Of a stretch of 64,000 nucleotides of DNA, positions 1-64,000 are shown one piece after another. Source of the DNA: Peristeroidobacter soli (GTDB lineage: Bacteria > Pseudomonadota > Gammaproteobacteria > Steroidobacterales > Steroidobacteraceae). The translations under genes and the position numbers were made by a program. A model generated the notes under the pieces. The model did no database searches, was not told the DNA's origin, and saw nothing but the letters and a program-made list of their open reading frames with translations. Each line of letters starts with the position of its first letter. Within the stretch, counting starts at the first letter, position 1. The stretch lies in assembly GCF_004138485.1 (NCBI RefSeq), contig NZ_RYEV01000008.1, forward strand, positions 1 through 64,000, in the 5' to 3' direction.

Positions 1-109
1 TCGTCCCGGCACCGGGCGCCGCCCGTCGCGCAGTGCGCTCCTTGGCGCACGTCCATGGTGAGCCCTGCTGTTGCGGCCCCGTCCCTGTGCCGCAAAGCTG
101 CCGGGACGA
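1..109. other. Highly structured non-coding element at the left edge
   Basis: Bases 1-10 are the exact reverse complement of bases 100-109. Inside this outer helix lie three smaller perfect hairpins: 13-25 (5-bp stem), 33-50 (6-bp stem) and 71-95 (7-bp stem). That is a closed multi-branch fold. I do not recognise an RNA family, and the open frames here look like noise. The element may extend beyond the window. It could be a structured RNA, a terminator of an outside gene, or GC-rich coincidence. Confidence 0.3.
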
Positions 110-223
110 GGTAGGTCACTCCCGCCGACGCCGCGATGTCACTGCGCATTCGCGCGTGACTCTGCTCCGACCCTGCAACCCTTGGTGCGTGCCTTCGCGT
201 TGGCTCGTTGTAGAACCGGCGTT

Positions 224-247
224 GCGGCCGCGTTTGGGCGCGGCCGC
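224..247. terminator. GC-rich hairpin downstream of the cytochrome gene
   Basis: A perfect 9-bp stem (224-232 with 239-247) and a 6-base loop lie about 50 bases past the stop of the minus-strand cytochrome gene. There is no T-tract on either side, so it is at best a weak or Rho-assisted terminator. The rest of 110-296 holds no supportable gene. Confidence 0.3.
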
Positions 248-296
248 TCCGGGGTTGGCGTTTGAGTTGAGCTCGATCGTTGTTACTGACGCTCCG

Positions 297-2564
297 TTAA
301 AGCGATCTTCCAAACAACTGACATTGCGGCGGTTTGAATCCCTCCGGTGTCGGCGGGTCGCGATGAATCTTCAAATACTCGACCAGCGCGAACCGTTGCT
401 CATCCGTGAATTCCGGGCCAATGACGCCACTCGGTAGTGGGTTCGCCTTCGGATCCTGCAAATGTTTGCTCCAGGTCGCCGCGTCCGCGGCGAAGCCGTG
501 GCCGATGTTCCGATTGCCCGGAATGCTCGTGTCCAGCCAGAAACCGTCACCGTCGCCCTCCGCATCCGGCTCGGTCATATAACCGACGTGCACCGGATCG
601 AAGTCACGACGACCGACAAAGAACTTCTGATCTCTCTTCGACGGCGGCAACAGCATTTGATACAGCGATGGCACCGAACCGTTGTGCAGGAACGGCGGCG
701 TGGCCCACACGCCCTGCAGCGGTCGCGGCTTGTAGCCTGAGATCTGTTGCGGCAGGTCCAACGCGCCGAAGCCTTCCAGACATTGCTGAGTCGCGTAGTC
801 GATGCCGTAATCCGCATAGAAGCGGTTCTTGATCAGAATACCGACCAGATTCAAAGCCAGCCCTTCGCTCAGCTTGCTGACATCCAGACCGCCGACCGTC
901 TGCTCGATATTGCCCGAGCCGTTGCGCACGTCCCAAAGCAGATTGAGCGTGTGGCAATCGAGTCCGCAGTCGAGTCCGTCGTCCGGTTGAGTGGTCGATA
1001 CCACCGGCATCGGCGACAGCAATGTTTCCAACGCCGCGTCGATGGCCTCGAAGCTTTCATGCGGCAGGCTCGGCGTGGCATTCGCGTCGGGGTCGGGATA
1101 GCTTTCGAGCAACGCCGGCAGATCACCCAGCGGCAATTGTTGCTCGCCGCGCAAGCGAACGACCTCGCGCAGACGGAAGCGAGCGTCGCGAGCCAGGGAA
1201 CGAACCAGCAACGGCCGAAGCGCGTCGGCGAGTTGAGCGTTCGTCAGGCCCGTCGTCGAAAGATTGTAACGGCGCTCCATGAAACCCTTGGCCGCGTTCG
1301 GATCGGTGCCGATGTGTTCCAGCGGAATCACTTCGATGCGCCATTCCACTTCGGGGAACGGCTTGAGCGGCGCGCTCGCCTGCTGACGAGCGGCATCGGA
1401 TACGTGCGGGCCGTGGCAGCCGCGGCAGTATTGTTCGAACAGCCTGGAGCCTTGCTCGGCCTTGGCGGTGTCGATCGCACCAAGGATGTGCTCCGGCCAC
1501 GTCGGCGGTGCGAGCTGTTGCAGAGTGTGTTCGATACGTTGCAGGCCGGCGATGTTGACACTGCTGCGGAATCGATGATCGGCCGGCAGCGGCTCATTCA
1601 TCGCACTTCGCAGCGGCGAGATGGCGCCGACGCCCAGCGCTTCGCCAATATTTCTTGCCAGCGGCTGCGCGACCGAGCCGTTGTACTGCACCCAGTCGAA
1701 CTTCCAGATGTTCCACAGATAGGGATAGCTGACCGGCGCGTCGCCGACCTGGTAATTGCCGGGCGCCAGGTGATCGCCGAACGCCGTGTTGCCGATGCGG
1801 CCCAGCGCATCGGTGCGGCCGAAGCCCTCGTGCACCGGATACAGTTTGCGCAGCGGATTGTTCTGGCCGCTGCCGAGCATGGCTTTGATCGTGTCCCACA
1901 GCGCCGACTTCAATTCCGGCTTGGCTTTCGGATAGCCCGGGCCGAGCACCCGCTGCGCGAAACGATCGAACTTCCACGGCTTCACGACGGTATCGACCAG
2001 TGACGCAAGCAATACCGGGGCGAAGCTGCCGCGAGACATGTCGGTGAAGGCGTGCATGGCCTGACCGCCGTCGATGCGCATCGCGATGGTGCGATCGTCC
2101 TTGGTGTAGTGGATCTCGCCGGTGTGGCAGGCGGCGCACGTGACGTCGAGCACGTACTCGCCGATCGAGGGATCGAAGTGCTTGGTGAAGCCGATGGGCA
2201 GCTGGTCCGGATTGGCCTCGCTCGGCGCCGGGTCGACCAGGAACCGGTACTTGCGCATGTGATCGGGGTTGGCGAAGCGCTCGCTCGAGAACGGCAGCTC
2301 CAGATGCACGAACCAGTCGTAACGCATCGCGCCGGTGGAGGCGCCCTGCGGCATCGAAGTGCCCTGCGCCGTGTAGTAGTAGGTCTGGCGCTGCTCGGTG
2401 TTCTGGCCTTCGCCCCAGTGCTGATCCAGCCACACGTACTCGTCAACAGGCTCCAGCGCGGGGATGGTGTGGACCGGCCACAGCACGAACCAAAGGAACC
2501 CCGCCACCGCCGCCACGCCGCCGATCAGCAGCAGCGCGAGCACCCATCGAAACAGCCGTCGCAT
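297..2564 (-). CDS. RoxA/cytochrome c peroxidase-like multi-heme c-type cytochrome
   Basis: Protein of 755 residues. An N-terminal membrane segment or uncleaved signal (about residues 8-28) places it in the periplasm, anchored or exported. It has two canonical heme c motifs, CAACH at 143-147 and CRGCH at 380-384, and a third, non-canonical CGLDCH (CX3CH) at 533-538. Near the C-terminus is the GVWATPPFLHNGSVPSL motif typical of the di-heme peroxidase/MauG/RoxA superfamily. RoxA members are oxygenases that cleave polyisoprene; peroxidase members reduce H2O2. The substrate here cannot be told from sequence. At 755 residues it is longer than RoxA (about 680). It is divergent from the diguanylate cyclase gene. 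Family is sure; exact role is open. Confidence 0.85.
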   Translation of the reverse strand: MRRLFRWVLALLLIGGVAAVAGFLWFVLWPVHTIPALEPVDEYVWLDQHWGEGQNTEQRQTYYYTAQGTSMPQGASTGAMRYDWFVHLELPFSSERFANPDHMRKYRFLVDPAPSEANPDQLPIGFTKHFDPSIGEYVLDVTCAACHTGEIHYTKDDRTIAMRIDGGQAMHAFTDMSRGSFAPVLLASLVDTVVKPWKFDRFAQRVLGPGYPKAKPELKSALWDTIKAMLGSGQNNPLRKLYPVHEGFGRTDALGRIGNTAFGDHLAPGNYQVGDAPVSYPYLWNIWKFDWVQYNGSVAQPLARNIGEALGVGAISPLRSAMNEPLPADHRFRSSVNIAGLQRIEHTLQQLAPPTWPEHILGAIDTAKAEQGSRLFEQYCRGCHGPHVSDAARQQASAPLKPFPEVEWRIEVIPLEHIGTDPNAAKGFMERRYNLSTTGLTNAQLADALRPLLVRSLARDARFRLREVVRLRGEQQLPLGDLPALLESYPDPDANATPSLPHESFEAIDAALETLLSPMPVVSTTQPDDGLDCGLDCHTLNLLWDVRNGSGNIEQTVGGLDVSKLSEGLALNLVGILIKNRFYADYGIDYATQQCLEGFGALDLPQQISGYKPRPLQGVWATPPFLHNGSVPSLYQMLLPPSKRDQKFFVGRRDFDPVHVGYMTEPDAEGDGDGFWLDTSIPGNRNIGHGFAADAATWSKHLQDPKANPLPSGVIGPEFTDEQRFALVEYLKIHRDPPTPEGFKPPQCQLFGRSL

Positions 2565-2760
2565 CGTTCGCTCCCTGTTGTGTTCTTGAAATTCGTTTCA
2601 CATCAGCCCGCGCGAAAGTTACCGACAGGCCCGCACCATGCCCGCAGACGACATCACAATTCCAATATTTCATGGCCGGCGAGGTCGCGGCTTTGATCGC
2701 GGTGTCGCATACTTCGCGCCGGTTTGTCGGGGCACACCGGATAGGGAGGAGATAGTGCCG

Positions 2761-4497
2761 ATGTCGCCGCTTCGAGTTGCCGTTTTCGCTGGGCGCCTGT
2801 TGCTGGCGCTGCTGCTGAGCGTAAGCGCGCATGCCGCCGATGCCGGCTCGACCGTGTTCGAGCTGCCCGCGGCCGAACGCATCTACCTCGAGGAGTTCAG
2901 TCGCCATGTCGACCTGCTCGAAGACCCGCAGGGCAAGCTGTCGCTCGACCGGGTGGTCCATTCGAGCTTTGCGCCGGGCAGTCTGAAGGCGGCCAACATC
3001 GGCTTCACCAGTTCGGTCTGGTGGGCGCGCGTCACATTTCGCAACTCCGGCCCGCGCGAGCGCGAGATCTTCCTGCGCCAGACCTACCCGTTGATCGATT
3101 ACCTGGACGTCTACGAGCAGCTGGGACCTGAGCAATGGCGCAGCCACGAGACCGGCGACCGCCGGCCTTTCGCGGCCCGCGACATCGCCCATCGCGACTT
3201 CGTGTTTCCGATCCATGTACCCGCGCAAGGCGAGCGCGTGGTGTACCTGCGCTATCAGTCGCAGGGCCCGATCGACATCAGCCTGTCGTTGTTCAGTTCA
3301 CCCGAGCTCTTGGAATCGCTCAGTCGTGAGCAGCTGGCTTACGGTATCTACTACGGTTGCGTGATCATGCTGCTGGTGTGGAGCAGTTTGGTGTTCATCG
3401 CCGTGCGCGACCGGGCTTTCCTGGCCTACTTCGCTTACGTGGGCACGTTCGGCTTGTACATGCTCATCCACAACGGGCTCGCGTATCAGTACCTGTGGCC
3501 GGAGAGCCCGCGTTGGGGCAACACGAGTCTGGTCGCCTTCATCAACATCGCGTTGTTCGCGGGGTTGCAGTTCTCGCGGATGATTCTGCGCGCGAAGGAA
3601 GTCACGCCACGTCTGGATCTGGCGGCGCGCGGGCTCCAGGCAGTCGCGGCTGCGTTGTTGCTGGCGGCGCCGTTCGTCCCCTATTCGGCCATCATTGCGC
3701 CGGTCGCTGGGCTGGTGCTGATCGGGGTGATCTTCATGCTGGTCATGGGCACGGCGGCCATGCTGCTGGGCTCGCGGCCGGCGCGCTTCTACGTCATTGC
3801 ATGGAGCTCATTCCTGTGCGGTTCGGTGGTCTTCCTGTTGAAGACGTTCGGCGTGTTGCCGCACACGTTCTTCACTCAGAACGGCTGGCAGATCGGCTCG
3901 CTGCTGGAAATGATCCTGCTGTCGATGACCTTGAGCACGCGCATGAACGAGCTGCAGCACCAGAGCCGGACCGATCCGCTCACGCTGCTCGGCAATCGCC
4001 GTCTGTTCGACGACAAGCTTCCACAGGAATTCGCGCTGGCGCGCGAGGAGCAGAAGCCGCTGTCGTTGCTGGTGCTCGATGTCGATCACTTCAAGGGCTA
4101 CAACGACCGTCACGGCCACGCTCGCGGCGATCAGGCCATCAAAGCGGTCGCGAATGCGTTGCGTAAGTTCGGCCGCAAGCCGTTCGTGGCCTGTCGTTAT
4201 GGCGGCGAAGAGTTCACCGTGATTCTGCCCGGCATCGATTGCAGCACCGCCTCGGTGATGAGCGAACGGTTGCGTCGGACGGTGGAAGAAACATTGCACG
4301 GCGATCTGGCGATCACCATCAGCGTCGGCTATGCATGCCTGTCGCGCGGCGACTTCGAGAACGCCGAGAAGCTGTTCGAGGCGGCCGACTCGGCGCTGTA
4401 CCGGGCGAAGCAGGAAGGGCGCAATTGCGTGGTGGCGTTCCATGATCGCGCGCCAGAAGCGCAGGAGCCGCCGGTGCAACGGGCCGCTACCTCCTGA
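2761..4497 (+). CDS. 7TMR-DISM membrane receptor diguanylate cyclase (GGDEF)
   Basis: Makes cyclic di-GMP from GTP in response to a periplasmic or membrane cue. A signal peptide (about residues 1-25) is followed by a periplasmic 7TMR-DISMED2-type beta domain (about 30-180). Seven membrane helices (about 190-390) and a C-terminal GGDEF domain come next. The active-site loop reads GGEEF at about 481-485, so catalysis is expected. The ATG at 2761 is chosen because a GGGAGGAG ribosome site precedes it and it opens the signal peptide; an in-frame ATG at 2638 would add 41 unlikely residues. Its end overlaps the end of the next, convergent gene by 11 bases. Confidence 0.9.
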   Translation: MSPLRVAVFAGRLLLALLLSVSAHAADAGSTVFELPAAERIYLEEFSRHVDLLEDPQGKLSLDRVVHSSFAPGSLKAANIGFTSSVWWARVTFRNSGPREREIFLRQTYPLIDYLDVYEQLGPEQWRSHETGDRRPFAARDIAHRDFVFPIHVPAQGERVVYLRYQSQGPIDISLSLFSSPELLESLSREQLAYGIYYGCVIMLLVWSSLVFIAVRDRAFLAYFAYVGTFGLYMLIHNGLAYQYLWPESPRWGNTSLVAFINIALFAGLQFSRMILRAKEVTPRLDLAARGLQAVAAALLLAAPFVPYSAIIAPVAGLVLIGVIFMLVMGTAAMLLGSRPARFYVIAWSSFLCGSVVFLLKTFGVLPHTFFTQNGWQIGSLLEMILLSMTLSTRMNELQHQSRTDPLTLLGNRRLFDDKLPQEFALAREEQKPLSLLVLDVDHFKGYNDRHGHARGDQAIKAVANALRKFGRKPFVACRYGGEEFTVILPGIDCSTASVMSERLRRTVEETLHGDLAITISVGYACLSRGDFENAEKLFEAADSALYRAKQEGRNCVVAFHDRAPEAQEPPVQRAATS

Positions 4498-5014
4498 GCC
4501 AGTAGATCGCGAACACCAGGAACAGAATGATCAACAGCCGCAGAATGATCGGCGGCGTCAGGCGGGCTTTACGGCGCAGCGCGCGGCGGTGATAGGTCGC
4601 GATGGGCTGGTAACGCTCGTTGCGTGCCCAGGCCAATGCCGCGTCGGCGGCGATGAAATGCCCCGGCTCGGTATCGAACAACACACCGTCGGTCATGGCA
4701 GTCAAGGTGGCGGCGGCCGCGGTCGCGGCGTCCCGATCTGATGAGCGACCGCTGAAGCGCAGACTCGCGACCGTGTTGCGTGGGCCAATGGCCTTCGCAC
4801 CGGCGTCGCCGATTTCGAAGGTCGGCTCGGTGAACGACTCCAGGTAGTACTCGAAGCCCGTCCGGTCGTCGGGGCAGGGCAGATAACCGCTGTACGCGGC
4901 CGGCTCGAAGTCCGGGTTCAGCTCCACCTTGAAGCCGGCTTCGTGAATCGCACGAGCCCAGTCGGCGGCGGCCGGCAGGCGGGCGCGATCCAGGAATACG
5001 TTATAGGTGATCAC
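4487..5014 (-). CDS. Unknown protein with C-terminal membrane anchor
   Basis: About 175 residues from the GTG at 5014. A longer frame reaches 5065 but would run into the divergent sensor-kinase gene. The soluble N-terminal part has no motif I recognise. The C-terminus is basic, then strongly hydrophobic (a single helix ending in YWLRR), so it is probably a tail-anchored inner-membrane protein. Only 17 bases separate its start from the start of the sensor kinase, which suggests conserved pairing, but I cannot assign a function. Confidence 0.65.
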   Translation of the reverse strand: MITYNVFLDRARLPAAADWARAIHEAGFKVELNPDFEPAAYSGYLPCPDDRTGFEYYLESFTEPTFEIGDAGAKAIGPRNTVASLRFSGRSSDRDAATAAAATLTAMTDGVLFDTEPGHFIAADAALAWARNERYQPIATYHRRALRRKARLTPPIILRLLIILFLVFAIYWLRR

Positions 5015-5031
5015 TTGCGTATTATGCGGCC

Positions 5032-8000
5032 ATGATCTCGGGATGGGGGCTCCTGGTCGCTTCACTGGCCTACGTATGTGGCCTGTTCTTCATTGCGTGG
5101 TGGGGCGACCGCCGTCGTTTCTATCCCGATAACGCGCGGCTGCGGCCGCTGATCTACAGCCTGGCGCTGGCGGTTTACTGTTCGAGCTGGACCTTCTATG
5201 GCGCGGTCGGCAGCGCCGTGCGCGACGGTCTGGGGTATCTGCCCATCTATATCGGGCCCATGCTGGTGTTCCTGTTCCTGCTGCCGTTCTTCGAGCGGCT
5301 GGTGCGCATGGCCAAGCAGCAGAACGCCACCTCCATCTCCGACCTGCTCGCCGCCCGTTTCGGCCGTTCACCGCAGATCGCGGTTGCGGTCACGCTGATC
5401 GCGCTGACGGCCGCGATCCCCTACATCGCCCTGCAATTGAAGGCCATCTCGATGAGCATCGAGGTGCTGTCGGCCGGCGCGCCGGCGCAGAGCGTGGCCT
5501 GGTATCGAGATAGCGCGTTGCTGGTCGCGTTGATGCTGGCCTTGTTTTCGAGTCTGTTCGGCGCGCGACAGGTCGATGCGACCGAGCATCACCCCGGCAT
5601 GGTGCTGGCGGTGGCCGCGGAGTCGTTGGTGAAGTTGGTGGCATTGCTGTGTGTCGCGGTGTTCGCGCTCACGCAGCTCGATGGCGTCGCGCCGTTGATC
5701 GAAACGGTGCGACAGATGCCGGCAGGCGTGGACCATTCCATTTCCTTCATCACCCAGACGCTGTTGTCGCTGACGGCCATTTTTTGTTTGCCCCGGCAGT
5801 TTCAGATCGGCGTGGTGGAGTGCGCCGATGTCGAGGACGTTCGACACGCGCGCTGGTGGTTCTCGATGTACCTGGTGCTGATCAGCGTGGTGGTCGTGCC
5901 CATCGCCGCGGCGGCCATCGCGGCCGGGGGTTCGGTCGCGCCGGATTCGTTCTTGCTGTGGCTGCCGCTCAGTGCCGGACACGATTGGCTGGCGTTGCTC
6001 GCGTATCTCGGCGGCTTCTCGGCGGCGACCGGCATGGTCATCGTCGCGACCGTCGCGCTGGCCACAATGGTCAGCAACGATCTGGTGCTGCCAGTGATCT
6101 GGCGCTGGCGGCCGCCGTCGCTGGGCGATCGCAGCCTGGCGTCGGGCGGCATTCTTTGGATCCGGCGCGCCGCCATTCTGGTCATCCTGCTGGTCGCTTT
6201 CGCGTTTTTCCGGGTGGTGCCGAATGGTTCGAGTCTCGCGTCCATCGGCTTGCTGGCATTCGCAGCCGTCGCGCAGTTCGCGCCCGCCGTCGTCAGTGCC
6301 GTGTATTGGTCGGGCGCGAGTCGAGCCGGAGTGCTTGCCGGGCTGTGCGGAGGATTTTTGATTTGGGTCTACACGCTGTTGTTGCCGACCTTCGCAGGTG
6401 CGGACGGCATGATGCCCTCGTGGATCACGGCCGGGCCGTTCGGCATCGGCGTGCTCGCGCCTCATTCCTTATTGGGATTCGCCGGACCCGACGCGCTCAC
6501 TCACGGCGTGTTCTGGTCGCTGCTCGTGAACATTGCGACGCTGGTGGGGGTGTCGTTGTACTCGCCGCCGGCCATCGGCGAGCGATTGCAGCTTGCGCCG
6601 CGTATCGCGGGCGCCGATGCGCGTCGAGCGAAGTTGTTGCCAGGTTCGGCGACGATTGCCGACCTGCAAATGCTCGCCGAGCGGCTGCTCGGACCGGTCG
6701 CGGCACGCTCCTGGTTCGAGCGTTATAAACAGGAACACGAGCGCGACTACTCGCCGACTCAGCGCGCCGATGTTGGATTGTTACAAGGCCTGGAGCGTGA
6801 GCTCGCGGGTGCGCTCGGCGCAGCGTCCGCGCGCATGGTGTTGACCAGCGCACTTCGAGGCGCCGGCCTGCAATTCAGCGAAGTCGTCACGCTGTTCGAC
6901 GAGGCGTCGCAGAAGCTGCGCTTCAACCGCGAAATGCTCGAAGCCATGATGGAGAACATGCCGCAGGGGATCAGCGTCGTCGACGCGGAAATGCGCCTGG
7001 TGGCTTGGAATCGTCGCTACGTCGAGTTGCTCGACTATCCGCCGGAGCTGATGCGGGCCGGTCGGCCCATTGCCGATCTGATGAGATACAACGCCGCGCG
7101 TGGCTGGTACGGGCCGGGCGATGCTGAGACGCATGTCGAGAAGCGGCTGGCTCACATGCGCGCGGGCTCACCCCATCTGTCCGAACGACGGCGCGGCGAC
7201 GGTCGTGTGATCGAAGTGCGTGGGCAGCCGCTGCCTGACGGCGGTTACGTCAGCACCTTCAACGACGTGACGACTTACAAACACGTCGAAGACGAGCTGC
7301 GCGAAATCAACGAAACATTGGAACAACGCGTCGTCGAACGAACCCAGCAATTGGCCGAAGCGACGGCGGTGGCGGAGAAGGCCAACCTGGGCAAGACGCG
7401 TTTCCTGGCGGCGGCCAGCCATGACTTGTTACAACCGTTGAATGCCGCGCGCCTGTTCAACGCGGCCCTGCGCGGTCAGGCGAATCAGTTGGCGCACCCG
7501 CAGGTCGTGCAGTTGGCCGATCGAGTGGAGAACTCGCTGCACGCAGCCGAAGAGTTGCTCGACGGTCTGCTCGATATCTCGCGGCTGGACTCGGGCGCGA
7601 TTCAGCCGGAGCTGTGTGATTTCTCCGCCGGTACGTTGTTGGACTCGCTGAGAGAACAATTCGCACCGGTAGCCGCGCAGCGGAATCTCGAATTGCGAGT
7701 GCATTCGACCCGCGTGCAGGTGTTCACCGATCAGCGGATGCTGCGTCGGGTGTTACAGAACTTGATCAGCAACGCTTTGCGTTACACACGCAGCGGGCGG
7801 GTCGTCGTCGGCGTTCGTCGCCGGGCAGATGGGCAAGTCGAGTTTCAAGTGATGGATACGGGCCCGGGCATCGCCGCTGAAAGTCAGAGTGTGATCTTCG
7901 AAGAGTTCCGACGGCTCGACCAGCAGTCGCCTTGGGGAGAGCGCGGTCTCGGCCTGGGCTTGTCCATCTGCGATCGTATCGTTCACATTCTGCAGACCCG

Positions 8001-8535
8001 ACTCATCTTGCGCTCGATTCCAGGCAAAGGCAGCGCATTCAGCGTCCGCGTGGCGCGTGGCAGGGGCATCACTCGCGAGCCAGTGACGGCGTCCGCACCC
8101 ATCCCGAGCGGCGCAGGATTGCGCGGCCTGCGCGTTTTGTGTGTCGAGGACGATCCCAACATTCTCGACGCCATGCGTGAGTTGCTGACGCGCTGGGGCA
8201 TCGAAGTGCTCTGTGTCGCCACGGCCGAGCAGGCGCGAGAGATCTTGAAGACACAGCCGATGGATCTGGTGCTCGCCGACTATCACCTCGGCGGCGAGCC
8301 GATGGGCCTGGACGTGCTGGATGAGCTGGTCCCGAGAGAAGCCGCGCGAATGCGCACCGGTGCGTTGGTCACTGCCGATGGCACAGCTGCTCTGGCTCAA
8401 CGCGCGAGTGCGCTGGGATTCCAGGTTTTGCGTAAACCGCTGCGCCCCGCGGCTTTGCGGGCGCTGATCGTCGCGCTTACTGCTGATCCAGCGAGAGTCG
8501 CTGTGCCAGCAGCACGGCTTGCGTCCGATTGCTGA
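5032..8535 (+). CDS. SSF (PutP-like) transporter-fused hybrid sensor histidine kinase, CrbS-like
   Basis: Protein of 1167 residues. An N-terminal sodium:solute symporter domain with about 13 helices (residues 1-510) is followed by a STAC-like linker (about 536-606), a PAS domain (about 636-743) and a coiled coil. Then come HisKA with the phospho-acceptor His near residue 797 (ASHDLLQPL), HATPase (about 900-1010) and a C-terminal receiver with its Asp near 1083 (ADYHLGG). CrbS, MxtR and CbrA have this architecture; CrbS-type kinases sense a metabolite linked to acetate or carbon flux and act through a LuxR-type regulator. That partner lies directly downstream and convergent. The last 59 bases overlap the regulator gene tail to tail. 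Confidence 0.9.
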   Translation: MISGWGLLVASLAYVCGLFFIAWWGDRRRFYPDNARLRPLIYSLALAVYCSSWTFYGAVGSAVRDGLGYLPIYIGPMLVFLFLLPFFERLVRMAKQQNATSISDLLAARFGRSPQIAVAVTLIALTAAIPYIALQLKAISMSIEVLSAGAPAQSVAWYRDSALLVALMLALFSSLFGARQVDATEHHPGMVLAVAAESLVKLVALLCVAVFALTQLDGVAPLIETVRQMPAGVDHSISFITQTLLSLTAIFCLPRQFQIGVVECADVEDVRHARWWFSMYLVLISVVVVPIAAAAIAAGGSVAPDSFLLWLPLSAGHDWLALLAYLGGFSAATGMVIVATVALATMVSNDLVLPVIWRWRPPSLGDRSLASGGILWIRRAAILVILLVAFAFFRVVPNGSSLASIGLLAFAAVAQFAPAVVSAVYWSGASRAGVLAGLCGGFLIWVYTLLLPTFAGADGMMPSWITAGPFGIGVLAPHSLLGFAGPDALTHGVFWSLLVNIATLVGVSLYSPPAIGERLQLAPRIAGADARRAKLLPGSATIADLQMLAERLLGPVAARSWFERYKQEHERDYSPTQRADVGLLQGLERELAGALGAASARMVLTSALRGAGLQFSEVVTLFDEASQKLRFNREMLEAMMENMPQGISVVDAEMRLVAWNRRYVELLDYPPELMRAGRPIADLMRYNAARGWYGPGDAETHVEKRLAHMRAGSPHLSERRRGDGRVIEVRGQPLPDGGYVSTFNDVTTYKHVEDELREINETLEQRVVERTQQLAEATAVAEKANLGKTRFLAAASHDLLQPLNAARLFNAALRGQANQLAHPQVVQLADRVENSLHAAEELLDGLLDISRLDSGAIQPELCDFSAGTLLDSLREQFAPVAAQRNLELRVHSTRVQVFTDQRMLRRVLQNLISNALRYTRSGRVVVGVRRRADGQVEFQVMDTGPGIAAESQSVIFEEFRRLDQQSPWGERGLGLGLSICDRIVHILQTRLILRSIPGKGSAFSVRVARGRGITREPVTASAPIPSGAGLRGLRVLCVEDDPNILDAMRELLTRWGIEVLCVATAEQAREILKTQPMDLVLADYHLGGEPMGLDVLDELVPREAARMRTGALVTADGTAALAQRASALGFQVLRKPLRPAALRALIVALTADPARVAVPAARLASDC

Positions 8536-9127
8536 CGCCGAGCTTCTGCATTACCGCGCTCACGTGTGCCTTCACCGTCGCTTCGGACACATCCAATTCC
8601 ACCGCGATCTGCTTGTTCAGCAGACCTGATGACAGCATCGACAGCACCCGAAACTGCTGCGGCGTGAGCGTGGCGAGCAAGGCGGTTGCGTCGATCTCTT
8701 GCTGATCCAGCGGCGTTGGATCGCTACCTGTCATCGCTGACGCGGGCAGCCAGGTGTCGCCACCGAGCACCGTGCGTAATGCGGTGACGATGACGTCGAT
8801 GGAAGCCGACTTGGGCACGAACGCGGCGGCGCCATGTCCCAGGGCACGCTGCATGATGCGTCGGTCCTCGCGGGCTGAGATCACCACGATGGGCACGGTC
8901 GGAAAATTCGCCCGGGCCTGGACCAGCGCGTTGAAGCCTTGCGCGCCCGGCATGTTCAGGTCCAGCAGCAATAGCTCGGGATCGGGATGGGCATCGAGCG
9001 CCGCGAACAGGGAGTGCACGGTGTCGGCCTCGACGATTTGAGCGCCGGGAACGGCCTGGGCCACCGCGAGCTTCAAGGCGTCACGAAACAGGGGGTGGTC
9101 GTCGGCGATCAGAACGGCGCGCTTCAT
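8477..9127 (-). CDS. LuxR/NarL-family response regulator, CrbR/ErdR-like
   Basis: Protein of 216 residues starting at the ATG at 9127 (MKRAVLIADDH); the longer frame to 9451 is not needed. The N-terminal receiver has the acidic DD pair and the phospho-Asp in LLLDLNMPG. The C-terminal LuxR helix-turn-helix (about residues 150-210) includes SEATVKAHVSAVMQKLGV. It is the expected DNA-binding partner of the symporter-fused kinase with which it overlaps. In Vibrio and Pseudomonas this pair type activates acs and transport genes. Divergent from it, across an inverted-repeat region, are a porin and a transporter gene, which are likely targets. Confidence 0.88.
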   Translation of the reverse strand: MKRAVLIADDHPLFRDALKLAVAQAVPGAQIVEADTVHSLFAALDAHPDPELLLLDLNMPGAQGFNALVQARANFPTVPIVVISAREDRRIMQRALGHGAAAFVPKSASIDVIVTALRTVLGGDTWLPASAMTGSDPTPLDQQEIDATALLATLTPQQFRVLSMLSSGLLNKQIAVELDVSEATVKAHVSAVMQKLGVSNRTQAVLLAQRLSLDQQ

Positions 9128-9231
9128 TGCGCGCGCAATACTCCATGCTTGTGTCACTTGCGGCAACTCCATTGCGCAAGACTGATGATTCCCGACGTGC
9201 CAAGCCTGCAGCCAGGACGCGCCGCTCACTA

Positions 9232-9274
9232 TTCGACTTTGGTCGAATGGCGCCGCCGCCGGCTTCGACCAAAG
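9232..9274. promoter_or_regulatory. Operator-like inverted repeats between regulator and porin
   Basis: TTCGAC-TTTG-GTCGAA at 9232-9247 is a perfect dyad. CTTTGGTCGAA at 9237-9247 recurs as its exact reverse complement at 9264-9274. The three TTCGAC half-sites sit about 65-105 bases upstream of the porin start and in the shared divergent region with the response-regulator gene. This fits a binding site for that regulator, but no consensus is known to me that would confirm it. Confidence 0.45.
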
Positions 9275-9338
9275 ATGAATGGCCGGTCCACGAGCCGTGC
9301 GCGCATGCTCGCGCCGACTTGTCATCGGGGGATGGACA

Positions 9339-10691
9339 ATGATCAAGCTACGGAAGGTTCTGATCGTGGCGGCTATTGCCAGCACCGGCATGGTCGGCGG
9401 GCCGCTGACGGCATTGGCCGCGGATACCGCGCCAGATGAACAGCAGCGCAAACTGGAAGCGCGGGTCGAAGAACTGGAGCGACAACTGCGCGAGCTAACT
9501 CAAAAGATGTCGGGGGCGCCCGCGCCGCCAGCCACTGTCGCAAAAGCCGCCTCGCCGGCCGATGTGCCTGGTATTCAGACCAAGCCCATCACTCCGAACG
9601 CCACGTCAGGCACGCGCTTCCTGTACAGCGGCTTCATCAAGCTCGACGGCCTGTGGTCGGACTATGAGGATGGCGAAATCGCCGACGGCACCATCGGTCG
9701 GGATTTCTATGTGCCCTCGACCATTCCAGTCGGCGGTGCCAGTGAAGGCGTGGACTTCGATTCTCATGTCAAACAGTCGCGCTTCATCTTCGGTACCGAC
9801 ACGGATGTGGCCGGTGGCCAGCTGTTGTCGACCCGACTGGAAGTGGACTTGTACGGCTCCTCGCTCGGCGACGAGCGCGCCACCAACACCTACGGCGTGC
9901 AGGTCCGGCACGCATACATTCAATATGGTCATTGGCTGGTCGGTCAGACGTGGACGAATTTCATGGACGCGACCACGCTGCCGGAGACCGCGGACTTCAT
10001 CGGTCCCACCGACGGCACCGTGTTCGTGCGCGAGCCGATGGTTCGATACACGCTCGGCAACTGGTCGTTCTCGGCGGAAAATCCCGAGACGACCATCACG
10101 CCGTTCGGCGGCGGCACGCGCATCGCTTCGGATGACAACAATATTCCCGATTTCACGGCGGCCTACACTTGGAAGCTCGGCAGTCATGGCTTCCTGCGCG
10201 CGGCGGGGCTGTTGCGTCAGTTGAAATATGAAACGACCGGTGCGACGGCAGTGAACGACTCGACGCAGGGCGCGGCGTTGTCGCTGGCGGGCAAGATCAA
10301 CTTCGGCAAGGACGATCTGCGCTTTGCGATCACGGGCGGTGACGGGCTCGGACGTTATGTGGGCGTCAATTTCGCCAACGATGCGGTGCTGACCGCCAAC
10401 GGCGAGTTGGAAGCGATTTCGGGTTGGGCGGCGTTTGCCGCCTATCGGCATGTGTGGAATGACCGGGTGCGCAGCACCTTGATGCTGTCGGCGTCGGATT
10501 ACGACAATGACGTGCTCTTGACGGGCGGCAGTGCCAACAAGTCGAGCTGGTCCTGGGCTTTCAATACGTTTTATTCGCCGCTGGCCAAGCTCGATCTCGG
10601 CATCGAGCTGCGCATCGCCGAGCGGGAGATCGAAAGCGGCGCGAGCGGCTCGATGCGGCGCGTGCAAGCGGTCGCCAAATACTCATTCTAA
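9339..10691 (+). CDS. DcaP-like outer-membrane porin
   Basis: Protein of 450 residues from the ATG at 9339, preceded by a GGGGGA site. It has a signal peptide ending near ALAA and a short coiled coil (about residues 30-60, KLEARVEELERQLREL). A beta-barrel with alternating strands follows and ends in aromatic Phe (KYSF), as porins do. DcaP-family porins are trimers with an N-terminal coiled coil that import dicarboxylates and other organic anions. Only 19 bases separate it from the downstream MHS transporter, so the two probably form a porin plus inner-membrane uptake pair under the adjacent two-component system. Confidence 0.85.
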   Translation: MIKLRKVLIVAAIASTGMVGGPLTALAADTAPDEQQRKLEARVEELERQLRELTQKMSGAPAPPATVAKAASPADVPGIQTKPITPNATSGTRFLYSGFIKLDGLWSDYEDGEIADGTIGRDFYVPSTIPVGGASEGVDFDSHVKQSRFIFGTDTDVAGGQLLSTRLEVDLYGSSLGDERATNTYGVQVRHAYIQYGHWLVGQTWTNFMDATTLPETADFIGPTDGTVFVREPMVRYTLGNWSFSAENPETTITPFGGGTRIASDDNNIPDFTAAYTWKLGSHGFLRAAGLLRQLKYETTGATAVNDSTQGAALSLAGKINFGKDDLRFAITGGDGLGRYVGVNFANDAVLTANGELEAISGWAAFAAYRHVWNDRVRSTLMLSASDYDNDVLLTGGSANKSSWSWAFNTFYSPLAKLDLGIELRIAEREIESGASGSMRRVQAVAKYSF

Positions 10692-10710
10692 TGTTCGACA
10701 GGGGATAACC

Positions 10711-12384
10711 ATGGCCACCACACCTCAGACGCTGTCGCATCCCACCGCGGGCGGCATCGACAAGTCGCATCGGCGCGTGATCTTCGCGTCCTCGCTCGGC
10801 ACGGTGTTCGAATGGTACGACTTCTATTTATATGGCTCGCTGTCGGCCATCATTTCCAAACAGTTCTTTTCGGGCGTGAATGAGACCACCGGTTTCATTT
10901 TCGCGTTGCTGGCATTCGCGGCGGGCTTTTTCGTGCGGCCGTTCGGCGCGCTGGTGTTCGGCCGGCTCGGCGACCTGATCGGTCGCAAGCACACCTTCCT
11001 GATCACCATCGTGATCATGGGCGCGTCGACCGCCATCGTCGGCATGTTGCCGAGTTACGCGGCCATCGGCGTCGCGGCCCCGGTCATTCTGATCCTGCTG
11101 CGTTTGTTACAAGGCCTCGCGCTTGGCGGCGAGTACGGTGGCGCGGCCACGTATGTCGCCGAGCATGCGCCCGACGGCAGGCGCGGTCTGTACACGAGCT
11201 GGATTCAGACCACGGCGACCATGGGTTTGTTTCTTTCGCTGCTGGTGATCCTGATCTGTCGCGTCACGCTCGGCGATCAGTTCGAGGTGTGGGGCTGGCG
11301 CATTCCGTTCCTGATCTCGATCGTGCTGCTCGGCATTTCGGTGTACATCCGCCTGCAGTTGCAGGAGTCGCCGGCGTTCCTCGAGATCAAGAACGAAGGC
11401 AAGCTGTCGACCGCGCCGCTCACCGAAGCGTTCGGCAACTGGAAGAATCTGAAGATCGTGTTGCTGGCGCTGTTCGGCGCGACCGCCGGCCAGGCGGTGG
11501 TGTGGTACGGCGGACAGTTCTACGCGCTGTTCTTCCTGGAAAAGATCCTGCAGGTCGATGCCAAGGCCGCGAATCTGATCATCGCCGCGGCGCTGTTGAT
11601 CGGCACGCCATTCTTCGTGGTCTTCGGCGGACTGTCGGATCGCATCGGTCGCAAGAGCATCATCATGGCCGGCTGCATCCTCGCCGCCCTGACTTATTTC
11701 CCCGTGTTCAAGGGGCTCACGCATTTCGCCAACCCGGCGCTGGAACGCGCGGTCGCGAGCGCGCCGGTGACGGTAGTCGCCGATCCCGCGGATTGCTCGT
11801 TCCAGTTCGATCCGGTTGGCAAGAAGGCGTTCACGCAGTCGTGCGACGTGGCGAAGTCGGTGCTGGCGAAGACCGGCGTGCCGTATACAAATGAAGCGGC
11901 GCCGGCCGGATCGGTGGCGCGCGTGCGCATCGGCACTGGCGATGGCGCCGTGATGATCGACTCGTTCCCGGGCAGCACGCTGGCCAAGCCTGAATTCAAG
12001 ACCGCCAACGACAGCTTCACCGGGCAGCTGAAGGGCGCGCTGAGCAAGGCGGGCTACCCGGCCAAGGCCAACATGGACGAAGTGAATTACCCGATGGTGA
12101 TCGCGCTGTGCACGTACCTGGTCATCCTGGTGACCATGGTCTACGGGCCGATCGCGGCGTGGCTGGTGGAGCTGTTCCCGACCCGTATCCGCTACACCTC
12201 CATGTCCCTGCCTTATCACATCGGCAATGGCTGGTTCGGCGGCTTCCTGCCGGTCACCTCGTTCGCCATCGTGGCCGCCACCGGCAACATCTATAACGGC
12301 CTGTGGTACCCCATCGTGGTGGCGGTCATGACGGCCATTATCGGCACGCTGTTCCTGAGGGAGACCAAGGATCAGAGCTTGTGA
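10711..12384 (+). CDS. MHS-family (ProP/ShiA-like) MFS proton symporter with large loop insert
   Basis: Protein of 557 residues, 12 predicted helices. The FEWYDFYLYG motif opens helix 1 and the GRLGDLIGRKH loop follows helix 2, both MHS hallmarks; a second GGLSDRIGRKS lies after helix 8. Typical MHS proteins have about 430-450 residues. This one carries roughly 115 extra residues (about 335-455) between helices 9 and 10, Ala-rich with two Cys, probably periplasmic. Substrates of the family include organic acids, betaine and shikimate. The porin partner and CrbS-like regulation suggest a carboxylate, which is inference. Confidence 0.88.
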   Translation: MATTPQTLSHPTAGGIDKSHRRVIFASSLGTVFEWYDFYLYGSLSAIISKQFFSGVNETTGFIFALLAFAAGFFVRPFGALVFGRLGDLIGRKHTFLITIVIMGASTAIVGMLPSYAAIGVAAPVILILLRLLQGLALGGEYGGAATYVAEHAPDGRRGLYTSWIQTTATMGLFLSLLVILICRVTLGDQFEVWGWRIPFLISIVLLGISVYIRLQLQESPAFLEIKNEGKLSTAPLTEAFGNWKNLKIVLLALFGATAGQAVVWYGGQFYALFFLEKILQVDAKAANLIIAAALLIGTPFFVVFGGLSDRIGRKSIIMAGCILAALTYFPVFKGLTHFANPALERAVASAPVTVVADPADCSFQFDPVGKKAFTQSCDVAKSVLAKTGVPYTNEAAPAGSVARVRIGTGDGAVMIDSFPGSTLAKPEFKTANDSFTGQLKGALSKAGYPAKANMDEVNYPMVIALCTYLVILVTMVYGPIAAWLVELFPTRIRYTSMSLPYHIGNGWFGGFLPVTSFAIVAATGNIYNGLWYPIVVAVMTAIIGTLFLRETKDQSL

Positions 12385-12409
12385 GACGACCGCGCGCGCG
12401 TTCCTGAAT

Positions 12410-12428
12410 GGAGGGTCGCTGACCCTCC
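12410..12428. terminator. Hairpin after the MHS transporter
   Basis: GGAGGGTC-gct-GACCCTCC forms an 8-bp perfect stem 25 bases after the transporter stop. No T-tract follows, so termination is only possible, not assured. Confidence 0.35.
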
Positions 12429-12540
12429 GGCGTCGGCGGGCTGCGAAGGATGCTCAATTACAGTGTCCTGCGTGGCCCGAGCGTGCGTCAGGGCCAGTAT
12501 CCTGCGACAATCGCCCCTTCGCATGTCGCAGGAAGAAAAA

Positions 12541-14172
12541 GTGCACTATCTACCCGGTGCCCGCCGCGTAGCAGGCTTGTTGTTGTTCGGATTGCTGGCC
12601 GGTTGTGGCGGCGGCGGTGGGGGCGACGATGCCGCCCCGGTCCAAATCTCCACCAATGCGATTGCTTTCAGCGCTACGAGCCCGAGTGCCGCAGCGCCTG
12701 CCGCGCAGACCTTTACGGCGACTTTCGGCAAGGACGTCGTGCAGCTGTCGGTGGTCCACAGCGGCGACGCGATCGCTTCCACCTCTTCGGTTCAAAGCGG
12801 CCGGAGCGCCACCATCACCATCACGCCGTCGACGCCCTCGAGCATCGGCCCGGGCCTGTTCCAAGGCGCGGTGGCGGTGACGGGTTACACCTGCGCCGAC
12901 ACGACCTGCAGCCGCATGGCGGCGGGCAGCTCGGCGACGGTGATGGTCAATTACCAGATCTCGCCGATCGTCTCGAGCGTCACGCCCTACGTGACTACCT
13001 CGGGTGCGAGCGACGCCGTCATCATTCGCGGCGCGGGCTTCCGGGCCTTCAGCAGCTTGAATGTGAGGTTCGGCGACACGGCGGCTACGGCCGTCACCAT
13101 CAACACCGCCGGCACCGAGTTGAGCGCCACGTATCCGGCGCTGGCCGCCGGCAGCTATACCGTGCACCTCGAGGCGGCCAATCATGCCGGCGAGATTCCC
13201 TCGAACGTCGCGTTGCTAGTGGTCGATCCGGTCGCATTCGCGGCCACGACGCTCGATCATCCGGCGTCGACCACCGGCGTGCGCCGGCTGGTTTATGACG
13301 CCGAGAGACAGGCGTTGCTGTCGGTGACCGATACGGCGCCGAGCAATCCGATCGTTCGTTATCAGTACGCCAACGGAGCTTGGGGTGCGCCGACCCAGGC
13401 GGCCAATGGGTTTCTCGATGTTGCCTTGTCCTCCACGGGTACGCAGTTGTTTGCTATCAACGGCAGCTCGGTGGTGCCGGTGGATCCAGTGACGCTGGCG
13501 TTGGGCACCGCCGTCGCCGCGCCTTCGCTGGTCACCAACTCGGCTCTGAAGAACATCGTGGTGGGCTATGACAATCTGGCGCTGATCACGACCAGCCTCA
13601 CCACCAGCGGCTCGACTCAGGGCTATCTCTACGACCCGGTCGGCGGCACCGTGGGGTTGAACGGCACTTCGTTGAACAACGCCACGCCGGTGATGGCCGC
13701 CAACGGTGCGGGTGCCATGGTCGTGCAGGGCGATCCCACCCTGACGAGCGACGTGGCCACTTATGTGTATTCGTCGGCGGGCCACGCCTTCTCGTCCACC
13801 GGCACTCCGACGTTGCGTCAGAACACCGTCGCGCCGGCGGTGAATCGTTCCTTCAGCCGCGTCGTGCTGAATGGCACCAAGGTTTACGACGGCAACTTCT
13901 CACTGCTGGGCACGCTGCCGGACACCACGACCGCGGTCGTGCTGAGGCCCGATGGCAATCGCGCTTATGCCTACGATTCAGCCGCGGGTGGCATTCTCGT
14001 TTATGACATCAGCGTCGATCGTGACGAGGCTGCTTACACCGCGCTGGGTGCGGTCACGCCGCTCGCGGCCGATCCGGGCACGGGATTGCAGATGATCATT
14101 ACGCCCGATGGCGGCACTTTGTTCGTTGGTGGCAGCCTGCGCATCGTCGTGCAGCCGGCGCCGGCTCTGTGA
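12541..14172 (+). CDS. IPT/TIG-domain surface lipoprotein
   Basis: About 543 residues. The GTG at 12541 is preferred: AGGAAG lies just upstream and it leaves a normal lipoprotein signal ending LLAGC. An in-frame ATG at 12523 is the alternative. After the lipid-anchored Cys comes a Gly run, an Ig-like region, an IPT/TIG domain (about residues 155-240) and a C-terminal half with repeated strands resembling a beta-propeller. No catalytic motif is visible. It is followed at once by a barrel protein gene; the two may act together at the outer membrane. Function unknown. Confidence 0.75.
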   Translation: MHYLPGARRVAGLLLFGLLAGCGGGGGGDDAAPVQISTNAIAFSATSPSAAAPAAQTFTATFGKDVVQLSVVHSGDAIASTSSVQSGRSATITITPSTPSSIGPGLFQGAVAVTGYTCADTTCSRMAAGSSATVMVNYQISPIVSSVTPYVTTSGASDAVIIRGAGFRAFSSLNVRFGDTAATAVTINTAGTELSATYPALAAGSYTVHLEAANHAGEIPSNVALLVVDPVAFAATTLDHPASTTGVRRLVYDAERQALLSVTDTAPSNPIVRYQYANGAWGAPTQAANGFLDVALSSTGTQLFAINGSSVVPVDPVTLALGTAVAAPSLVTNSALKNIVVGYDNLALITTSLTTSGSTQGYLYDPVGGTVGLNGTSLNNATPVMAANGAGAMVVQGDPTLTSDVATYVYSSAGHAFSSTGTPTLRQNTVAPAVNRSFSRVVLNGTKVYDGNFSLLGTLPDTTTAVVLRPDGNRAYAYDSAAGGILVYDISVDRDEAAYTALGAVTPLAADPGTGLQMIITPDGGTLFVGGSLRIVVQPAPAL

Positions 14173-14180
14173 GCACAATC

Positions 14181-14993
14181 ATGAACTCACAAAAACTTTG
14201 TCTCACTGCTTCCCTGCTGGCGGCCCTGCAATTGGCGACTAACGTCGCCGCGGCCGCTGAACCTGCGCCGCGTGCCGTGCAAACGACCAACTGGTCGCTC
14301 GGTCTGGTCGCGAGCGATAGCGACACCAAAGACAGCACATCGAACGGCACTTTCGGTATCAAAGGCATCGCCACGCTGCCGATCGGCAGTCTGTTCGGCG
14401 CGTCCGTGGAAGGCAATTATTCGCGAACCACGGCAAGAACCAGCGACGTGCTGTTCGACGTGGCGTCTCAGAATTCGTCCCGCCAGACCTGCCGGTTCAA
14501 CAACAGCGACGCGGCGGTCAGTGTGTTTGCGCGCAAGCCGACGCTCGGCCGGATTGCCGCGTCGTACGGCAAGGGCAATGTGACTTCCGATTGCGGCGAC
14601 GACTCGGTGTTCGTGTCCACCGGCGACGACAGCATGGGTATCGACTATTACCGTGTCGCTGCCGAAGCGTATCTGTGGAACTTCACGCTCGGCGCCGTGC
14701 ACACCTCCACCGAGCCGGAAGACGGCTCGAAGCTGGAGTCGGATATTTTCAAGGCCAGCTGGTATCCGATCGAGAATTTGAAAGTCACGCTGTCCGGCGG
14801 CGATCTGTACGATCAGGACACCTACGGCATCGAGATCGAGCATCAGCCTGAGTTCATGGGCAACTCGCTCGGCGTGGCGCTGGGCTATTCGGTGATCGAT
14901 CGGGACCAGGAGATCGGCACCATCAACTTCAACGTGGTGTATCACTTCGGGCCCAAGGTCGAGCTGAAACGGCGGGATCGCTTCTATCGCTGA
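14181..14993 (+). CDS. Putative outer-membrane beta-barrel protein
   Basis: About 270 residues from the ATG at 14181; a GTG at 14169 that overlaps the previous stop is an alternative. It has a signal peptide (about 25 residues, ending VAAAAEP). Alternating strands follow (WSLGLVASDSD, GIEIEHQPEF, INFNVVYHFG). The C-terminal strand pattern is that of a small barrel, though the last residue is Arg, not Phe. No family name is evident. The 8-base gap from the lipoprotein gene implies co-transcription. Confidence 0.65.
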   Translation: MNSQKLCLTASLLAALQLATNVAAAAEPAPRAVQTTNWSLGLVASDSDTKDSTSNGTFGIKGIATLPIGSLFGASVEGNYSRTTARTSDVLFDVASQNSSRQTCRFNNSDAAVSVFARKPTLGRIAASYGKGNVTSDCGDDSVFVSTGDDSMGIDYYRVAAEAYLWNFTLGAVHTSTEPEDGSKLESDIFKASWYPIENLKVTLSGGDLYDQDTYGIEIEHQPEFMGNSLGVALGYSVIDRDQEIGTINFNVVYHFGPKVELKRRDRFYR

Positions 14994-15037
14994 TCCCGGA
15001 TCGTGCAAGCGGCCAGGATGGCAGGGGAGGAAGGAAT

Positions 15038-16159
15038 ATGGTGACGCGTCGTTCCTTCATGCGGCAACTGGGTGTGGCGGGCGCCGCCGGCGTTTACTTC
15101 GGCGAGACGTTGCTCGCCGCGACCGCTGAGGCTGCCGACGCCGCAGCCAGGCCGTCCTCCCGGGTCTGGCTGGACGCCAACGAGAATTCCGCCGGGCCGC
15201 CGCGCTCGGCCATCGATGCCATGGTGCAGAGCGCACCTCACACCTGGCGATATCACTTCGACGAGTTCGGCGCGCTGTCGCAGGCCATCGCGGCGAGCGA
15301 GCAGATCTCCCCGCAGCAGGTGCTGTTCGGTGTGGGGTCGAGCGAGGTGATTGCTTCGGCGATCTGCGCATTCACCAGCGACACGAAGCCGATGGTCACC
15401 GCCTTGCCGACCTACGACATCATCGTGCAGCTGGCGCGCGCGATGGGCAAAGCCGTGGTCGAGATTCCTTTGACGCCGCAGTGGTCCTACCCGGTGAAGC
15501 AACTGGTGGAGGAGGCGAAGAAGGCGGGCGGCGGCTTGATCTATCTGTGCAACCCGAACAACCCCACCGGCTCGATCACCCCCGTCGAGGACGTGCGCTG
15601 GCTGCTGGCCAACCTGCCGCAGGACACGGTGCTGTTCGTCGATGAGGCCTACCTGGAGTTTGCCGATCCGGCCAAGGTCGAGAGCGCGATCAAGTACGTG
15701 CGTGAGGACAAGAGCGTGATCGTGGCCCGCACGTTCTCAAAGATCTTCGGCATGGCGGGCGTGCGCGCCGGCTTCGGCTGCGCCCGTCCGGATCTGATCT
15801 CGGCCATGAATCCCTTCATGGACAACGTCATTCCCTACCTGGGCGTGCGGGCCGCGATGGCGGCCTTGCAGGAAAAATCCACGCTCATCCCCGAGCGCCG
15901 CAAGAACAATGCACGGATTCGCGGCGAGCTGTGCCAGTGGCTGGATCAAAACAAAGTCCGTTACCTGCCCTCGCAGGCCAACTTTCTGATGATCGACGTG
16001 AAGCGCGACGTGCGCGGCTTCAGCAACGCGATGTATCGGGAGGGGGTGGCCGTGGGCCGTCCGTTCCCGCCGCTCACCACCATGCTTCGCGTGACCATCG
16101 GCAACGACACCGACATGCAGCGGTTCCGGCAGGCGTTCCTGAAGGTCTACTCGGCCTGA
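15038..16159 (+). CDS. Tat-exported PLP-dependent aminotransferase (HisC-like fold type I)
   Basis: Protein of 373 residues. The body is a class I/II aminotransferase close to histidinol-phosphate aminotransferases. It has WLDANENSAGPP near the N-terminus, NPNNPTG, a DEAYLEF segment and the PLP lysine in FSK at about residue 235. The N-terminus MVTRRSFMRQLGVAGAAG is a twin-arginine signal (RRSFM followed by a hydrophobic stretch and an Ala-rich cleavage area). Export of the folded, cofactor-loaded enzyme to the periplasm is therefore predicted. It is unlikely to be the biosynthetic HisC, which is cytosolic. A good ribosome site (GGGGAGGAAG) precedes it. Substrate unknown. Confidence 0.85.
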   Translation: MVTRRSFMRQLGVAGAAGVYFGETLLAATAEAADAAARPSSRVWLDANENSAGPPRSAIDAMVQSAPHTWRYHFDEFGALSQAIAASEQISPQQVLFGVGSSEVIASAICAFTSDTKPMVTALPTYDIIVQLARAMGKAVVEIPLTPQWSYPVKQLVEEAKKAGGGLIYLCNPNNPTGSITPVEDVRWLLANLPQDTVLFVDEAYLEFADPAKVESAIKYVREDKSVIVARTFSKIFGMAGVRAGFGCARPDLISAMNPFMDNVIPYLGVRAAMAALQEKSTLIPERRKNNARIRGELCQWLDQNKVRYLPSQANFLMIDVKRDVRGFSNAMYREGVAVGRPFPPLTTMLRVTIGNDTDMQRFRQAFLKVYSA

Positions 16160-16197
16160 GTCAGCGGCCGTTCGGGGATTCCCTGTATCGCCGGCGC

Positions 16198-16563
16198 TCA
16201 GCCGTTCGCGACTTTATCGACGGGGGCGAGCTCGACGGGCGGCGCTTGTTTGATCTGTTCCTGTCGCAGGCCCAGGCGTGGAATGGGCTCGTCGCCGTGA
16301 AAGCGTTGGGCGGTGATTTCCAGCCAGCGCTCGATGTGCCGGCGGAAGCGTTCGATCGCGAGGTTGCGATGGAACACCAGCCCCGTGCCCTCGTACATCT
16401 GCTCCTGCGCCGGGGAGACGTGATACCACCACTGCAGCCGGTCCATCCGCTCGCCATCCAGATACGGCAACGTGATCGAGAACCGACGGCCGTTGCGAGT
16501 CGGCTCGGTTTCAGCGAACGCAAAGTAATCCTCGAGCGCGCGCGGTAATTCTAGTTGCGGCAT
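16198..16563 (-). CDS. Small unknown cytosolic protein
   Basis: Protein of 121 residues with no signal or membrane segment. It is rich in Arg, Glu and Trp, and the stretch around RLQWWYHVSPAQ is distinctive. It sits alone between the aminotransferase (convergent) and the hydrolase (divergent). I recognise no domain. Coding is supported by codon bias like its neighbours and by the absence of a better frame. Confidence 0.55.
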   Translation of the reverse strand: MPQLELPRALEDYFAFAETEPTRNGRRFSITLPYLDGERMDRLQWWYHVSPAQEQMYEGTGLVFHRNLAIERFRRHIERWLEITAQRFHGDEPIPRLGLRQEQIKQAPPVELAPVDKVANG

Positions 16564-16696
16564 CCGGGCTAGGCGTACGGGGGAGACGTTTGACGATCAT
16601 AGCGAGTGTCGCTATTCAGATCCACGGTCACTTGCGTGTATGACACGAACCTCTAAGCTCGCACGCTGCATCGTTTCCGTGCATAGGGAGAAAAAG

Positions 16697-18637
16697 GTGT
16701 CCCAACGAATCATCCGTGGACTCGCGTGCGTGCTCGCTTTGAGCCTCGGCGTGTCGGCCGGCGCGTCGCAACTGGTCAAGACCTTGCCGAGCGAGACGCC
16801 GGAGAAGTTCGAGCCCAACCTCGAGAGCTTCGACTACACCCGGCGCGAAGTCATGATCCCGATGCGCGACGGCGTGAAGCTCAAGACCTTCATCCTGATT
16901 CCCAAGCGCGCCACCAAGGACGCCAAGGCACCCATCATCATGACTCGCACGCCCTATAACGCGGGCGGACGAATCATGCGTTTCAACAGCCCGCGCCTGC
17001 TGGCGGCCGTGCCGCAGATGAATGACACGACGGTCGAGGCCGGCTACATCGTCGTCTATCAGGACGTGCGCGGGAAATTCGGCTCCGATGGCGACTATGT
17101 GATGACGCGTCCGCTGTCGGGCCCGGTGAATCCCACCAAGGTCGATCACGCGACCGACGCGTACGACACCATCGACTGGCTGGTAAAGAACGTGCCGGAG
17201 AGCAACGGCCGGGTCGGCACCATCGGCGGCTCGTACGAGGGTTACACCACCGTGATGTCGACGGTGAATCCGCATCCGGCATTGAAGGTCGCCGTGCCGT
17301 TCGCGCCGATGATCGACGGCTGGATGGGCGACGACTGGTTCCATAACGGTGCGTTCCGCCAGGGCGCTGCACTCGAATTCATCTATGGCCAGCAGTCCAC
17401 CCGCAGCGGTGCCTTCAAATGGTGGTCGGGCGAATACGATCTCTACGACACCTACCTGCGCGCGGGCTCGGCGGGCGCGGTCGCGAAGTCGCGCGGTCTG
17501 GAACAGCTCGGCTTCTGGCGTGCGATCTCCGAACATCCGAGCTACGACTCGTGGTGGCAGGAGCAAGCGGTCGACAAGCTGCTGGCTCAGCAGCCGGTGC
17601 TCAAAGTGCCGATGATGATCGTCGGCGGCCTGTTCGATCAGGAGGACATTTACGGCAGTCCGGCGCTCTACAAGGCGCTCGCACCGAAAGATCCGACGGG
17701 TCAGTTGATTCACCTGGTGATGGGGCCGTGGAATCACGGTCAGGGTCGTCGTGAGGGTCGCGCATTGGGCGCGCTCGAGTTCAATGGCGACACGGCCGGT
17801 TGGTTTCGCAACAAGGTGATGCAGCCGTTCCTCGATCATTATCTGAAAGACGCATCGATGCCGAAGACGCCGCGCGTGCTGGTGTATGAAACGGGCGCCG
17901 ACGAGTGGCGTCAGTACGATCATTGGCCGCGTTCTTGCGCTGTCGCATGTGTGGAAAAGTCGCGCTCGCTGTATCTGTTGTCGGGTGGTCGTCTCGACTT
18001 CGAGGCGCCGGCCACGGGAACTTACGACGAGTACATTTCCGATCCGGCGAAGCCCGTGCCGTATCGTCCGCGTCCGAATCTGCCGGCGGGTGCCGCCGAC
18101 TCAGGTTGGGGTGAATGGTTGGTCGATGACCAGCGTCATGCGGGCTCGCGCACCGACGTGCTCGTGTATGAAACCGAACCGTTGACTGCCCCGATGCGCG
18201 TGGCCGGTCAGCCGATCGCGCGTTTGTTTGCTTCCACCAGCGGCACGGATGCGGATTGGGTCGTGAAGATCATCGACGTGTGGCCGGATGAAGTGCCGTC
18301 GAAGCCGGGCATGGGGGGCTATCAACAAATGTTGTCGGCCGATATTTTTCGCGGCCGCTATCGCGTCAACCCCGCCGACCCGCAGCCGCTGACGGCGAAC
18401 GAAGCGCTGCATTATGAGATTCCGTTGCCGCAGGTGAGTCACACGTTCCGGCCCGGTCACCGCATCATGGTGCAGATCCAGTCGAGCTGGTTCCCGTTGT
18501 ACGACCGCAATCCTCAAAGCTTCGTACCGAACATCATGTTCGCCGAACCGAAGAGCTACGTGAAAGCGACGCATCGCATCTGGCGCGCGCCGGGCAAGAC
18601 GAGTCAGATCGATTTGCCGGTGGTGGCGACGCGCTAG
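16697..18637 (+). CDS. CocE/NonD-family hydrolase, alpha-amino-acid ester hydrolase-like
   Basis: About 646 residues from the GTG at 16697, which has a GGGAG site and directly opens a signal peptide ending SAGAS; the ATG at 16640 would bury that signal. It is an alpha/beta-hydrolase of the X-Pro dipeptidyl-peptidase S15 group. The nucleophile elbow GGSYEG lies near residue 195, the acid is likely in GGLFDQED, and the His is in GPWNHGQG. A C-terminal jelly-roll follows (about 420-640). Alpha-amino-acid ester hydrolases and glutaryl acylases have this layout, so it probably cleaves esters or amides of amino acids in the periplasm. Confidence 0.85.
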   Translation: MSQRIIRGLACVLALSLGVSAGASQLVKTLPSETPEKFEPNLESFDYTRREVMIPMRDGVKLKTFILIPKRATKDAKAPIIMTRTPYNAGGRIMRFNSPRLLAAVPQMNDTTVEAGYIVVYQDVRGKFGSDGDYVMTRPLSGPVNPTKVDHATDAYDTIDWLVKNVPESNGRVGTIGGSYEGYTTVMSTVNPHPALKVAVPFAPMIDGWMGDDWFHNGAFRQGAALEFIYGQQSTRSGAFKWWSGEYDLYDTYLRAGSAGAVAKSRGLEQLGFWRAISEHPSYDSWWQEQAVDKLLAQQPVLKVPMMIVGGLFDQEDIYGSPALYKALAPKDPTGQLIHLVMGPWNHGQGRREGRALGALEFNGDTAGWFRNKVMQPFLDHYLKDASMPKTPRVLVYETGADEWRQYDHWPRSCAVACVEKSRSLYLLSGGRLDFEAPATGTYDEYISDPAKPVPYRPRPNLPAGAADSGWGEWLVDDQRHAGSRTDVLVYETEPLTAPMRVAGQPIARLFASTSGTDADWVVKIIDVWPDEVPSKPGMGGYQQMLSADIFRGRYRVNPADPQPLTANEALHYEIPLPQVSHTFRPGHRIMVQIQSSWFPLYDRNPQSFVPNIMFAEPKSYVKATHRIWRAPGKTSQIDLPVVATR

Positions 18638-18730
18638 CGCGTGAGTCTTGGCTGAGCGTGCATCAATTGATGACTGCAAGGAAAAACTGTCTGAAGCCAC
18701 AATTGTAAAAAGATTTGGCGTGTGTGAATT

Positions 18731-18759
18731 AAGGTTGCGCTCCCGCCGGGCGCAACCTT
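18731..18759. terminator. Strong hairpin between hydrolase and LpxO-like gene
   Basis: AAGGTTGCGC pairs perfectly with GCGCAACCTT across a 9-base loop, about 95 bases after the hydrolase stop. No T-run follows; it could terminate the hydrolase transcript or shape the leader of the next gene. Confidence 0.4.
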
Positions 18760-18798
18760 GCCAGCGTGCGCGACCGGCCATTTTGAAAAGGAGGATGC

Positions 18799-19722
18799 AT
18801 GTCCTACCTCTATTACTGGCCGAGATTCCTGGTTCTATGCACTTTCGTCGCCAGCGGGGCAGTCGTTCACTTCCGCGGGCGCGTGCGGCATAAGCTGTCG
18901 CGGCAGTTGCTCGATCACTCGACCATCATGGCGCCGTACAACGCGCTCATGTACTTGTTCTCCGCAGTGCCGAACAAACCGTTCGTCGAGATGAAGCACT
19001 TCCCGGCGCTCCAGCCGTTGCAAGAGAACTGGGAGATGATTCGCGACGAAGCGATGCGGCTGTTCGACGAGGGTTATATCCGCGCGGCGGCGAAGTACAA
19101 CGACCTCGGCTTCAATTCCTTTTTCCGCACGGGCAGGAGGCGTTTCTATCTCAAGTGGTACGGCGACTTTCTGCCGTCCGCCGAAACGCTGTGTCCCAAG
19201 ACGGCGAAATTGCTGGCGAGCATTCCTTCAGTGAATGCGGCGATGTTCGCGCTGCTGCCGCCGGGCGCGCGGCTGGTCGCTCACCGCGATCCGTTCGCGG
19301 GTTCGTTGCGCTATCACCTCGGCTTGTCGACGCCGAATTCAGAGGCGTGTCGAATCGTCGTCGACGGTCAGCTGTACTACTGGAAGGACGGCGAGCCGGT
19401 GGTGTTCGATGAAACTTACATTCATCGCGCCGAGAATCAGACCGATCAGCAGCGGCTCATTCTGTTCTGCGATGTCGAGCGACCGTTGTCGAATCGGGTG
19501 ATGGGATGGATCAATCGAACCCTCGGCCACGGCATGGTACGCGCGGCGGCGACGCAGAATGTCGAGGGCGAGAAGGTCGGTGTGCTGAATAAGCTGTTCG
19601 GCTACGTCTACCAGTTTCGATTGGTGGGCAAACGGATCAAGGCGTGGAACCGAACGGCCTACTATGTGCTCAAGTGGGCGCTGCTCGGTTCCGTCGCGTA
19701 CGCGGTGTTCCTGAGAGTGTGA
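18799..19722 (+). CDS. lpxO: Aspartyl/asparaginyl beta-hydroxylase-family dioxygenase, LpxO-like
   Basis: Protein of 307 residues. It is an Fe(II)/2-oxoglutarate dioxygenase of the family that includes LpxO, which adds a 2-hydroxyl to a lipid A acyl chain at the inner membrane. Iron ligands fit the H-x-D in VAHRDPF (about residues 156-160) and the distal His in YIHRAEN. The RYHLGL segment is typical of the family. N- and C-terminal hydrophobic helices give membrane association, as in LpxO, whose length (about 300) it matches. AAGGAGG precedes the ATG. Named by resemblance; activity is not proven. Confidence 0.8.
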   Translation: MSYLYYWPRFLVLCTFVASGAVVHFRGRVRHKLSRQLLDHSTIMAPYNALMYLFSAVPNKPFVEMKHFPALQPLQENWEMIRDEAMRLFDEGYIRAAAKYNDLGFNSFFRTGRRRFYLKWYGDFLPSAETLCPKTAKLLASIPSVNAAMFALLPPGARLVAHRDPFAGSLRYHLGLSTPNSEACRIVVDGQLYYWKDGEPVVFDETYIHRAENQTDQQRLILFCDVERPLSNRVMGWINRTLGHGMVRAAATQNVEGEKVGVLNKLFGYVYQFRLVGKRIKAWNRTAYYVLKWALLGSVAYAVFLRV

Positions 19723-19729
19723 CGTTCCG

Positions 19730-20356
19730 TTACGACTGCAGCTCCTTCATATATTTCTCATCTTGAGCGGCCGCGCGTTGAAACGCCGGCCGCGCGGCGC
19801 AACGGCCCGCGTAGTCGGTGAATGCCTTGCGAGGCTCCAGTGTCTTCGTCATCAACCCCCAGCCGATTTGCGAGCCGACATAGACGTCGGCGGCACTGAA
19901 GCGGTCGCCCAGAATAAAAGGGTGGGTGGAGACTGCTTTCTCCAATGCGTTGAGTGTGTCCGCGTAGCTGCCATAGCCCAGCGCGCCGGGGCGATCTACT
20001 TGGGGGCGCTTGAACATGTGATCCACGATCGCCGGCTCGACGCAGCCGGCACCGAAGAACATCCAACGATAATAGGTGCCACGTTCGGGTGAGTTGGTGG
20101 GTGGCGCGAGATTGGCGGCGGGGAAGGCGTCGGCGAGATAAGCACAGATCGCGGCGGCTTCCGTGATGACGGTGTCGCCATGTTTGATGGCGGGGACTTT
20201 GCCTATCGGGTTCACCGCCAGGAATTCCGGCGTTTTGTGCTCCGCTCGATCGAGTCTCAGCAGCTGGGTTTTGTAAGGAGCGCCCACCTCTTCGAGCATC
20301 CAATGCACGATGCGGGCACGGCTCTGCGGGTTGTGAAAGAAAGTGATGTCGGCCAT
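19730..20356 (-). CDS. Glutathione S-transferase family protein
   Basis: Protein of 208 residues from the ATG at 20356, which has AAGGAG upstream. The N-terminal thioredoxin-like domain has FFHNPQSRARIVHW with a Ser as likely catalytic residue and the glutathione-binding NPIGKVPAI. The C-terminal helical domain has the N-capping ILGDRFSAADVYVG. It is a soluble conjugating or detoxifying enzyme of unknown substrate. It converges on the LpxO-like gene with a 7-base gap. Confidence 0.88.
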   Translation of the reverse strand: MADITFFHNPQSRARIVHWMLEEVGAPYKTQLLRLDRAEHKTPEFLAVNPIGKVPAIKHGDTVITEAAAICAYLADAFPAANLAPPTNSPERGTYYRWMFFGAGCVEPAIVDHMFKRPQVDRPGALGYGSYADTLNALEKAVSTHPFILGDRFSAADVYVGSQIGWGLMTKTLEPRKAFTDYAGRCAARPAFQRAAAQDEKYMKELQS

Positions 20357-20463
20357 GGCGGCGTCTCCTTCGGTGCTATGGACGCGCAGTTTAGCGCCGT
20401 CTGTTGACAGTGGAGCGGCCGTAGTTGATACACGGCTCATCCCACGCAGCAAGGAGAATGGAG

Positions 20464-20826
20464 ATGCCCCGCTACGCCGACGGATTCGTCATCGTCGTTC
20501 CGAAAAAGAACCTGAAAGCTTATGAGGCCATGTCCAGGAAGGCCGGCAAGGTCTGGAAGGAGTATGGCGCGCTCGAGTACTGCGAGTGTGTCGGCGACGA
20601 TCTGAAAGTGAAGTTCGGTACGCCGTTCCCGAAACTCTGCAAGCCCAAACCCAACGAAGTCGTGATCTTTTCCTGGATCCTGTTCAAGTCACGCACTCAT
20701 CGCGACAAGGTCAACGCGAAAGTGATGAAGGATCCTCGACTGGGGCCGGAAATGGTCGGTGGCGAGATGCCATTCGACATGAAGCGCATGAGTTACGGCG
20801 GCTTCAGCGTGTTCGTCGATCTTTGA
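20464..20826 (+). CDS. DUF1428 family protein
   Basis: Protein of 120 residues starting MPRYADGFVIVVPKKN, a clear DUF1428 (YbaA-like) N-terminus of dimeric alpha/beta-barrel type. The family contains conserved Gly, Tyr and Pro-rich stretches (KLCKPKPNEVVIFSW) and the end GGFSVFVDL. Biochemical role is unknown. A ribosome site AAGGAG sits upstream. It is divergent from the GST gene. Confidence 0.88.
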   Translation: MPRYADGFVIVVPKKNLKAYEAMSRKAGKVWKEYGALEYCECVGDDLKVKFGTPFPKLCKPKPNEVVIFSWILFKSRTHRDKVNAKVMKDPRLGPEMVGGEMPFDMKRMSYGGFSVFVDL

Positions 20827-20852
20827 TTGGAAGAGAGGCGGGAATCAAACCT

Positions 20853-20927
20853 GGCTCGGGTGAGCTCCGCGGCTGCCGCCGATGCGGGCATGCCGCGGAG
20901 TCTGACCTTGGGCGATAAACCCGAGCC
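20853..20927. other. Nested inverted repeats (structured intergenic element)
   Basis: The outer arms GGCTCGGGT (20853-20861) and ACCCGAGCC (20919-20927) pair exactly. Inside them, CTCCGCGGC (20865-20873) pairs exactly with GCCGCGGAG (20892-20900), and the loop can form a further short stem. It lies between two convergent genes. It may be a structured RNA, a dispersed repeat or a bidirectional terminator without T-tracts. Confidence 0.45.
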
Positions 20928-21015
20928 GGGCATGTCGACTACCCTGGGCTCGATGATGGCGCCGGTCGTAAGACCAACTCAATGCTGAAGGGGAGCGCAT
21001 GACTCAGCGCTCCTG

Positions 21016-21171
21016 TTACTGCAGCTGAGTCACAGTCACGCTGTAACCAACGTGTTCCATCGACTTGACACCAAAGGCACCGAAGGCGAGCGACACGGTG
21101 ACGATGGCGACAGACACCAACATGCAAACGGCGCGCTGAGTGGACTGAGTGGCATTGCTGAGGGCGTACAT
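21016..21171 (-). CDS. Small single-pass membrane peptide (51 residues)
   Basis: The frame begins MYALSNATQSTQRAVCM, has one hydrophobic helix (about residues 15-33) and ends TVTQLQ. An AGGAG lies 7 bases before the ATG. Composition and start signals make it a credible small gene, although it is shorter than most annotation cutoffs. It stands alone. No family is recognised; a membrane-associated regulatory peptide is one possibility. Confidence 0.6.
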   Translation of the reverse strand: MYALSNATQSTQRAVCMLVSVAIVTVSLAFGAFGVKSMEHVGYSVTVTQLQ

Positions 21172-21484
21172 GACATTTCTCCTGGTTGGGTTGCTTACTC
21201 ACCCGCGTTATTGCGGTGTTCGTAGCTTCTGACGCGAGCACTTCTCATAGGGTTGCAACGGCAGCAGCAAAAAAAGCGAGCTGCCGGTCAACCACAGCTG
21301 GTTACCGGTGAATGCGGATAAGCAGGGGAGAAGCGATGCGCCTCGCGCCCTTATTCGGACGCGATGGGGGCGGGCAGCAGTACAGTTGAGATCGGATCGA
21401 GGCCTTACACCGCGGAATCAGAGAAGGCCTTAAGCAATGTGATGCAGTTCACAGGCGCCGGCGGCGCCGTGAAGGCGGGGAGAC
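21172..21484. other. Non-coding stretch between small peptide gene and pbpG
   Basis: About 313 bases with no supportable gene. It holds the upstream region of the 51-residue peptide and a short GC palindrome at 21454-21468 (GGCGCC-ggc-GGCGCC). The palindrome lies 16 bases past the pbpG stop and might help end that transcript. Nothing else is recognised. Confidence 0.5.
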
Positions 21485-22342
21485 TTACTTGCCGGCGCGC
21501 GCCATCTTCGTACCGATGCCACCTTCGAGCCACTTGCGAACGCGGCGGGCATCGGCGACGCGGGTGAGCTTACCGAACGAATTGAGTAGCACGATGACGG
21601 TGGGGCGTTCCTGAATGGTCGCCCGCATGACCAGGCACTGGCCCGCGTCCTGAGTGAAGCCGGTCTTCTGGACCGAAATCTCCCAATCGTCCTTGGAGGT
21701 CAGGGAATTGGTGTTGCGGAATTCGAGCAATTGACGACCCACGTGCACGGTCAGGTGCTCGCTGGTCGAGTACTTCTCGATCAATCGCTCATGTGACGCT
21801 GCCATGACAAGCTTGGCCAGGTCTGAGGCGGTGGCGACGTTCTCGGCCGACAGGCCGGTGGGGTCGGCGAACCGCGAATTCTTCATGCCCAGCTCACGCG
21901 CCTTGGCATTCATCGCCTTGATGCAGGCCGGCAGGCCGCCGGTGTGGGCACGGCAGACCGCCTGAGCAGCGCGATTCTCCGACGACATCAGCGCCAGATG
22001 GAGCAGCTCGCCCCGGGTGAGCTTGGTGCCGACCGTCAAGCGCGAGGCGGACGCCTTGGTCTTGTCGCGGTCGACTTGCAGGATGGTCACCACCTCGTCC
22101 AGCGGCTGCTTGTCTTCGAGCACCACCAGCGCGGTCATCAGCTTGGTGATCGACGCAATCGGCATCACCTTCTGCGGCTGCTTGGAATACAGCACCGTCG
22201 CATCGCCCTCATCCATGATCAGCACGGACGCGGACTTGATCTGCAGCTTGCCGGCGGGCAGCGGCTGGGACCAGGAGAGGGGGGCGAGCAGCAGGGTGGA
22301 AGCGGCGAACAGCCACGGGCGGAGGCGGAAAGGGGTTCGCAT
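21485..22342 (-). CDS. pbpG: D-alanyl-D-alanine endopeptidase (PBP7-like)
   Basis: Protein of 285 residues with a signal peptide (cut near SWSQP). It is a class C low-molecular-weight penicillin-binding protein. The Ser-x-x-Lys nucleophile motif is SITK, the second motif is SSEN (LMSSENRAAQA) and the third is KTG (VQKTGFT). The NPTGL-like segment DPTGLSAENV is characteristic of PbpG, which cuts DD-crosslinks in peptidoglycan in the periplasm. The start at 22342 is set by the signal peptide. It is divergent from the MATE gene. Confidence 0.9.
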   Translation of the reverse strand: MRTPFRLRPWLFAASTLLLAPLSWSQPLPAGKLQIKSASVLIMDEGDATVLYSKQPQKVMPIASITKLMTALVVLEDKQPLDEVVTILQVDRDKTKASASRLTVGTKLTRGELLHLALMSSENRAAQAVCRAHTGGLPACIKAMNAKARELGMKNSRFADPTGLSAENVATASDLAKLVMAASHERLIEKYSTSEHLTVHVGRQLLEFRNTNSLTSKDDWEISVQKTGFTQDAGQCLVMRATIQERPTVIVLLNSFGKLTRVADARRVRKWLEGGIGTKMARAGK

Positions 22343-22472
22343 CGCAGGAGATCGTGCCTTTAGTTCATGTTGATTCGATGGTCGCAAAGGTAACTCATTT
22401 GCAGCGGTTGCGAATGTGAGTTTTTCCCTGGTTGAGCCGGTGGTCGCGCGCGGCAAAACGCTTCGACGCCGG

Positions 22473-22478
22473 TACAAT
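22473..22478 (+). promoter_or_regulatory. Candidate -10 box, near-leaderless MATE gene
   Basis: TACAAT lies 10 bases before the MATE ATG at 22489. No ribosome site is present between them, so a transcript starting about 7 bases after this box would be nearly leaderless. The -35 match is poor. Speculative. Confidence 0.3.
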
Positions 22479-22488
22479 CGCGCCCCCC

Positions 22489-23910
22489 ATGTCCAGCTCC
22501 GCCGAAGCCGCCGCCGCGCAACCCGATCTTTCGTTCTGGCAGGTCGTGCGCCTGTCGTTGCGAGGTCAGCACCTCGATTACACGGCTGTGCCGCTGAATC
22601 GAGCGGTGCTGCTGCTGGCCGTGCCCATGGTGCTGGAAATGATCATGGAGTCGCTGTTTGCCGTCGTCGACGTGTTCTGGGTGTCGCGACTCGGCTCGGA
22701 TGCGATTGCGGTCGTCGGGCTCACCGAGTCGGTGATGACCCTCATCTATGCGGTCGCGATCGGCATTTCGTTTGCGGCCACTGCCATCGTCGCAAGGCGC
22801 ATCGGCGAAAAGGATGCGGAGCGTGCCGCGCAGGCCGCGGGGCAAATTCTCCTGCTTGGCGTGACACTGTCGGCGGCAATGGGTCTGGTGCTGAGTTACT
22901 TCGCGTCGGACATTCTCCGGCTGATGGGCGCAAGCGACAGCATCGTGGCGATGGGCACCGACTTCGCACGCCTGATGCTCGGCTGCAATGTGACGGTGTT
23001 CATGATCTTCCTGATCAACGCCATCTTCCGCGGCGCCGGGGATGCGGTGCTGGCCATGCGCACGTTGTGGCTGGCGAATGCGTTGAACATTGTGCTCGGT
23101 CCATTTTTCATTTTCGGCTGGGGACCGTTTCCGGAAATGGGCGTGACCGGCGCGGCCGTGGCGACCAACATCGGTCGCGGCATCGGTGTGCTCTATCAAC
23201 TATGGCACCTGGCAGGATTTCACAGCCGGGTGCAGGTCCGGTGGCGTCACTTGAAGCCTGCCTGGACGGATTTGCAGGCCATCATGAGCACGGCGAGCAC
23301 GGGTATCGCGCAACTCATGATCGGTACCACGAGCTGGATCGGTCTGTTCAAGATCCTCGCGGCATTCGGTAGCGCGGCCATGGCTGGCTACACCATCGCC
23401 CTGCGCATCGTGATGTTCGCGTTGATGCCCGCGTGGGGGCTGGCGAATGCGGGCGCGACGCTGGTAGGTCAGAACCTCGGTGCCGGAAAACCCGAGCGCG
23501 CCGAGCAAGCCATCTGGATCGCGACCCGTTTCAATGTGATCTTTCTGGGTATCGTCGGTCTGGCCTTCGTGCTGGGATCGGGGCCACTGGTTCGGTTGTT
23601 TACCGACGATCCGCCGGTGCTCGAGCACGGCATCCGCGCTTTGTGGATCGTGAGTCTGGCGTTCCCATTGTATGCAGCCGGCATGTGTCTCGAAGCGGCA
23701 TTCAATGGCGCTGGCGATACCTGGACGCCCACCCGCCTGAATTTCTTCTGTTTCTGGCTTGGACAGATTCCGTTGGCGTGGTTGCTGGCGGATTTCCTCG
23801 AGCTCGGACCGTTGGGTGTATTCATTGCGATACCCATCGGCTTTTCGGTGCTGGCGCTCTGGAGCCTGGTGTTGTTCAGGCGCGGGCGCTGGAAACAGCA
23901 ACGGGTGTGA
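22489..23910 (+). CDS. MATE-family multidrug/cation exporter
   Basis: Protein of 473 residues with 12 predicted helices in two similar halves. It has the family features PMVLEMIMESLFAVVDVFWVSRLG in helices 1-2 and an NAIFRGAGDA segment, with its counterpart EAAFNGAGDTWTP in the second half. MATE (NorM/DinF-type) pumps export cationic drugs or metabolites in exchange for Na+ or H+. Transcribed alone; divergent from pbpG. Confidence 0.9.
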   Translation: MSSSAEAAAAQPDLSFWQVVRLSLRGQHLDYTAVPLNRAVLLLAVPMVLEMIMESLFAVVDVFWVSRLGSDAIAVVGLTESVMTLIYAVAIGISFAATAIVARRIGEKDAERAAQAAGQILLLGVTLSAAMGLVLSYFASDILRLMGASDSIVAMGTDFARLMLGCNVTVFMIFLINAIFRGAGDAVLAMRTLWLANALNIVLGPFFIFGWGPFPEMGVTGAAVATNIGRGIGVLYQLWHLAGFHSRVQVRWRHLKPAWTDLQAIMSTASTGIAQLMIGTTSWIGLFKILAAFGSAAMAGYTIALRIVMFALMPAWGLANAGATLVGQNLGAGKPERAEQAIWIATRFNVIFLGIVGLAFVLGSGPLVRLFTDDPPVLEHGIRALWIVSLAFPLYAAGMCLEAAFNGAGDTWTPTRLNFFCFWLGQIPLAWLLADFLELGPLGVFIAIPIGFSVLALWSLVLFRRGRWKQQRV

Positions 23911-23948
23911 CGTCGGACGGCGTTCGCAGAAAGAATTTTGGCCGCCCT

Positions 23949-23977
23949 GTAACCTTTTGGGATTTCGCCCCGTCCAA
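23949..23977 (+). promoter_or_regulatory. ECF-sigma-like promoter before the first RND operon
   Basis: TGTAACC (23949-23955) and CGTCCAA (23971-23977), with 16 bases between TGTAAC and CGTCCA, match the usual ECF pattern of an AAC-containing -35 and a CGTC-type -10. It lies 110 bases before the adaptor start. No ECF sigma gene is in the window. Confidence 0.4.
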
Positions 23978-24087
23978 GCAAGGAACCGCACTCCCCGCCG
24001 CGCAGGCTTGAGGGTGCAACTGAAGGACGAGATCGGTGTTCTAACCCTGACCTCGCCGACTGAAGGACTCCGGTCGTGGAACCAGCA

Positions 24088-25416
24088 ATGAAAAGCAGTG
24101 CAAATCCGTCTTCCATGCGTTACGAAACCGGTGCGGCCGTCACACCCTTTCCGACGCGTCCTGTTGAATCCCGGCAGCCGGCTCCGGTTCAGGAAGTCGC
24201 GCCCGCGGTCACTGAGGGATCGACTGATGAACATCATCAGGGCGGTGGTTTCACCCGGATCGAGCCCATGAAGGCGCTGATCGCGGCTGCGGTGATCGCG
24301 GTCCTCGGCGTTGGTGCATGGGTTGCTACGCGCACTCCGTCCACACCGGCAATTGCGGCACCTGCGCCCAACGCAGCACCGGTCGAACTCGCGGCGGTCG
24401 ATGTTGCATCCGTCGAAGCGCGTGTCATTTCTCGCGCGCTGCCGTTGTCCGGCAGCATCGCGCCGTTCGTGCAGGCCACGCTGAAATCCAAAGTCGGCGG
24501 TGAAGTCGAGCAATTGAAGCTGCGTGAGGGCCAGGACGTGCGTGAAGGCGATGTGATCGCCCGCGTCGACACTCGCAATCTGCAAGCTCAGTACGATCGT
24601 GAAGCGGCGGCGGTCGAGAAGGCGCGTGCCGATCTGGATCTGGCTCGGCTCAATCGCGACAAGAATCGTCAGCTGCTGGAACAGAAATTCATTTCTCAGA
24701 ACACGTTCGAGCAGACCGAGAGCGCGTTCAATGGCAGCGTCGCGAGCTTCAAGCTCGCCGAAGCGCAGGCGCGCGTGGCCAGGATCAATCTGGATGACGC
24801 CGTCATTCGCGCGCCGTTCAGCGGCACCATCGCGAAGCGACTGGTACAGCCGGGCGAGAAGGTGTCGCCGGACTCGGCGATCGTGACGCTGGTCGATCTG
24901 AAGCAGATGGTGCTGGAAGCGGCTGTGCCGTCGGCGGAGATTCCGTCGGTGCGCGTCGGCCAGAAAGTGCGCTTCCGTGTCAGTGGCTTCGGCGATCGTA
25001 CGTTCGAAGGCGAAGTGCAGCGGATCAATCCGGTGACTGCCGACAACTCGCGTGCCATCACCATTTACATCGCCGTGCCCAATCCGGACAGCGCGCTCAA
25101 GGGCGGCATGTTCGCGCAGGGCCAGTTGATGTTGAGCTCGATGCAGCCGGTGCTCGCAGTGTCGCAACGAGCGGTGCGTGACGAGGCGGGTGTTTCCTAT
25201 GTCTACGTCCTGCGCGACGACAAGATCGTCCGCGCGCCGGTGAAGGTCGGTCCGCGCAGTGAAGGCGAAGCGTTCGTCGAAGTTCAGGACGGGCTGAAAG
25301 CCGGCGATCAGGTCATCGTTGCCGACATCGGCGACGACAAGGCCGGTGCCGTCGCTCACGTGCGCAAGACCGAAACCACCGCGAAAGTCCCCACCGAAGT
25401 TGCTTCGACCCTCTGA
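24088..25416 (+). CDS. RND efflux periplasmic adaptor (membrane fusion protein)
   Basis: About 442 residues from the ATG at 24088 (a GTG at 24076 is possible). There is an unusually long cytosolic N-terminal tail of about 55 residues, then one membrane helix (PMKALIAAAVIAVLGVGAW). The lipoyl/coiled-coil/lipoyl unit follows (about 115-260, with SGTIAKRLVQPGEKV), then the beta-barrel and membrane-proximal domains. It links the permease encoded 33 bases downstream to an outer-membrane channel; no such channel gene is adjacent. Confidence 0.9.
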   Translation: MKSSANPSSMRYETGAAVTPFPTRPVESRQPAPVQEVAPAVTEGSTDEHHQGGGFTRIEPMKALIAAAVIAVLGVGAWVATRTPSTPAIAAPAPNAAPVELAAVDVASVEARVISRALPLSGSIAPFVQATLKSKVGGEVEQLKLREGQDVREGDVIARVDTRNLQAQYDREAAAVEKARADLDLARLNRDKNRQLLEQKFISQNTFEQTESAFNGSVASFKLAEAQARVARINLDDAVIRAPFSGTIAKRLVQPGEKVSPDSAIVTLVDLKQMVLEAAVPSAEIPSVRVGQKVRFRVSGFGDRTFEGEVQRINPVTADNSRAITIYIAVPNPDSALKGGMFAQGQLMLSSMQPVLAVSQRAVRDEAGVSYVYVLRDDKIVRAPVKVGPRSEGEAFVEVQDGLKAGDQVIVADIGDDKAGAVAHVRKTETTAKVPTEVASTL

Positions 25417-25449
25417 CCGGTCATCAGTCAGCAGTCGCTTCGTTAGTTT

Positions 25450-28400
25450 ATGTGGATCACCAAGACCAGCATCAATCAGCCGGTGTTCGCGACCATGGTC
25501 ATGCTGGCCCTGGTCGTGCTCGGCTTCTATTCGTACCGGCTGCTGCCGGTCGAGCAGATGCCCGAGATCAACGTGCCGCAGGCCTTCGTCTCGGTCTCCT
25601 ATCCCGGTGCATCGCCCGAGGCCATCGAGAACGACGTCATCAAGCCGCTCGAGAACGTCATCAACAGCGTCGAGGGCGTCAAGAACATCTACGGCACGGC
25701 GCGCGAGGGTAACGCTTTCCTGATGATCGACTTCCGCATGGAAGTCGACAGCGTCGCGGCCACTCAGGAAGTGCGCGACAAAGTGGCGCAGATCCGTTCG
25801 TCACTGCCGCGCGAAGTTCGCGAGCCGACCATTTCACGAGCCACCAACGACAGCTCGACCGAGCCGGTCGTGAGCCTGGTTGTTTACTCGACGACGCGCA
25901 GCCTGCGCGAAGTCTCGACCATCGTCGATCAACAGATCGTCAAGCGGCTGCAGAATTCCTACGGCGTGGGCAACGTCTCGACCGGTGGTGCCGTCGAGCG
26001 GCAGGTGCAGATCTTCCTGCGGCCGGAGCAGTTGCAGAGTTTCCGTGTCGGTGTCGACCAGGTGGTCGCAGCGGTGCGCGCGGCGAATCAGGACCTGCCC
26101 GCCGGCATGATCTCGCGCGGCCCGACGGAACAGCTGGTTCGCGTCGAAGGCAAGATGAAGAACCCGCGCGACTTCGAGCGCATCATCGTCGCGAATCAGG
26201 GTGGCGCGCCGGTGTACCTGCATCAGGTTGCCGACATCGTCGACGGCGAGGCCGAAGAGCAATCCATCTCGCGCATGAACGGCCTGCGGTCCGTGTCGTT
26301 GGACGTCTATAAGGTCCAGGCCGCCAACATGGTCGAAGTCGGTAAAGGCGTCGACGAAGCGGTCGCCGATCTCACCTCGCGTCTGCCACCGGACATCGTC
26401 ATCCGCACGTTGTGGTCCGATGCCAAGTTCATCCAGGGCTCGCTGGACCGGGTGAAGGAAACCATCATCGAAGGCGCGCTGCTGACGATTCTGATCGTGT
26501 TCCTGTTCCTGCACTCGTGGCGCTCCACCGTCATCACGGGTCTGACCCTGCCGATCTCGGTGATCGCGAGTTTCACGGCGCTGCATGCGTTCGGCTTCTC
26601 CCTCAACTTCATGACCTTGATGGCACTGTCGTTGTGTATCGGTCTGCTGATCGACGATGCCATCGTGGTGCGCGAGAACATCGTGCGCCATGCCGACATG
26701 GGCAAGGACCACCGCACGGCGGCGCTCGAAGGCACCAGCGAAATCGGCCTGGCGGTGATGGCGACGACGTTCGCGATCCTGGCCGTGTTCATCCCGGTGG
26801 CGTTCATGAGCGGCATCATCGGCAAGTTCTTCCTGCCATTCGGCATCACCGTGGCCGTCGCGGTGATGGTGTCGCTGTTCGTGAGCTTCACGCTCGACCC
26901 GATGCTGTCATCCGTGTGGCCGGATCCGAGCGAAGGACGGTTCCGTCGCGTGCCCTGGCTGGGCAAGGTGATGGAGCGCGTCGAGTCGGTCATCGATTAC
27001 GCGCATCGGGTCTACGACAAGTTGTTGCGTTGGGCGCTGAGCGGTCGTCGCTACGGCATCACTCGTCGTGCAAGCATCAGTCCGCGGGCGTTGATGCTCG
27101 TGATTGCCGGCTTCTCTTTCTTCGGCAGCTTCGCGATCGTGCCGCTGGTCGGCACGGAGTTCGTGCCTCAGCAGGACGAAGGCATCATGTTCATGCGCAT
27201 GAACACGCCCATCGGCTCGAGCCTCGAATACACCGACGCGAAGATTCGCGACGCCGAAGACGCCATTCGCGAGATCGAAGGCGTCGACAGCATCCTCACC
27301 ACCGTCGGTACCGACGAAGGGCGCAACTACGCGCGCGTCCGCGTCCTGCTGAAGGACAAGGTGCTGTTCAAACGTCCGCCGCAGAAAGAGATCGAAGAAC
27401 AGATTCGTAAGCGGCTCTCGACCATGGCGGGCTTGAGCCTGACGGTGCAGGGTCAGAACCAGCCGGTGGTCATTTCCATCCTGGGTCCCGAGAATGCCAA
27501 GCTGACCGAGCTGTCGCAGGAGCTGATGAAGCGGCTGTCGACCATTCCCGGCATCGCCGATCTGGAGAGCAGCGAGCGCGGCGCCAATCCGACCATCGCC
27601 GTGCGAATCAAGAACGAGCTCGCCAGCGATCTCGGCCTGACGACGCAGAGCATCGGTAACGCGCTGCGTCCGTTGATCGCGGGCGATCAGATCAGCACCT
27701 GGCTCGGCCCGGACGGTCAGGACTACGATGTGATCGTGCAGTTACCCAAGCAGCGTCGCGAAATCGTCACGGATCTCGGCGATCTCTATGTGAGCAGCAC
27801 GCGTGTCGATGCAAACGGCAATCCGATGCTGGTGCCGATTCGCCAGATCGCGGACTTCGTCGAGACCACCAGTCCGCAACAGATCAAGCGACTCAACTTG
27901 CAACGACGGATCACCATCTACGGCAACGCGCAGGGGCGGCCGTCGGGCGACGTGGGCACCGACGCCGAGAAGATCGTCAAGGCCATGCAACTGCCGGCGG
28001 GCTATCGCTTCGACGTGAGCGGCGCGCAGCAGGAGATGAATGAAACGTCCGCTGCCGCCGGCGCCGCGCTCGGCCTCGCGGTCATCTTCATCTATCTGGT
28101 GCTGGCGTCGCAGTTCGGCAGCTTCCTGCAGCCGGTGGCGATCATGGCGTCGCTGCCGTTGTCGCTGATCGGTGTGTTGCTCGCGCTGGCGATGACCGGC
28201 ACGACGTTGAACATCTTCTCCATCATCGGCTTCATCATGTTGATGGGCCTGGTGACCAAGAACGCCATTCTGCTCGTGGACTTCACCAATCAGGCGATCC
28301 GCAATGGCGTGCCGCTGCGTGAGGCGATCTTCGAGGCGGGCCAGGTACGTCTGCGCCCGATTCTGATGACGACGCTCGCGATGATCTTCGGCATGTTGCC

Positions 28401-28659
28401 GATGGCCATCGGCGTCGGGGCGGGCGGTGAGTTGCTCGCGCCGATGGGTCGCGCGGTGATCGGTGGCGTGATTACGTCGACGCTGCTGACGCTGCTCATC
28501 GTGCCGGTGCTTTACACCTACATTTACGGCTTCACCGAGCGTCTCAAAGCGCGCTGGCGTCGCGGCCAGCATCAGGAAGCCGCCCCTCACGCGGCCGAAC
28601 CCGAGCCAGCCGCGCTCGTCGATCAAGCCGACCCGTCCGGCACGCCTCGGGCAACCTGA
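25450..28659 (+). CDS. RND multidrug efflux permease (HAE1 family)
   Basis: Protein of 1069 residues, full length for an AcrB/MdtB-type trimeric proton-driven pump. Helix 1 is WITKTSINQPVFATMVMLAL. The proton-relay helix has GLLIDDAIVVRENI with the paired Asp. FTLDPMLSS and the second-half GLVTKNAILLVDFTNQA are in place. It expels hydrophobic or amphiphilic compounds from the periplasm and inner membrane. The C-terminal tail is Ala/Glu/Pro-rich. It forms an operon with the adaptor just upstream. Confidence 0.93.
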   Translation: MWITKTSINQPVFATMVMLALVVLGFYSYRLLPVEQMPEINVPQAFVSVSYPGASPEAIENDVIKPLENVINSVEGVKNIYGTAREGNAFLMIDFRMEVDSVAATQEVRDKVAQIRSSLPREVREPTISRATNDSSTEPVVSLVVYSTTRSLREVSTIVDQQIVKRLQNSYGVGNVSTGGAVERQVQIFLRPEQLQSFRVGVDQVVAAVRAANQDLPAGMISRGPTEQLVRVEGKMKNPRDFERIIVANQGGAPVYLHQVADIVDGEAEEQSISRMNGLRSVSLDVYKVQAANMVEVGKGVDEAVADLTSRLPPDIVIRTLWSDAKFIQGSLDRVKETIIEGALLTILIVFLFLHSWRSTVITGLTLPISVIASFTALHAFGFSLNFMTLMALSLCIGLLIDDAIVVRENIVRHADMGKDHRTAALEGTSEIGLAVMATTFAILAVFIPVAFMSGIIGKFFLPFGITVAVAVMVSLFVSFTLDPMLSSVWPDPSEGRFRRVPWLGKVMERVESVIDYAHRVYDKLLRWALSGRRYGITRRASISPRALMLVIAGFSFFGSFAIVPLVGTEFVPQQDEGIMFMRMNTPIGSSLEYTDAKIRDAEDAIREIEGVDSILTTVGTDEGRNYARVRVLLKDKVLFKRPPQKEIEEQIRKRLSTMAGLSLTVQGQNQPVVISILGPENAKLTELSQELMKRLSTIPGIADLESSERGANPTIAVRIKNELASDLGLTTQSIGNALRPLIAGDQISTWLGPDGQDYDVIVQLPKQRREIVTDLGDLYVSSTRVDANGNPMLVPIRQIADFVETTSPQQIKRLNLQRRITIYGNAQGRPSGDVGTDAEKIVKAMQLPAGYRFDVSGAQQEMNETSAAAGAALGLAVIFIYLVLASQFGSFLQPVAIMASLPLSLIGVLLALAMTGTTLNIFSIIGFIMLMGLVTKNAILLVDFTNQAIRNGVPLREAIFEAGQVRLRPILMTTLAMIFGMLPMAIGVGAGGELLAPMGRAVIGGVITSTLLTLLIVPVLYTYIYGFTERLKARWRRGQHQEAAPHAAEPEPAALVDQADPSGTPRAT

Positions 28660-28728
28660 CACATCAACGGTTGAGCTGCGCAAAATGGTGTGTCATTTTA
28701 CGACGCACCTTTGGTCGCGGAGTCGCGC

Positions 28729-29151
28729 GTGTCCTCCGATCCTGCTCAATTGCTTGCCGAGCGCTCCGCTGCGGCGATGTATGCCAATGACCGGGCCTCG
28801 CAAGGCCTGGGCATGCGCGTCCTCGAAACTCGTCCCGGCTACGCGAGGCTCGCGATGCTGGTGCGCGAGGACATGTTGAACGGCCACTCGTCGTGTCACG
28901 GCGGCTTCATTTTTTCCTTGGCGGACAGCGCCTTCGCGTTCTCGTGCAATTCCCACGGCGGGGTGGTGGTCGCTGCCGCTGCATCGATCGATTTCCTGGC
29001 ACCCGCGCAGGGCGGCGACGAGTTGATCGCTACCGCAGTCGAGCGTTGGCGATCCAAACGCAACGGTGTATATGAAGTAACGGTCGCCAATCAGCGCGGC
29101 GAGACGATTGCGCTGTTCCGCGGCCGCTCGCATCAGGTTCGCGAACCTTAG
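28729..29151 (+). CDS. paaI: Phenylacetyl-CoA-pathway hotdog thioesterase
   Basis: About 140 residues from the GTG at 28729, which has GGAG 6 bases upstream and gives the usual PaaI length; an in-frame GTG at 28690 is less likely. The diagnostic PaaI segment MLNGHSSCHGGFIFSLADSA contains the catalytic Asp of the hotdog fold. PaaI hydrolyses dead-end or ring-hydroxylated phenylacetyl-CoA thioesters to free CoA. The ligase gene paaK follows 42 bases later. The other paa genes are not in this window. Confidence 0.88.
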   Translation: MSSDPAQLLAERSAAAMYANDRASQGLGMRVLETRPGYARLAMLVREDMLNGHSSCHGGFIFSLADSAFAFSCNSHGGVVVAAAASIDFLAPAQGGDELIATAVERWRSKRNGVYEVTVANQRGETIALFRGRSHQVREP

Positions 29152-29193
29152 CCTTTCAGCACACTCTCGAATGCAGCGTTGCAGGAGGAGAGC

Positions 29194-30501
29194 ATGTCGC
29201 TCGACAAAGAAACGTACCAGGTCATCGAGCGCAGCAGTGTCGATGAGCTGAGGGCATTACAGCTGCAGCGATTGAAATGGTCGCTGCGGCACGCCTACGA
29301 CAACGTGCCTCACTACAAGAAGGCATTCGACGCCGCGGGCGCCCATCCCAACGACCTGCGGGCGCTCGAAGATCTGAGTCGCTTCCCGTTTCTGGTGAAG
29401 CAGGACTTTCGCGATCACTATCCTTTCGGTTTGCTCGCCGTCCCTCGGGAGCAAGCGGTTCGCTTGCACGCATCCAGTGGCACCACCGGCAAGCCCACGG
29501 TCGTCGCATACACGCGCAACGACATCGATGTTTGGGCTGAGCTGATGGCGAGATCCATCTTCGCCGGTGGCGGCCGGCCCGGGGATCTCGTCCACATCGC
29601 CTATGGCTACGGTTTGTTCACCGGCGGTCTCGGCGCGCACTACGGTGCCGAAAGACTCGGTTGTACTGTCGTGCCCATGTCGGGCGGGCAGACCGAGAAA
29701 CAAGTGCAGCTCATTCGCGATCTCGAACCTCGCATCATCATGGTGACGCCATCGTACATGCTGGCGATCAGCGAAGAGTTTGCGCGTCAGGGAGTCGATC
29801 CGGCCTCATGTTCGCTGCGCATCGGCATCTTCGGTGCGGAACCCTGGACCAATGCCCTGCGTGCGCAGATCGAATCGCGCCTGGGCATCGACGCGCTCGA
29901 TATTTATGGATTGTCGGAAGTGATGGGGCCGGGCGTCGCGATGGAGTGCATCTCGACCAAGGATGGGCCGGTGCTGTGGGAAGATCATTTCTATCCCGAG
30001 ATCATCGATCCCGAGACCGGGCGCGTGTTGCCCGAAGGCGAAGAGGGCGAGCTGGTGCTGACCTCGCTGACCAAAGAAGCGCTGCCGGTGATTCGTTATC
30101 GCACCCGCGATCGCACCCGATTGTTACCACCGACGGCACGAACCATGCGGCGCATGGATCGAATCTCCGGTCGCACCGACGACATGTTGATCATCCGTGG
30201 CGTGAATGTGTTTCCAACTCAGATCGAAGAACTGATTCTGAGACAGGCGGCACTGGCGCCTCACTATCATTTGGAAATATTCCGCGAGGGCCACCTCGAC
30301 TCGCTCACGGTCAACGTGGAATTGCAGGCGGGCGTCGAAGATCATCAAGCGCGGCGTGACGGCGTCGCGGGCGAGCTGGCTCGCTCGATCAAGTCATACA
30401 TCGGCGTCACGACGACCGTCGTCGTTCATTCCTCCAGCTCGCTGGAACGCTCCATGGGCAAGGCCAAACGGGTCAGCGATCGTCGCCGGCCGACACAATG
30501 A
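29194..30501 (+). CDS. paaK: Phenylacetate-CoA ligase
   Basis: Protein of 435 residues from the ATG at 29194 preceded by AGGAGG. It is an adenylate-forming enzyme that activates phenylacetate with ATP and CoA. Visible are the P-loop-like ASSGTTGKPTVVAYT (about residues 93-107), the YGLSEVMGPG substrate motif and the C-terminal hinge GRTDDMLIIRG. The final Lys is in SMGKAKRV. Length is normal for PaaK (about 435). It pairs with PaaI, marking the entry and proofreading steps of aerobic phenylacetate breakdown. Confidence 0.92.
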   Translation: MSLDKETYQVIERSSVDELRALQLQRLKWSLRHAYDNVPHYKKAFDAAGAHPNDLRALEDLSRFPFLVKQDFRDHYPFGLLAVPREQAVRLHASSGTTGKPTVVAYTRNDIDVWAELMARSIFAGGGRPGDLVHIAYGYGLFTGGLGAHYGAERLGCTVVPMSGGQTEKQVQLIRDLEPRIIMVTPSYMLAISEEFARQGVDPASCSLRIGIFGAEPWTNALRAQIESRLGIDALDIYGLSEVMGPGVAMECISTKDGPVLWEDHFYPEIIDPETGRVLPEGEEGELVLTSLTKEALPVIRYRTRDRTRLLPPTARTMRRMDRISGRTDDMLIIRGVNVFPTQIEELILRQAALAPHYHLEIFREGHLDSLTVNVELQAGVEDHQARRDGVAGELARSIKSYIGVTTTVVVHSSSSLERSMGKAKRVSDRRRPTQ

Positions 30502-30563
30502 CCCGATCCCACCGCGTTCTTGCACGGTCGACCTTCTCGATCACTGGCTCTTCGTGCTCGACC

Positions 30564-30704
30564 AGCGGCGCCGACGGTATACACACGTACAACGGCGCGA
30601 ACCTCGGTAATATCCACTGGATGAAGGTCGGCGAGGATGCGATGACCATCAAGTCCTCAGGCACGACTAAGGTGAGCAACATCGAAGGCTACGACACAAT
30701 CGGG
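30564..30704 (+). pseudogene. Remnant of a family PL3 pectate lyase
   Basis: A 47-codon stretch begins SGADGIHTYNGANLG and continues HWMKVGEDAMTIKSSG, ending near EGYDTIG. This matches the core of PL3 pectate lyases, where ADGIH, (N)VWWEDVGEDA(L)TIKG and the following beta-turn carry the calcium and catalytic acids. Everything else of the enzyme (normally about 200 residues plus signal) is missing. The frame runs from within the paaK stop region and has no start of its own. A decayed gene is the simplest reading. The remaining bases of 30502-30789 hold nothing else I can name. Confidence 0.6.
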
Positions 30705-30789
30705 CAACACCAGCTATTGATTGGACCAGGGGATGGACGGTTGGCCGGGAGCGAGTGCTTCCGGCCGCTCTGGGAGGAACAGGGACGGT

Positions 30790-31392
30790 ATGATCGATTT
30801 CAAGGACAGAAACATTGTCTCGAGCATCGTGATCGCGGCGGCCATTGCGCTCGCCGCGAGTTTCGTCTCGAAACAACGCGAGCAGGACCGGGCCGCGATC
30901 GTGGCCGAATCGGCGCTCACGCAAGCGTCGGGGCGACCGCTGGTTTCACCTCTGGTGCCGGAACAGTCGCGCGCTCTTGCGGCAACCGACGATGAATTCG
31001 ACTGCGCATTCCTCGCGCAGGTCGAGCACAAATATCGGTTCCTGATTTCGGAAGTCGATGATGAGCACGTCGATGAGTTGCGGCGACGGCTGCTGGAGCG
31101 GGAGTCGGAAATGGATCTGCGCTCGCGCGATCGCATCGACGCGGGCATTGGCAAGATCCTGCCTGCGGAACGCTTTGCCTACTATCAGACGCTGAAGAAT
31201 TCCGATCTCGAACAACATCACCTGGCCGAGTACACCCGCGGAATCGGCAATGTTGCGCCACTGGACCCGCATCAGGAACGCATCGTGCTGGATGCGAAGC
31301 TGCGTCAGAAGCAGCGCTACGCCTCGGTCATCCGAGACGCCGGGCTCGAACGGGAGAGTCTATCGGATGAGGAGTGCAAAGTAGCGCCTTGA
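30790..31392 (+). CDS. Unknown membrane-anchored protein
   Basis: About 200 residues from the ATG at 30790 (a GGGAGGAACAGGG stretch lies upstream; the frame is open from 30721). One N-terminal membrane helix (about residues 10-28) is followed by an Arg/Glu-rich, mostly helical periplasmic or cytosolic part. Two Cys lie far apart (CAFLAQ and EECKVAP). No domain recognised. It converges on the TonB gene with a 17-base gap. Confidence 0.6.
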   Translation: MIDFKDRNIVSSIVIAAAIALAASFVSKQREQDRAAIVAESALTQASGRPLVSPLVPEQSRALAATDDEFDCAFLAQVEHKYRFLISEVDDEHVDELRRRLLERESEMDLRSRDRIDAGIGKILPAERFAYYQTLKNSDLEQHHLAEYTRGIGNVAPLDPHQERIVLDAKLRQKQRYASVIRDAGLERESLSDEECKVAP

Positions 31393-31409
31393 GGGGAGGG
31401 TACGGTGCG

Positions 31410-32663
31410 TCATTTCGATTGCTGGAACTTCAGGCGGACCCGTACGCGTTCACTGCCCGATCCATCGCTGCGCGGTTGGTATTTCCACTGTTCGACGGCA
31501 GCGAGTGCTGCACGATTGAATATTCGCCCGCGACTCGTGTCCTCGATGCGCGGTTCGACTACATCGCCCGCGGCGGAAATCTGCAGGCTCACATCGACCC
31601 AACCCTCGATGCCGCGCATCAGCGCTTCTTGAGGATATTGAGGTTGAACCATTCGGATGAGCTTGGGCTCCGCCGCCGGCGCCGATACAACGGCTGGCAT
31701 CGCAACTGCCGCCTGAGTTTCTACCTCTGCAGGAGCAGGCTGCACTTCGGGAAGCGCTGGCGCCATTGTTTGCAATGACGCTGCCGGTTCATTGGCCGCC
31801 AGCGATGCCGCGAGCGGAGCCGGGTCAGCGACTTTGGCCAGTGGCGCCGATGTGGTTTTCACTTCAGGCCCCGCGCCGCCAACGTTTGCTGTTGGCGCTG
31901 GTGGTGCAGTTTTCAGCGCGGCTGCCAATGCAGGGCGCGAGGTGGCGGTTTCAACAATCTTCGCGGGCTCGGTTTTTAAAAACGCGTCAGTGTTGGGCTT
32001 TACGACCTTGGCCGCGGCGGCCAGGAGCCGCTTCAACTGTACCCGCCACTGCACATCCAACAGCGCAAGGCCATTGTGATCCGGCTGCACTCGCCGTGCT
32101 TTTTCCAGCGCGACACCGGCTTCGGCAATCCGGTGCTGAGCCAGCAGCACTCGCGCGTTGGTGAGATGGCGATCGGCGATGGCGTCGATGCCGGCGATCG
32201 CATCGTGATTGTCGGGATCGAGTGCGAGCACGGTGCTGTAATAATGAAAGGCGCTGCGCTCGGGCGGATCGGTGTAGCGGCCGTCGGCCATCGCGGTACG
32301 GGCTTCGTTGAGATTGCGAGCGATCACGTCTCGCGGGTCGATGTCGGGAATGCGCTGAGCCGTCACCCACCATACCGCGAAGGCCACCGCTACGATGGCG
32401 ATGGCGAATGCAATCCATGGAGTGCGGCCGCCGCGTTGCTCGTGATTTATTTCCGGAACGGCGCTTGGCGAAACCACAGTGGGTGGATGAGCGGCGAGCG
32501 GCACATCGACGATGGTCGGTGCCGTGGTCGGCGCGCTTGCCACTACTGTGTCTGATTCGATTCGTTCGCTCCGCCTGCGTTGGGCGGTCTGGTAGAACGG
32601 CGCGGTGATTTCATTTCGTCCGGACGCCAGTTCCAGTTGTACTCGCGCAGAATCGGTGGCCAT
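31410..32663 (-). CDS. TonB-family energy transducer with helical-repeat insert
   Basis: Protein of 417 residues. A cytosolic tail of about 80 residues precedes a single membrane helix (PWIAFAIAIVAVAFAVWWV). A TPR-like helical segment follows (about 110-215, ALDPDNHDAIAGIDAIADRHL), then an Ala/Pro-rich spacer. The end is a TonB C-terminal domain (about 335-417, with PQYPQEALMRGIEGWVDVSL). TonB proteins pass proton-motive force to outer-membrane receptors; no ExbB/ExbD genes are near. The long cytosolic head and repeats are unusual and may add a regulatory or partner-binding role. Confidence 0.8.
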   Translation of the reverse strand: MATDSARVQLELASGRNEITAPFYQTAQRRRSERIESDTVVASAPTTAPTIVDVPLAAHPPTVVSPSAVPEINHEQRGGRTPWIAFAIAIVAVAFAVWWVTAQRIPDIDPRDVIARNLNEARTAMADGRYTDPPERSAFHYYSTVLALDPDNHDAIAGIDAIADRHLTNARVLLAQHRIAEAGVALEKARRVQPDHNGLALLDVQWRVQLKRLLAAAAKVVKPNTDAFLKTEPAKIVETATSRPALAAALKTAPPAPTANVGGAGPEVKTTSAPLAKVADPAPLAASLAANEPAASLQTMAPALPEVQPAPAEVETQAAVAMPAVVSAPAAEPKLIRMVQPQYPQEALMRGIEGWVDVSLQISAAGDVVEPRIEDTSRGRIFNRAALAAVEQWKYQPRSDGSGSERVRVRLKFQQSK

Positions 32664-32760
32664 GCGCTACTCCCCGGGGATGGCGGCCCTGCTGCGCCAC
32701 AGCGCAAAGCGGGCTCGCTCTGCAGGCCAACGTAATCCAATAAAAATGTGGTGTCAGTGG

Positions 32761-32789
32761 TCGGAAGTCCTAATGTACGGAACTTCCGA
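32761..32789. repeat. 8-bp inverted repeat upstream of the TonB gene
   Basis: TCGGAAGT (32761-32768) is repeated inverted as ACTTCCGA (32782-32789) with a 13-base spacer, about 100-125 bases upstream of the TonB start and downstream of acpH. It could be an operator or a weak terminator of acpH. Confidence 0.3.
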
Positions 32790-32836
32790 GGTGGAGGTCG
32801 CGAGTGTCGTTTTTTCCGACGTAGGCAAACGGTGGG

Positions 32837-33430
32837 CTAGCGGCGCTCCATCGCATTGGCTTGCAGCTGCGGAAAGAACTCGGCGAAGTCGGCATCGAAG
32901 CCGGCGCGCTGTGCAATCAGATCGGCCACGCCTTGCTCCAGCGCAAACTCCCGCTGCCAGCGCGAGGACAGATACGCGGACAGGCGCCGCAGCGAGCGCT
33001 CCACGCCTTCGTGGTGTCGATACGAGCCGAGCAAATCGTGACGAATGATTCGATCGACGGTCACGCGCGCCGACGACGGCAACTCGATCTTGCTGGACTC
33101 GATGTCGGCGTAGAACTTCGCGGTGAAGGCGTCGAGCACGATGGGTGAGTAACGATCCCAACTGGTGGCCAGCAAGTGATCGTAAAAAACATCCACCAGC
33201 ACGCCGCTGAAGCGACGGAACCCGGCGCTCACTCGCGAGCGGCTGAGCTTCACCAGCGGATGCGAATCGGTGAATGCGTCGATCTGCTTATGTTTCTGCA
33301 CGCCGCGCTGGAAGGTGGCGCTCATCCGGCGCAACTCTTCTCCTCTGACGATATCGGCCAGCAGATTGCCGAGACGAAATTCGACGTCGGGCTCGGACAG
33401 AAAAACATGGGCCAGCCAATTCAAGAGCAT
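32837..33430 (-). CDS. acpH: Acyl-carrier-protein phosphodiesterase
   Basis: About 197 residues from the ATG at 33430, which gives the standard AcpH start (LLNWLAHVFLSEPD). GNLLADIVRG and HKQIDAFTDSHP carry the conserved His/Asp residues of this HD-like family, and VDVFYDHLLA is typical. AcpH removes 4-phosphopantetheine from ACP. The usual family length is about 193. The frame is open further upstream but without family similarity. Divergent from the DUF4394 gene. Confidence 0.88.
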   Translation of the reverse strand: MLLNWLAHVFLSEPDVEFRLGNLLADIVRGEELRRMSATFQRGVQKHKQIDAFTDSHPLVKLSRSRVSAGFRRFSGVLVDVFYDHLLATSWDRYSPIVLDAFTAKFYADIESSKIELPSSARVTVDRIIRHDLLGSYRHHEGVERSLRRLSAYLSSRWQREFALEQGVADLIAQRAGFDADFAEFFPQLQANAMERR

Positions 33431-33646
33431 TCCTTCCAGTCGATTCCGGCAATTTAGCTCAGGCGGACAATTGCGTCGAGGCGGATGTCGCCCGCGCCAG
33501 ACACTGTATTCCGCGACAATTCTGCATCCGCGCAGCCGCCGGTTCTCGAATAACGCTGCAGATTCAACCGTGAGCTGAACGATCACGGACCGGTCGTGCG
33601 CGCCTCCGGCGTCGCACGTGCGATGCAAACCACAAGGGATTCTCCC

Positions 33647-35674
33647 ATGAGAGTGATGAAGTTGGGCTCGGTCGCAGTCCTGATCTGCGCGTCCTTGCTG
33701 ACCGCCTGCAGCGACAATGGTAATGACGAACGACGGCGCCCAGCGATCTCCTCGCCGGACTCGCCATTGACCATGGCGACGGTGGGCGTCGCTTTCTCTT
33801 CGACGTTCGTTGCGTCCGGCGACACGGTGATGTGGAGCGTGGCCTCGGGCTCATTGCCGCCGGGCCTGGCACTGAATGCCACGACGGGTGCATATGCCGG
33901 CACGCCGACGACCGCGGGGTCTTTCTCATTTACGATTGCTGCCACCAATAACTTCGGTGTGGCCAGCCGCCCCTACACGCAAGTCGTCGGCGCGCCACCG
34001 ATCGACAGCAATGCATTGTTGTCGAACAACATGCTTGCGGCATTTCCCTCCGGATCGGCGGCGGGCTTCGATACACCCGTCACAATTGCCGGCCTGACCC
34101 CAGGCGACGTCCTGGTCAGCATCGATCGGCGCCCACAGAACGGCTTCCTGTATGGCCTCGGTTACAACGCGACCAATGGCACCGTTCAGCTTTACAGCAT
34201 CTCCTCGCAGACCGCGATGGCCACGGCGGTCGGAGCAATCGGCACCGGCTTCGTTGCTGCCGATGGCGCGACGCCGGTCCGCATCGGCGCCAACGCGACC
34301 ACGGTCTTTGGCATGGACTTCAATCCGACCGTCGATCGTGTGCGCGTCGTGAACAGCGCCGGTCAGAATTTCCGCATCAATCCCAACAACGGTGCGCTGG
34401 TGGACTTCGATGCGGTCACCGCGGGCGTGCAAATGGACGGCGCCATCAACGGCCCGACCATGAGCGTGCAGGAAACGGCGTATACAAACAGCGCGCAGAA
34501 CGCCACTGTGACCACGCAGTACACGGTCGATCAAACGATCGACGCGCTGTGCATTCAGAATCCGCCGAACAATGGCACGCAGACCATGTGTCTGCCGCTA
34601 TCGGTGCCGGTCGAAACGGTGCAAGGCTTCGATATTCCGTCGTCGGTGACAGTGGCTGCCTCGAACACAGCGGCAACTGGCCTGGGCACGGCTGTGGTGC
34701 GTGCCTCGGGTCGTATGCAGGATGAGCTGGTCAACGTCAATCTCTCGACGGGTGCGTTGACGACGCTAGGTCCGGTCACTCCGACCGGCATCATCGGCGT
34801 CGCGATCCAGAATACCGCGGCGATACCGCCGATGGTCGCGCTCTCCGCCGACGGCACGCAGCTGTTCCGGATTTCAGGCGCGGCATTGGGCTCCCCCGTG
34901 ACCGTGACGATCTCAGGCATCACGCCCGGAGAAACATTGGTCGGCATCGACTACCGTCCGCAAACCGGACAGTTGTTCTCGTTTGGCGTGAATGCCATGG
35001 CGGATACCGGCACCGTCTACATCATCGATCCGCAAACCGGTGCGGCGAGTGTGGTCGGAATGGCAGGCTCGGTTGCGTTCGTCACGACCGCGGGTGTGCC
35101 TGTCGATCTGCCGCCGGTCAGCGCGGGCTATGGGTTCGACTTCAATCCCACGGTCGATCGCATTCGCATCGTCACTGGTACCGGGTTGAACTTCCGGCTC
35201 AATCCGGGCACCGGCGCGGGAGTGGACAGCGACACCACCGCCGCCGGCACCAATCCCGACGGTTCGATCAATGGACAGCCGGCGGGCTCGACGGGTGTGA
35301 CCGCGGCCGCTTATACGAACAGCTTCGGTCAGTCGCTCACGGGTGGCGTGACGACGCAGTATGTGATCGACGCGGTCAGCAACTCGCTGTTCATCCAGAA
35401 TCCGCCGAACAATGGCACGCTGACAGCGGCGCAGGCCATCACCTTGAATGGCGCCACGCTGGACTTCACCGAAGCGAATGGCTTCGACATTCCCGCAAAC
35501 GTGCGAGTGGCGACTTCCGCATCGCCGGCGACGGGCTTGGGCTTTGCGGCCCTGACGGTGGGCGCCGGGACGCGCTTGTATTCGATCGATCTGAGTAATG
35601 GTCGCGCCACGGATCTGGGCGCGTTGCCGGCCGGTGTGAGCGGCCTGGCGGTGGGTCAGACTTCAGTCAAGTAA
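33647..35674 (+). CDS. Lipoprotein with Ig-like domain and two tandem DUF4394 domains
   Basis: About 675 residues from the ATG at 33647. The lipobox is LLTACSD. A putative Ig domain (about 45-120, ending GTPTTAGSFSFTIAATN) is followed by two copies of DUF4394 (about 130-360 and 395-650). Each copy contains the paired signatures TPGDVLVSIDRRPQNG / TPGETLVGIDYRPQTG and DFNPTVDR(V/I)R(V/I)V, and each ends in QNPPNNGT. The domain folds as a propeller-like surface unit of unknown role. The duplication inside one protein is clear from sequence. Probably an outer-membrane surface protein. Confidence 0.82.
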   Translation: MRVMKLGSVAVLICASLLTACSDNGNDERRRPAISSPDSPLTMATVGVAFSSTFVASGDTVMWSVASGSLPPGLALNATTGAYAGTPTTAGSFSFTIAATNNFGVASRPYTQVVGAPPIDSNALLSNNMLAAFPSGSAAGFDTPVTIAGLTPGDVLVSIDRRPQNGFLYGLGYNATNGTVQLYSISSQTAMATAVGAIGTGFVAADGATPVRIGANATTVFGMDFNPTVDRVRVVNSAGQNFRINPNNGALVDFDAVTAGVQMDGAINGPTMSVQETAYTNSAQNATVTTQYTVDQTIDALCIQNPPNNGTQTMCLPLSVPVETVQGFDIPSSVTVAASNTAATGLGTAVVRASGRMQDELVNVNLSTGALTTLGPVTPTGIIGVAIQNTAAIPPMVALSADGTQLFRISGAALGSPVTVTISGITPGETLVGIDYRPQTGQLFSFGVNAMADTGTVYIIDPQTGAASVVGMAGSVAFVTTAGVPVDLPPVSAGYGFDFNPTVDRIRIVTGTGLNFRLNPGTGAGVDSDTTAAGTNPDGSINGQPAGSTGVTAAAYTNSFGQSLTGGVTTQYVIDAVSNSLFIQNPPNNGTLTAAQAITLNGATLDFTEANGFDIPANVRVATSASPATGLGFAALTVGAGTRLYSIDLSNGRATDLGALPAGVSGLAVGQTSVK

Positions 35675-35727
35675 AGTTATCACTTCGGCAGCGACGGCGG
35701 TGACAGTCACCGCCGTCGCATCGCTCG

Positions 35728-36183
35728 TCAGTTGCTCGAGCTGTCGGTGGCCGGGGCGTCTTTACCGCCGCGGTCATGTTTGCCGAAGCCACGACCGGGG
35801 CCCGGGCCGAAACCGGGGCCACGCTCGTGCAGGGCGTCGAATTTCTTGAGCTGCGTTTCATCCAGCACCGCACTGAGCTTGGTGTGCAGTTCCTGTTTCG
35901 CCTGCTCACGCTTGGCCTTCATCTCATCGCGCGATGGGCGGGCGGTGCCGGCGGCACGCGCAGCTTCGAATTCAGAGCGCATCTGTTCGTGCTGTTCCTT
36001 CAGGATCTTCTCGACTTCGGTCTTCTGATACGCGTTCAGGTCGAGCAGCAGCGCCAGCCGGTCCATGTCCGGACCCGGGGCGACCCGCGCGGGCGCGGGA
36101 GTGGTCGCCGTCGTCGTGTCGGCGGCAAATGCCACGCCGCTGGCAAGCCAGGCAAGCGCAAGCAGGGTGACTTTGGTTTTCAT
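35728..36183 (-). CDS. Spy/CpxP-like periplasmic LTXXQ protein
   Basis: About 151 residues from the ATG at 36183. It has a signal peptide (cut near AFAAD), then a Met/Leu helical bundle (DRLALLLDLNAYQKTEVEKI) and an ETQLKKFDAL segment, the LTXXQ-type repeat of Spy and CpxP. A Gly/Pro/Phe-rich tail (FGPGPGRGFG) follows. Such proteins act as ATP-free periplasmic chaperones or dampen an envelope-stress sensor. The OmpR/EnvZ-type pair upstream on the same strand makes a Cpx-like feedback loop plausible. Confidence 0.8.
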   Translation of the reverse strand: MKTKVTLLALAWLASGVAFAADTTTATTPAPARVAPGPDMDRLALLLDLNAYQKTEVEKILKEQHEQMRSEFEAARAAGTARPSRDEMKAKREQAKQELHTKLSAVLDETQLKKFDALHERGPGFGPGPGRGFGKHDRGGKDAPATDSSSN

Positions 36184-36274
36184 CACAGTCTCTCCGTTAG
36201 GGGTGAAGTTGTGTCCTTTCGGCTCGAGACCTGAGAACACGCTTGCAGAATAAGTCGCCCGGAACGCCAGCGCG

Positions 36275-36291
36275 GTAATCAATAGTTACCA
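36275..36291. promoter_or_regulatory. Operator-like dyad before the Spy-like gene
   Basis: GGTAA-N7-TTACC, containing AATAGTTAC (36282-36290). The same nonamer occurs upstream of the response-regulator gene on the other strand (38559 to 38551). It sits about 90-108 bases upstream of the Spy-like start. Possible binding site of the adjacent regulator. Confidence 0.35.
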
Positions 36292-36319
36292 ACTGTGAAG
36301 GGTATAAATCCTCGCTTGA

Positions 36320-37729
36320 TCAGTGACTTGTGGCTTCGCGGGGCAGTATCAGCCGGGCCTCCAGGCCGCCCTCCTGACGATTGTGGAGAGAGAGTGAACC
36401 GCCATGCGCCTGGGCGATGTCCCGCGCGATGCTCAGGCCCAGACCGGTGCCGCCGGTGTCCCGGTTGCGCGATTGTTCGAGACGAAAGAAGGGCTCGAAC
36501 ACTTTCTCCAGCATGTCCTCGGGAATGCCCGGGCCTTCGTCCTGGACGCGCAGCACGAGCTTTGGACCGTCATCGATTTCGATGGTGGCGCGCACGCCGT
36601 GACGGATCGCGTTCTGTACCAGATTGCTCAGACAGCGCTTCAACGCGAGCGGTTTGGCGACGTAGGGCGCTCGTGCCGTGCCGACGACGGTGACTTCGCC
36701 GCCCAGTTCCTGATATTGCCGCTGCAGTTCCAGCGCGAGCGCATTGATGTCGACGGGTACTGCCGCTTCGTCGTCGTTCAGCCCGCGAAACACGCCGAGC
36801 GCGCCCCGGATCATGTTCGACATCTCATCCAGATCTTCCACCAGATGTTGGCGCAGCTGATCGTCGTCGATGGATTCGACACGCAGTCGCAGTCGAGTCA
36901 GCGGCGTGCGCAAGTCATGTGACATCGCGGCCAGCACTCGAGTGCGGCTGTCGAGATAGCGCCGCAAGCGCTCCTGCATGGCGTTGAATGCTCTCGTGGC
37001 ACGACGAATTTCTCGTGCGCCGCTTTCCTTCAATGGCGTTCCGGTCGCGCCACGGCCGACGGCGTCGGCAGCGCGAGCGAGATCGCCGAGCGGACGAGTG
37101 ATCGTGCGAGCCACTGCATAGAGCACGATGCCCAGCGCCAGAGCGAGGAAGCCGAGCTCGAAGAAAATCTGTCGCGGCAAACGAGGGCCCAGGCGAGGCG
37201 CGATGGTGCGAAAGACCGCTTTGTCGCCATCCGGCAAGGTCACGGTGACGTCGAAGACCCGATCACGACGCGGCATCATGTTCGGTGGCGGCGGACCGGG
37301 CGGCGGCTCGTTCTGACGGAAGATGAACAGCGGAATGACTTCACCGCGACGGGCTCGCGGCGGACCGGTCGATACTTTGTATTGCGAGCCGAGCTGACGT
37401 TGCAGGTGAGCGGCGTACTGACGTTCCAGCGCGGCCTGCTCTGCATCCTGCATGCGTGGAGGAGGCGGGCGAACGTCGTCGGGTGAGATGCGCTGCTCGC
37501 GCAGTTTCAGACGCGCATCGTCGCGCGCTTCCATCGACAGTCCCGCCAGGTACTGGCTCGTTTCGGCGATGGTGTTCGCCGAGCTGCCAGCGCCGCTGTC
37601 GAGCAGCGCCAACTCGCGCCGCTCGCGCACGATCAGCAGAATGAACACGATCAGCATGGCGCCGATCACCGCCACTGTTGCCAGGAACAGGCGTCCAAAC
37701 AGCGTGTCCGGCAGCAGCGGACGGGCCAT
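36320..37729 (-). CDS. EnvZ/CpxA-type sensor histidine kinase
   Basis: Protein of 469 residues. Membrane helix 1 (about 12-34), a Pro/Arg-rich periplasmic sensor (about 35-180), helix 2 (about 190-210) and HAMP (about 210-265) come first. HisKA follows with the phospho-acceptor in AMSHDLRTPLTRL, then HATPase with the N box NLVQNAIRH and the GTGLGLSI lid. Its start overlaps the regulator stop by one base (TAATG), so translation is coupled. Together with the regulator and the Spy-like gene it looks like an envelope-stress or cation-responsive system. Confidence 0.92.
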   Translation of the reverse strand: MARPLLPDTLFGRLFLATVAVIGAMLIVFILLIVRERRELALLDSGAGSSANTIAETSQYLAGLSMEARDDARLKLREQRISPDDVRPPPPRMQDAEQAALERQYAAHLQRQLGSQYKVSTGPPRARRGEVIPLFIFRQNEPPPGPPPPNMMPRRDRVFDVTVTLPDGDKAVFRTIAPRLGPRLPRQIFFELGFLALALGIVLYAVARTITRPLGDLARAADAVGRGATGTPLKESGAREIRRATRAFNAMQERLRRYLDSRTRVLAAMSHDLRTPLTRLRLRVESIDDDQLRQHLVEDLDEMSNMIRGALGVFRGLNDDEAAVPVDINALALELQRQYQELGGEVTVVGTARAPYVAKPLALKRCLSNLVQNAIRHGVRATIEIDDGPKLVLRVQDEGPGIPEDMLEKVFEPFFRLEQSRNRDTGGTGLGLSIARDIAQAHGGSLSLHNRQEGGLEARLILPREATSH

Positions 37730-38448
37730 TATTCCTGCTCGACGGGCACGCCCATCACATAGCCTTCGCCGTAGATCGTCTTGATGATTTTTGGCGAGCG
37801 CGCGTCGTCGCGCAGGACCTGACGCAGCCGGCTGATGCGTACGTCGACGCTGCGATCGAAGGGATCGATGTCACGGCCACGCAGCAGTTCCATCAGCTGC
37901 GAGCGCGACAGCACTCTCGTGGGATGTGCCAGCAGAATGGAGAGCAGGCGAAACTCGGCGCCGCTGAGCGCGTGCTGAGAGCCGTCGACATGCGTGAGGG
38001 AACGGGCAGTGACATCGAGTTGCCAGTCGCCGAAGCGATAGATGTTCACCGTGCTCTGCACGGGATCGCGCGGCATGTGCGCCGTCCGTCGCAGGATGGC
38101 TTTGATTCTTCCCACCAGCTCGCGCGGACTGAACGGCTTCGACAGGTAATCGTCGGCGCCGACCTCCAGGCCCACGACCCGGTCGATTTCCTCGCCCAGC
38201 GCGGTGAGCATCAGAATCGGAATCTGGGACTGGGCGCGCAGCTCGCGGGTGAGTTTCAGCCCGTCTTCGCCCGGCAGCATCAGGTCGAGCACGATCAGGT
38301 CGACGTGCGATTGCTCGAGCGCGCGGCGCATGGCTTTGCCATCGGCCACCGCGGTGGCGCGATAACCGTTCTTCTGCAGGTAATCGCCCAGCAGCGTGCG
38401 TATTTCGCGATCGTCGTCGACGATCAGGATATGGCGAGAGTCGGTCAT
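37729..38448 (-). CDS. OmpR/PhoB-family response regulator
   Basis: Protein of 239 residues. The receiver domain has the acidic IVDDD cluster, phospho-Asp in LIVLDLMLPG, and the KPF Lys switch. The C-terminal winged helix (about 140-235) has RVLSRSQLMELLRG and SVDVRISRLRQVL. It is the cognate partner of the overlapping histidine kinase. A candidate self-regulatory motif (AATAGTTAC on the minus strand at 38551-38559) lies about 105 bases upstream of its start. Confidence 0.93.
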   Translation of the reverse strand: MTDSRHILIVDDDREIRTLLGDYLQKNGYRATAVADGKAMRRALEQSHVDLIVLDLMLPGEDGLKLTRELRAQSQIPILMLTALGEEIDRVVGLEVGADDYLSKPFSPRELVGRIKAILRRTAHMPRDPVQSTVNIYRFGDWQLDVTARSLTHVDGSQHALSGAEFRLLSILLAHPTRVLSRSQLMELLRGRDIDPFDRSVDVRISRLRQVLRDDARSPKIIKTIYGEGYVMGVPVEQE

Positions 38449-38550
38449 GGGATCACGTCGGGGGCCCGATTCGCATCATGACCAATGACTGCTGAACGCG
38501 CCCGCGATTATTGTAACCAAGTGTTGCGCCGGAGCGAGCCGCAACAGTGC

Positions 38551-38559
38551 GTAACTATT
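38551..38559 (-). promoter_or_regulatory. Second copy of AATAGTTAC motif
   Basis: On the minus strand this reads TTAATAGTTAC about 105 bases before the response-regulator start. It matches the motif in the dyad before the Spy-like gene. Two copies only, so the link is tentative. Confidence 0.3.
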
Positions 38560-38572
38560 AATGACGCGTGAT

Positions 38573-38666
38573 CCGGGCATCCTGCCCGGCCCCGCGTGGC
38601 GAGTCGGCAAAAGGCGTGACTTTTGCCTCTCGCCCGCCGCCCATGGCGGCGGGTACATCCATGTAC
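38573..38666. repeat. Cluster of four consecutive perfect hairpins
   Basis: Stems at 38573-38589 (7 bp, 3-base loop), 38606-38627 (GGCAAAAG/CTTTTGCC, 6-base loop), 38633-38653 (CCCGCCGCC/GGCGGCGGG, 3-base loop) and 38653-38666 (GTACAT/ATGTAC). They occupy most of the 248-base gap between the GGDEF gene end and the regulator start. The array resembles a dispersed extragenic palindromic element. The GGDEF transcript would end here. Confidence 0.45.
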
Positions 38667-38696
38667 CTGGGGTGGTAGTAGTTGATTTGGGTTTAT

Positions 38697-40544
38697 TCAG
38701 GCGTGGCCGACGTTACGCAGTTCGTCGTTGACGGGCGGATCCGGGCGCTCCTGGGGAATCGTCTTGCCGTCGTAGGGCATGACGCGATCGCGGCCGGCGG
38801 CCTTGGCTCGATACAGCGCCGCGTCGGCATGCGCCAATAGCTGCCGCAGTTCGTAACCCGACACCTCGGTCGACGTGACTCCGAAACTGCTGGACACCTG
38901 GCAGCGCTCGCCTTGGTAAGTCAGATCGATCGCATGCAACGCCACGCGCAGTCGCTCGGCGCGTTGTTTCGCATCCTCCAGGCCGCAGCCCGGCAGCACG
39001 ACGCCAAACTCTTCACCGCCGACGCGTCCGAAAATGTCACTGACGCGCAAATGACTCTGACAGGCGATTACCGCCTGGCGCAGCACATGATCGCCGGCGG
39101 CATGACCGAACCGATCGTTGATGGCTTTGAAATGATCCAGGTCGCACAGGACCACGCTGGCCTGCTGTTGCGACTTGCGCGCGGTCTCGAGCACGGTTTC
39201 GGCGAGCTGGATGAAACGCGGCCGGTTGGAGATGCCGGTCAAGCCGTCCACTTGCGACAGCTTCATGAAATGCAGCTGCGAGCGCTTGGTGCGATAAGCC
39301 CACAGCGCGATGAACACCACGACCAGCATCAGCAGCGCGATATACAGCCGGCTGGTCTCGGCGGCCTTGCCGTCGAGCTGGCGCTGCAGCTGCAGCAGTT
39401 TGTTTTCCTGATTGAGCGCTTCGAGCTGCGACTTGGTCGACATCGTGTTCGATTTCACGCGCTCGTAGGCGAGCTGGCGCGCGGTTACGTCGTCGAGATA
39501 AGCCTTATCCGCGGCGGCGGATTTCTTCAAATAAGCGATGGCGTTGGCAATGTCGCCATGTTTCTCCGCTTCTTCGTAGAGCACGCGATAAGCGCCGATC
39601 AGCGGCGGCGTGAATTGATCCTTGACGGCATGGTCGACGGCACGCAGCGCCATGCGCTGCGCGTTGACTCCCGAACCGCGCAGCTGATATGCGCGGGCCA
39701 TCAACGATTCCCACTCCGAGATACCGCGCGGATAGCGCGATTGCTCGACCTCGCTATAGTGTTTCTCGAGCACGTCGATGGCGTCGTCGTAACGCTGCTC
39801 GCGAAGGAGCAGATGAGCCTGCGTGGTGCGGATGGCGTTGGCGGCCAGCGATTCGCCCTGTTGCAAACAGGCGTTGATGGCGGCCGGCAGCGAAGGATCG
39901 TCCGCCTTGATCCGCTTGCTCTTGCACATGGCGTCGAGACGGATCTGCTCGCCCCGGCACACGCCGCGGCCACGCGCATTTTCCTTGACGACCAGCTGGG
40001 CGTAGTGAATGCCCAGATCGTACTCGCCCACCAGCGTATAGAGATCGGCGGCGACGGACATGCCCTGCAGGCGGGCGTCCTTGTCGGTCACCTCGGGCAA
40101 TTTGTTCAACAGCTTGTTGAGTTGCAGGAACGCGCCTTCGTACTGCGTGGACAAGGCGCGGACATTCGTGGCGGTCGACCCGGCACGGAATTGCAATGTC
40201 GGATCGCTCGCGCTGTCGACGAGCGACTCCAGCAAGGGAATGGCTTTGGCGTAGTCGCCGGAATAAGCGAAGCGCCAGCCTTGCAGGTACTGCAGGTGTT
40301 CGCGCTGTTGCGCCGACAGCTCGCCGAGCTGCGCGTGCAGTTGATCGATCAGCCGGGTGAATTCGACGGGATCGACGCTCTTGATCGCGTCCGCCCGTTG
40401 CAACATGGCGGCAACCTCTTCGGCATCGGCCGCCGCGAGCAGGGGCTCGCCCGCGAACAGGCAAAGAGAGGCGATTCCGCCCAACAGCCAACGCCGGGCG
40501 GAATCCTTGCTGACACGTCGTTGCTCAGCTCGCCCGGGCGACAC
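38697..40544 (-). CDS. Helical-repeat-sensor diguanylate cyclase (GGDEF)
   Basis: About 615 residues from the GTG at 40544. Longer in-frame starts lie deep in the precursor gene, and the tempting Val nearer the signal is GTC, not a start. A signal-anchor (WLLGGIASLCLFAGEPLLAA) is followed by a periplasmic region of TPR-like helices (about 45-340), a coiled coil, a membrane helix (LYIALLMLVVVFIALWAY) and GGDEF. The active loop reads GGEEF, so it should make cyclic di-GMP. Its start overlaps the borosin precursor gene by 20 bases, which predicts translational coupling and a shared transcript. Confidence 0.85.
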   Translation of the reverse strand: MSPGRAEQRRVSKDSARRWLLGGIASLCLFAGEPLLAAADAEEVAAMLQRADAIKSVDPVEFTRLIDQLHAQLGELSAQQREHLQYLQGWRFAYSGDYAKAIPLLESLVDSASDPTLQFRAGSTATNVRALSTQYEGAFLQLNKLLNKLPEVTDKDARLQGMSVAADLYTLVGEYDLGIHYAQLVVKENARGRGVCRGEQIRLDAMCKSKRIKADDPSLPAAINACLQQGESLAANAIRTTQAHLLLREQRYDDAIDVLEKHYSEVEQSRYPRGISEWESLMARAYQLRGSGVNAQRMALRAVDHAVKDQFTPPLIGAYRVLYEEAEKHGDIANAIAYLKKSAAADKAYLDDVTARQLAYERVKSNTMSTKSQLEALNQENKLLQLQRQLDGKAAETSRLYIALLMLVVVFIALWAYRTKRSQLHFMKLSQVDGLTGISNRPRFIQLAETVLETARKSQQQASVVLCDLDHFKAINDRFGHAAGDHVLRQAVIACQSHLRVSDIFGRVGGEEFGVVLPGCGLEDAKQRAERLRVALHAIDLTYQGERCQVSSSFGVTSTEVSGYELRQLLAHADAALYRAKAAGRDRVMPYDGKTIPQERPDPPVNDELRNVGHA

Positions 40545-40824
40545 GGTTATCGGCACCTGCCAGGGCCGACGAGTGGACACGCTTGTCATCCTCGGGCTCG
40601 TCTTCCTCGGGTTCCTCGTCCTGGGGCGCGTGGACGAGGCAGCAGACATTGTGGCTGGCGCCGAGCAGCTCCTCGAGCTGACGGGGGCGCTGCTGCACGA
40701 TGGCTGCCTGCACGGCCGGCGCGACGCCCGCCTGTGCCAGTTCCTGCGCCAACTGCTCGCCGGTCAGCGATTGCAGCCGCGAGCTCTGACCCATTCTCTC
40801 CAACAGATCCACGACATTGGACAC
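40525..40824 (-). CDS. Split-borosin precursor peptide (SonA-like)
   Basis: Protein of 99 residues. A strong AAAGGAGGAG precedes the GTG start. Residues 1-55 (starting MSNVVDLLERMGQSSRLQ) are helical and resemble the borosin binding domain of Shewanella SonA, including the xxDFFxxLGQDAQL-like opening and the closing helix RQLEELLGA. The likely core HNVCCLVHAP (58-67) follows, where SonA has its methylated hydrophobic stretch. A run of acidic residues (68-80) and a basic follower end it. The partner methyltransferase is encoded upstream on the same strand. Identification is by remembered resemblance and context, not by a search. Confidence 0.75.
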   Translation of the reverse strand: MSNVVDLLERMGQSSRLQSLTGEQLAQELAQAGVAPAVQAAIVQQRPRQLEELLGASHNVCCLVHAPQDEEPEEDEPEDDKRVHSSALAGADNRVARAS

Positions 40825-41030
40825 GATGCGCTCCTCCTTTCCCCGATTGTTTGTTGGGTACGACCGCTGCCCCGTGCAGCAGGAGTTGTAACAAGCCTAG
40901 GACAATCGCCGCGGGCGGGCTCTCGAACGATCCACAGAAAAACTGACGCCGGCGGTGACAGCCCGACTTAACAGAATTATGCCTGTTTCGAAGCCAACGA
41001 GGCGGACAGAAAGGGAGAGTCGGCGCGGTC

Positions 41031-41573
41031 CTACCGCGCATTCCAAAAGGCGGAGGGTGGCGACCACGATCCGCGCTGAACCGACCAGGCATTCCCTTGC
41101 CCATCCGCGGCCTGGCCACGGCGTGCAAAGCCTACGCTAAGCACAGCCCGCTGCACAGCCAGATGGTCGGTGGCGAACTGCACCCATAATTCATCCACCG
41201 GCAACTGTGCGAACACTTGCTGGATCAGCCCGGTGAAGCCCTCCTTGGAATAGCCTTTGGCGCGCGCCGCCTCGACGAACATCACGCCGGCCTGCACGCT
41301 GCGCTCGCTGGCGTCCAGGTCTTGCAGGCTGCAAATTCCGACATCCGTTTGTGACGCCTTTTCCACCACGGTAAGAAACAGCCGCTCGATGGGCCGGCGT
41401 TGCATACCGGCGAGCGCGCTTCGAAAACTTCGGGCGGCACGTTCGGGCGCGAGCGGCGCACCAATGAAACGCATGGTCTCGGCGTCCGTATACAGATGCT
41501 CATACAGGGGCGCGTCGTCGGCGACGATGGGGCGCATGCGCAGCCGGGCCGTCTCGACTGGAAATACGTGCAC
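41031..41573 (-). CDS. GNAT-family acetyltransferase in the borosin locus
   Basis: Protein of 180 residues from the GTG at 41573. It is a RimJ/RimL-like N-acetyltransferase fold: the opening VETARLRMRPIVADDAPLYEHL, the central GVMFVEAARAKGYSKEGF acetyl-CoA pocket and the late strand ELWVQFATDHLAVQRAVLSVGF. The start lies 11 bases past the methyltransferase stop, so the two are co-expressed. It could acetylate the matured peptide or an unrelated target; the sequence cannot decide. The gap of 206 bases to the precursor gene holds no other gene. Confidence 0.8.
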   Translation of the reverse strand: MHVFPVETARLRMRPIVADDAPLYEHLYTDAETMRFIGAPLAPERAARSFRSALAGMQRRPIERLFLTVVEKASQTDVGICSLQDLDASERSVQAGVMFVEAARAKGYSKEGFTGLIQQVFAQLPVDELWVQFATDHLAVQRAVLSVGFARRGQAADGQGNAWSVQRGSWSPPSAFWNAR

Positions 41574-41584
41574 GGTGCCGTCGC

Positions 41585-42391
41585 TCAGCCTTGAGCGGCC
41601 AGCCCCAGATCGCGATCGAGCGCGGACAGACGCTCGCGAGTGTGATGATCGGGTTGCAATGGTTGTGCCGGCGGAATCACCAAGGTGAAGTGCATGTCCG
41701 CCTCGGCCGCGGGCAATTCGCCCAGCGGCACGCGAATGATCCTGGGGCGGAAAGTGGGCAACGTCGCCGCCTGATACAGGATCACTTCATGGTCCAGGGG
41801 ATAGTCGCGACTCAAAACATCGACCAGCACCTGTCGATACGCGGCGCCGGTGGAAAAACGGGTCAACGACTGATCGCCCGACAGCCCCACCTGCCACAGA
41901 ATCAGATACGCGGCGGTATCCAGTCGCCGCCGGTTGAACATGAACTGACTGGCTTCGTAATGCTGGCAGCCGTACTTGCCGGGATCGAAGCCCAGGTCGG
42001 CATACATGCAATCGGCCGCCGATACGCCCGGCTCCATGTGCGCGCAGTAACCCTCGCTGCGCGCGATCTCGATGGCCTTGTGCGTCGGCCAGGCGAACAC
42101 GCCAGGATGACCGTAGAAAGCGGCGCATACGCGTTTGCCTGCGCGGACTTCAGTCAGCATGGTGTCCACCATCTCGCGGTAGGTGTCCATGCGCGACTTC
42201 CCTTCGCGATACAGCGTCTGCAGGCTGCGCACGTCGCTGTTCATGCGTGCGATCCACATCTCGATGATGCCGTCGGACAGCCCGGTGAACACCACGTCGG
42301 CGTTCTGAATGTAATCGCGCGCCAGCGGAGTGAGGTGCGCTCCCAGGGTCATGCCGATCCCGACGCACACCAAACTTCCTGCTGGTTTCAT
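41585..42391 (-). CDS. Split-borosin peptide backbone N-methyltransferase (SonM-like)
   Basis: Protein of 268 residues of the tetrapyrrole-methylase fold, using S-adenosylmethionine. It starts GSLVCVGIGMTLGAHL and contains YGHPGVFAWPTHKAI and MEPGVSAADCMYADLGFDPG, with FEASQFMF-like YEASQFMFN, as in Shewanella SonM. Candidate catalytic residues Tyr61, Arg67, Tyr71 and Tyr93 keep the spacing of the borosin enzyme OphMA (Y66, R72, Y76, Y98, from memory). It would methylate backbone amides of the precursor encoded 0.8 kb downstream. A cobalamin-pathway role is unlikely: no other such genes are present. It lies 17 bases after maiA. Confidence 0.85.
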   Translation of the reverse strand: MKPAGSLVCVGIGMTLGAHLTPLARDYIQNADVVFTGLSDGIIEMWIARMNSDVRSLQTLYREGKSRMDTYREMVDTMLTEVRAGKRVCAAFYGHPGVFAWPTHKAIEIARSEGYCAHMEPGVSAADCMYADLGFDPGKYGCQHYEASQFMFNRRRLDTAAYLILWQVGLSGDQSLTRFSTGAAYRQVLVDVLSRDYPLDHEVILYQAATLPTFRPRIIRVPLGELPAAEADMHFTLVIPPAQPLQPDHHTRERLSALDRDLGLAAQG

Positions 42392-42408
42392 GAGGGTTGC
42401 TCTGAGGT

Positions 42409-43047
42409 TTATTTTGCGTCGGGCTGGACTTCCGGCCGGGCGCTGTCGAATGCGGGCAACGATTCCAGGTGCGTGGCGATGGCGACCAGGGTCGGGAACG
42501 GCGTGAGGTCGCAGTTGAAACGCCGCGCGTTATACATCTGCGGCACCAGGCACACGTCGGCCAGCGACAGACTGTCACCGAAGCAATGGCGACGCGCGCT
42601 GGAATGTTTCGCGACCTGCAGCTCCAGCCCTCGGAAACCCTCACCGATCCAATGTCGATACCAGGTATTCACGCCGTCGTCGTTCTGTGCCAGATCCTGT
42701 CGCAGGTAGTTCAGCACGCGGAGGTTGTTCAGTGGATGAATGTCGCAGGCGATCGCGAGCGCCATCGATCGCACCTGCGCGCGCGCCAGCGGATCGGCTG
42801 GCAGCAGCGGCGGCTGCGGATGCAGATCATTGAGGTATTCAATGATGGCGAGCGATTGTGAGAGCACCGTGCCGTCGACTTCGAGCGCCGGAATCAGGCC
42901 TTGCGGATTTACGGCCAGATAGTCGGCCGCGCGTTGCTCATTCTTGATCAGCGCTTTGGAAACGTAGTCGCAGGTGAGTCCCTTGAGATTCAGCGCGATG
43001 CGCACCCGGAATGCCGCCGAGCTGCGAAAGTAGTTGTAGAGCTTCAT
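42409..43047 (-). CDS. maiA: Zeta-class GST: maleylacetoacetate/maleylpyruvate isomerase
   Basis: Protein of 212 residues. The zeta GST signature SSAAFRVRIALNLKGL with the catalytic Ser-Ser pair lies near residues 9-10, followed by NPQGLIPAL and SQSLAIIEYL. The enzyme uses glutathione to isomerise the cis double bond of maleyl intermediates in tyrosine/homogentisate or gentisate breakdown. The 4-base overlap with the FAH-family gene upstream makes a two-enzyme unit, similar to NagL/NagK. The ring-cleaving dioxygenase is not in the window. Confidence 0.88.
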   Translation of the reverse strand: MKLYNYFRSSAAFRVRIALNLKGLTCDYVSKALIKNEQRAADYLAVNPQGLIPALEVDGTVLSQSLAIIEYLNDLHPQPPLLPADPLARAQVRSMALAIACDIHPLNNLRVLNYLRQDLAQNDDGVNTWYRHWIGEGFRGLELQVAKHSSARRHCFGDSLSLADVCLVPQMYNARRFNCDLTPFPTLVAIATHLESLPAFDSARPEVQPDAK

Positions 43048-43727
43048 GCCAGAGTCACTTTGAGCGTTTCCAGGCCGTCGACGCCGCCTTCCAGCGCGTC
43101 GTTCGACTTGATAGCCGCGACCCCCGCGGGAGTGCCGGTGTAGATGAGATCGCCGGGCGCGAGCTCGAACAGCGTGGACAGCTCGGCGACGATTTCCGCC
43201 ACGTTCCAGATCATGTCGGCAATCGCGCCCTGCTGGCGCAATGCGCCGTTCACCTTGAGCCAGATCCTGCTGTCATCGAGCTTCACGTCGCCGGCGGGCG
43301 TGATGGCGGTGATCGGCGCCGAACGATCGAAGCCTTTGGCGGTGTCCCACGGACGACCTTTGTCCTTGGCTTCCGCCTGCAGGTCACGACGCGTCAGATC
43401 GAGGCCGACGGCGTAACCGAAGACATGCGACATTGCTTGCGAGATGCCGATGTTCGCGCCGCCGGTGCCGATCGCGACCACCAGCTCGATCTCGTGATGC
43501 AGATCGGAGGTGCGCGACGGGAACGGGATGCGCGCGCCGTTTTCGACGATGGCGTCGGCGGGCTTGGTGAAGAAGAACGGTGCTTCACGCTCCGGATCTT
43601 TGCCCATCTCCCGCGCGTGCGCCGCGTAGTTGCGACCCACGCAATAAATGCGATGCACGGGAAAGCGCTCGGTGCGCCCGACGACGGCGACGGCGGGGGG
43701 CGCCGGCGGCTGGAAAACGAAGGACAT
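43044..43727 (-). CDS. FAH-family hydrolase (fumarylpyruvate/fumarylacetoacetate-type)
   Basis: Protein of 227 residues, the short form of the fold, as in NagK-type fumarylpyruvate hydrolases rather than the 400-residue FAH. Conserved segments are IYCVGRNYAAHAREMG, PFFFTKPADAIV, the metal-binding HHEIELVVAIG with its Glu residues, and the late GDLIYTGTPAGV. It would split the fumaryl product of the MaiA-type isomerase, with whose gene it overlaps by 4 bases. It begins 27 bases after bufC. Confidence 0.88.
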   Translation of the reverse strand: MSFVFQPPAPPAVAVVGRTERFPVHRIYCVGRNYAAHAREMGKDPEREAPFFFTKPADAIVENGARIPFPSRTSDLHHEIELVVAIGTGGANIGISQAMSHVFGYAVGLDLTRRDLQAEAKDKGRPWDTAKGFDRSAPITAITPAGDVKLDDSRIWLKVNGALRQQGAIADMIWNVAEIVAELSTLFELAPGDLIYTGTPAGVAAIKSNDALEGGVDGLETLKVTLA

Positions 43728-43754
43728 AGCTGGCAGCCGAAAAGTTTCGGGCCG

Positions 43755-44543
43755 CTAGGATACTCCGACGATCATTTGCTCCACCACCCAGCGCTTGAGC
43801 AAGCCGGCGGCCTGCGCGGGCACAGCCTCGGCGTCGTGCCAGTTGCACAGCACGTCGCAGAGCATTTCGAACGAGCCGCCGCCACGCATGACTGCCAATG
43901 CCGCGCTCTCGTCCGGCGACAGTGAGCGGTACTGAGTCTTGAGCTGTTCGCGCCAGATCAGCCACGACTGCGGCTGCTCGAGGGCGACGGGTTCGGGCGG
44001 CGGCTCATCCGCCGATAGCGCTTTGAACAATAGCGGCGCGTTGGTGTGCATCGCCAGCACTTGCACCGTCGGATGAAACTGAAACGTCAGCGACGGCCAT
44101 TGCTCGGGTGCGACGGCGGCCAGCGCCTCGATGCCAACGGCTTGGGCATCTGCGCCATCGAAAGCGGCGGCGATGGCCCATTCCCAGGCGGCCAGCCCGG
44201 CCAGCCAGGGTTGATCGGGAAACAATTTCGTCAGCAGTGCCGGCAACTGGTCGCCGAACCAGCGAATCGATGGATGGCTCGACGGGCACAGCTCGATGTA
44301 CTCGCTCGCCACCGCGGCGAACTGTTCTTCGCCGAGCAGCTGTTGCAGGCGGGGCAGCGTGCTCGCCAGCGCGTCGGTCAGGCGCAGTCGATACGCTTCG
44401 GAATAGATGCTCAGGCGTAGTGTCGCGGGCACGGCCGCTGAGCCATCGACCGCATCGACGATGCGGTCGTGACCATGCATGACGTGGCGCTGAAAATCCC
44501 GCTGCAGTTCGGCCAGCGAGTGCGCGTCGGATTGAGCACTCAT
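43755..44543 (-). CDS. bufC: BufC/HvfC family protein (DUF2063), RiPP partner of MNIO enzyme
   Basis: Protein of 262 residues from the ATG at 44543. The N-terminal helical DUF2063 domain (about 10-110) has LQRDFQRHVMHG, RLSIYSEAYRLRLTDAL and the SIRWFGDQLP segment. The C-terminal half (about 120-260) resembles a winged-helix/peptide-recognition domain with FEMLCDVL. Proteins of this family bind DUF692 enzymes and present the precursor. The 4-base overlap with bufB (ATGA) fits this. Confidence 0.88.
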   Translation of the reverse strand: MSAQSDAHSLAELQRDFQRHVMHGHDRIVDAVDGSAAVPATLRLSIYSEAYRLRLTDALASTLPRLQQLLGEEQFAAVASEYIELCPSSHPSIRWFGDQLPALLTKLFPDQPWLAGLAAWEWAIAAAFDGADAQAVGIEALAAVAPEQWPSLTFQFHPTVQVLAMHTNAPLLFKALSADEPPPEPVALEQPQSWLIWREQLKTQYRSLSPDESAALAVMRGGGSFEMLCDVLCNWHDAEAVPAQAAGLLKRWVVEQMIVGVS

Positions 44544-45391
44544 GCGGCGGACTTCGACTTCTGAGCTGACGTCGTGATGTCGCGCGCGCGGGCCAGCTCC
44601 GCCAGCAACACGTCCAGCTCGGGAATGTTGTCGTCGCGCTCGATCATGGTCGATACCGGGCCGAAGCGCTCGACGGCAGCGTGAAACAACTCCCACACCG
44701 CTTCGCAGACCGGTTCGTCGTGCGTGTCGATGAGATAGTCGCCCATGTTGCGATGGCCGGCGAGATGGAACTGCTGAACGCGCTCCACCGGGATGCCGCG
44801 CAGATACGTCATCGGATCGAAATTGTGATTCACGCTGCTGACGTAGACGTTGTTCACATCGAGCAGCAGGTGACAATCGGCGCGCTCGGCGATTTCGCGC
44901 AGGAATTCCCACTCGGTCAGGTCCGAGCGGCTGAAGTTCACGTAGCTCGACACGTTTTCCAGCACCAGCCGGCGGCCGAGCCGTTCCTGAACGGCGGCGA
45001 TGCGCGAAACCACGTGGTTCAGCGTGGGCTCGGTGAAGGGCAGCGGCATCAGGTCGTGCAGGTTCACGCCGTCGACGCCGGTCCAGCACAGATGATCGGA
45101 AATCCAGGCCGGCTCGACGCGGTCGGCCAGCGCTTTCACCTCGCGCAGGTACGTTTCATTGAGCGGGTCGGTGCTGCCGATGGACAGCGACACGCCATGG
45201 AGCACGATCGGGTACTCGGTGCGCAGCCGTTCCAGATAATGCAGCGGCTTGCCGCCGGGGAGCAGATAGTTCTCGGTCAGCGCTTCGAGCCAGCCGACGC
45301 TGCCTTTGCGCTCGCCGAGCAGGGCGTCGTAGTGAATCGGGCGGACGCCGAGCCCGAAGCCGAGCGACGGATGAGGGGACGATTTGGGCAC
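44540..45391 (-). CDS. bufB: BufB MNIO enzyme (DUF692), multinuclear iron peptide oxidase
   Basis: Protein of 283 residues with a TIM-barrel DUF692 fold. Metal-ligand segments are visible in order: LHGVSLSIGS, WISDHLCW, LENVSSYV, LLLDVNNVYVSS with NHNFDP, FHLAGH and IDTHDEPV. MNIO enzymes use two or three non-heme irons and O2 to convert precursor cysteines; bufferin enzymes form thiooxazole groups that bind copper. The precursor gene is 90 bases upstream, separated by a hairpin. No DoxX-type BufD gene is adjacent. Confidence 0.92.
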   Translation of the reverse strand: MPKSSPHPSLGFGLGVRPIHYDALLGERKGSVGWLEALTENYLLPGGKPLHYLERLRTEYPIVLHGVSLSIGSTDPLNETYLREVKALADRVEPAWISDHLCWTGVDGVNLHDLMPLPFTEPTLNHVVSRIAAVQERLGRRLVLENVSSYVNFSRSDLTEWEFLREIAERADCHLLLDVNNVYVSSVNHNFDPMTYLRGIPVERVQQFHLAGHRNMGDYLIDTHDEPVCEAVWELFHAAVERFGPVSTMIERDDNIPELDVLLAELARARDITTSAQKSKSAA

Positions 45392-45418
45392 TGAACACTC
45401 GTGGGCTGATCAGGAAAC

Positions 45419-45447
45419 GGCGCGGTGAGCCGACGCAAGACCGCGCC
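45419..45447 (-). terminator. Attenuator-like hairpin between bufA and bufB
   Basis: GGCGCGGT pairs with ACCGCGCC across a 13-base loop in the 90-base gap after the precursor. No T-run follows. A partial terminator or RNA-stabilising stem here would let the precursor be made in excess over its enzymes. Confidence 0.5.
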
Positions 45448-45481
45448 GCCCTGACCCTATCAGACCGGGCCTGGAGCTGAA

Positions 45482-45739
45482 TTATTTCTTCAGCTTGGCC
45501 TTGGCGGCGTCGCAGTCGGCCTTGCTCAGCATCAGGAATCCCGTGCCCTTGCAGGCATTCTTGCCGGCGCAGGAATTGGCCGAGGTGGCACAGGCGGTCG
45601 TGCCCTTGCACGAGTTCACGCCTTCGCATTTCACCTTGGCTTCATCCGCCGCGTTGGCGGCGGTCAGCGGCGCGGTGCTGAACATGACAGCGGCCGCCGT
45701 CGCCAGAGCCAGAGTAGAGAATTTCTTGCCGTGGGTCAT
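45482..45739 (-). CDS. bufA2: BufA2-type bufferin precursor (Cys-rich periplasmic metallophore)
   Basis: About 85 residues from the ATG at 45739, which has GAGGA at a proper distance; the ATG at 45748 abuts that site. It has a Sec signal peptide (cut near ANAAD) and six Cys at about 38, 44, 50, 57, 63 and 76. They lie in repeated CEGVNSCKG and CAGKNACKG units, then GFLMLSKADC, typical of BufA2-type precursors. After modification by BufB/BufC the exported peptide is expected to bind copper in the periplasm. The final KLKK is basic. Confidence 0.85.
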   Translation of the reverse strand: MTHGKKFSTLALATAAAVMFSTAPLTAANAADEAKVKCEGVNSCKGTTACATSANSCAGKNACKGTGFLMLSKADCDAAKAKLKK

Positions 45740-45764
45740 CGATGCCATTCCTCACTGGAAAAGT

Positions 45765-45793
45765 GCGCTTCGAAGGCGAAGCGCTGGATTATA
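45765..45793 (-). promoter_or_regulatory. bufA2 promoter -10 and 5'-leader hairpin
   Basis: On the minus strand a perfect TATAAT (45793-45788) lies about 50 bases before the bufA2 start. Just downstream, GCGCTTCG-cctt-CGAAGCGC (45784-45765) forms an 8-bp stem at the very 5' end of the expected transcript. No clear -35 box is seen. The stem could stabilise the message or affect translation. Confidence 0.45.
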
Positions 45794-45850
45794 CGCAGTG
45801 GGCCGGCAATCGGATTCACCGGCGCGGCTGTCATGAACCGGCAATAAAAA

Positions 45851-45876
45851 GGGGCGGGTGATTGCGCACCCGCCCC
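45851..45876. terminator. Bidirectional Rho-independent terminator
   Basis: GGGGCGGGTG pairs with CACCCGCCCC across a 6-base loop. AAAAA precedes it and TGTTTT follows it. It ends the BON-protein transcript coming from higher coordinates and insulates the bufferin promoter. Confidence 0.85.
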
Positions 45877-45903
45877 TGTTTTCCGCTACGCGGATCGGTG
45901 GAG

Positions 45904-46224
45904 TCAACCGCCCTTGCGGATCTCCAGCGCGTCCTTGACGCTCTTCACGCCGTCGGTGTCCCGGGCCAGTTGCAGCGCTCGCGTCCGGGCCTGGTCGTTC
46001 TCGACGAAGCCGCTCAGCTGCACCGTGCCCTTGAACGTCTCGACGTTGATCTGATGCGCCTTGGTCACCGGATCCTCGATGAGCTTGGCCTTGACCTTCG
46101 CCGTGACGACACCGTCGTCGATTGCCTGGCCGGTCGATTGCTGCGTCGGGGTCGACGAGCAGGCGACGACGGTCGAGGCCATGATTGCGGCCAACACCAG
46201 TGCCGCCGTGGATTGCCGTGCCAT
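45904..46224 (-). CDS. BON-domain lipoprotein
   Basis: Protein of 106 residues. The lipoprotein signal ends STVVACSS. One BON domain (about residues 38-104) has VTAKVKAKLIEDPV, INVETFKGTVQLSGFV and ARDTDGVKSVKDAL, as in OsmY and DolP. Such proteins bind anionic phospholipid and help envelope integrity, often under osmotic or stress control. Monocistronic: a strong terminator follows directly. Confidence 0.88.
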   Translation of the reverse strand: MARQSTAALVLAAIMASTVVACSSTPTQQSTGQAIDDGVVTAKVKAKLIEDPVTKAHQINVETFKGTVQLSGFVENDQARTRALQLARDTDGVKSVKDALEIRKGG

Positions 46225-46277
46225 ATTCCCTCGCTCCTGAACTGACTTCAGTTCTGGTTTCGTTGTGACTCTAGCTG

Positions 46278-46706
46278 TTAACCGGCGCCATCGCGACGGG
46301 CTTCAGCCGCGCGCTTGGCGTTGTCCAGATCCGCATCGGCGCGGTCCTTACAGTCCTTCTGGGCATTGCCTTGCAGGGCCTCGCACTTCTCGACAGCGAT
46401 CTTGTGCGTGGCTTCGGCGCGCGCTACAGCGACTTTGAAATCGCCCTGCGCAGCAGTCTCGCTGGCATCACGGGCCTGATCGGCGACATCGTTCGGGTCG
46501 TGATCCGCCTGTGCATCGGCCACGTCCTTCTGCGCATCCGCCATCTTCTCCTGCGCATCGGCCTGCGCGTCGGTCACGTCCCGTTGCGCTTCTGCCCGCG
46601 CATCGGCAACGTCGTGCTGAACTTCAGCGGGCGACTCTGCTTTGTTGCAGCCCGCCAGCGCCAGGCCGGCTGCGGCGATCATGAAATAGATATTGGTTTT
46701 GGTCAT
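46278..46706 (-). CDS. Small lipoprotein with Ala/Asp-rich helical repeats
   Basis: Protein of 142 residues. The lipobox is LALAGCNK. The mature part is almost entirely helical, with repeated DAxADAQ-type units (AQRDVTDAQADAQEKMADAQ) and two Cys near the C-terminus (EKCEAL, KDCKDR). It resembles LEA-like or murein-lipoprotein-like spacers. Function unknown. It sits 53 bases upstream of the BON lipoprotein gene on the same strand and may share its transcript. Confidence 0.7.
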   Translation of the reverse strand: MTKTNIYFMIAAAGLALAGCNKAESPAEVQHDVADARAEAQRDVTDAQADAQEKMADAQKDVADAQADHDPNDVADQARDASETAAQGDFKVAVARAEATHKIAVEKCEALQGNAQKDCKDRADADLDNAKRAAEARRDGAG

Positions 46707-46972
46707 CTCACTATCCTCGTCTGTGACCTCATGGTCTGTTGACTAAGTAACCACTCACGGGCCGGCTGAATCCTCCTGCGGAAGGACCGGTTCGTTGTGG
46801 AATTCGCGTCGATAACGTGCCGATGCAATGCAAGGTTCCTCGCACACCGCCGGGCCGCGGCGGTTTGCAATTGTGAGCATGGGCAGGGCTGGGTGCGTCG
46901 GCCACGGCTGACGAAGGAACCCAGAAATGTTCACAGTCGTTGCTGGTCACAGCTTTGAGCGCACAGGAGTTC

Positions 46973-48394
46973 ATGGGCGACGTCACTCATTCGCCGAATG
47001 CATCGTTGAGCACACCGCCGGCCGCGACCGGGGGCGTGCCGCTGCACGTGCGCATCGTGATCGTGATCTCGATCGCGCTGCTGGTGGTCAACGCCACCTT
47101 GCTGGTCATCAATGTCGGCGCAACCATCGATTCGCATGCTCAATACGCGCGCTCGTACGAGATCAAGCGCTCGCTCAGCACGTTTCAATCGGTGATCACG
47201 GCGGCGGAATCGGGCCAGCGCGGCTATTTGCTGACCGGTCAGACCGGATATCTCGAGCCATATTACGTAGCGATGCGCAGCTGGCGCAGCGAGCTGGAGA
47301 AGCTGCGCACCCTGACCGGCGATAACGCCGCCCGGCAAAAAGATATTGCCGACCTGGAGAATCTCACCGCCGCGGCGGTCAGTCGCCTGAAGGCGACAAT
47401 CAGCAGCAGTCCGCAACCTGGCCCGAACGGAACGGCGGACGTTGCAGGTACCGAGCGCGCGACTACCACGATGGATCGGGTGCGAGGCATCGTCGATCGC
47501 ATGATGGCCGAGGAAGACGCGCGCATCGAAGCGTTGCGTCGTGAAGTGTTGCGCGACTTGCTGGTCGCGGGCGGGCTGGCGTTACTGACGACGGTCGTGA
47601 CGGTCGCCGTGCTGATTGGCCTGAACAAGCTGCTTCGTAAGTATGTGCGCGATCGCGAGACCGCCGAGAACGCCATGCTCGAGGCGAATCAGGTCCTGAA
47701 CGAGCAGGTCGAGCAGCGCACCTCGGAGCTGACCGAGCTGTCCCAGCACTTGATCCGCGTCTCCGAAGAGGAGAAGGCCAAGCTCGCGCGCGAGCTGCAT
47801 GACACGCTCGGCAGCAATCTCACCGCGATCAATATGGACTTGAACTGGGTGCAACGCCGCTTGCCCGAAGCCGCGCGCGAGGTGAAGGAACGTCTGCAAC
47901 GGGCGCTGAAGATGTTGAGCGAGACCGTCGAGCTCAAGCACGAGGTCATCGAGGGTCTGCGGCCGAGCCATCTGGACAATCTGGGGCTCGCCTTCGCCAT
48001 GCGCTCGCATTGTCGCGAGTTCACCCGTCGCACCGGCATTCCGTGCGAGTTGGACGTGCAGGAGGACTTCGACGACCTGGATCCGGCCTGGTCGATCGCG
48101 TTCTATCGGATCGCGCAGGAGTCCCTGACCAACATTGCCAAGCACGCGCAGGCAAGCAAGGTGCGCGTGATCCTGGCGCGCGAGGACGGCGGCATCCGTT
48201 TGCGAATCATCGACGACGGCGTCGGGGTCGCGGAGGAGTCGCTGAGCAAGCCCAAGTCGCACGGCATCGTGGGCATGCGGGAACGAATGCGTCTGATGGG
48301 AGGGCGCTTCCAGATCCGGAAGCCGGATGAAGGCACCGGGACCATCGTCGAAGCCTTCATTCCAGCCACCAATGCGACGGCGCTGTCGGCGTGA
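46973..48394 (+). CDS. CHASE3-domain NarX/DegS-type sensor histidine kinase
   Basis: About 473 residues from the ATG at 46973 (AGGAG 5 bases upstream). Membrane helix 1 (about 28-50) and a periplasmic CHASE3 domain (AAESGQRGYLLTGQTGYLEPY) come first. Helix 2 (about 193-217) and a coiled coil follow. HisKA_3 has its His in ARELHDTLGSNL, and HATPase has NIAKHAQASKV and GIVGMRERM. It should phosphorylate the LuxR-type regulator encoded three genes on. The 266-base gap before it holds no gene I can support. Confidence 0.9.
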   Translation: MGDVTHSPNASLSTPPAATGGVPLHVRIVIVISIALLVVNATLLVINVGATIDSHAQYARSYEIKRSLSTFQSVITAAESGQRGYLLTGQTGYLEPYYVAMRSWRSELEKLRTLTGDNAARQKDIADLENLTAAAVSRLKATISSSPQPGPNGTADVAGTERATTTMDRVRGIVDRMMAEEDARIEALRREVLRDLLVAGGLALLTTVVTVAVLIGLNKLLRKYVRDRETAENAMLEANQVLNEQVEQRTSELTELSQHLIRVSEEEKAKLARELHDTLGSNLTAINMDLNWVQRRLPEAAREVKERLQRALKMLSETVELKHEVIEGLRPSHLDNLGLAFAMRSHCREFTRRTGIPCELDVQEDFDDLDPAWSIAFYRIAQESLTNIAKHAQASKVRVILAREDGGIRLRIIDDGVGVAEESLSKPKSHGIVGMRERMRLMGGRFQIRKPDEGTGTIVEAFIPATNATALSA

Positions 48395-48556
48395 AGGCGC
48401 GCTTTTGCCCCAAAGGGGTGCCATTCCGGGTGGATGTCAATACGTAAGAAACGTCTGACGGTACGAACTTCACTTTGTTGGGAACTTTTCCTTCCCCTGA
48501 GGCAGTTGTGATCCATCGGGCCAATGAGTGTAAAGCTGACCGTCAGGAGCGAGCGC

Positions 48557-48946
48557 ATGGAGAATCACGTCGAACGAGCGACCCATAACGAGCATCGTGC
48601 CAACTACGCGGGCGATGACCAGGATTCGGGCGAGGAATCAGGGGTGGGTAGCGAGCGCAACCTAGCGCCGGCGCCTGTGGCATTACGCATCCCGGTCGGC
48701 ACCAATCTGGCCGACGTGGAGCGCTGGATGATATTCGCGACGCTGCAGAAATGCGGGGGAAACAAGACCCGCGCAGCGGCGTTGCTGGGGGTGAGTCTGA
48801 AGACTTTGTACAACCGCCTCAACGCATACCGCGCGCAAGGCCTGGCCATGGATCAGGGCCTGAATGACGCTCAGGACGTGGCCATCACCACCCTGCAGGG
48901 GGGCGACCTCCGTGAAGCAATGACCGAGGTACCACAGCGATGTTGA
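48557..48946 (+). CDS. Small Fis-type HTH DNA-binding protein
   Basis: About 129 residues from the ATG at 48557, which has AGGAG 8 bases upstream (ATG at 48524 is an alternative). The N-terminal part is acidic and probably disordered. The centre (about 50-100) is a Fis/NtrC-type HTH_8 domain with DVERWMIFATLQKCGGNKTRAAALLG and SLKTLYNRL. It lacks receiver and AAA+ domains, so it is a stand-alone binder. It overlaps the next regulator gene by 7 bases. Confidence 0.82.
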   Translation: MENHVERATHNEHRANYAGDDQDSGEESGVGSERNLAPAPVALRIPVGTNLADVERWMIFATLQKCGGNKTRAAALLGVSLKTLYNRLNAYRAQGLAMDQGLNDAQDVAITTLQGGDLREAMTEVPQRC

Positions 48947-49644
48947 ATCCAACCGAATTAGGCTCTCGGGAGAACGAGGCCAGGGACGTGTTGCAAGCGA
49001 TGCACACGCCAATCCGCGTCTTGATCGTGGACGATCACGCCATCCTCCGCGCCGGTGTGCGCGAGATGCTGGCGGAGGAGCAGGATCTCCAGGTCGTTGC
49101 GGAAGCCGGCTCCGCCGAGGATGCGCTTCAACAGTTGCGCAATGGCTTGCAGGTCGATGTCGTGGTCCTCGACATCACGCTGCCGGGCCAGAGCGGCATC
49201 GATCTGTTGAAGCAATTGAAACGCGATCAGCCGGAGCTGGCGATCCTGGTGCTGAGCATGCACCCGGAACGCAGCTTCGCGGTCCGCTTGATGCGGGCCG
49301 GCGCGAATGGCTATGTGCCGAAGATGATCGTGCCTGAGGAGCTGGTGAAGGCCGTGCGAGCGGTCGGCACCGGGCGCCGCTACATCACGCCGCTGGTGGC
49401 CGAGCTGTTGGCCTCCGAGTGCGCGGCCGATGAAGAGGGCCCGATGCACAACCGGCTGTCGGAGCGCGAGCTGCAGGTGTTCACGCGCATCGCGCGCGGT
49501 GTTTCGCCGGCGGTCATGGCCAACGAGCTGGGCCTGAGCGTGAAGACCGTGAGCACGTATCGGGCGCGCATTCTGGAGAAGATGGGAATGCGCAGTAACG
49601 CCGAGATCGCGGCGTACGCCGTCCGCAACCAACTGGTGGAATGA
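48940..49644 (+). CDS. NarL/FixJ-family response regulator
   Basis: Protein of up to 234 residues; the receiver proper begins MHTPIRVLIVDDHAIL, so the ATG at 49000 is an alternative start. Phospho-Asp is in VVVLDITLPG, the Lys in YVPKMIVPEEL. A LuxR-type HTH closes it (LSERELQVFTRIARGVSP, GLSVKTVSTYRARILEKMG). It is the likely target of the CHASE3 kinase. Translation is probably coupled to the Fis-type gene. Confidence 0.9.
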   Translation: MLNPTELGSRENEARDVLQAMHTPIRVLIVDDHAILRAGVREMLAEEQDLQVVAEAGSAEDALQQLRNGLQVDVVVLDITLPGQSGIDLLKQLKRDQPELAILVLSMHPERSFAVRLMRAGANGYVPKMIVPEELVKAVRAVGTGRRYITPLVAELLASECAADEEGPMHNRLSERELQVFTRIARGVSPAVMANELGLSVKTVSTYRARILEKMGMRSNAEIAAYAVRNQLVE

Positions 49645-49656
49645 GACAGTTGGATC

Positions 49657-50040
49657 ATGACTGCCGGGGCCGAGCTGACGATCTATATCGTCGAGGATTC
49701 GCCGGCGGTCATGGAGCGGCTGGTGGAAGCCGTCGGTGACATTCCGAATGCCAAGGTGGTGGGCAGCGCCGATGCAGTCGCTGCCGCGCTCGAAGGCATG
49801 CGGTTGTCGCAGCCGCGCGTGCTGATACTCGATATCCAGTTGCGCGGCGGCAGCGGCTTCCAGGTGTTGAAGCAACTACGCGCCAGCGCTAGTCGACCCG
49901 AGGCTGTCATCGTAGTTACGAATCATCCATCCGATGATTACCGGATTGCGAGCCGCGAGTGCGGCGCCGATCATTTCTTCGACAAGGCTTCGGAGTTTCA
50001 CAAAGTCAGAGAGGTGCTGTTGCAGATCGACGCTGCCTGA
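49657..50040 (+). CDS. Stand-alone receiver-domain protein
   Basis: Protein of 127 residues: only a CheY-like receiver. It has IYIVEDSP, phospho-Asp in LILDIQLRGGSG, Thr in VVTNHPSDD and the Lys in FFDKASEF. No output domain. It lies 12 bases after the NarL-type regulator, so it may compete for phosphate from the same kinase or act through protein contact. Confidence 0.88.
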   Translation: MTAGAELTIYIVEDSPAVMERLVEAVGDIPNAKVVGSADAVAAALEGMRLSQPRVLILDIQLRGGSGFQVLKQLRASASRPEAVIVVTNHPSDDYRIASRECGADHFFDKASEFHKVREVLLQIDAA

Positions 50041-50233
50041 GCAAATCCGTAATCGCCGAAAATTTACGCAGCTGAATCACGGAACATACTCAGGATCCTG
50101 CGCGAGCGCTCGTGCGTTGTGACTCAACTGAACTGAATCGAACCCTGCGCAACTCGTTACATGGACCTCCCCAGGACGATGGGGGCACCCGCTGAGAACC
50201 CATCGGACACCATGCTGACGGCTGCGCACTTCA

Positions 50234-50261
50234 AAGGCCGCGCCCCAAAAAGCGCGGCCTT
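50234..50261 (+). terminator. Rho-independent terminator of the signalling operon
   Basis: AAGGCCGCGC pairs with GCGCGGCCTT across an 8-base loop and is followed by CTTTTCTTC. The 228 bases from the receiver gene to here hold no other feature. Confidence 0.8.
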
Positions 50262-50268
50262 CTTTTCT

Positions 50269-50511
50269 TCAGCGGTCGCGATCTTCGTGGCTGATATTGC
50301 GGCTCCACTCGGCGCGGCTGCGCGAGGAGTCGTACTCGACCGCCGTCTCTGAATGAGTGCTGCGACATTCGTCCTGCCAACGCACGACGACGTAGCGCCC
50401 CGTGCGCAACTGCCACACGTCGCCTCGCAAATCCACGTCGCTGTCCTTGAGTCGGACCGGATCGCCGATACGCAAGCTGTTGCGCATCGTCTCGCTCATC
50501 TCACTGCTCAT
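50269..50511 (-). CDS. Small unknown basic/acidic cytosolic protein
   Basis: Protein of 80 residues with a good AAGGAG 6 bases before the ATG. The middle (LRIGDPVRLKDSDVDLRGDVWQ then VVVRWQDE) looks like a small beta-barrel of SH3/Tudor type. The C-terminus is Arg/Ser-rich. No family recognised. A CRP-like box lies about 145-160 bases upstream of its start. Confidence 0.6.
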   Translation of the reverse strand: MSSEMSETMRNSLRIGDPVRLKDSDVDLRGDVWQLRTGRYVVVRWQDECRSTHSETAVEYDSSRSRAEWSRNISHEDRDR

Positions 50512-50653
50512 GATGTCTCCTTACTCACCGCTATCGGCACGAGCAGTGCAGTAGGGTAGGGGCATCGATGTTGATGTTCGACTAGGGGAAAGCAGTAAGT
50601 CCCCAATTCGTGCGGGGATTGAGCATTACGTCACGTGGCGGGCAGGCCGCGCA

Positions 50654-50716
50654 TGTGAGCGAGGTCACAGATCGCGGGCCGGGCGGTTTTGACAATATTC
50701 GTTGTCGCGCTAATTA
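50654..50716 (+). promoter_or_regulatory. CRP-like box and sigma-70 promoter facing the EF-hand gene
   Basis: TGTGA-N6-TCACA at 50654-50669 is a perfect CRP/Vfr/Clp-type dyad. TTGACA at 50689-50694 and TAATTA at 50711-50716 (16-base spacer) form a plus-strand promoter. The dyad centre is about 61 bases before the predicted start, the class I activator position. No plus-strand gene follows; the transcript would be antisense to the EF-hand gene. Confidence 0.5.
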
Positions 50717-50968
50717 TCGCGAATCGGTCCACCAGCCCATGAATTCCTCGAAGCTGATCGAGCCGTCGCCGTCGGTGTCGGTGAGCTCGAATGCCAGCAG
50801 GCATTCATCTTCGGACAGATCCTGATCCAGCGCGCGTAACAGTACGCTGAATTCCTGATTCACGATCCAGCCGTCGCTATTGGTGTCGCAGGCGTCGAAG
50901 CTTTGTTTCAGCGGGCCGAGGTCCTCGGCATCCACGTCGACGTCTTTGATCCGATCCAGATCGGCCAT
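50714..50968 (-). CDS. Small EF-hand calcium-binding protein
   Basis: Protein of 84 residues, no signal peptide. It has two EF-hand loops with standard calcium ligands: DTNSDGWIVNQE (about residues 28-39) and DTDGDGSISFEE (about 64-75), each between predicted helices. It is a cytosolic calmodulin-like pair, either a calcium buffer or a sensor. It is transcribed alone, 47 bases upstream of the peptidase start... of the M28 gene stop, on the same strand as that gene but after it would be read separately. Confidence 0.82.
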   Translation of the reverse strand: MADLDRIKDVDVDAEDLGPLKQSFDACDTNSDGWIVNQEFSVLLRALDQDLSEDECLLAFELTDTDGDGSISFEEFMGWWTDSR

Positions 50969-51015
50969 GGCGCGTTCATCCTTAACTGCGTGTGGGTTGT
51001 CGAGCGCGCGCGATC

Positions 51016-52647
51016 TTACTTCACCGTGTAAAATTTCTCCGCAAAGAAATCGCCATTCGCCCAGCGAGGCGCGCCAGCCGCGTTCGCCACGCTCAAGGCG
51101 ATCCGCAAATCGACGCGGGCCAGGTCGGCGGCGGTCGGGTAATCAATCGGTAACATCAGATCGTCGCTGGGCTGGTGATAGTGCGTGGACAGATACTGCC
51201 GGCGCAGTTCATCCAAATCGACACTCGGGTTCTTCGGTTGATAACCGGCGCTCAGCACCAGTGCCGGAATGCCGCGACGAATGAACGAGAACTGATCGCT
51301 GCGGATGAATTTGACCTGCTCGGGGGCGGCGTCGGCGCTCAGTCGATAGCCCTGCGCGGCCACGGCCTGTCGCGCCGCCGTTCCCATGGACGAATGCTGT
51401 GCGCCCAACGCCACGAAATCGAACACCGGCGTAAACGTCAGCGGCATGTCGACGTTGATGTTCGCGACCAGTCTCTTTTCCTGGGTCTGTGCCTGGCGCG
51501 CGAAGAAGTCGGAGCCGAGCAGGCCTTTCTCTTCGGCGGTCACGGCCGCGAAGATCACTGAGCGCCGCGGCTTCGCGTTCGACGCGTACAGCGCGCGTGC
51601 GATCTCCAGCATGACGCCGATGCCAACGGCGTTGTCATGCGCGCCGTTGTAGACGGCGTCGCCATTCACCGCCGTCCCGCGACCGAGATGATCGAGATGC
51701 GCGGTGATGACGACGTATTCATTTTTCAGCTGCGGGTCGGAGCCAGGCAGCATGCCGACGACGTTCGCGCTCTCGGTCTTGCGCAGGCCGGTGGTCGCCG
51801 ACAGCGTCATCATGCCGGGCAACTCGAAGCCTTGCGGCGTGCCTTCTTCGGACGCTGCCAGCGCGGTGGGGAAACTGCTCTGCGCTGTCTCGAACAGCTG
51901 CGCGGCCGCGTCGTGATTGAAACGAAAGCGCAGTTTCAGCGACGGGAAGGCGTTTTGCGGCTGGCCGGTCTCATCGAGCCAGCGCATTTGAGGAATCCAG
52001 CTCATGGCGACGCGACGTTCCCAAGGCGTGCGCTTGGTGTCCGCGCTCGAGTCGATGGTGATCACGCCGACGGCGCCGCGGTCCACCAGTGTTGAAAGCT
52101 TGCGTTCTTCCCATGAGTAGTACGCGCGCTTCTCGTTGGGGAATTTGGCCGGTGCGCCGCTGAAGATCACGGCGATGCGACCTTTCACGTCGATGTTCTC
52201 GAAGTCGTCGTACTCGAGCTCGGGCGCCGAGATGCCGAAGCCCGCGAACATCATCGGTGCACTGAGGGTGGAGCTGGCCGAGGAGAAGTCGGCGCTCGGC
52301 AGATAATGGGTGCCGTACTCGAACGTGTACGTATCGTTGCCGCGAACCAGCTCGGCGGAGGAGCCCGGCAGCACTGGCGTCGCTTCCAGCAGCGGCACCT
52401 TTTGCAGATAGCTCTTGTCGTCGCCAGCGGGCTGCAGGCCGGCCTGGCGGAACTGCGACGTCACATACGCGGCGGCGATGTCGTAACCGCGCGAAGCGGT
52501 GGCGCGACCCTCCAGCAAATCGGCGGCAAGAAATTCAACGTGACTGCGAATGGCGTCGGGCTGGACCTCGCTCCACGGGCCGCGCTCGGCCGCATGCAGC
52601 GAGCCGGCGGCGATGAAAAACAGCAGCGTTCCAGGCAATCCGCGCAT
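51016..52647 (-). CDS. M28-family zinc aminopeptidase with PA domain
   Basis: Protein of 543 residues. It has a signal peptide (cut near SLHAAER). A PA insert (about 120-250) sits within the metallopeptidase. Zinc ligands are visible: His in TAHLDHLG, Asp in NGAHDNAVG, the Glu pair in TAEEKGLLG, Asp in NVDMPL and His in THYHQPSDD. It is a periplasmic or secreted exopeptidase of the Q/S family. The usual length is about 500-560. Transcribed from its own promoter, divergent from the NlpC gene. Confidence 0.9.
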   Translation of the reverse strand: MRGLPGTLLFFIAAGSLHAAERGPWSEVQPDAIRSHVEFLAADLLEGRATASRGYDIAAAYVTSQFRQAGLQPAGDDKSYLQKVPLLEATPVLPGSSAELVRGNDTYTFEYGTHYLPSADFSSASSTLSAPMMFAGFGISAPELEYDDFENIDVKGRIAVIFSGAPAKFPNEKRAYYSWEERKLSTLVDRGAVGVITIDSSADTKRTPWERRVAMSWIPQMRWLDETGQPQNAFPSLKLRFRFNHDAAAQLFETAQSSFPTALAASEEGTPQGFELPGMMTLSATTGLRKTESANVVGMLPGSDPQLKNEYVVITAHLDHLGRGTAVNGDAVYNGAHDNAVGIGVMLEIARALYASNAKPRRSVIFAAVTAEEKGLLGSDFFARQAQTQEKRLVANINVDMPLTFTPVFDFVALGAQHSSMGTAARQAVAAQGYRLSADAAPEQVKFIRSDQFSFIRRGIPALVLSAGYQPKNPSVDLDELRRQYLSTHYHQPSDDLMLPIDYPTAADLARVDLRIALSVANAAGAPRWANGDFFAEKFYTVK

Positions 52648-52781
52648 GATGTCTCGTGAGAAGGGACGACGGGCGCAACAGTATCACCGACGCAAGGATT
52701 TCGCTGGCGCTCCCGGGTTCATCCGTTATTCAGTGCCTGGCACTTAGCGTCGAGCTTAGGCATTCTTCAGGCGGTATCGTT

Positions 52782-53372
52782 ATGAACCGCATGCAAGTCT
52801 TCAAATCGACCATCCTTCGGGCGCCACGCCCGCATGTGATCGCCGCCGAGGGTGCTCGGGTCGTTGCGGCTCGACTTGCATTCCCGGCGCTCTGTTTATC
52901 GCTGGCTGCAGCGAGCCTCACACTGCAAGGGTGCGCCGTGCCGCAGCCCTACGTGTCGCCAACGCCTACCAACTCGACGGTCCGCCCGCCGGTCGCGCCC
53001 GCGACCACGGTGGGTAATGAAGTGGCAATTCGTGCGATCTCGCTGCTGGGGGCGCCGTATGAGTGGGGTGGCAATGGACCGACTACGTTCGATTGCAGCG
53101 GGCTGGTGCGATTCATCCACGACCAGCTGGGAATATTCGCGCCGCGAACCGCGGCCGAACAGTACTCCGCCGCGACGCCGGTCCCGCTGAATGAGCTCGA
53201 GCCGGGAGATCTGCTGTTCTTCCGGATCAAAGGCCGCATCTCGCACGTGGCGATCTACACAGGTGAAGGCCGCTTCGTGCACGCCCCCCAGACGGGGCGA
53301 CCGGTCGAGCTACGAATGCTCGACGACGATTTCTACCGCCCGCGCCTGGCCGGCGCGGGGCGGCTGTTCTGA
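52782..53372 (+). CDS. NlpC/P60 peptidoglycan hydrolase lipoprotein
   Basis: About 196 residues from the ATG at 52782. A long N-terminus leads to a lipobox (SLTLQGCAV). The NlpC/P60 domain (about 75-196) has the Cys nucleophile in TFDCSGLVRF and the His in RISHVAIYTG, with a third polar residue likely His in FVHAPQTG. The enzyme cuts the D-Glu to diaminopimelate bond in stem peptides. Attached to the inner face of the outer membrane. Confidence 0.88.
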   Translation: MNRMQVFKSTILRAPRPHVIAAEGARVVAARLAFPALCLSLAAASLTLQGCAVPQPYVSPTPTNSTVRPPVAPATTVGNEVAIRAISLLGAPYEWGGNGPTTFDCSGLVRFIHDQLGIFAPRTAAEQYSAATPVPLNELEPGDLLFFRIKGRISHVAIYTGEGRFVHAPQTGRPVELRMLDDDFYRPRLAGAGRLF

Positions 53373-53520
53373 GACCGCAGCCAATAAATAGTTTGTCGGC
53401 GACGGCTGCCGTGCCTATCCGGCGCCGGGCTGGCTCATAACGCAGCCACGGAGAGAGCTTTGCCGGCACCGCCCGCGAGGCGGGCTCAGCCGCGCGGCTG
53501 TATCCGAGAGTTGGTTGGCG

Positions 53521-53552
53521 AGAGCGACCGCGCCTGGACGGCGCGGCGCTCT
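53521..53552. terminator. Hairpin terminator between nlpC-type gene and acs
   Basis: AGAGCG-a-CCGCGCC pairs with GGCGCGG-CGCTCT, a 13-bp stem with one bulged A, followed by TGTTT. It serves the plus-strand gene and may also end the acs transcript. Confidence 0.6.
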
Positions 53553-53569
53553 TGTTTCGGAGCGGTGAG

Positions 53570-55609
53570 TTATTCCGCCTTCTTCTTTTTCTTCTTAGCT
53601 GGCGCCTTTGCCTCGGCAGCAGCCGGCGCAGCCGCTGACTGCTGAGCGGCGGCGAGTTCGGCAGCGGGGCGATTCATGCGCTCACGAACCAAACTCTCCA
53701 CCACACTCGGATCCGCCAGCGTCGAGATATCGCCCAATTGATCGTGCTCGTTCGCCGCGATCTTGCGCAGGATCCGGCGCATGATCTTGCCCGAGCGGGT
53801 CTTGGGCAATCCCGGTGCCCACTGAATCAAATCCGGCGTCGCGATCGGAGAGATCTCTTTACGCACCCAGTCGCGCAACTCGGTGCGCAGCGCCTCGCTC
53901 GGCTGAGCATCGGCGATCAAAGTCACATAGACATAAATGCCCTGGCCTTTGATGTCGTGCGGATATCCCACCGCCGCGGCTTCCGCGACCTTGTGATGCG
54001 CGACCAGCGCGCTCTCGATTTCCGCCGTGCCCAGGCGATGGCCGGCGATGTTCAACACGTCGTCGACGCGGCCCGTGATCCAGTAATAACCGTCTTCGTC
54101 GCGCCGTGCGCCGTCGCCGGTGAAATAACGGCCCGGGAACGTTTTGAAATAGGTGTCGATGAAGCGCTGATGATCGCCGAACACCGTGCGCATCTGGCCC
54201 GGCCAGCTGTCGGTGAGCACCAGATTGCCCTCGCACGCACCTTCGATGGTGTTGCCTTCGTTGTCGACGATGGCCGGCTTCACACCGAAGAACGGCAGCG
54301 TCGCCGAGCCCGGCTTCTGATCGATCGCGCCGGGCAACGGTGCAATCAACGAGCCGCCGGTTTCCGTTTGCCACCACGTATCGACGATGGGGCAGCGGCC
54401 GTCGCCGACCACGCGGTGATACCACTCCCACGCCTCCGGATTGATCGGCTCGCCCACCGTACCGAGCAGGCGGATCGAGCTGCGCGACCATTCCTTCACC
54501 GGTTCATCGCCTTCACGCATGAGCGCGCGAATCGCAGTCGGAGCGGTATAGAACAAGGTGACTTTGTGCTTGTCGACGGACTGCCAGAAGCGTCCGCTGT
54601 CCGGATAGTTCGGCACGCCTTCGAACATCACCGTGGTCGCGCCGTTCGCGAGCGGGCCGTACACGACGTAGCTGTGACCGGTGACCCAGCCCACATCGGC
54701 GGTACACCAGAAGACGTCGTCTTCGCGCAGATCGAAGATCAGTTCGTGCGTCATCGACACATACACCAGATAGCCGCCGGTCGTGTGCAACACGCCCTTG
54801 GGCTTGCCGGTCGAGCCGGACGTATAAAGAATGAATAGCGGATCTTCCGCATCCATCACTTCCGGTGCGCATTCCTTCGGCTGCGAATTGACGACATCGT
54901 CGAACCAACGATCGCGCGCCTGATACATCGGCACGCGAATGCCCGTGCGCCTCACCACCAACACATGCTTGACGCACTCGGTGTTCGGCATCGTCAGCGC
55001 CAGATCGACGTTGGTCTTCATCGGCACGCGCTTGCCGCCGCGCAGGCCTTCGTCCGCGGTGATCACGACGCTCGAACCGCAGTCGGCGATGCGGCCCGCG
55101 AGCGAGTCGGCGGAGAAGCCGCCGAACACCACCGAATGAATCGCACCGATGCGCGTGCAGGCGAGCATCGCGACCGCCGCTTCGGGAATCATCGGCATGT
55201 AGATCGTGACCCGATCGCCCTTCTTCACGCCGAGCGACTTCAGCGCATTGGCGCACTGACAGACGCGCTCGTACAACTGACGATAGGTGATGCGCTCGGA
55301 CAGCTTCGGATCGTCGCCTTCCCAAATGATGGCGGTCTTGTCGCCGCGCTTGGTGAGATGCCGGTCGAGGCAGTTGGCCGAGACGTTGAGCTTGCCGTCG
55401 TAGTACCAGCGGATCCGGAAATCGTGCTCGTCGAAGCTGGTGTCCTTCACCTTCGCGTACGGCTGGATCCAGTCGAGGCGGCGACCGATGCGCGCCCAGA
55501 AGCTGTTCGGATCGCGTACCGACTCCTGATACAAGCGCTGATAGTCGGCCAGCCGCAGATGCGCGAGCGCGGCGAAGTCCTCGGGAACTTTATATATTTT
55601 CTGGCTCAT
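53570..55609 (-). CDS. acs: Acetyl-CoA synthetase
   Basis: Protein of 679 residues, an AMP-forming ligase making acetyl-CoA from acetate, ATP and CoA. The P-loop is [16 protein letters not shown] (about 265-280). WWQTETGG binds acetate and adenylate. The hinge is [14 protein letters not shown], and the regulatory acetylation Lys lies in [14 protein letters not shown]. Core length matches Acs (about 650). The C-terminus carries an extra Ala-rich stretch ending in seven Lys of eight residues (about 655-679). CrbS/R-type systems regulate acs in relatives; such a pair lies at 5-9 kb. Confidence 0.93.
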
Positions 55610-55622
55610 GGAAACCGCCGAC

Positions 55623-56057
55623 TCAGTGGCGTGGTGGCAGATTGGCTAATGCGGCACGGATTTTTTCGGCGTGCTGGGCCAGCACGCCCTGGTCGGCCCA
55701 GTCCCGGTTGTGACCGCGGATTTCCTTGCCGTCGTAACACGGCAGGATATGGAAATGAATATGGAACACGGTCTGGCCGGCGGCCGGCTCGTTGAATTGA
55801 ATAATGCGCATGCCGTCGGGCTGGAACGCCTGCTGCACGCCTTTCGCGACGTGTTGAGTGGCCTTGATCAGATCGGCGAGCGCGGCCGGTGCGATGTCGA
55901 AAAAATTGCGCGATTCGACTTTCGGAATCACCAGCGTGTGGCCGTCCGACTGCGGCATGGCGTCCATGAAGGACAGCGCCGTCGCGTCCTCGTAAACCTT
56001 GAACGACGGAATCTCGCCGCGCAGGATTTTCGCAAACACATTGTTCTGGTCGTACAT
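55623..56057 (-). CDS. HIT-family nucleotide hydrolase/transferase
   Basis: Protein of 144 residues, HINT-like. [18 protein letters not shown] opens the fold; the catalytic histidine triad is HIHFHILP (about 98-105). It acts on nucleoside phosphoramidates or dinucleoside polyphosphates in the cytosol. It ends 13 bases upstream of the acs start on the same strand, so the two are probably co-transcribed. Confidence 0.9.
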
Positions 56058-56065
56058 CGCGCCTC

Positions 56066-56335
56066 CTAGATGCCGGCTTTGGCGAGTGCGTCGATGAGCT
56101 GGCGCACGGCGGTGCCGACCGCCGGATGCTCGGCTTCGAAACCCACCGCCAGCTGCTCGAGCCGTTCGGTGAGCGGGTGATCTTCGTTGTCGAGCGAAGC
56201 CGCGCCCAGCAGACGCGTCAGGTCGTTGAGCAGCAGCATGAGCGAATCGCGCGTGCGCGAGTCGAGCGCGTCCCGGTCGAGCTGTTCCAGCCTGGTGTGC
56301 AGGGTGAGGATGTGCTGTTGAATGTCTTGATTCAC
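56066..56335 (-). CDS. DUF4404 family protein
   Basis: About 89 residues from the GTG at 56335 preceded by GGAGAG. It is all-helical with the DUF4404 pattern (LHTRLEQLDRDAL, LNDLTRLLG, HPAVGTAVRQLIDALAKAGI). Function unknown. It is 8 bases upstream of the HIT gene and part of the same minus-strand run towards acs. Confidence 0.75.
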   Translation of the reverse strand: MNQDIQQHILTLHTRLEQLDRDALDSRTRDSLMLLLNDLTRLLGAASLDNEDHPLTERLEQLAVGFEAEHPAVGTAVRQLIDALAKAGI

Positions 56336-56367
56336 TGAGTCTCTCCGTTGAGCGTCGCGTGCGCAGC

Positions 56368-57159
56368 TTAGCGCGGCGCCATCATGTCTTTTTTGGTATA
56401 TCCGGCCGGGATGTCGAACATCGAGGCCGCGACCGTCTCGGTGCTGATGTCGCTGAGGCTGGTTTCGTTCTGCGCCTTGCCGTCCACGAAATGCCGGCTG
56501 ATCACCGGGATGCCGCCGATCGCCTCGAAGTTCTGGATCTGTTTCTGCGCCATCTGTTTCAGCCACGGCGCATCCATGCTGGCCATCATGTCGTTCACCA
56601 GGAGCGACATTTTCCTGGCGGACGCCATCAGCTCGGCCGAGCCCTTCAAGGCGTTGGCCGGCACCACGCACAGCTCATCGGTGAGCACACCGGCTTCGCG
56701 CACTTCGACATAAGTACAGCCGTAGCCGTTGATCTTGTCATTGCGTGAGGTGCGCTTGATTTCCGGCGCCGGCTGGGCCTCGCCGTTGGGGATCCGGGTG
56801 CCGAGCATCTTTTCCATCTGCGCGCGCTGCTCGGGCGTCATGGTTTTCATGCGCTCCTGGAGCATCTGCAAGGCCGGGTTGAGCTGCTCGGCCATGCGCT
56901 TCATCGAGGCACGGTCCATGGCGACGTAGCTCTTGTCCTTGTGGCTGATCGCGTAAATCGTGTCGTCCCGGAAGATCATGGTCGACCCACTGGTCGGTTC
57001 TTTGCTTTGGGTCTCGACCCGCATCATCCCGCCCTGCGCCCAGGTGCTGATGGCGGTGGCCTTGCCGCCCGACAGGTCGCGGCTCACGGTCTCCAGCTTG
57101 GTCCCGGCGTGCGCGGCGGCAACGGTCAGCAACAGCAATGGCAGGGTGCGGACGAGCAT
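56368..57159 (-). CDS. DUF4412-like periplasmic protein
   Basis: Protein of 263 residues with a signal peptide (cut near AAHAG). The mature part resembles DUF4412 proteins: FRDDTIYAISHKDKSYVAMDR and the YGCTYVEV segment, with two Cys (YGCTY and ELCVV) that may form a disulfide. It is Met-rich, with many MM and KM pairs, which can be a metal-binding or oxidation-sensing trait. Function unknown. It sits 32 bases before the DUF4404 gene. Confidence 0.7.
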   Translation of the reverse strand: MLVRTLPLLLLTVAAAHAGTKLETVSRDLSGGKATAISTWAQGGMMRVETQSKEPTSGSTMIFRDDTIYAISHKDKSYVAMDRASMKRMAEQLNPALQMLQERMKTMTPEQRAQMEKMLGTRIPNGEAQPAPEIKRTSRNDKINGYGCTYVEVREAGVLTDELCVVPANALKGSAELMASARKMSLLVNDMMASMDAPWLKQMAQKQIQNFEAIGGIPVISRHFVDGKAQNETSLSDISTETVAASMFDIPAGYTKKDMMAPR

Positions 57160-57205
57160 GGAAATCCCTCCTGAGGTGGCTCGATTCTACCCGCTCGGGG
57201 CCGAC

Positions 57206-59791
57206 TCAGCGCGGCCGGGGTTTGGCGCGGGCCGTGGCCTGGGCGGTGAGCGGATCGTCCGGCCAATAATGCTTGGGATAGCGGCCTTTGAGCTCCTTTT
57301 TGACATCCAGGTAGCCGCGCGCCCAGAAGCTCACCAGATCGCGCGTCACCTGAACGGGGCGGTGGGCGGGCGAGAGCAGGTGGAGCGTCAGCGGCACGCG
57401 GCCTTCCGCGACGGTCGGTGTTTCGTGCATGCCGAAGACTTCCTGCAGCCGAACGGCGACAGTCGGTGACTCTTCGGTGTAATCGATGGGAATGCGCGAG
57501 CCGCTCGGCACCTGCAGATGCGTGGGCGCGAACGTTTCCAGGCGCTGCTGCGCGTTCCAGTCGAGCAATGACATCAATATGTCATGCAAATCCAGACGCG
57601 CCAGATGATCGCGACGGCTCATGTCGTCGAGCCACGGGGCCAGCCATTCATCGAGATGTTCCATCAGAGCCGCATCGCTCACGTCCGGCCACGGCGCCGG
57701 CGCTCGTTCGTCGAATCGTTTTGCAAAAATCAATCGGGTTTGCAGCGCGCGGGCGGTCTTGGTCCAGGGCAGGGCGCCGAGGCCCAGCTCGCGAACGCCC
57801 GCCAGCATGGCCTCCAGCATCCGGGTTGGATCGGGCTTGTCGATTCGACGTTCGTATAATTTCAACGCGCCGAGCCAGCGCTCATCCTGTGCCGCCACGC
57901 TCTGTTCGCGCGAGCTCCACTCGAAGCGTTCGCGATGCTCGATGTGAGTGGCGAAATCGGTTTCGAGCAGCTCGCGCGTGAGCGGCGCGGCGAGCCGGAT
58001 CATCGCCTCGCGATCGCCCGCGTCGAGATCGGCGACCACCAGAAATTCCGCCTGCGACAAGCTTTGCGCCGGCGGCAATTGCGCGCCGCGGCCGCTCGAT
58101 AGCAAATATCGGCCGCCGGTGCCGCGTGATTGAGCGATGCGGTCGGGATAGGCGAGCGCGAGCAAGCGACCGACGTCGAAGTCGCCGAGTTTCGCGCTCT
58201 CGCCGCGCCCACCGGTCGATCGCTCGTTGCGCGATGGCTCGAGCTGCCGCTCGAGCAGTTCGATGCTGCGAAGGGCTCGCTGCTTCGCGCCTTGATCGAC
58301 GAACACATTCGCCGGCAGGCCGCGTTCGCCGCGCAGTGCTTCGACGCGAAAGCGCAGGTCGACGTTTCTATCTTGACCTTGAGTGCGTAGGAAGTCGCGC
58401 TCGCCGAGCACGGCGGCAATCTGCAATGCTGTGGTTTGCAATCCCAACTCGGCGCCTCGCACCACCATATGCGCGAGTCGAGGATGCGTTGCCATTCGTG
58501 CCAGCGCACGACCATGTTCGGTCACGCGGCCATCGGCGGCGATGGCGTCGAGCGAACGGAGCAGATCGCGAGCCTGCGCGAATGTCGCCGCCGGCGGCGG
58601 ATCGAGCCAGCGCAGCGCGGACGGATCGGCGATTCCCCAATTTGCCAGCTCCAACGCCAACGGTGCCAGATCGGCGCCGACAATCTCCGGCGCGGTTTGC
58701 GCCGGCAGCGCTGAGTGTTCGACTTCACTCCACAGTCGATAGCACACGCCTGCTTGAATTCGGCCCGCGCGCCCGCGTCGCTGATCGGCGGATGCGCGAG
58801 AAATGCCGCCGAGCTCGAGGCGGCCCATGCCGGTGACCGGATCGAAACGTGAGCGTCGCTCCTGGCCGCTGTCGGCGACGATGCGCACGCCTTCGATGGT
58901 GAGGCTGGTCTCCGCGATATTGGTCGCGAGCACGATCTTGCGTTCACCGCTGCGGCTTGGCTGGATCGCCGCGTCCTGTTCTTGCGGCGACAATTCGCCG
59001 AACAGCGGCAACACTCTCACGCCTGCTGGCAACGATGTTTCTTCCAGGAAACGCTGCGTGCGACGAATCTCTCCCTGACCGGGGAGAAACGCGAGCACAT
59101 CGCCGGGTTCGTCTTCGATGGCACGCGCGATGGTTCGAGCGACGATCTGCGCCATGTCTTCGTACTGCGGGCGCGTGCTGCGCGTATCGAGACGTTCGCG
59201 ATAGTGCGTCGTCACTGGAAACGCGCGACCCTCGGAGGTAATGATCGGCGCATCGCCCAGCAACTTCGCGACCGCCGTGCCGTCGAGCGTGGCCGACATC
59301 ACCAGCAGGTGCAGATCTTCGCGCACTGTTTCCTGAGCATCCAGGCACAGCGCCAGGCCGAGATCGGCGTTCAGGCTGCGCTCGTGGAACTCATCGAAGA
59401 TCACCAGCGCGACGCCTTCGAGCGTCGGGTCGCGTTGTAGCCAGCGAGTCAGAATGCCTTCGGTCACGACTTCGATGCGCGTGTCCTTGGACACCTTGGT
59501 TTCGAGCCGCGTACGAAAGCCCACCGTGCGCCCGACCGGTTCACCCAGCGTCTGCGCCATGCGAGTGGCAACCGCGCGAGCGGCGAGACGACGTGGTTCG
59601 AGCATCACGATGCGAGCGTCACCACGCCAGGGCTCGCCCAGTAACGCCAGCGGCACGCCGGTGGACTTGCCCGCGCCAGGAGGGGCTTGCAACACGACAT
59701 TACGATGGTCGGTCAGGGCACGCCGCAGGTCGGGCAACGCCGCTTCGATGGGTAGAGTGGCTGATCGGTTCACGCCGCCATTATCGACCAT
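57206..59791 (-). CDS. hrpB: ATP-dependent helicase HrpB
   Basis: About 861 residues from the ATG at 59791 (a GTG at 59773 begins nearer the conserved part; a TTG at 59803 is also possible). It is a DEAH-type superfamily 2 helicase: motif I APPGAGKST, motif II DEFHE, motif III MSATLDG and motif VI QRRGRAGR. HA2 and the HrpB-specific C-terminal domain (FWARGYLDVKKELKGRYPKHYWPDDP) follow. Length matches HrpB (about 810-860). Substrate RNA or role is not settled in the family. Divergent from the serine hydrolase gene. Confidence 0.93.
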   Translation of the reverse strand: MVDNGGVNRSATLPIEAALPDLRRALTDHRNVVLQAPPGAGKSTGVPLALLGEPWRGDARIVMLEPRRLAARAVATRMAQTLGEPVGRTVGFRTRLETKVSKDTRIEVVTEGILTRWLQRDPTLEGVALVIFDEFHERSLNADLGLALCLDAQETVREDLHLLVMSATLDGTAVAKLLGDAPIITSEGRAFPVTTHYRERLDTRSTRPQYEDMAQIVARTIARAIEDEPGDVLAFLPGQGEIRRTQRFLEETSLPAGVRVLPLFGELSPQEQDAAIQPSRSGERKIVLATNIAETSLTIEGVRIVADSGQERRSRFDPVTGMGRLELGGISRASADQRRGRAGRIQAGVCYRLWSEVEHSALPAQTAPEIVGADLAPLALELANWGIADPSALRWLDPPPAATFAQARDLLRSLDAIAADGRVTEHGRALARMATHPRLAHMVVRGAELGLQTTALQIAAVLGERDFLRTQGQDRNVDLRFRVEALRGERGLPANVFVDQGAKQRALRSIELLERQLEPSRNERSTGGRGESAKLGDFDVGRLLALAYPDRIAQSRGTGGRYLLSSGRGAQLPPAQSLSQAEFLVVADLDAGDREAMIRLAAPLTRELLETDFATHIEHRERFEWSSREQSVAAQDERWLGALKLYERRIDKPDPTRMLEAMLAGVRELGLGALPWTKTARALQTRLIFAKRFDERAPAPWPDVSDAALMEHLDEWLAPWLDDMSRRDHLARLDLHDILMSLLDWNAQQRLETFAPTHLQVPSGSRIPIDYTEESPTVAVRLQEVFGMHETPTVAEGRVPLTLHLLSPAHRPVQVTRDLVSFWARGYLDVKKELKGRYPKHYWPDDPLTAQATARAKPRPR

Positions 59792-59977
59792 CCTCCCTGT
59801 CAATCACGAGAGGCCGGTCCGTACAGCGAAACCGCTGCGCGCCTGGCCGGGTGTGGTTCCTTTCAGCCGCTGTGTATGACTACACTCCCGGCGCCAATTC
59901 GAACTCGCATACGGCGGTCGTCGCAGACCCTGGACGCGGCGCGCCGGAACATCATCTCAATCGGTTTTGGGGGAAGC

Positions 59978-61231
59978 ATGATGCTCGCTCGTCGGTTCTT
60001 CTGTTCGTTGCTGCTCGCGTTGGTCGTCGGCAGCGTCGGCGCCGCCGATCTCGGCACGGCCCGGCCCGAAGCCGTCGGCATGTCGTCGCAACGACTCAAT
60101 CGGCTGACCACGGAAATGAAAGCCCTTGCCGAGCGCGGCGACGTGTCGGGCGTCGTGACCATGGTCGCGAGGAAAGGCAAGGTCGTACAGCTGGAAGCGG
60201 CCGGCAAGCGCGAGCTGGAAGGCGGCACGCCCATGCAGAAGGACTCGATCTTTCGCATCTATTCCATGACCAAGCCCATCACCGGCGTCGCCATGATGAT
60301 CCTGTTCGAGCAGGGCAAGTGGCAGCTGAACGACCCGGTGTCCAAATATATTCCCGAGTTCGCCGACCTGAAGGTCGCGAAGGTCGACCCGGCCAGTGGC
60401 GCGGTCACGACCGTGCCCAGCAATCATCCGATGACCATGCGCGAGCTGATGTCACATTCGGGCGGTCTCACTTACGGTTTCTTCGGCGGCACCTCGGTCG
60501 ACAAGCACTACGTCGAAAACAACGTGTTCGATCAGACTCAGCCCATGCAGACCTTCATCGAACGCCTGGGCAAGGCGCCGCTGCTGTTCCAGCCCGGCGA
60601 GCGCTGGCACTACAGCGTGTCGGTGGATGTGCAGGGCTATCTGGTGGAGAAACTGTCCGGTCAGTCGTTCCCGGAATTCCTGCAGGAACATGTATTCGGA
60701 CCGTTGCAGATGGTGGACACGGGGTTCTACGTGCCGGCCGCGAAGATGAATCGCCTGGTCGAGTTCTATTTCCGCGGCAAGGATGGCAAGAGCGTCAAGC
60801 ATCCGAACGTCGCCGATTATTCCAAGCCGCCGGTGTTCCCGTCGGGCGGTGGCGGTCTGGTGTCGACGGCCAGCGACTACATGCGCTTCTGTCAGATGCT
60901 GCTCAATGGCGGCGCGCTGGACGGTCAGCGCATTCTGTCGCCGCTCACCGTCAAGCTCATGCGCACCAACATGCTGCCCGAGTCGGCGCGCACGATGGGT
61001 CCGGGCACGGGCTTCGGCCTGGACTTCGCGGTGATCGAAGACCCGGCGGTGGCCGGCGGCTATGCCGGCGAAGGCACTTATTTCTGGGGCGGTTACGCGG
61101 GCACCTGGTTCTGGATCGATCCGGTGTACCAGCTGATCGTCATCGGCATGATCCAGCAGCGCGGCGACGACCTGCCCGATTTGCGCCTGTTGTCTCGATC
61201 GCTGACTTATCAAGCCATCGTCGCAGAATAG
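59978..61231 (+). CDS. Beta-lactamase-fold serine hydrolase (class C/EstB-like)
   Basis: About 417 residues from the ATG pair at 59978, which opens a signal peptide ending GSVGAAD. The Ser nucleophile is in RIYSMTKPITG (SxxK), the Tyr in WHYSVSVDVQG, and the third motif around WGGYAGTWFW replaces KTG. It is a periplasmic esterase or peptidase of the family VIII type rather than a true beta-lactamase. Divergent from hrpB, transcribed alone. Confidence 0.88.
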   Translation: MMLARRFFCSLLLALVVGSVGAADLGTARPEAVGMSSQRLNRLTTEMKALAERGDVSGVVTMVARKGKVVQLEAAGKRELEGGTPMQKDSIFRIYSMTKPITGVAMMILFEQGKWQLNDPVSKYIPEFADLKVAKVDPASGAVTTVPSNHPMTMRELMSHSGGLTYGFFGGTSVDKHYVENNVFDQTQPMQTFIERLGKAPLLFQPGERWHYSVSVDVQGYLVEKLSGQSFPEFLQEHVFGPLQMVDTGFYVPAAKMNRLVEFYFRGKDGKSVKHPNVADYSKPPVFPSGGGGLVSTASDYMRFCQMLLNGGALDGQRILSPLTVKLMRTNMLPESARTMGPGTGFGLDFAVIEDPAVAGGYAGEGTYFWGGYAGTWFWIDPVYQLIVIGMIQQRGDDLPDLRLLSRSLTYQAIVAE

Positions 61232-61261
61232 CCTCGCGACGTTTATCCAAGGGCGGGCGGC

Positions 61262-61285
61262 TTCCGGGCTGATCTTCGCCCGGAA
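61262..61285. terminator. Hairpin after the serine hydrolase
   Basis: TTCCGGGC pairs with GCCCGGAA across an 8-base loop about 30 bases after the stop. It is not followed by a T-run. Confidence 0.4.
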
Positions 61286-61426
61286 ATGTAACTTATTGTT
61301 CACTTAGCGACTTCCGCCGGCCGCCGGGACCTTCCTGACAACTTCGTAAGGTGCTCGTCATGTTCCGGTGCCGGCCGTTGGGCTATGTTGCTGCGGGCCT
61401 CCTCAGAGGCTGTCCAGTCCATCGCT

Positions 61427-62620
61427 ATGTCTATCCGACTCCCCAATTCTCGCGGCGCCGTCCTCGGTGCTGTCGCCTCCGTGGCCGTGGTCGTGCTGCT
61501 CGCCTGGAGGATGTTGTCCAGTTCGCTGGCCGCCGATCCGCCGCATGGGCCACCGCCCGTGCCGGTGTCGGTCGTGTCTGTCGAGCAGAAGGATGTGCCG
61601 CAGCTGGCCGCGGGTATCGGTACGGTTCAGTCGCTGCACAACGTGGTCCTGCGGCCGCAGGTCAGTGGCATCGTCACCGAAGTGCTGTTCGAGGAAGGGC
61701 AGCAAGTGAAGCGCGGCCAGTTGCTCGCGCGCATCGACGATCGCACCATCCTCGCCAATCTGCGTCAGGCCGAAGCGGAGAAGGCGCGTAACGAGGCGCA
61801 GCTGAAAGCGGCCAATCTCGATAAGTCACGTTACGACAATCTGCTCGCCGAAGAAGCGATTTCACGACAGACCGTCGAGCAACAGGTCGCGCTGGTCGAG
61901 CAGCTCGAAGCAGCGATCCGCGCCAATGAAGCGACCATCGCGGCTCAACAGGTTCAGCTCTCCTATACGAAGATCACATCGCCGGTGAACGGGCGCGTCG
62001 GTCTGCGTCACGTCGATCCGGGCAATCTGGTTCAGGTCGGCGATACTCAAGGCCTGGTGACGGTCACGCAGGTCGATCCCATCTCGGTCATTTTCACGCT
62101 GCCTCAGGAATTGCTGGGTCGGGTGCAAGGCCTGACCAATGGCAAACCTTTCGCTCAGGTGGGTGCCTTCAATCGCGATGGTGGCGTGCTGCTCGCCGAA
62201 GGCAAGCTCACCACCATCGACAATCAAGTCGATGCGAGCACCGGCACGATTCGGATGCGCGCCGAGTTCGAGAACTCACAAGGCATGCTGTGGCCGGGTC
62301 AGTTTGTGACGATTCGTTTGCAGACGGGCGTAAGCGGCAACGCGCTCGTCGTGCCGGCGCGTACCGTGCGTCAGGGATTGGAAGGTCCGTACGTATTCCG
62401 GATTCGCGAGCAGAAAGCTGAAGTCGTGCCAGTACAGGTCGGCTACAGCAACGATGAGATCGCGGTCATCACCGCAGGGGTCGAGAAGGGCGACAGCATC
62501 GTGACGGATGGCCACTCGCGACTCACACCGAACGCACATGTGACATTGGTCGACAGTCCCTCGGCCATGGTTTCCGATGCGCAGACGAAGCCGCGCGTGC
62601 AAGGGAGCGCTGGTCGATGA
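61427..62620 (+). CDS. RND efflux periplasmic adaptor, MdtA-like
   Basis: About 397 residues from the ATG at 61427 (the in-frame ATG at 61385 is less likely). A signal-anchor (GAVLGAVASVAVVVLLAW) is followed by lipoyl domain halves (VVLRPQVSGIVTEVLFEEGQ, YTKITSPVNGRVGLRHVDPG), an antiparallel coiled coil and beta domains (SGNALVVPARTV). The pattern is MdtA-type. The stop overlaps the permease start (ATGA), so translation is coupled. Confidence 0.9.
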   Translation: MSIRLPNSRGAVLGAVASVAVVVLLAWRMLSSSLAADPPHGPPPVPVSVVSVEQKDVPQLAAGIGTVQSLHNVVLRPQVSGIVTEVLFEEGQQVKRGQLLARIDDRTILANLRQAEAEKARNEAQLKAANLDKSRYDNLLAEEAISRQTVEQQVALVEQLEAAIRANEATIAAQQVQLSYTKITSPVNGRVGLRHVDPGNLVQVGDTQGLVTVTQVDPISVIFTLPQELLGRVQGLTNGKPFAQVGAFNRDGGVLLAEGKLTTIDNQVDASTGTIRMRAEFENSQGMLWPGQFVTIRLQTGVSGNALVVPARTVRQGLEGPYVFRIREQKAEVVPVQVGYSNDEIAVITAGVEKGDSIVTDGHSRLTPNAHVTLVDSPSAMVSDAQTKPRVQGSAGR

Positions 62621-64000
62621 CCGACACTCCGCCCGTGACAAGCAGTCGCGCGCAGACACATCTCACGCGACCGGGCCTGTCCGATTGGTTCATCAAACAT
62701 CCGATCGGCACCACGCTGCTGACCATCGGCATCGTGCTGTTGGGCATCGTCGCGTTTCCGTTGCTGCCGGTCGCGCCGATGCCGGAAGCCGAGCTGCCGA
62801 CCATGCAGATCAGCGCGAGCCTGCCCGGCGGCAGCCCGGAGACCATGGCATCGGCGGTCGCGACGCCTTTGGAAGTGCAACTCAGCTCGGTGCCCGGCAT
62901 CAGCGAGATGACTTCGACCAGCTCGCTCGGCAGCACCCAGATCACGCTGCAGTTCGTGCTCAACAAAGATATCGACGTGGCCGCGCAGGAAGTGCAGGCG
63001 GCGATCAATGCCGCGTCCGGCCGGTTGCCGTCGGATCTGCCCAACCTGCCGACCTGGCGCAAGGTCAATCCGAACGACAGTCCCATCCTGGTCGTGCGCA
63101 TGCAATCGGAGCTGATGACGCTCACCGAGTTGAGCGATATCGCCGAGACCACCATCGCGCGCCAGCTGAGTCAGATCGATGGCGTCGCGGAGATTCCGAT
63201 CAACGGCCAGCGCAAGCCGGCCATGCGCATTCAAGCGGCGCCGGAAAAACTTGCCTCGCTGGGCCTGACGCTGGCCGATCTGCGTCAATCGATTCAAGCC
63301 GCCAGCGTGAATCAAGCCAAGGGCGCGTTGTTCGGCGCCGATCGCGTATCGACGCTGCAGACCAACGATCAGATTTTCACGCCGGCGGATTACGACAACC
63401 TCATCGTCGCGTATCGCGACAATGCACCGGTGTTCCTGCGCGACGTGGCCAAAGTCACTTTCGGTGCCGAGAACGAGTACGTACAGGCCTGGCAGAACGG
63501 CAAGCCCGGCATCATGTTCATCATTCGTCGTCAGCCCGGTGCCAACATCGTCGCGACCGCCGACCGCATCCGCGAGGCACTGCCTCATCTGCGCGAGCTG
63601 TTGCCGGCCAGCGTCGAGCTCGAAGTCATCAACGACCGCACGCGAACCATTCGCGCGTCGCTGCATGAAGTCGAAATCACGCTGATCGTGACGGTGCTGC
63701 TGGTGGTCGTCGTAATGGGCGTGTTCCTGCGACAGCTGTCGGCGACCGCCATCGTGGCGTCGGTGCTCGGCGTCGCGCTCATAACGACCATAGGAGCCAT
63801 GTATCTACTTGGCTTCAGTTTGAACAATCTCACCCTGGTGGCGCTGGTGGTCGCGGTCGGCTTCGTGGTCGACGACGCCATCGTGGTCGTGGAGAACATC
63901 CACCGGCATCTGGAGGCCGGCGAATCCATGCTGGACGCCGCCCGCCAGGGCGCGGCGGAAATCGGCTTCACCGTCGTGTCCATCAGCTTCTCGCTCATCG
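62617..64000 (+). CDS. RND efflux permease, MdtB/MdtC-like (cut by window edge)
   Basis: The first 461 codons are present and open to the right edge. After a 20-residue polar head comes helix 1 (FIKHPIGTTLLTIGIVLLG), the FPLLPVAPMPEAELPTM loop and the porter domains. Helices 2-4 end with GFVVDDAIVVVENIHRHLEAG, the proton-relay Asp pair. It differs from the first RND permease in the PVAPMP motif, which is typical of MdtB/MdtC. A second subunit gene may follow outside the window. Confidence 0.9.
   Translation, partial: MTDTPPVTSSRAQTHLTRPGLSDWFIKHPIGTTLLTIGIVLLGIVAFPLLPVAPMPEAELPTMQISASLPGGSPETMASAVATPLEVQLSSVPGISEMTSTSSLGSTQITLQFVLNKDIDVAAQEVQAAINAASGRLPSDLPNLPTWRKVNPNDSPILVVRMQSELMTLTELSDIAETTIARQLSQIDGVAEIPINGQRKPAMRIQAAPEKLASLGLTLADLRQSIQAASVNQAKGALFGADRVSTLQTNDQIFTPADYDNLIVAYRDNAPVFLRDVAKVTFGAENEYVQAWQNGKPGIMFIIRRQPGANIVATADRIREALPHLRELLPASVELEVINDRTRTIRASLHEVEITLIVTVLLVVVVMGVFLRQLSATAIVASVLGVALITTIGAMYLLGFSLNNLTLVALVVAVGFVVDDAIVVVENIHRHLEAGESMLDAARQGAAEIGFTVVSISFSLI

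Follow-up and report, generated by a model that had tools for sequence, protein, structure and literature searches.

The SonM/SonA pair of Shewanella oneidensis, a split borosin of type IV, is the closest described system to the locus analysed here. The active-site residues of SonM (Y58, R67, Y71 and Y93) and their roles are given in section 9 of PMC8429565, and the discussion section of that paper states that no type IV pathway has yet been tied to a final natural product. GGDEF appears among the borosin architectures in a figure legend of PMC11395268. No joint mention of borosins with c-di-GMP or with tetratricopeptide was found in print, and the GGDEF link may have been noticed before. One paper contains both borosin and histidine kinase.

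The window, which is the whole stretch of DNA analysed, comprises 64,000 nt from the soil bacterium Peristeroidobacter soli (contig NZ_RYEV01000008.1 of GCF_004138485.1, positions 1 to 64,000, forward strand). The initial annotation had read two of its ORFs, both present on the minus strand where it had placed them, as a split-borosin locus with a separate SonM-like methyltransferase (MT) and a SonA-like precursor. This was borne out by sequence, active-site residues, a profile of the borosin binding domain (BBD) and conserved co-occurrence, but the reading was incomplete, as a GNAT gene, a TPR/GGDEF receptor and the acid-rich follower of the precursor had been overlooked, and it is these neighbours that point to function. 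A bufferin, a metal-linked RiPP, adjoins the locus.

The methyltransferase and precursor genes

The MT gene (41585..42391, minus strand) encodes a SonM-family borosin alpha-N-methyltransferase of 268 aa that is 48% identical to SonM. Its best matches are SonM chains (E=2.5e-76 for PDB 7LTC) and the fused fungal borosins dbOphM, MroMA and OphA (2e-50 to 6e-45) rather than corrin methylases, and the Tyr/Arg/Tyr/Tyr set of borosin N-methyltransferases that had been recognized in it proved correct: SonM Y58/R67/Y71/Y93 align with Y61/R67/Y71/Y93, all four catalytic residues being retained. The enzyme is discrete, as in type IV systems. Its sole Pfam family is PF00590 (TP_methylase), and the NCBIfam tetrapyrrole-methylase models score far under their cut-offs (best YabN, 43 bits vs 525; cobJ-type, 19 vs 391), which together with the SonM match excludes identity as a tetrapyrrole methylase.

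The precursor gene (40525..40824, minus strand) encodes 99 aa from a GTG start, upstream of which is a Shine-Dalgarno-like stretch, AAGGAGGAG. SonA was not found with the precursor alone as query and was reached at a non-significant E=0.22 with a 9-sequence profile; a 56-sequence profile built without SonA recovered it at E=5.4e-6, ungapped, with SonA constructs filling the top seven rows. With a wider profile, SonA 1-59 scored 28.6 bits, and none of 1000 shuffled versions of it exceeded 7.7. The 56-sequence profile thus identifies a separate precursor with an N-terminal, SonA-like BBD or leader (residues 1-56; 40657..40824, minus strand), again as in type IV, and its register aligns precursor L63 with the methylated L63 of SonA. 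The predicted core that follows (residues 57-69, SHNVCCLVHAPQD; 40618..40656, minus strand) is the putative site of methylation, and in five close species it shows the lowest pN/pS, 0.10 for codons 57-69 vs 0.29 for BBD codons 1-56. The remainder is an acid-rich follower (residues 70-99; 40528..40617, minus strand), a feature seen widely in relatives: of 100 that are no shorter than 85 aa, 84 have more than 25% D/E beyond residue 66, and two precursor relatives have lysine-rich tails. Cores are diverse, partly Cys-rich and not conserved across distant groups, with CC present in 43/105 precursors and repeated cores or C-terminal units in some (L071, L082 and L173). A chance ORF is ruled out by the presence of the gene in 78/80 loci and by the pN/pS values, the precursor ORF is real, and the assignment of the locus as a type IV (split) MT/precursor pair is supported.

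Between the two genes, 11 nt past the MT ORF, lies a gene for a GNAT acetyltransferase of 180 aa (41031..41573, minus strand; PF13302, 73.9 bits, cut-off 25.4). GNAT genes are found in 23/80 close loci, L039 and L046 have GNAT and MT as a single fusion, and phmmer with the window's GNAT as query found none in 10 SonM-SonA loci. The enzyme probably acylates the peptide, its putative target. Across positions 38400-42700, no sigma-70 promoters were found, and there were five terminator-like sites vs 3.2 expected.

The receptor and its pairing with the precursor

Directly after the precursor lies a gene for a transmembrane diguanylate cyclase (38697..40544, minus strand). Its start was taken as the GTG at 40544, a position shared by close homologs and overlapping the 3' end of the precursor gene, with the longest ORF running from 40649. 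The protein has a signal-like N terminus, a TPR sensor that is periplasmic according to the predicted topology, one TM helix (by hydropathy) and a GGDEF domain (PF00990, 144.6 bits) with a GGEEF motif and RxxD site, as expected of a diguanylate cyclase. In some relatives a histidine kinase takes the place of GGDEF. The sensor module (350 residues; 39381..40430, minus strand) is predicted to form a TPR solenoid (pLDDT 91.1, pTM 0.86) and includes an invariant Cys pair, C158/C188 in module numbering. GGDEF-type sensors carry this pair about 30 residues apart, and it is missing from three of the four kinase-type receptors compared, a set that left out L162 and L171.

The first Foldseek match of the sensor model was a Rap pheromone receptor, with Rap and NprR among the high matches, but the fold matches many other TPR proteins as well as Rap, NprR and AimR; APPBP2 and APC/C subunits outrank Rap in VIA, and the superposition on Rap is loose (TM 0.55, rmsd 10.4 A). 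A sequence profile of the sensor gave, against the PDB, a designed protein (5e-5) and TTC29 (4e-4) as best matches and RapF at E=0.0076. TPR solenoids resemble one another, and a fold common to the sensor and RRNPP receptors does not show common descent. The cytoplasmic location and the DNA-binding or phosphatase output of RRNPP proteins were not found in the receptor, which, given its signal-like N terminus, TM helix and GGDEF domain, is not classed with them.

Among the 80 closest loci, precursor and cyclase are both present in 78 and the remaining two end at the MT, and the cyclase is present in 10/10 SonM-SonA loci read. In another family, sampled over 97 genomes, co-occurrence was strict, with the MT and the cyclase sensor found in the identical 62 genomes. 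The pairing of precursor and receptor persists away from the MT: among 24 sensor regions far from any MT, 17 have a precursor upstream, and a BBD gene was not visible in the other seven, nor in G004, from the window's genus. Tandem precursor-receptor units sharing a single MT are also found, and units of a given type correspond from locus to locus. Co-variation was measured over 82 of 87 units, after removal of five in which there were gaps, the precursor was short or a start had been misread. It is as high between BBD and sensor (partial 0.62) as between core and sensor and, the genes being adjacent, is partly linkage.

Among 14 MT-containing genomes, the five in which the MT is 32-47% identical have no sensor, and in L125 and L126 a distant MT has, by eye, an MFS-like transporter ORF after it but no receptor. 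The pairing is therefore not true of all borosins, more distant ones lacking a receptor, and is not claimed for all. In 11 loci scanned, the profile detected a BBD in three (L026, L121 and L123) and not in L025, L027, L028, L122, L124, L125, L126 or L127, with small BBD-like ORFs seen by eye in L122 and L126. In the marine set of 20 loci, counted by eye, a BBD was tagged in 15, and a receptor of GGDEF or kinase type was listed in 18; L173 shows none, and L175 is cut off by the end of its contig. Plasmid records with a distant MT number 13.

Possible roles of the peptide

In relatives, the gene after that of the peptide almost always encodes a membrane receptor of a type known from detectors of peptide signals, and so the borosin peptides of these loci may be signals. 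As SonM does with SonA, the MT would bind its separately encoded precursor at the N-terminal domain and add one or a few backbone N-methyls in the NVCCLVHAP core, L63 first and proceeding N to C. A protease, of which none was seen in the operon, would free the core, and the methylated peptide would be the ligand of the adjoining receptor, its binding by the periplasmic TPR solenoid being passed through the single TM helix to GGDEF, so altering c-di-GMP. It is considered fairly likely that the precursor and the adjoining cyclase act as ligand and receptor, with c-di-GMP as output. With slightly less assurance, the idea is on balance favoured for receptor-bearing split borosins at large: N-methylated peptides would be ligands of dedicated periplasmic TPR sensors acting on c-di-GMP or a phosphorelay, and the precursor-receptor pairs would multiply and become dispersed, each an insulated channel, with one MT serving them in trans.

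The same gene neighbourhoods could be read as those of an ordinary borosin natural product, such as an antibiotic or metal binder, with the cyclase tuning production or sensing something else. The diverse, partly Cys-rich cores, the adjoining bufferin and the transporter ORFs of L125 and L126 would fit such a product, but a regulator of production is expected with the MT, whereas the receptor tracks the precursor even where the MT is distant (17/24 regions), and type-matched tandem units under one MT, along with a non-systematic look that noticed no conserved exporter beside receptor-type loci, make this reading rather unlikely.

What was seen of release and export counts against the ligand-receptor reading and bears on a further alternative. 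No transporter or protease was seen in the window's operon and no signal peptide was seen by eye in the precursor, for which a route to the periplasm is thus missing. In five marine relatives, which supplied the five proteins tested, a pepsin-like PF00026 protease adjoins the operon; it was not found in 15/15 genomes at or near the window by a search positive in 4/4 controls, and neither an L161 query nor PF00026 gave a match in the window's genome. The uncleaved precursor might be the receptor's regulatory partner, methylation locking the core and the whole BBD protein serving as a small switch, in line with an operon in which no protease or exporter was seen, with the acid-rich (in two relatives lysine-rich) tails and a BBD-sensor co-variation equal to that of core and sensor. 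This seems improbable, as the sensor is predicted to be periplasmic and the precursor has no signal sequence, and L071, L082 and L173 have repeated cores or C-terminal units; such repeats are typical of released peptides. A cobalamin or siroheme methylase beside an unrelated small ORF, which would share the PF00590 fold family, is refuted by the sub-cut-off models, the SonM match with its retained active site, the profile match of the precursor to SonA, and the conserved precursor gene.

If the peptides are indeed ligands of the adjoining receptors, the loci would represent a RiPP peptide-signalling system feeding c-di-GMP in several gammaproteobacterial groups, backbone methylation would be a way to a stable signal, and SonM-SonA, structurally the best studied system, would be given a function. 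The pairing offers a direct test of a bacterial borosin's role, namely whether the methylated core switches the adjoining cyclase.

Comparison with described systems

The window's locus shares with SonM/SonA the separate MT and BBD precursor, the active-site residues, the L63 register and, in all ten orthologous loci read, a GGDEF receptor gene after SonA. It differs in its CC core, its long acid-rich follower and the GNAT gene in its operon. Shewasin-type pepsin homologs reportedly lie beside borosins (said to be from Lee et al. 2024); PF00026 is likewise found in the five marine relatives but, as noted above, was not found in the 15 genomes searched. As in the RRNPP receptors Rap, NprR and AimR, a TPR solenoid is encoded beside a small peptide gene. 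RRNPP receptors are cytoplasmic and their ligands are imported, unmodified peptides, whereas the window's sensor is predicted to be periplasmic and joined to GGDEF or, in relatives, a histidine kinase, and its peptide is predicted to be N-methylated.

The borosin locus and its neighbours

The initial annotation proposed a split borosin locus with a SonM-like methyltransferase and a SonA-like precursor, and both ORFs are present at the positions it assigned. On the minus strand the methyltransferase (41585-42391) comes first, followed by a GNAT gene (41031-41573) starting 11 nt past the methyltransferase ORF and by the precursor (40525-40824). Last in order is a GGDEF protein, and its likely GTG start codon at 40544 falls within the final codons of the precursor. 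SonM was the top PDB match of the methyltransferase (E=2.5e-76), with fused fungal borosins ranking after it (E=2e-50 and weaker), and all four SonM residues examined by mutation (PMC8429565) are kept in the alignment. Tetrapyrrole methylase models matched only far under their cut-offs, and that identity was rejected. SonA was not found with the window precursor alone as query, and a profile of nine close sequences, too few, gave E=0.22; a profile of 56 precursor relatives reached SonA at E=5.4e-6, ungapped over residues 1-65. In this register, L63-V64-H65 of the window falls on L63-V64-I65 of SonA, whose methylated residues are given as L63 and I65 (PMC8429565). These likenesses bear out the proposed pair, and make it close to certain that the locus belongs to the borosins.

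The genome is 9.37 Mb, and the most similar methyltransferases in the named-genome scan (best 80 of 432 loci) lie in Steroidobacter agaridevorans, Peristeroidobacter agariperforans and Steroidobacter gossypii. Adjoining the borosin locus is a bufferin-type MNIO RiPP operon (43755-45748, minus strand) with BufB (NF050167, 377.7 bits, cut-off 310), a BufA2 precursor (NF050166, 76.1, cut-off 60) and a DUF2063 protein, placing two RiPP systems inside about 5 kb. Downstream of the receptor, translations suggest a sensor histidine kinase and response regulator (36320-38448, minus strand) and, nearby, a small Spy/CpxP-like protein (35728-36282).

Variation among precursors

The most conserved part of the precursor is its core (pN/pS 0.10 versus 0.29 for the N-terminal borosin binding domain, BBD, in five close species). 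Among 114 precursor hits from 78 loci, CC occurs within the core of 43/105 sequences of at least 75 aa, and an acid-rich follower in 84/100 of at least 85 aa. The L071 locus has a precursor with duplicated cores, and L082 one with repeated C-terminal units. In uncultured Steroidobacter (L021) and Povalibacter uvarum (L022) a lysine-rich tail replaces the short acid-rich follower; their methyltransferase and GNAT are fused in one ORF. Luteibacter sp. dw_328 carries seven BBD precursor ORFs between one methyltransferase and one receptor (L087:6450-9102). At locus L173 (within 5362-6831, minus strand) about ten repeats of DAAIIKGYA stand behind the BBD, a multi-core borosin precursor, and the gene listing of the region holds no receptor.

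The precursor and receptor unit

The GGDEF protein is a putative receptor with a predicted TPR sensor and one transmembrane helix. The best 80 of 432 loci are mainly from relatives of Steroidobacter, Rhodanobacter and Dyella, because they were ranked by likeness to the window. Precursor and receptor both lie on the methyltransferase strand in 78 of these 80; in the two exceptions the contig breaks off at the methyltransferase or within it. A cyclase was counted in 79/80 at a laxer E of 1e-3, the 79th (L104) being a different gene on the opposite strand. GNAT occurs in 23/80, fused to the methyltransferase in two (L039, L046).

When the sensor was searched without its GGDEF part in 98 genomes, including the window's own, it occurred in 11, all of one genus and in single copy: in 9/9 genomes with a methyltransferase at least 66% identical, and in 0/5 where identity was 32-47%. 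Two of the 98 have the sensor without the methyltransferase; one sequence (G005) ends inside a precursor immediately before the receptor, and in the other (G004) no precursor was seen within 0.9 kb. In the family of genome G461, methyltransferase and sensor each occur in 62/97 genomes, the identical set. A sensor lies within 6 kb of 83/85 methyltransferases, and a methyltransferase within 6 kb of 98/124 sensors. Of the remaining 26 sensors, one is in a methyltransferase cluster and 25 are spread across 24 regions. In 17 of these regions a precursor stands immediately upstream of the sensor, and the fetched stretch contains no methyltransferase. What stays constant, therefore, is the pair of precursor and receptor.

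Proposed ligand reading and comparison with SonM/SonA

Core distance follows sensor distance (r=0.77), also given GGDEF, methyltransferase and BBD (partial 0.41; 0 of 999 permutations). In the nine multi-unit loci, 17 of 18 cores were closer to the core of the most similar sensor elsewhere than to that of their own neighbour. Part of this co-variation is linkage, since sensor and BBD vary together as well (partial 0.62). On balance we lean modestly towards the precursor peptide being the ligand of the adjoining receptor.

Receptor genes also occur in distant relatives. In the order of genome G442 the methyltransferase occurs in 61/247 genomes; one region was read from each of 20, and 18 have a receptor gene (16 GGDEF type, two kinases). 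GNAT, chosen by eye, is in 13/20, all 13 confirmed by Pfam. Pfam assigned GGDEF to 21 and HisKA to four of 25 receptors. The sensor profile matched all 27 GGDEF-type proteins tested (E <1e-18) and the four kinases at E 2e-31 to 4e-3, or 1e-21 or better once widened with GGDEF-type sensors. All 27 GGDEF-type sensors carry two Cys residues with a spacing of 28 to 30 residues, as does one of the four kinase-type sensors. Near still more distant methyltransferases, BBD or receptor often went undetected by profile or by eye. Among individual loci, L172:4637-6278 has two adjoining borosin-type methyltransferases, then an ORF of 132 aa and a TPR receptor of the kinase type; at L125:5928-6815 and L126:4535-5767 the ORF after a distant borosin-type methyltransferase reads as an MFS-like transporter, with no receptor seen by eye.

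The available text of PMC8429565 does not mention GGDEF, and the Figure 1 legend of PMC11395268 names it. One genus, probably Shewanella since its methyltransferases are up to 98% identical to SonM, has the methyltransferase in 24/394 genomes, and all ten loci read there run SonM, SonA, GGDEF receptor.
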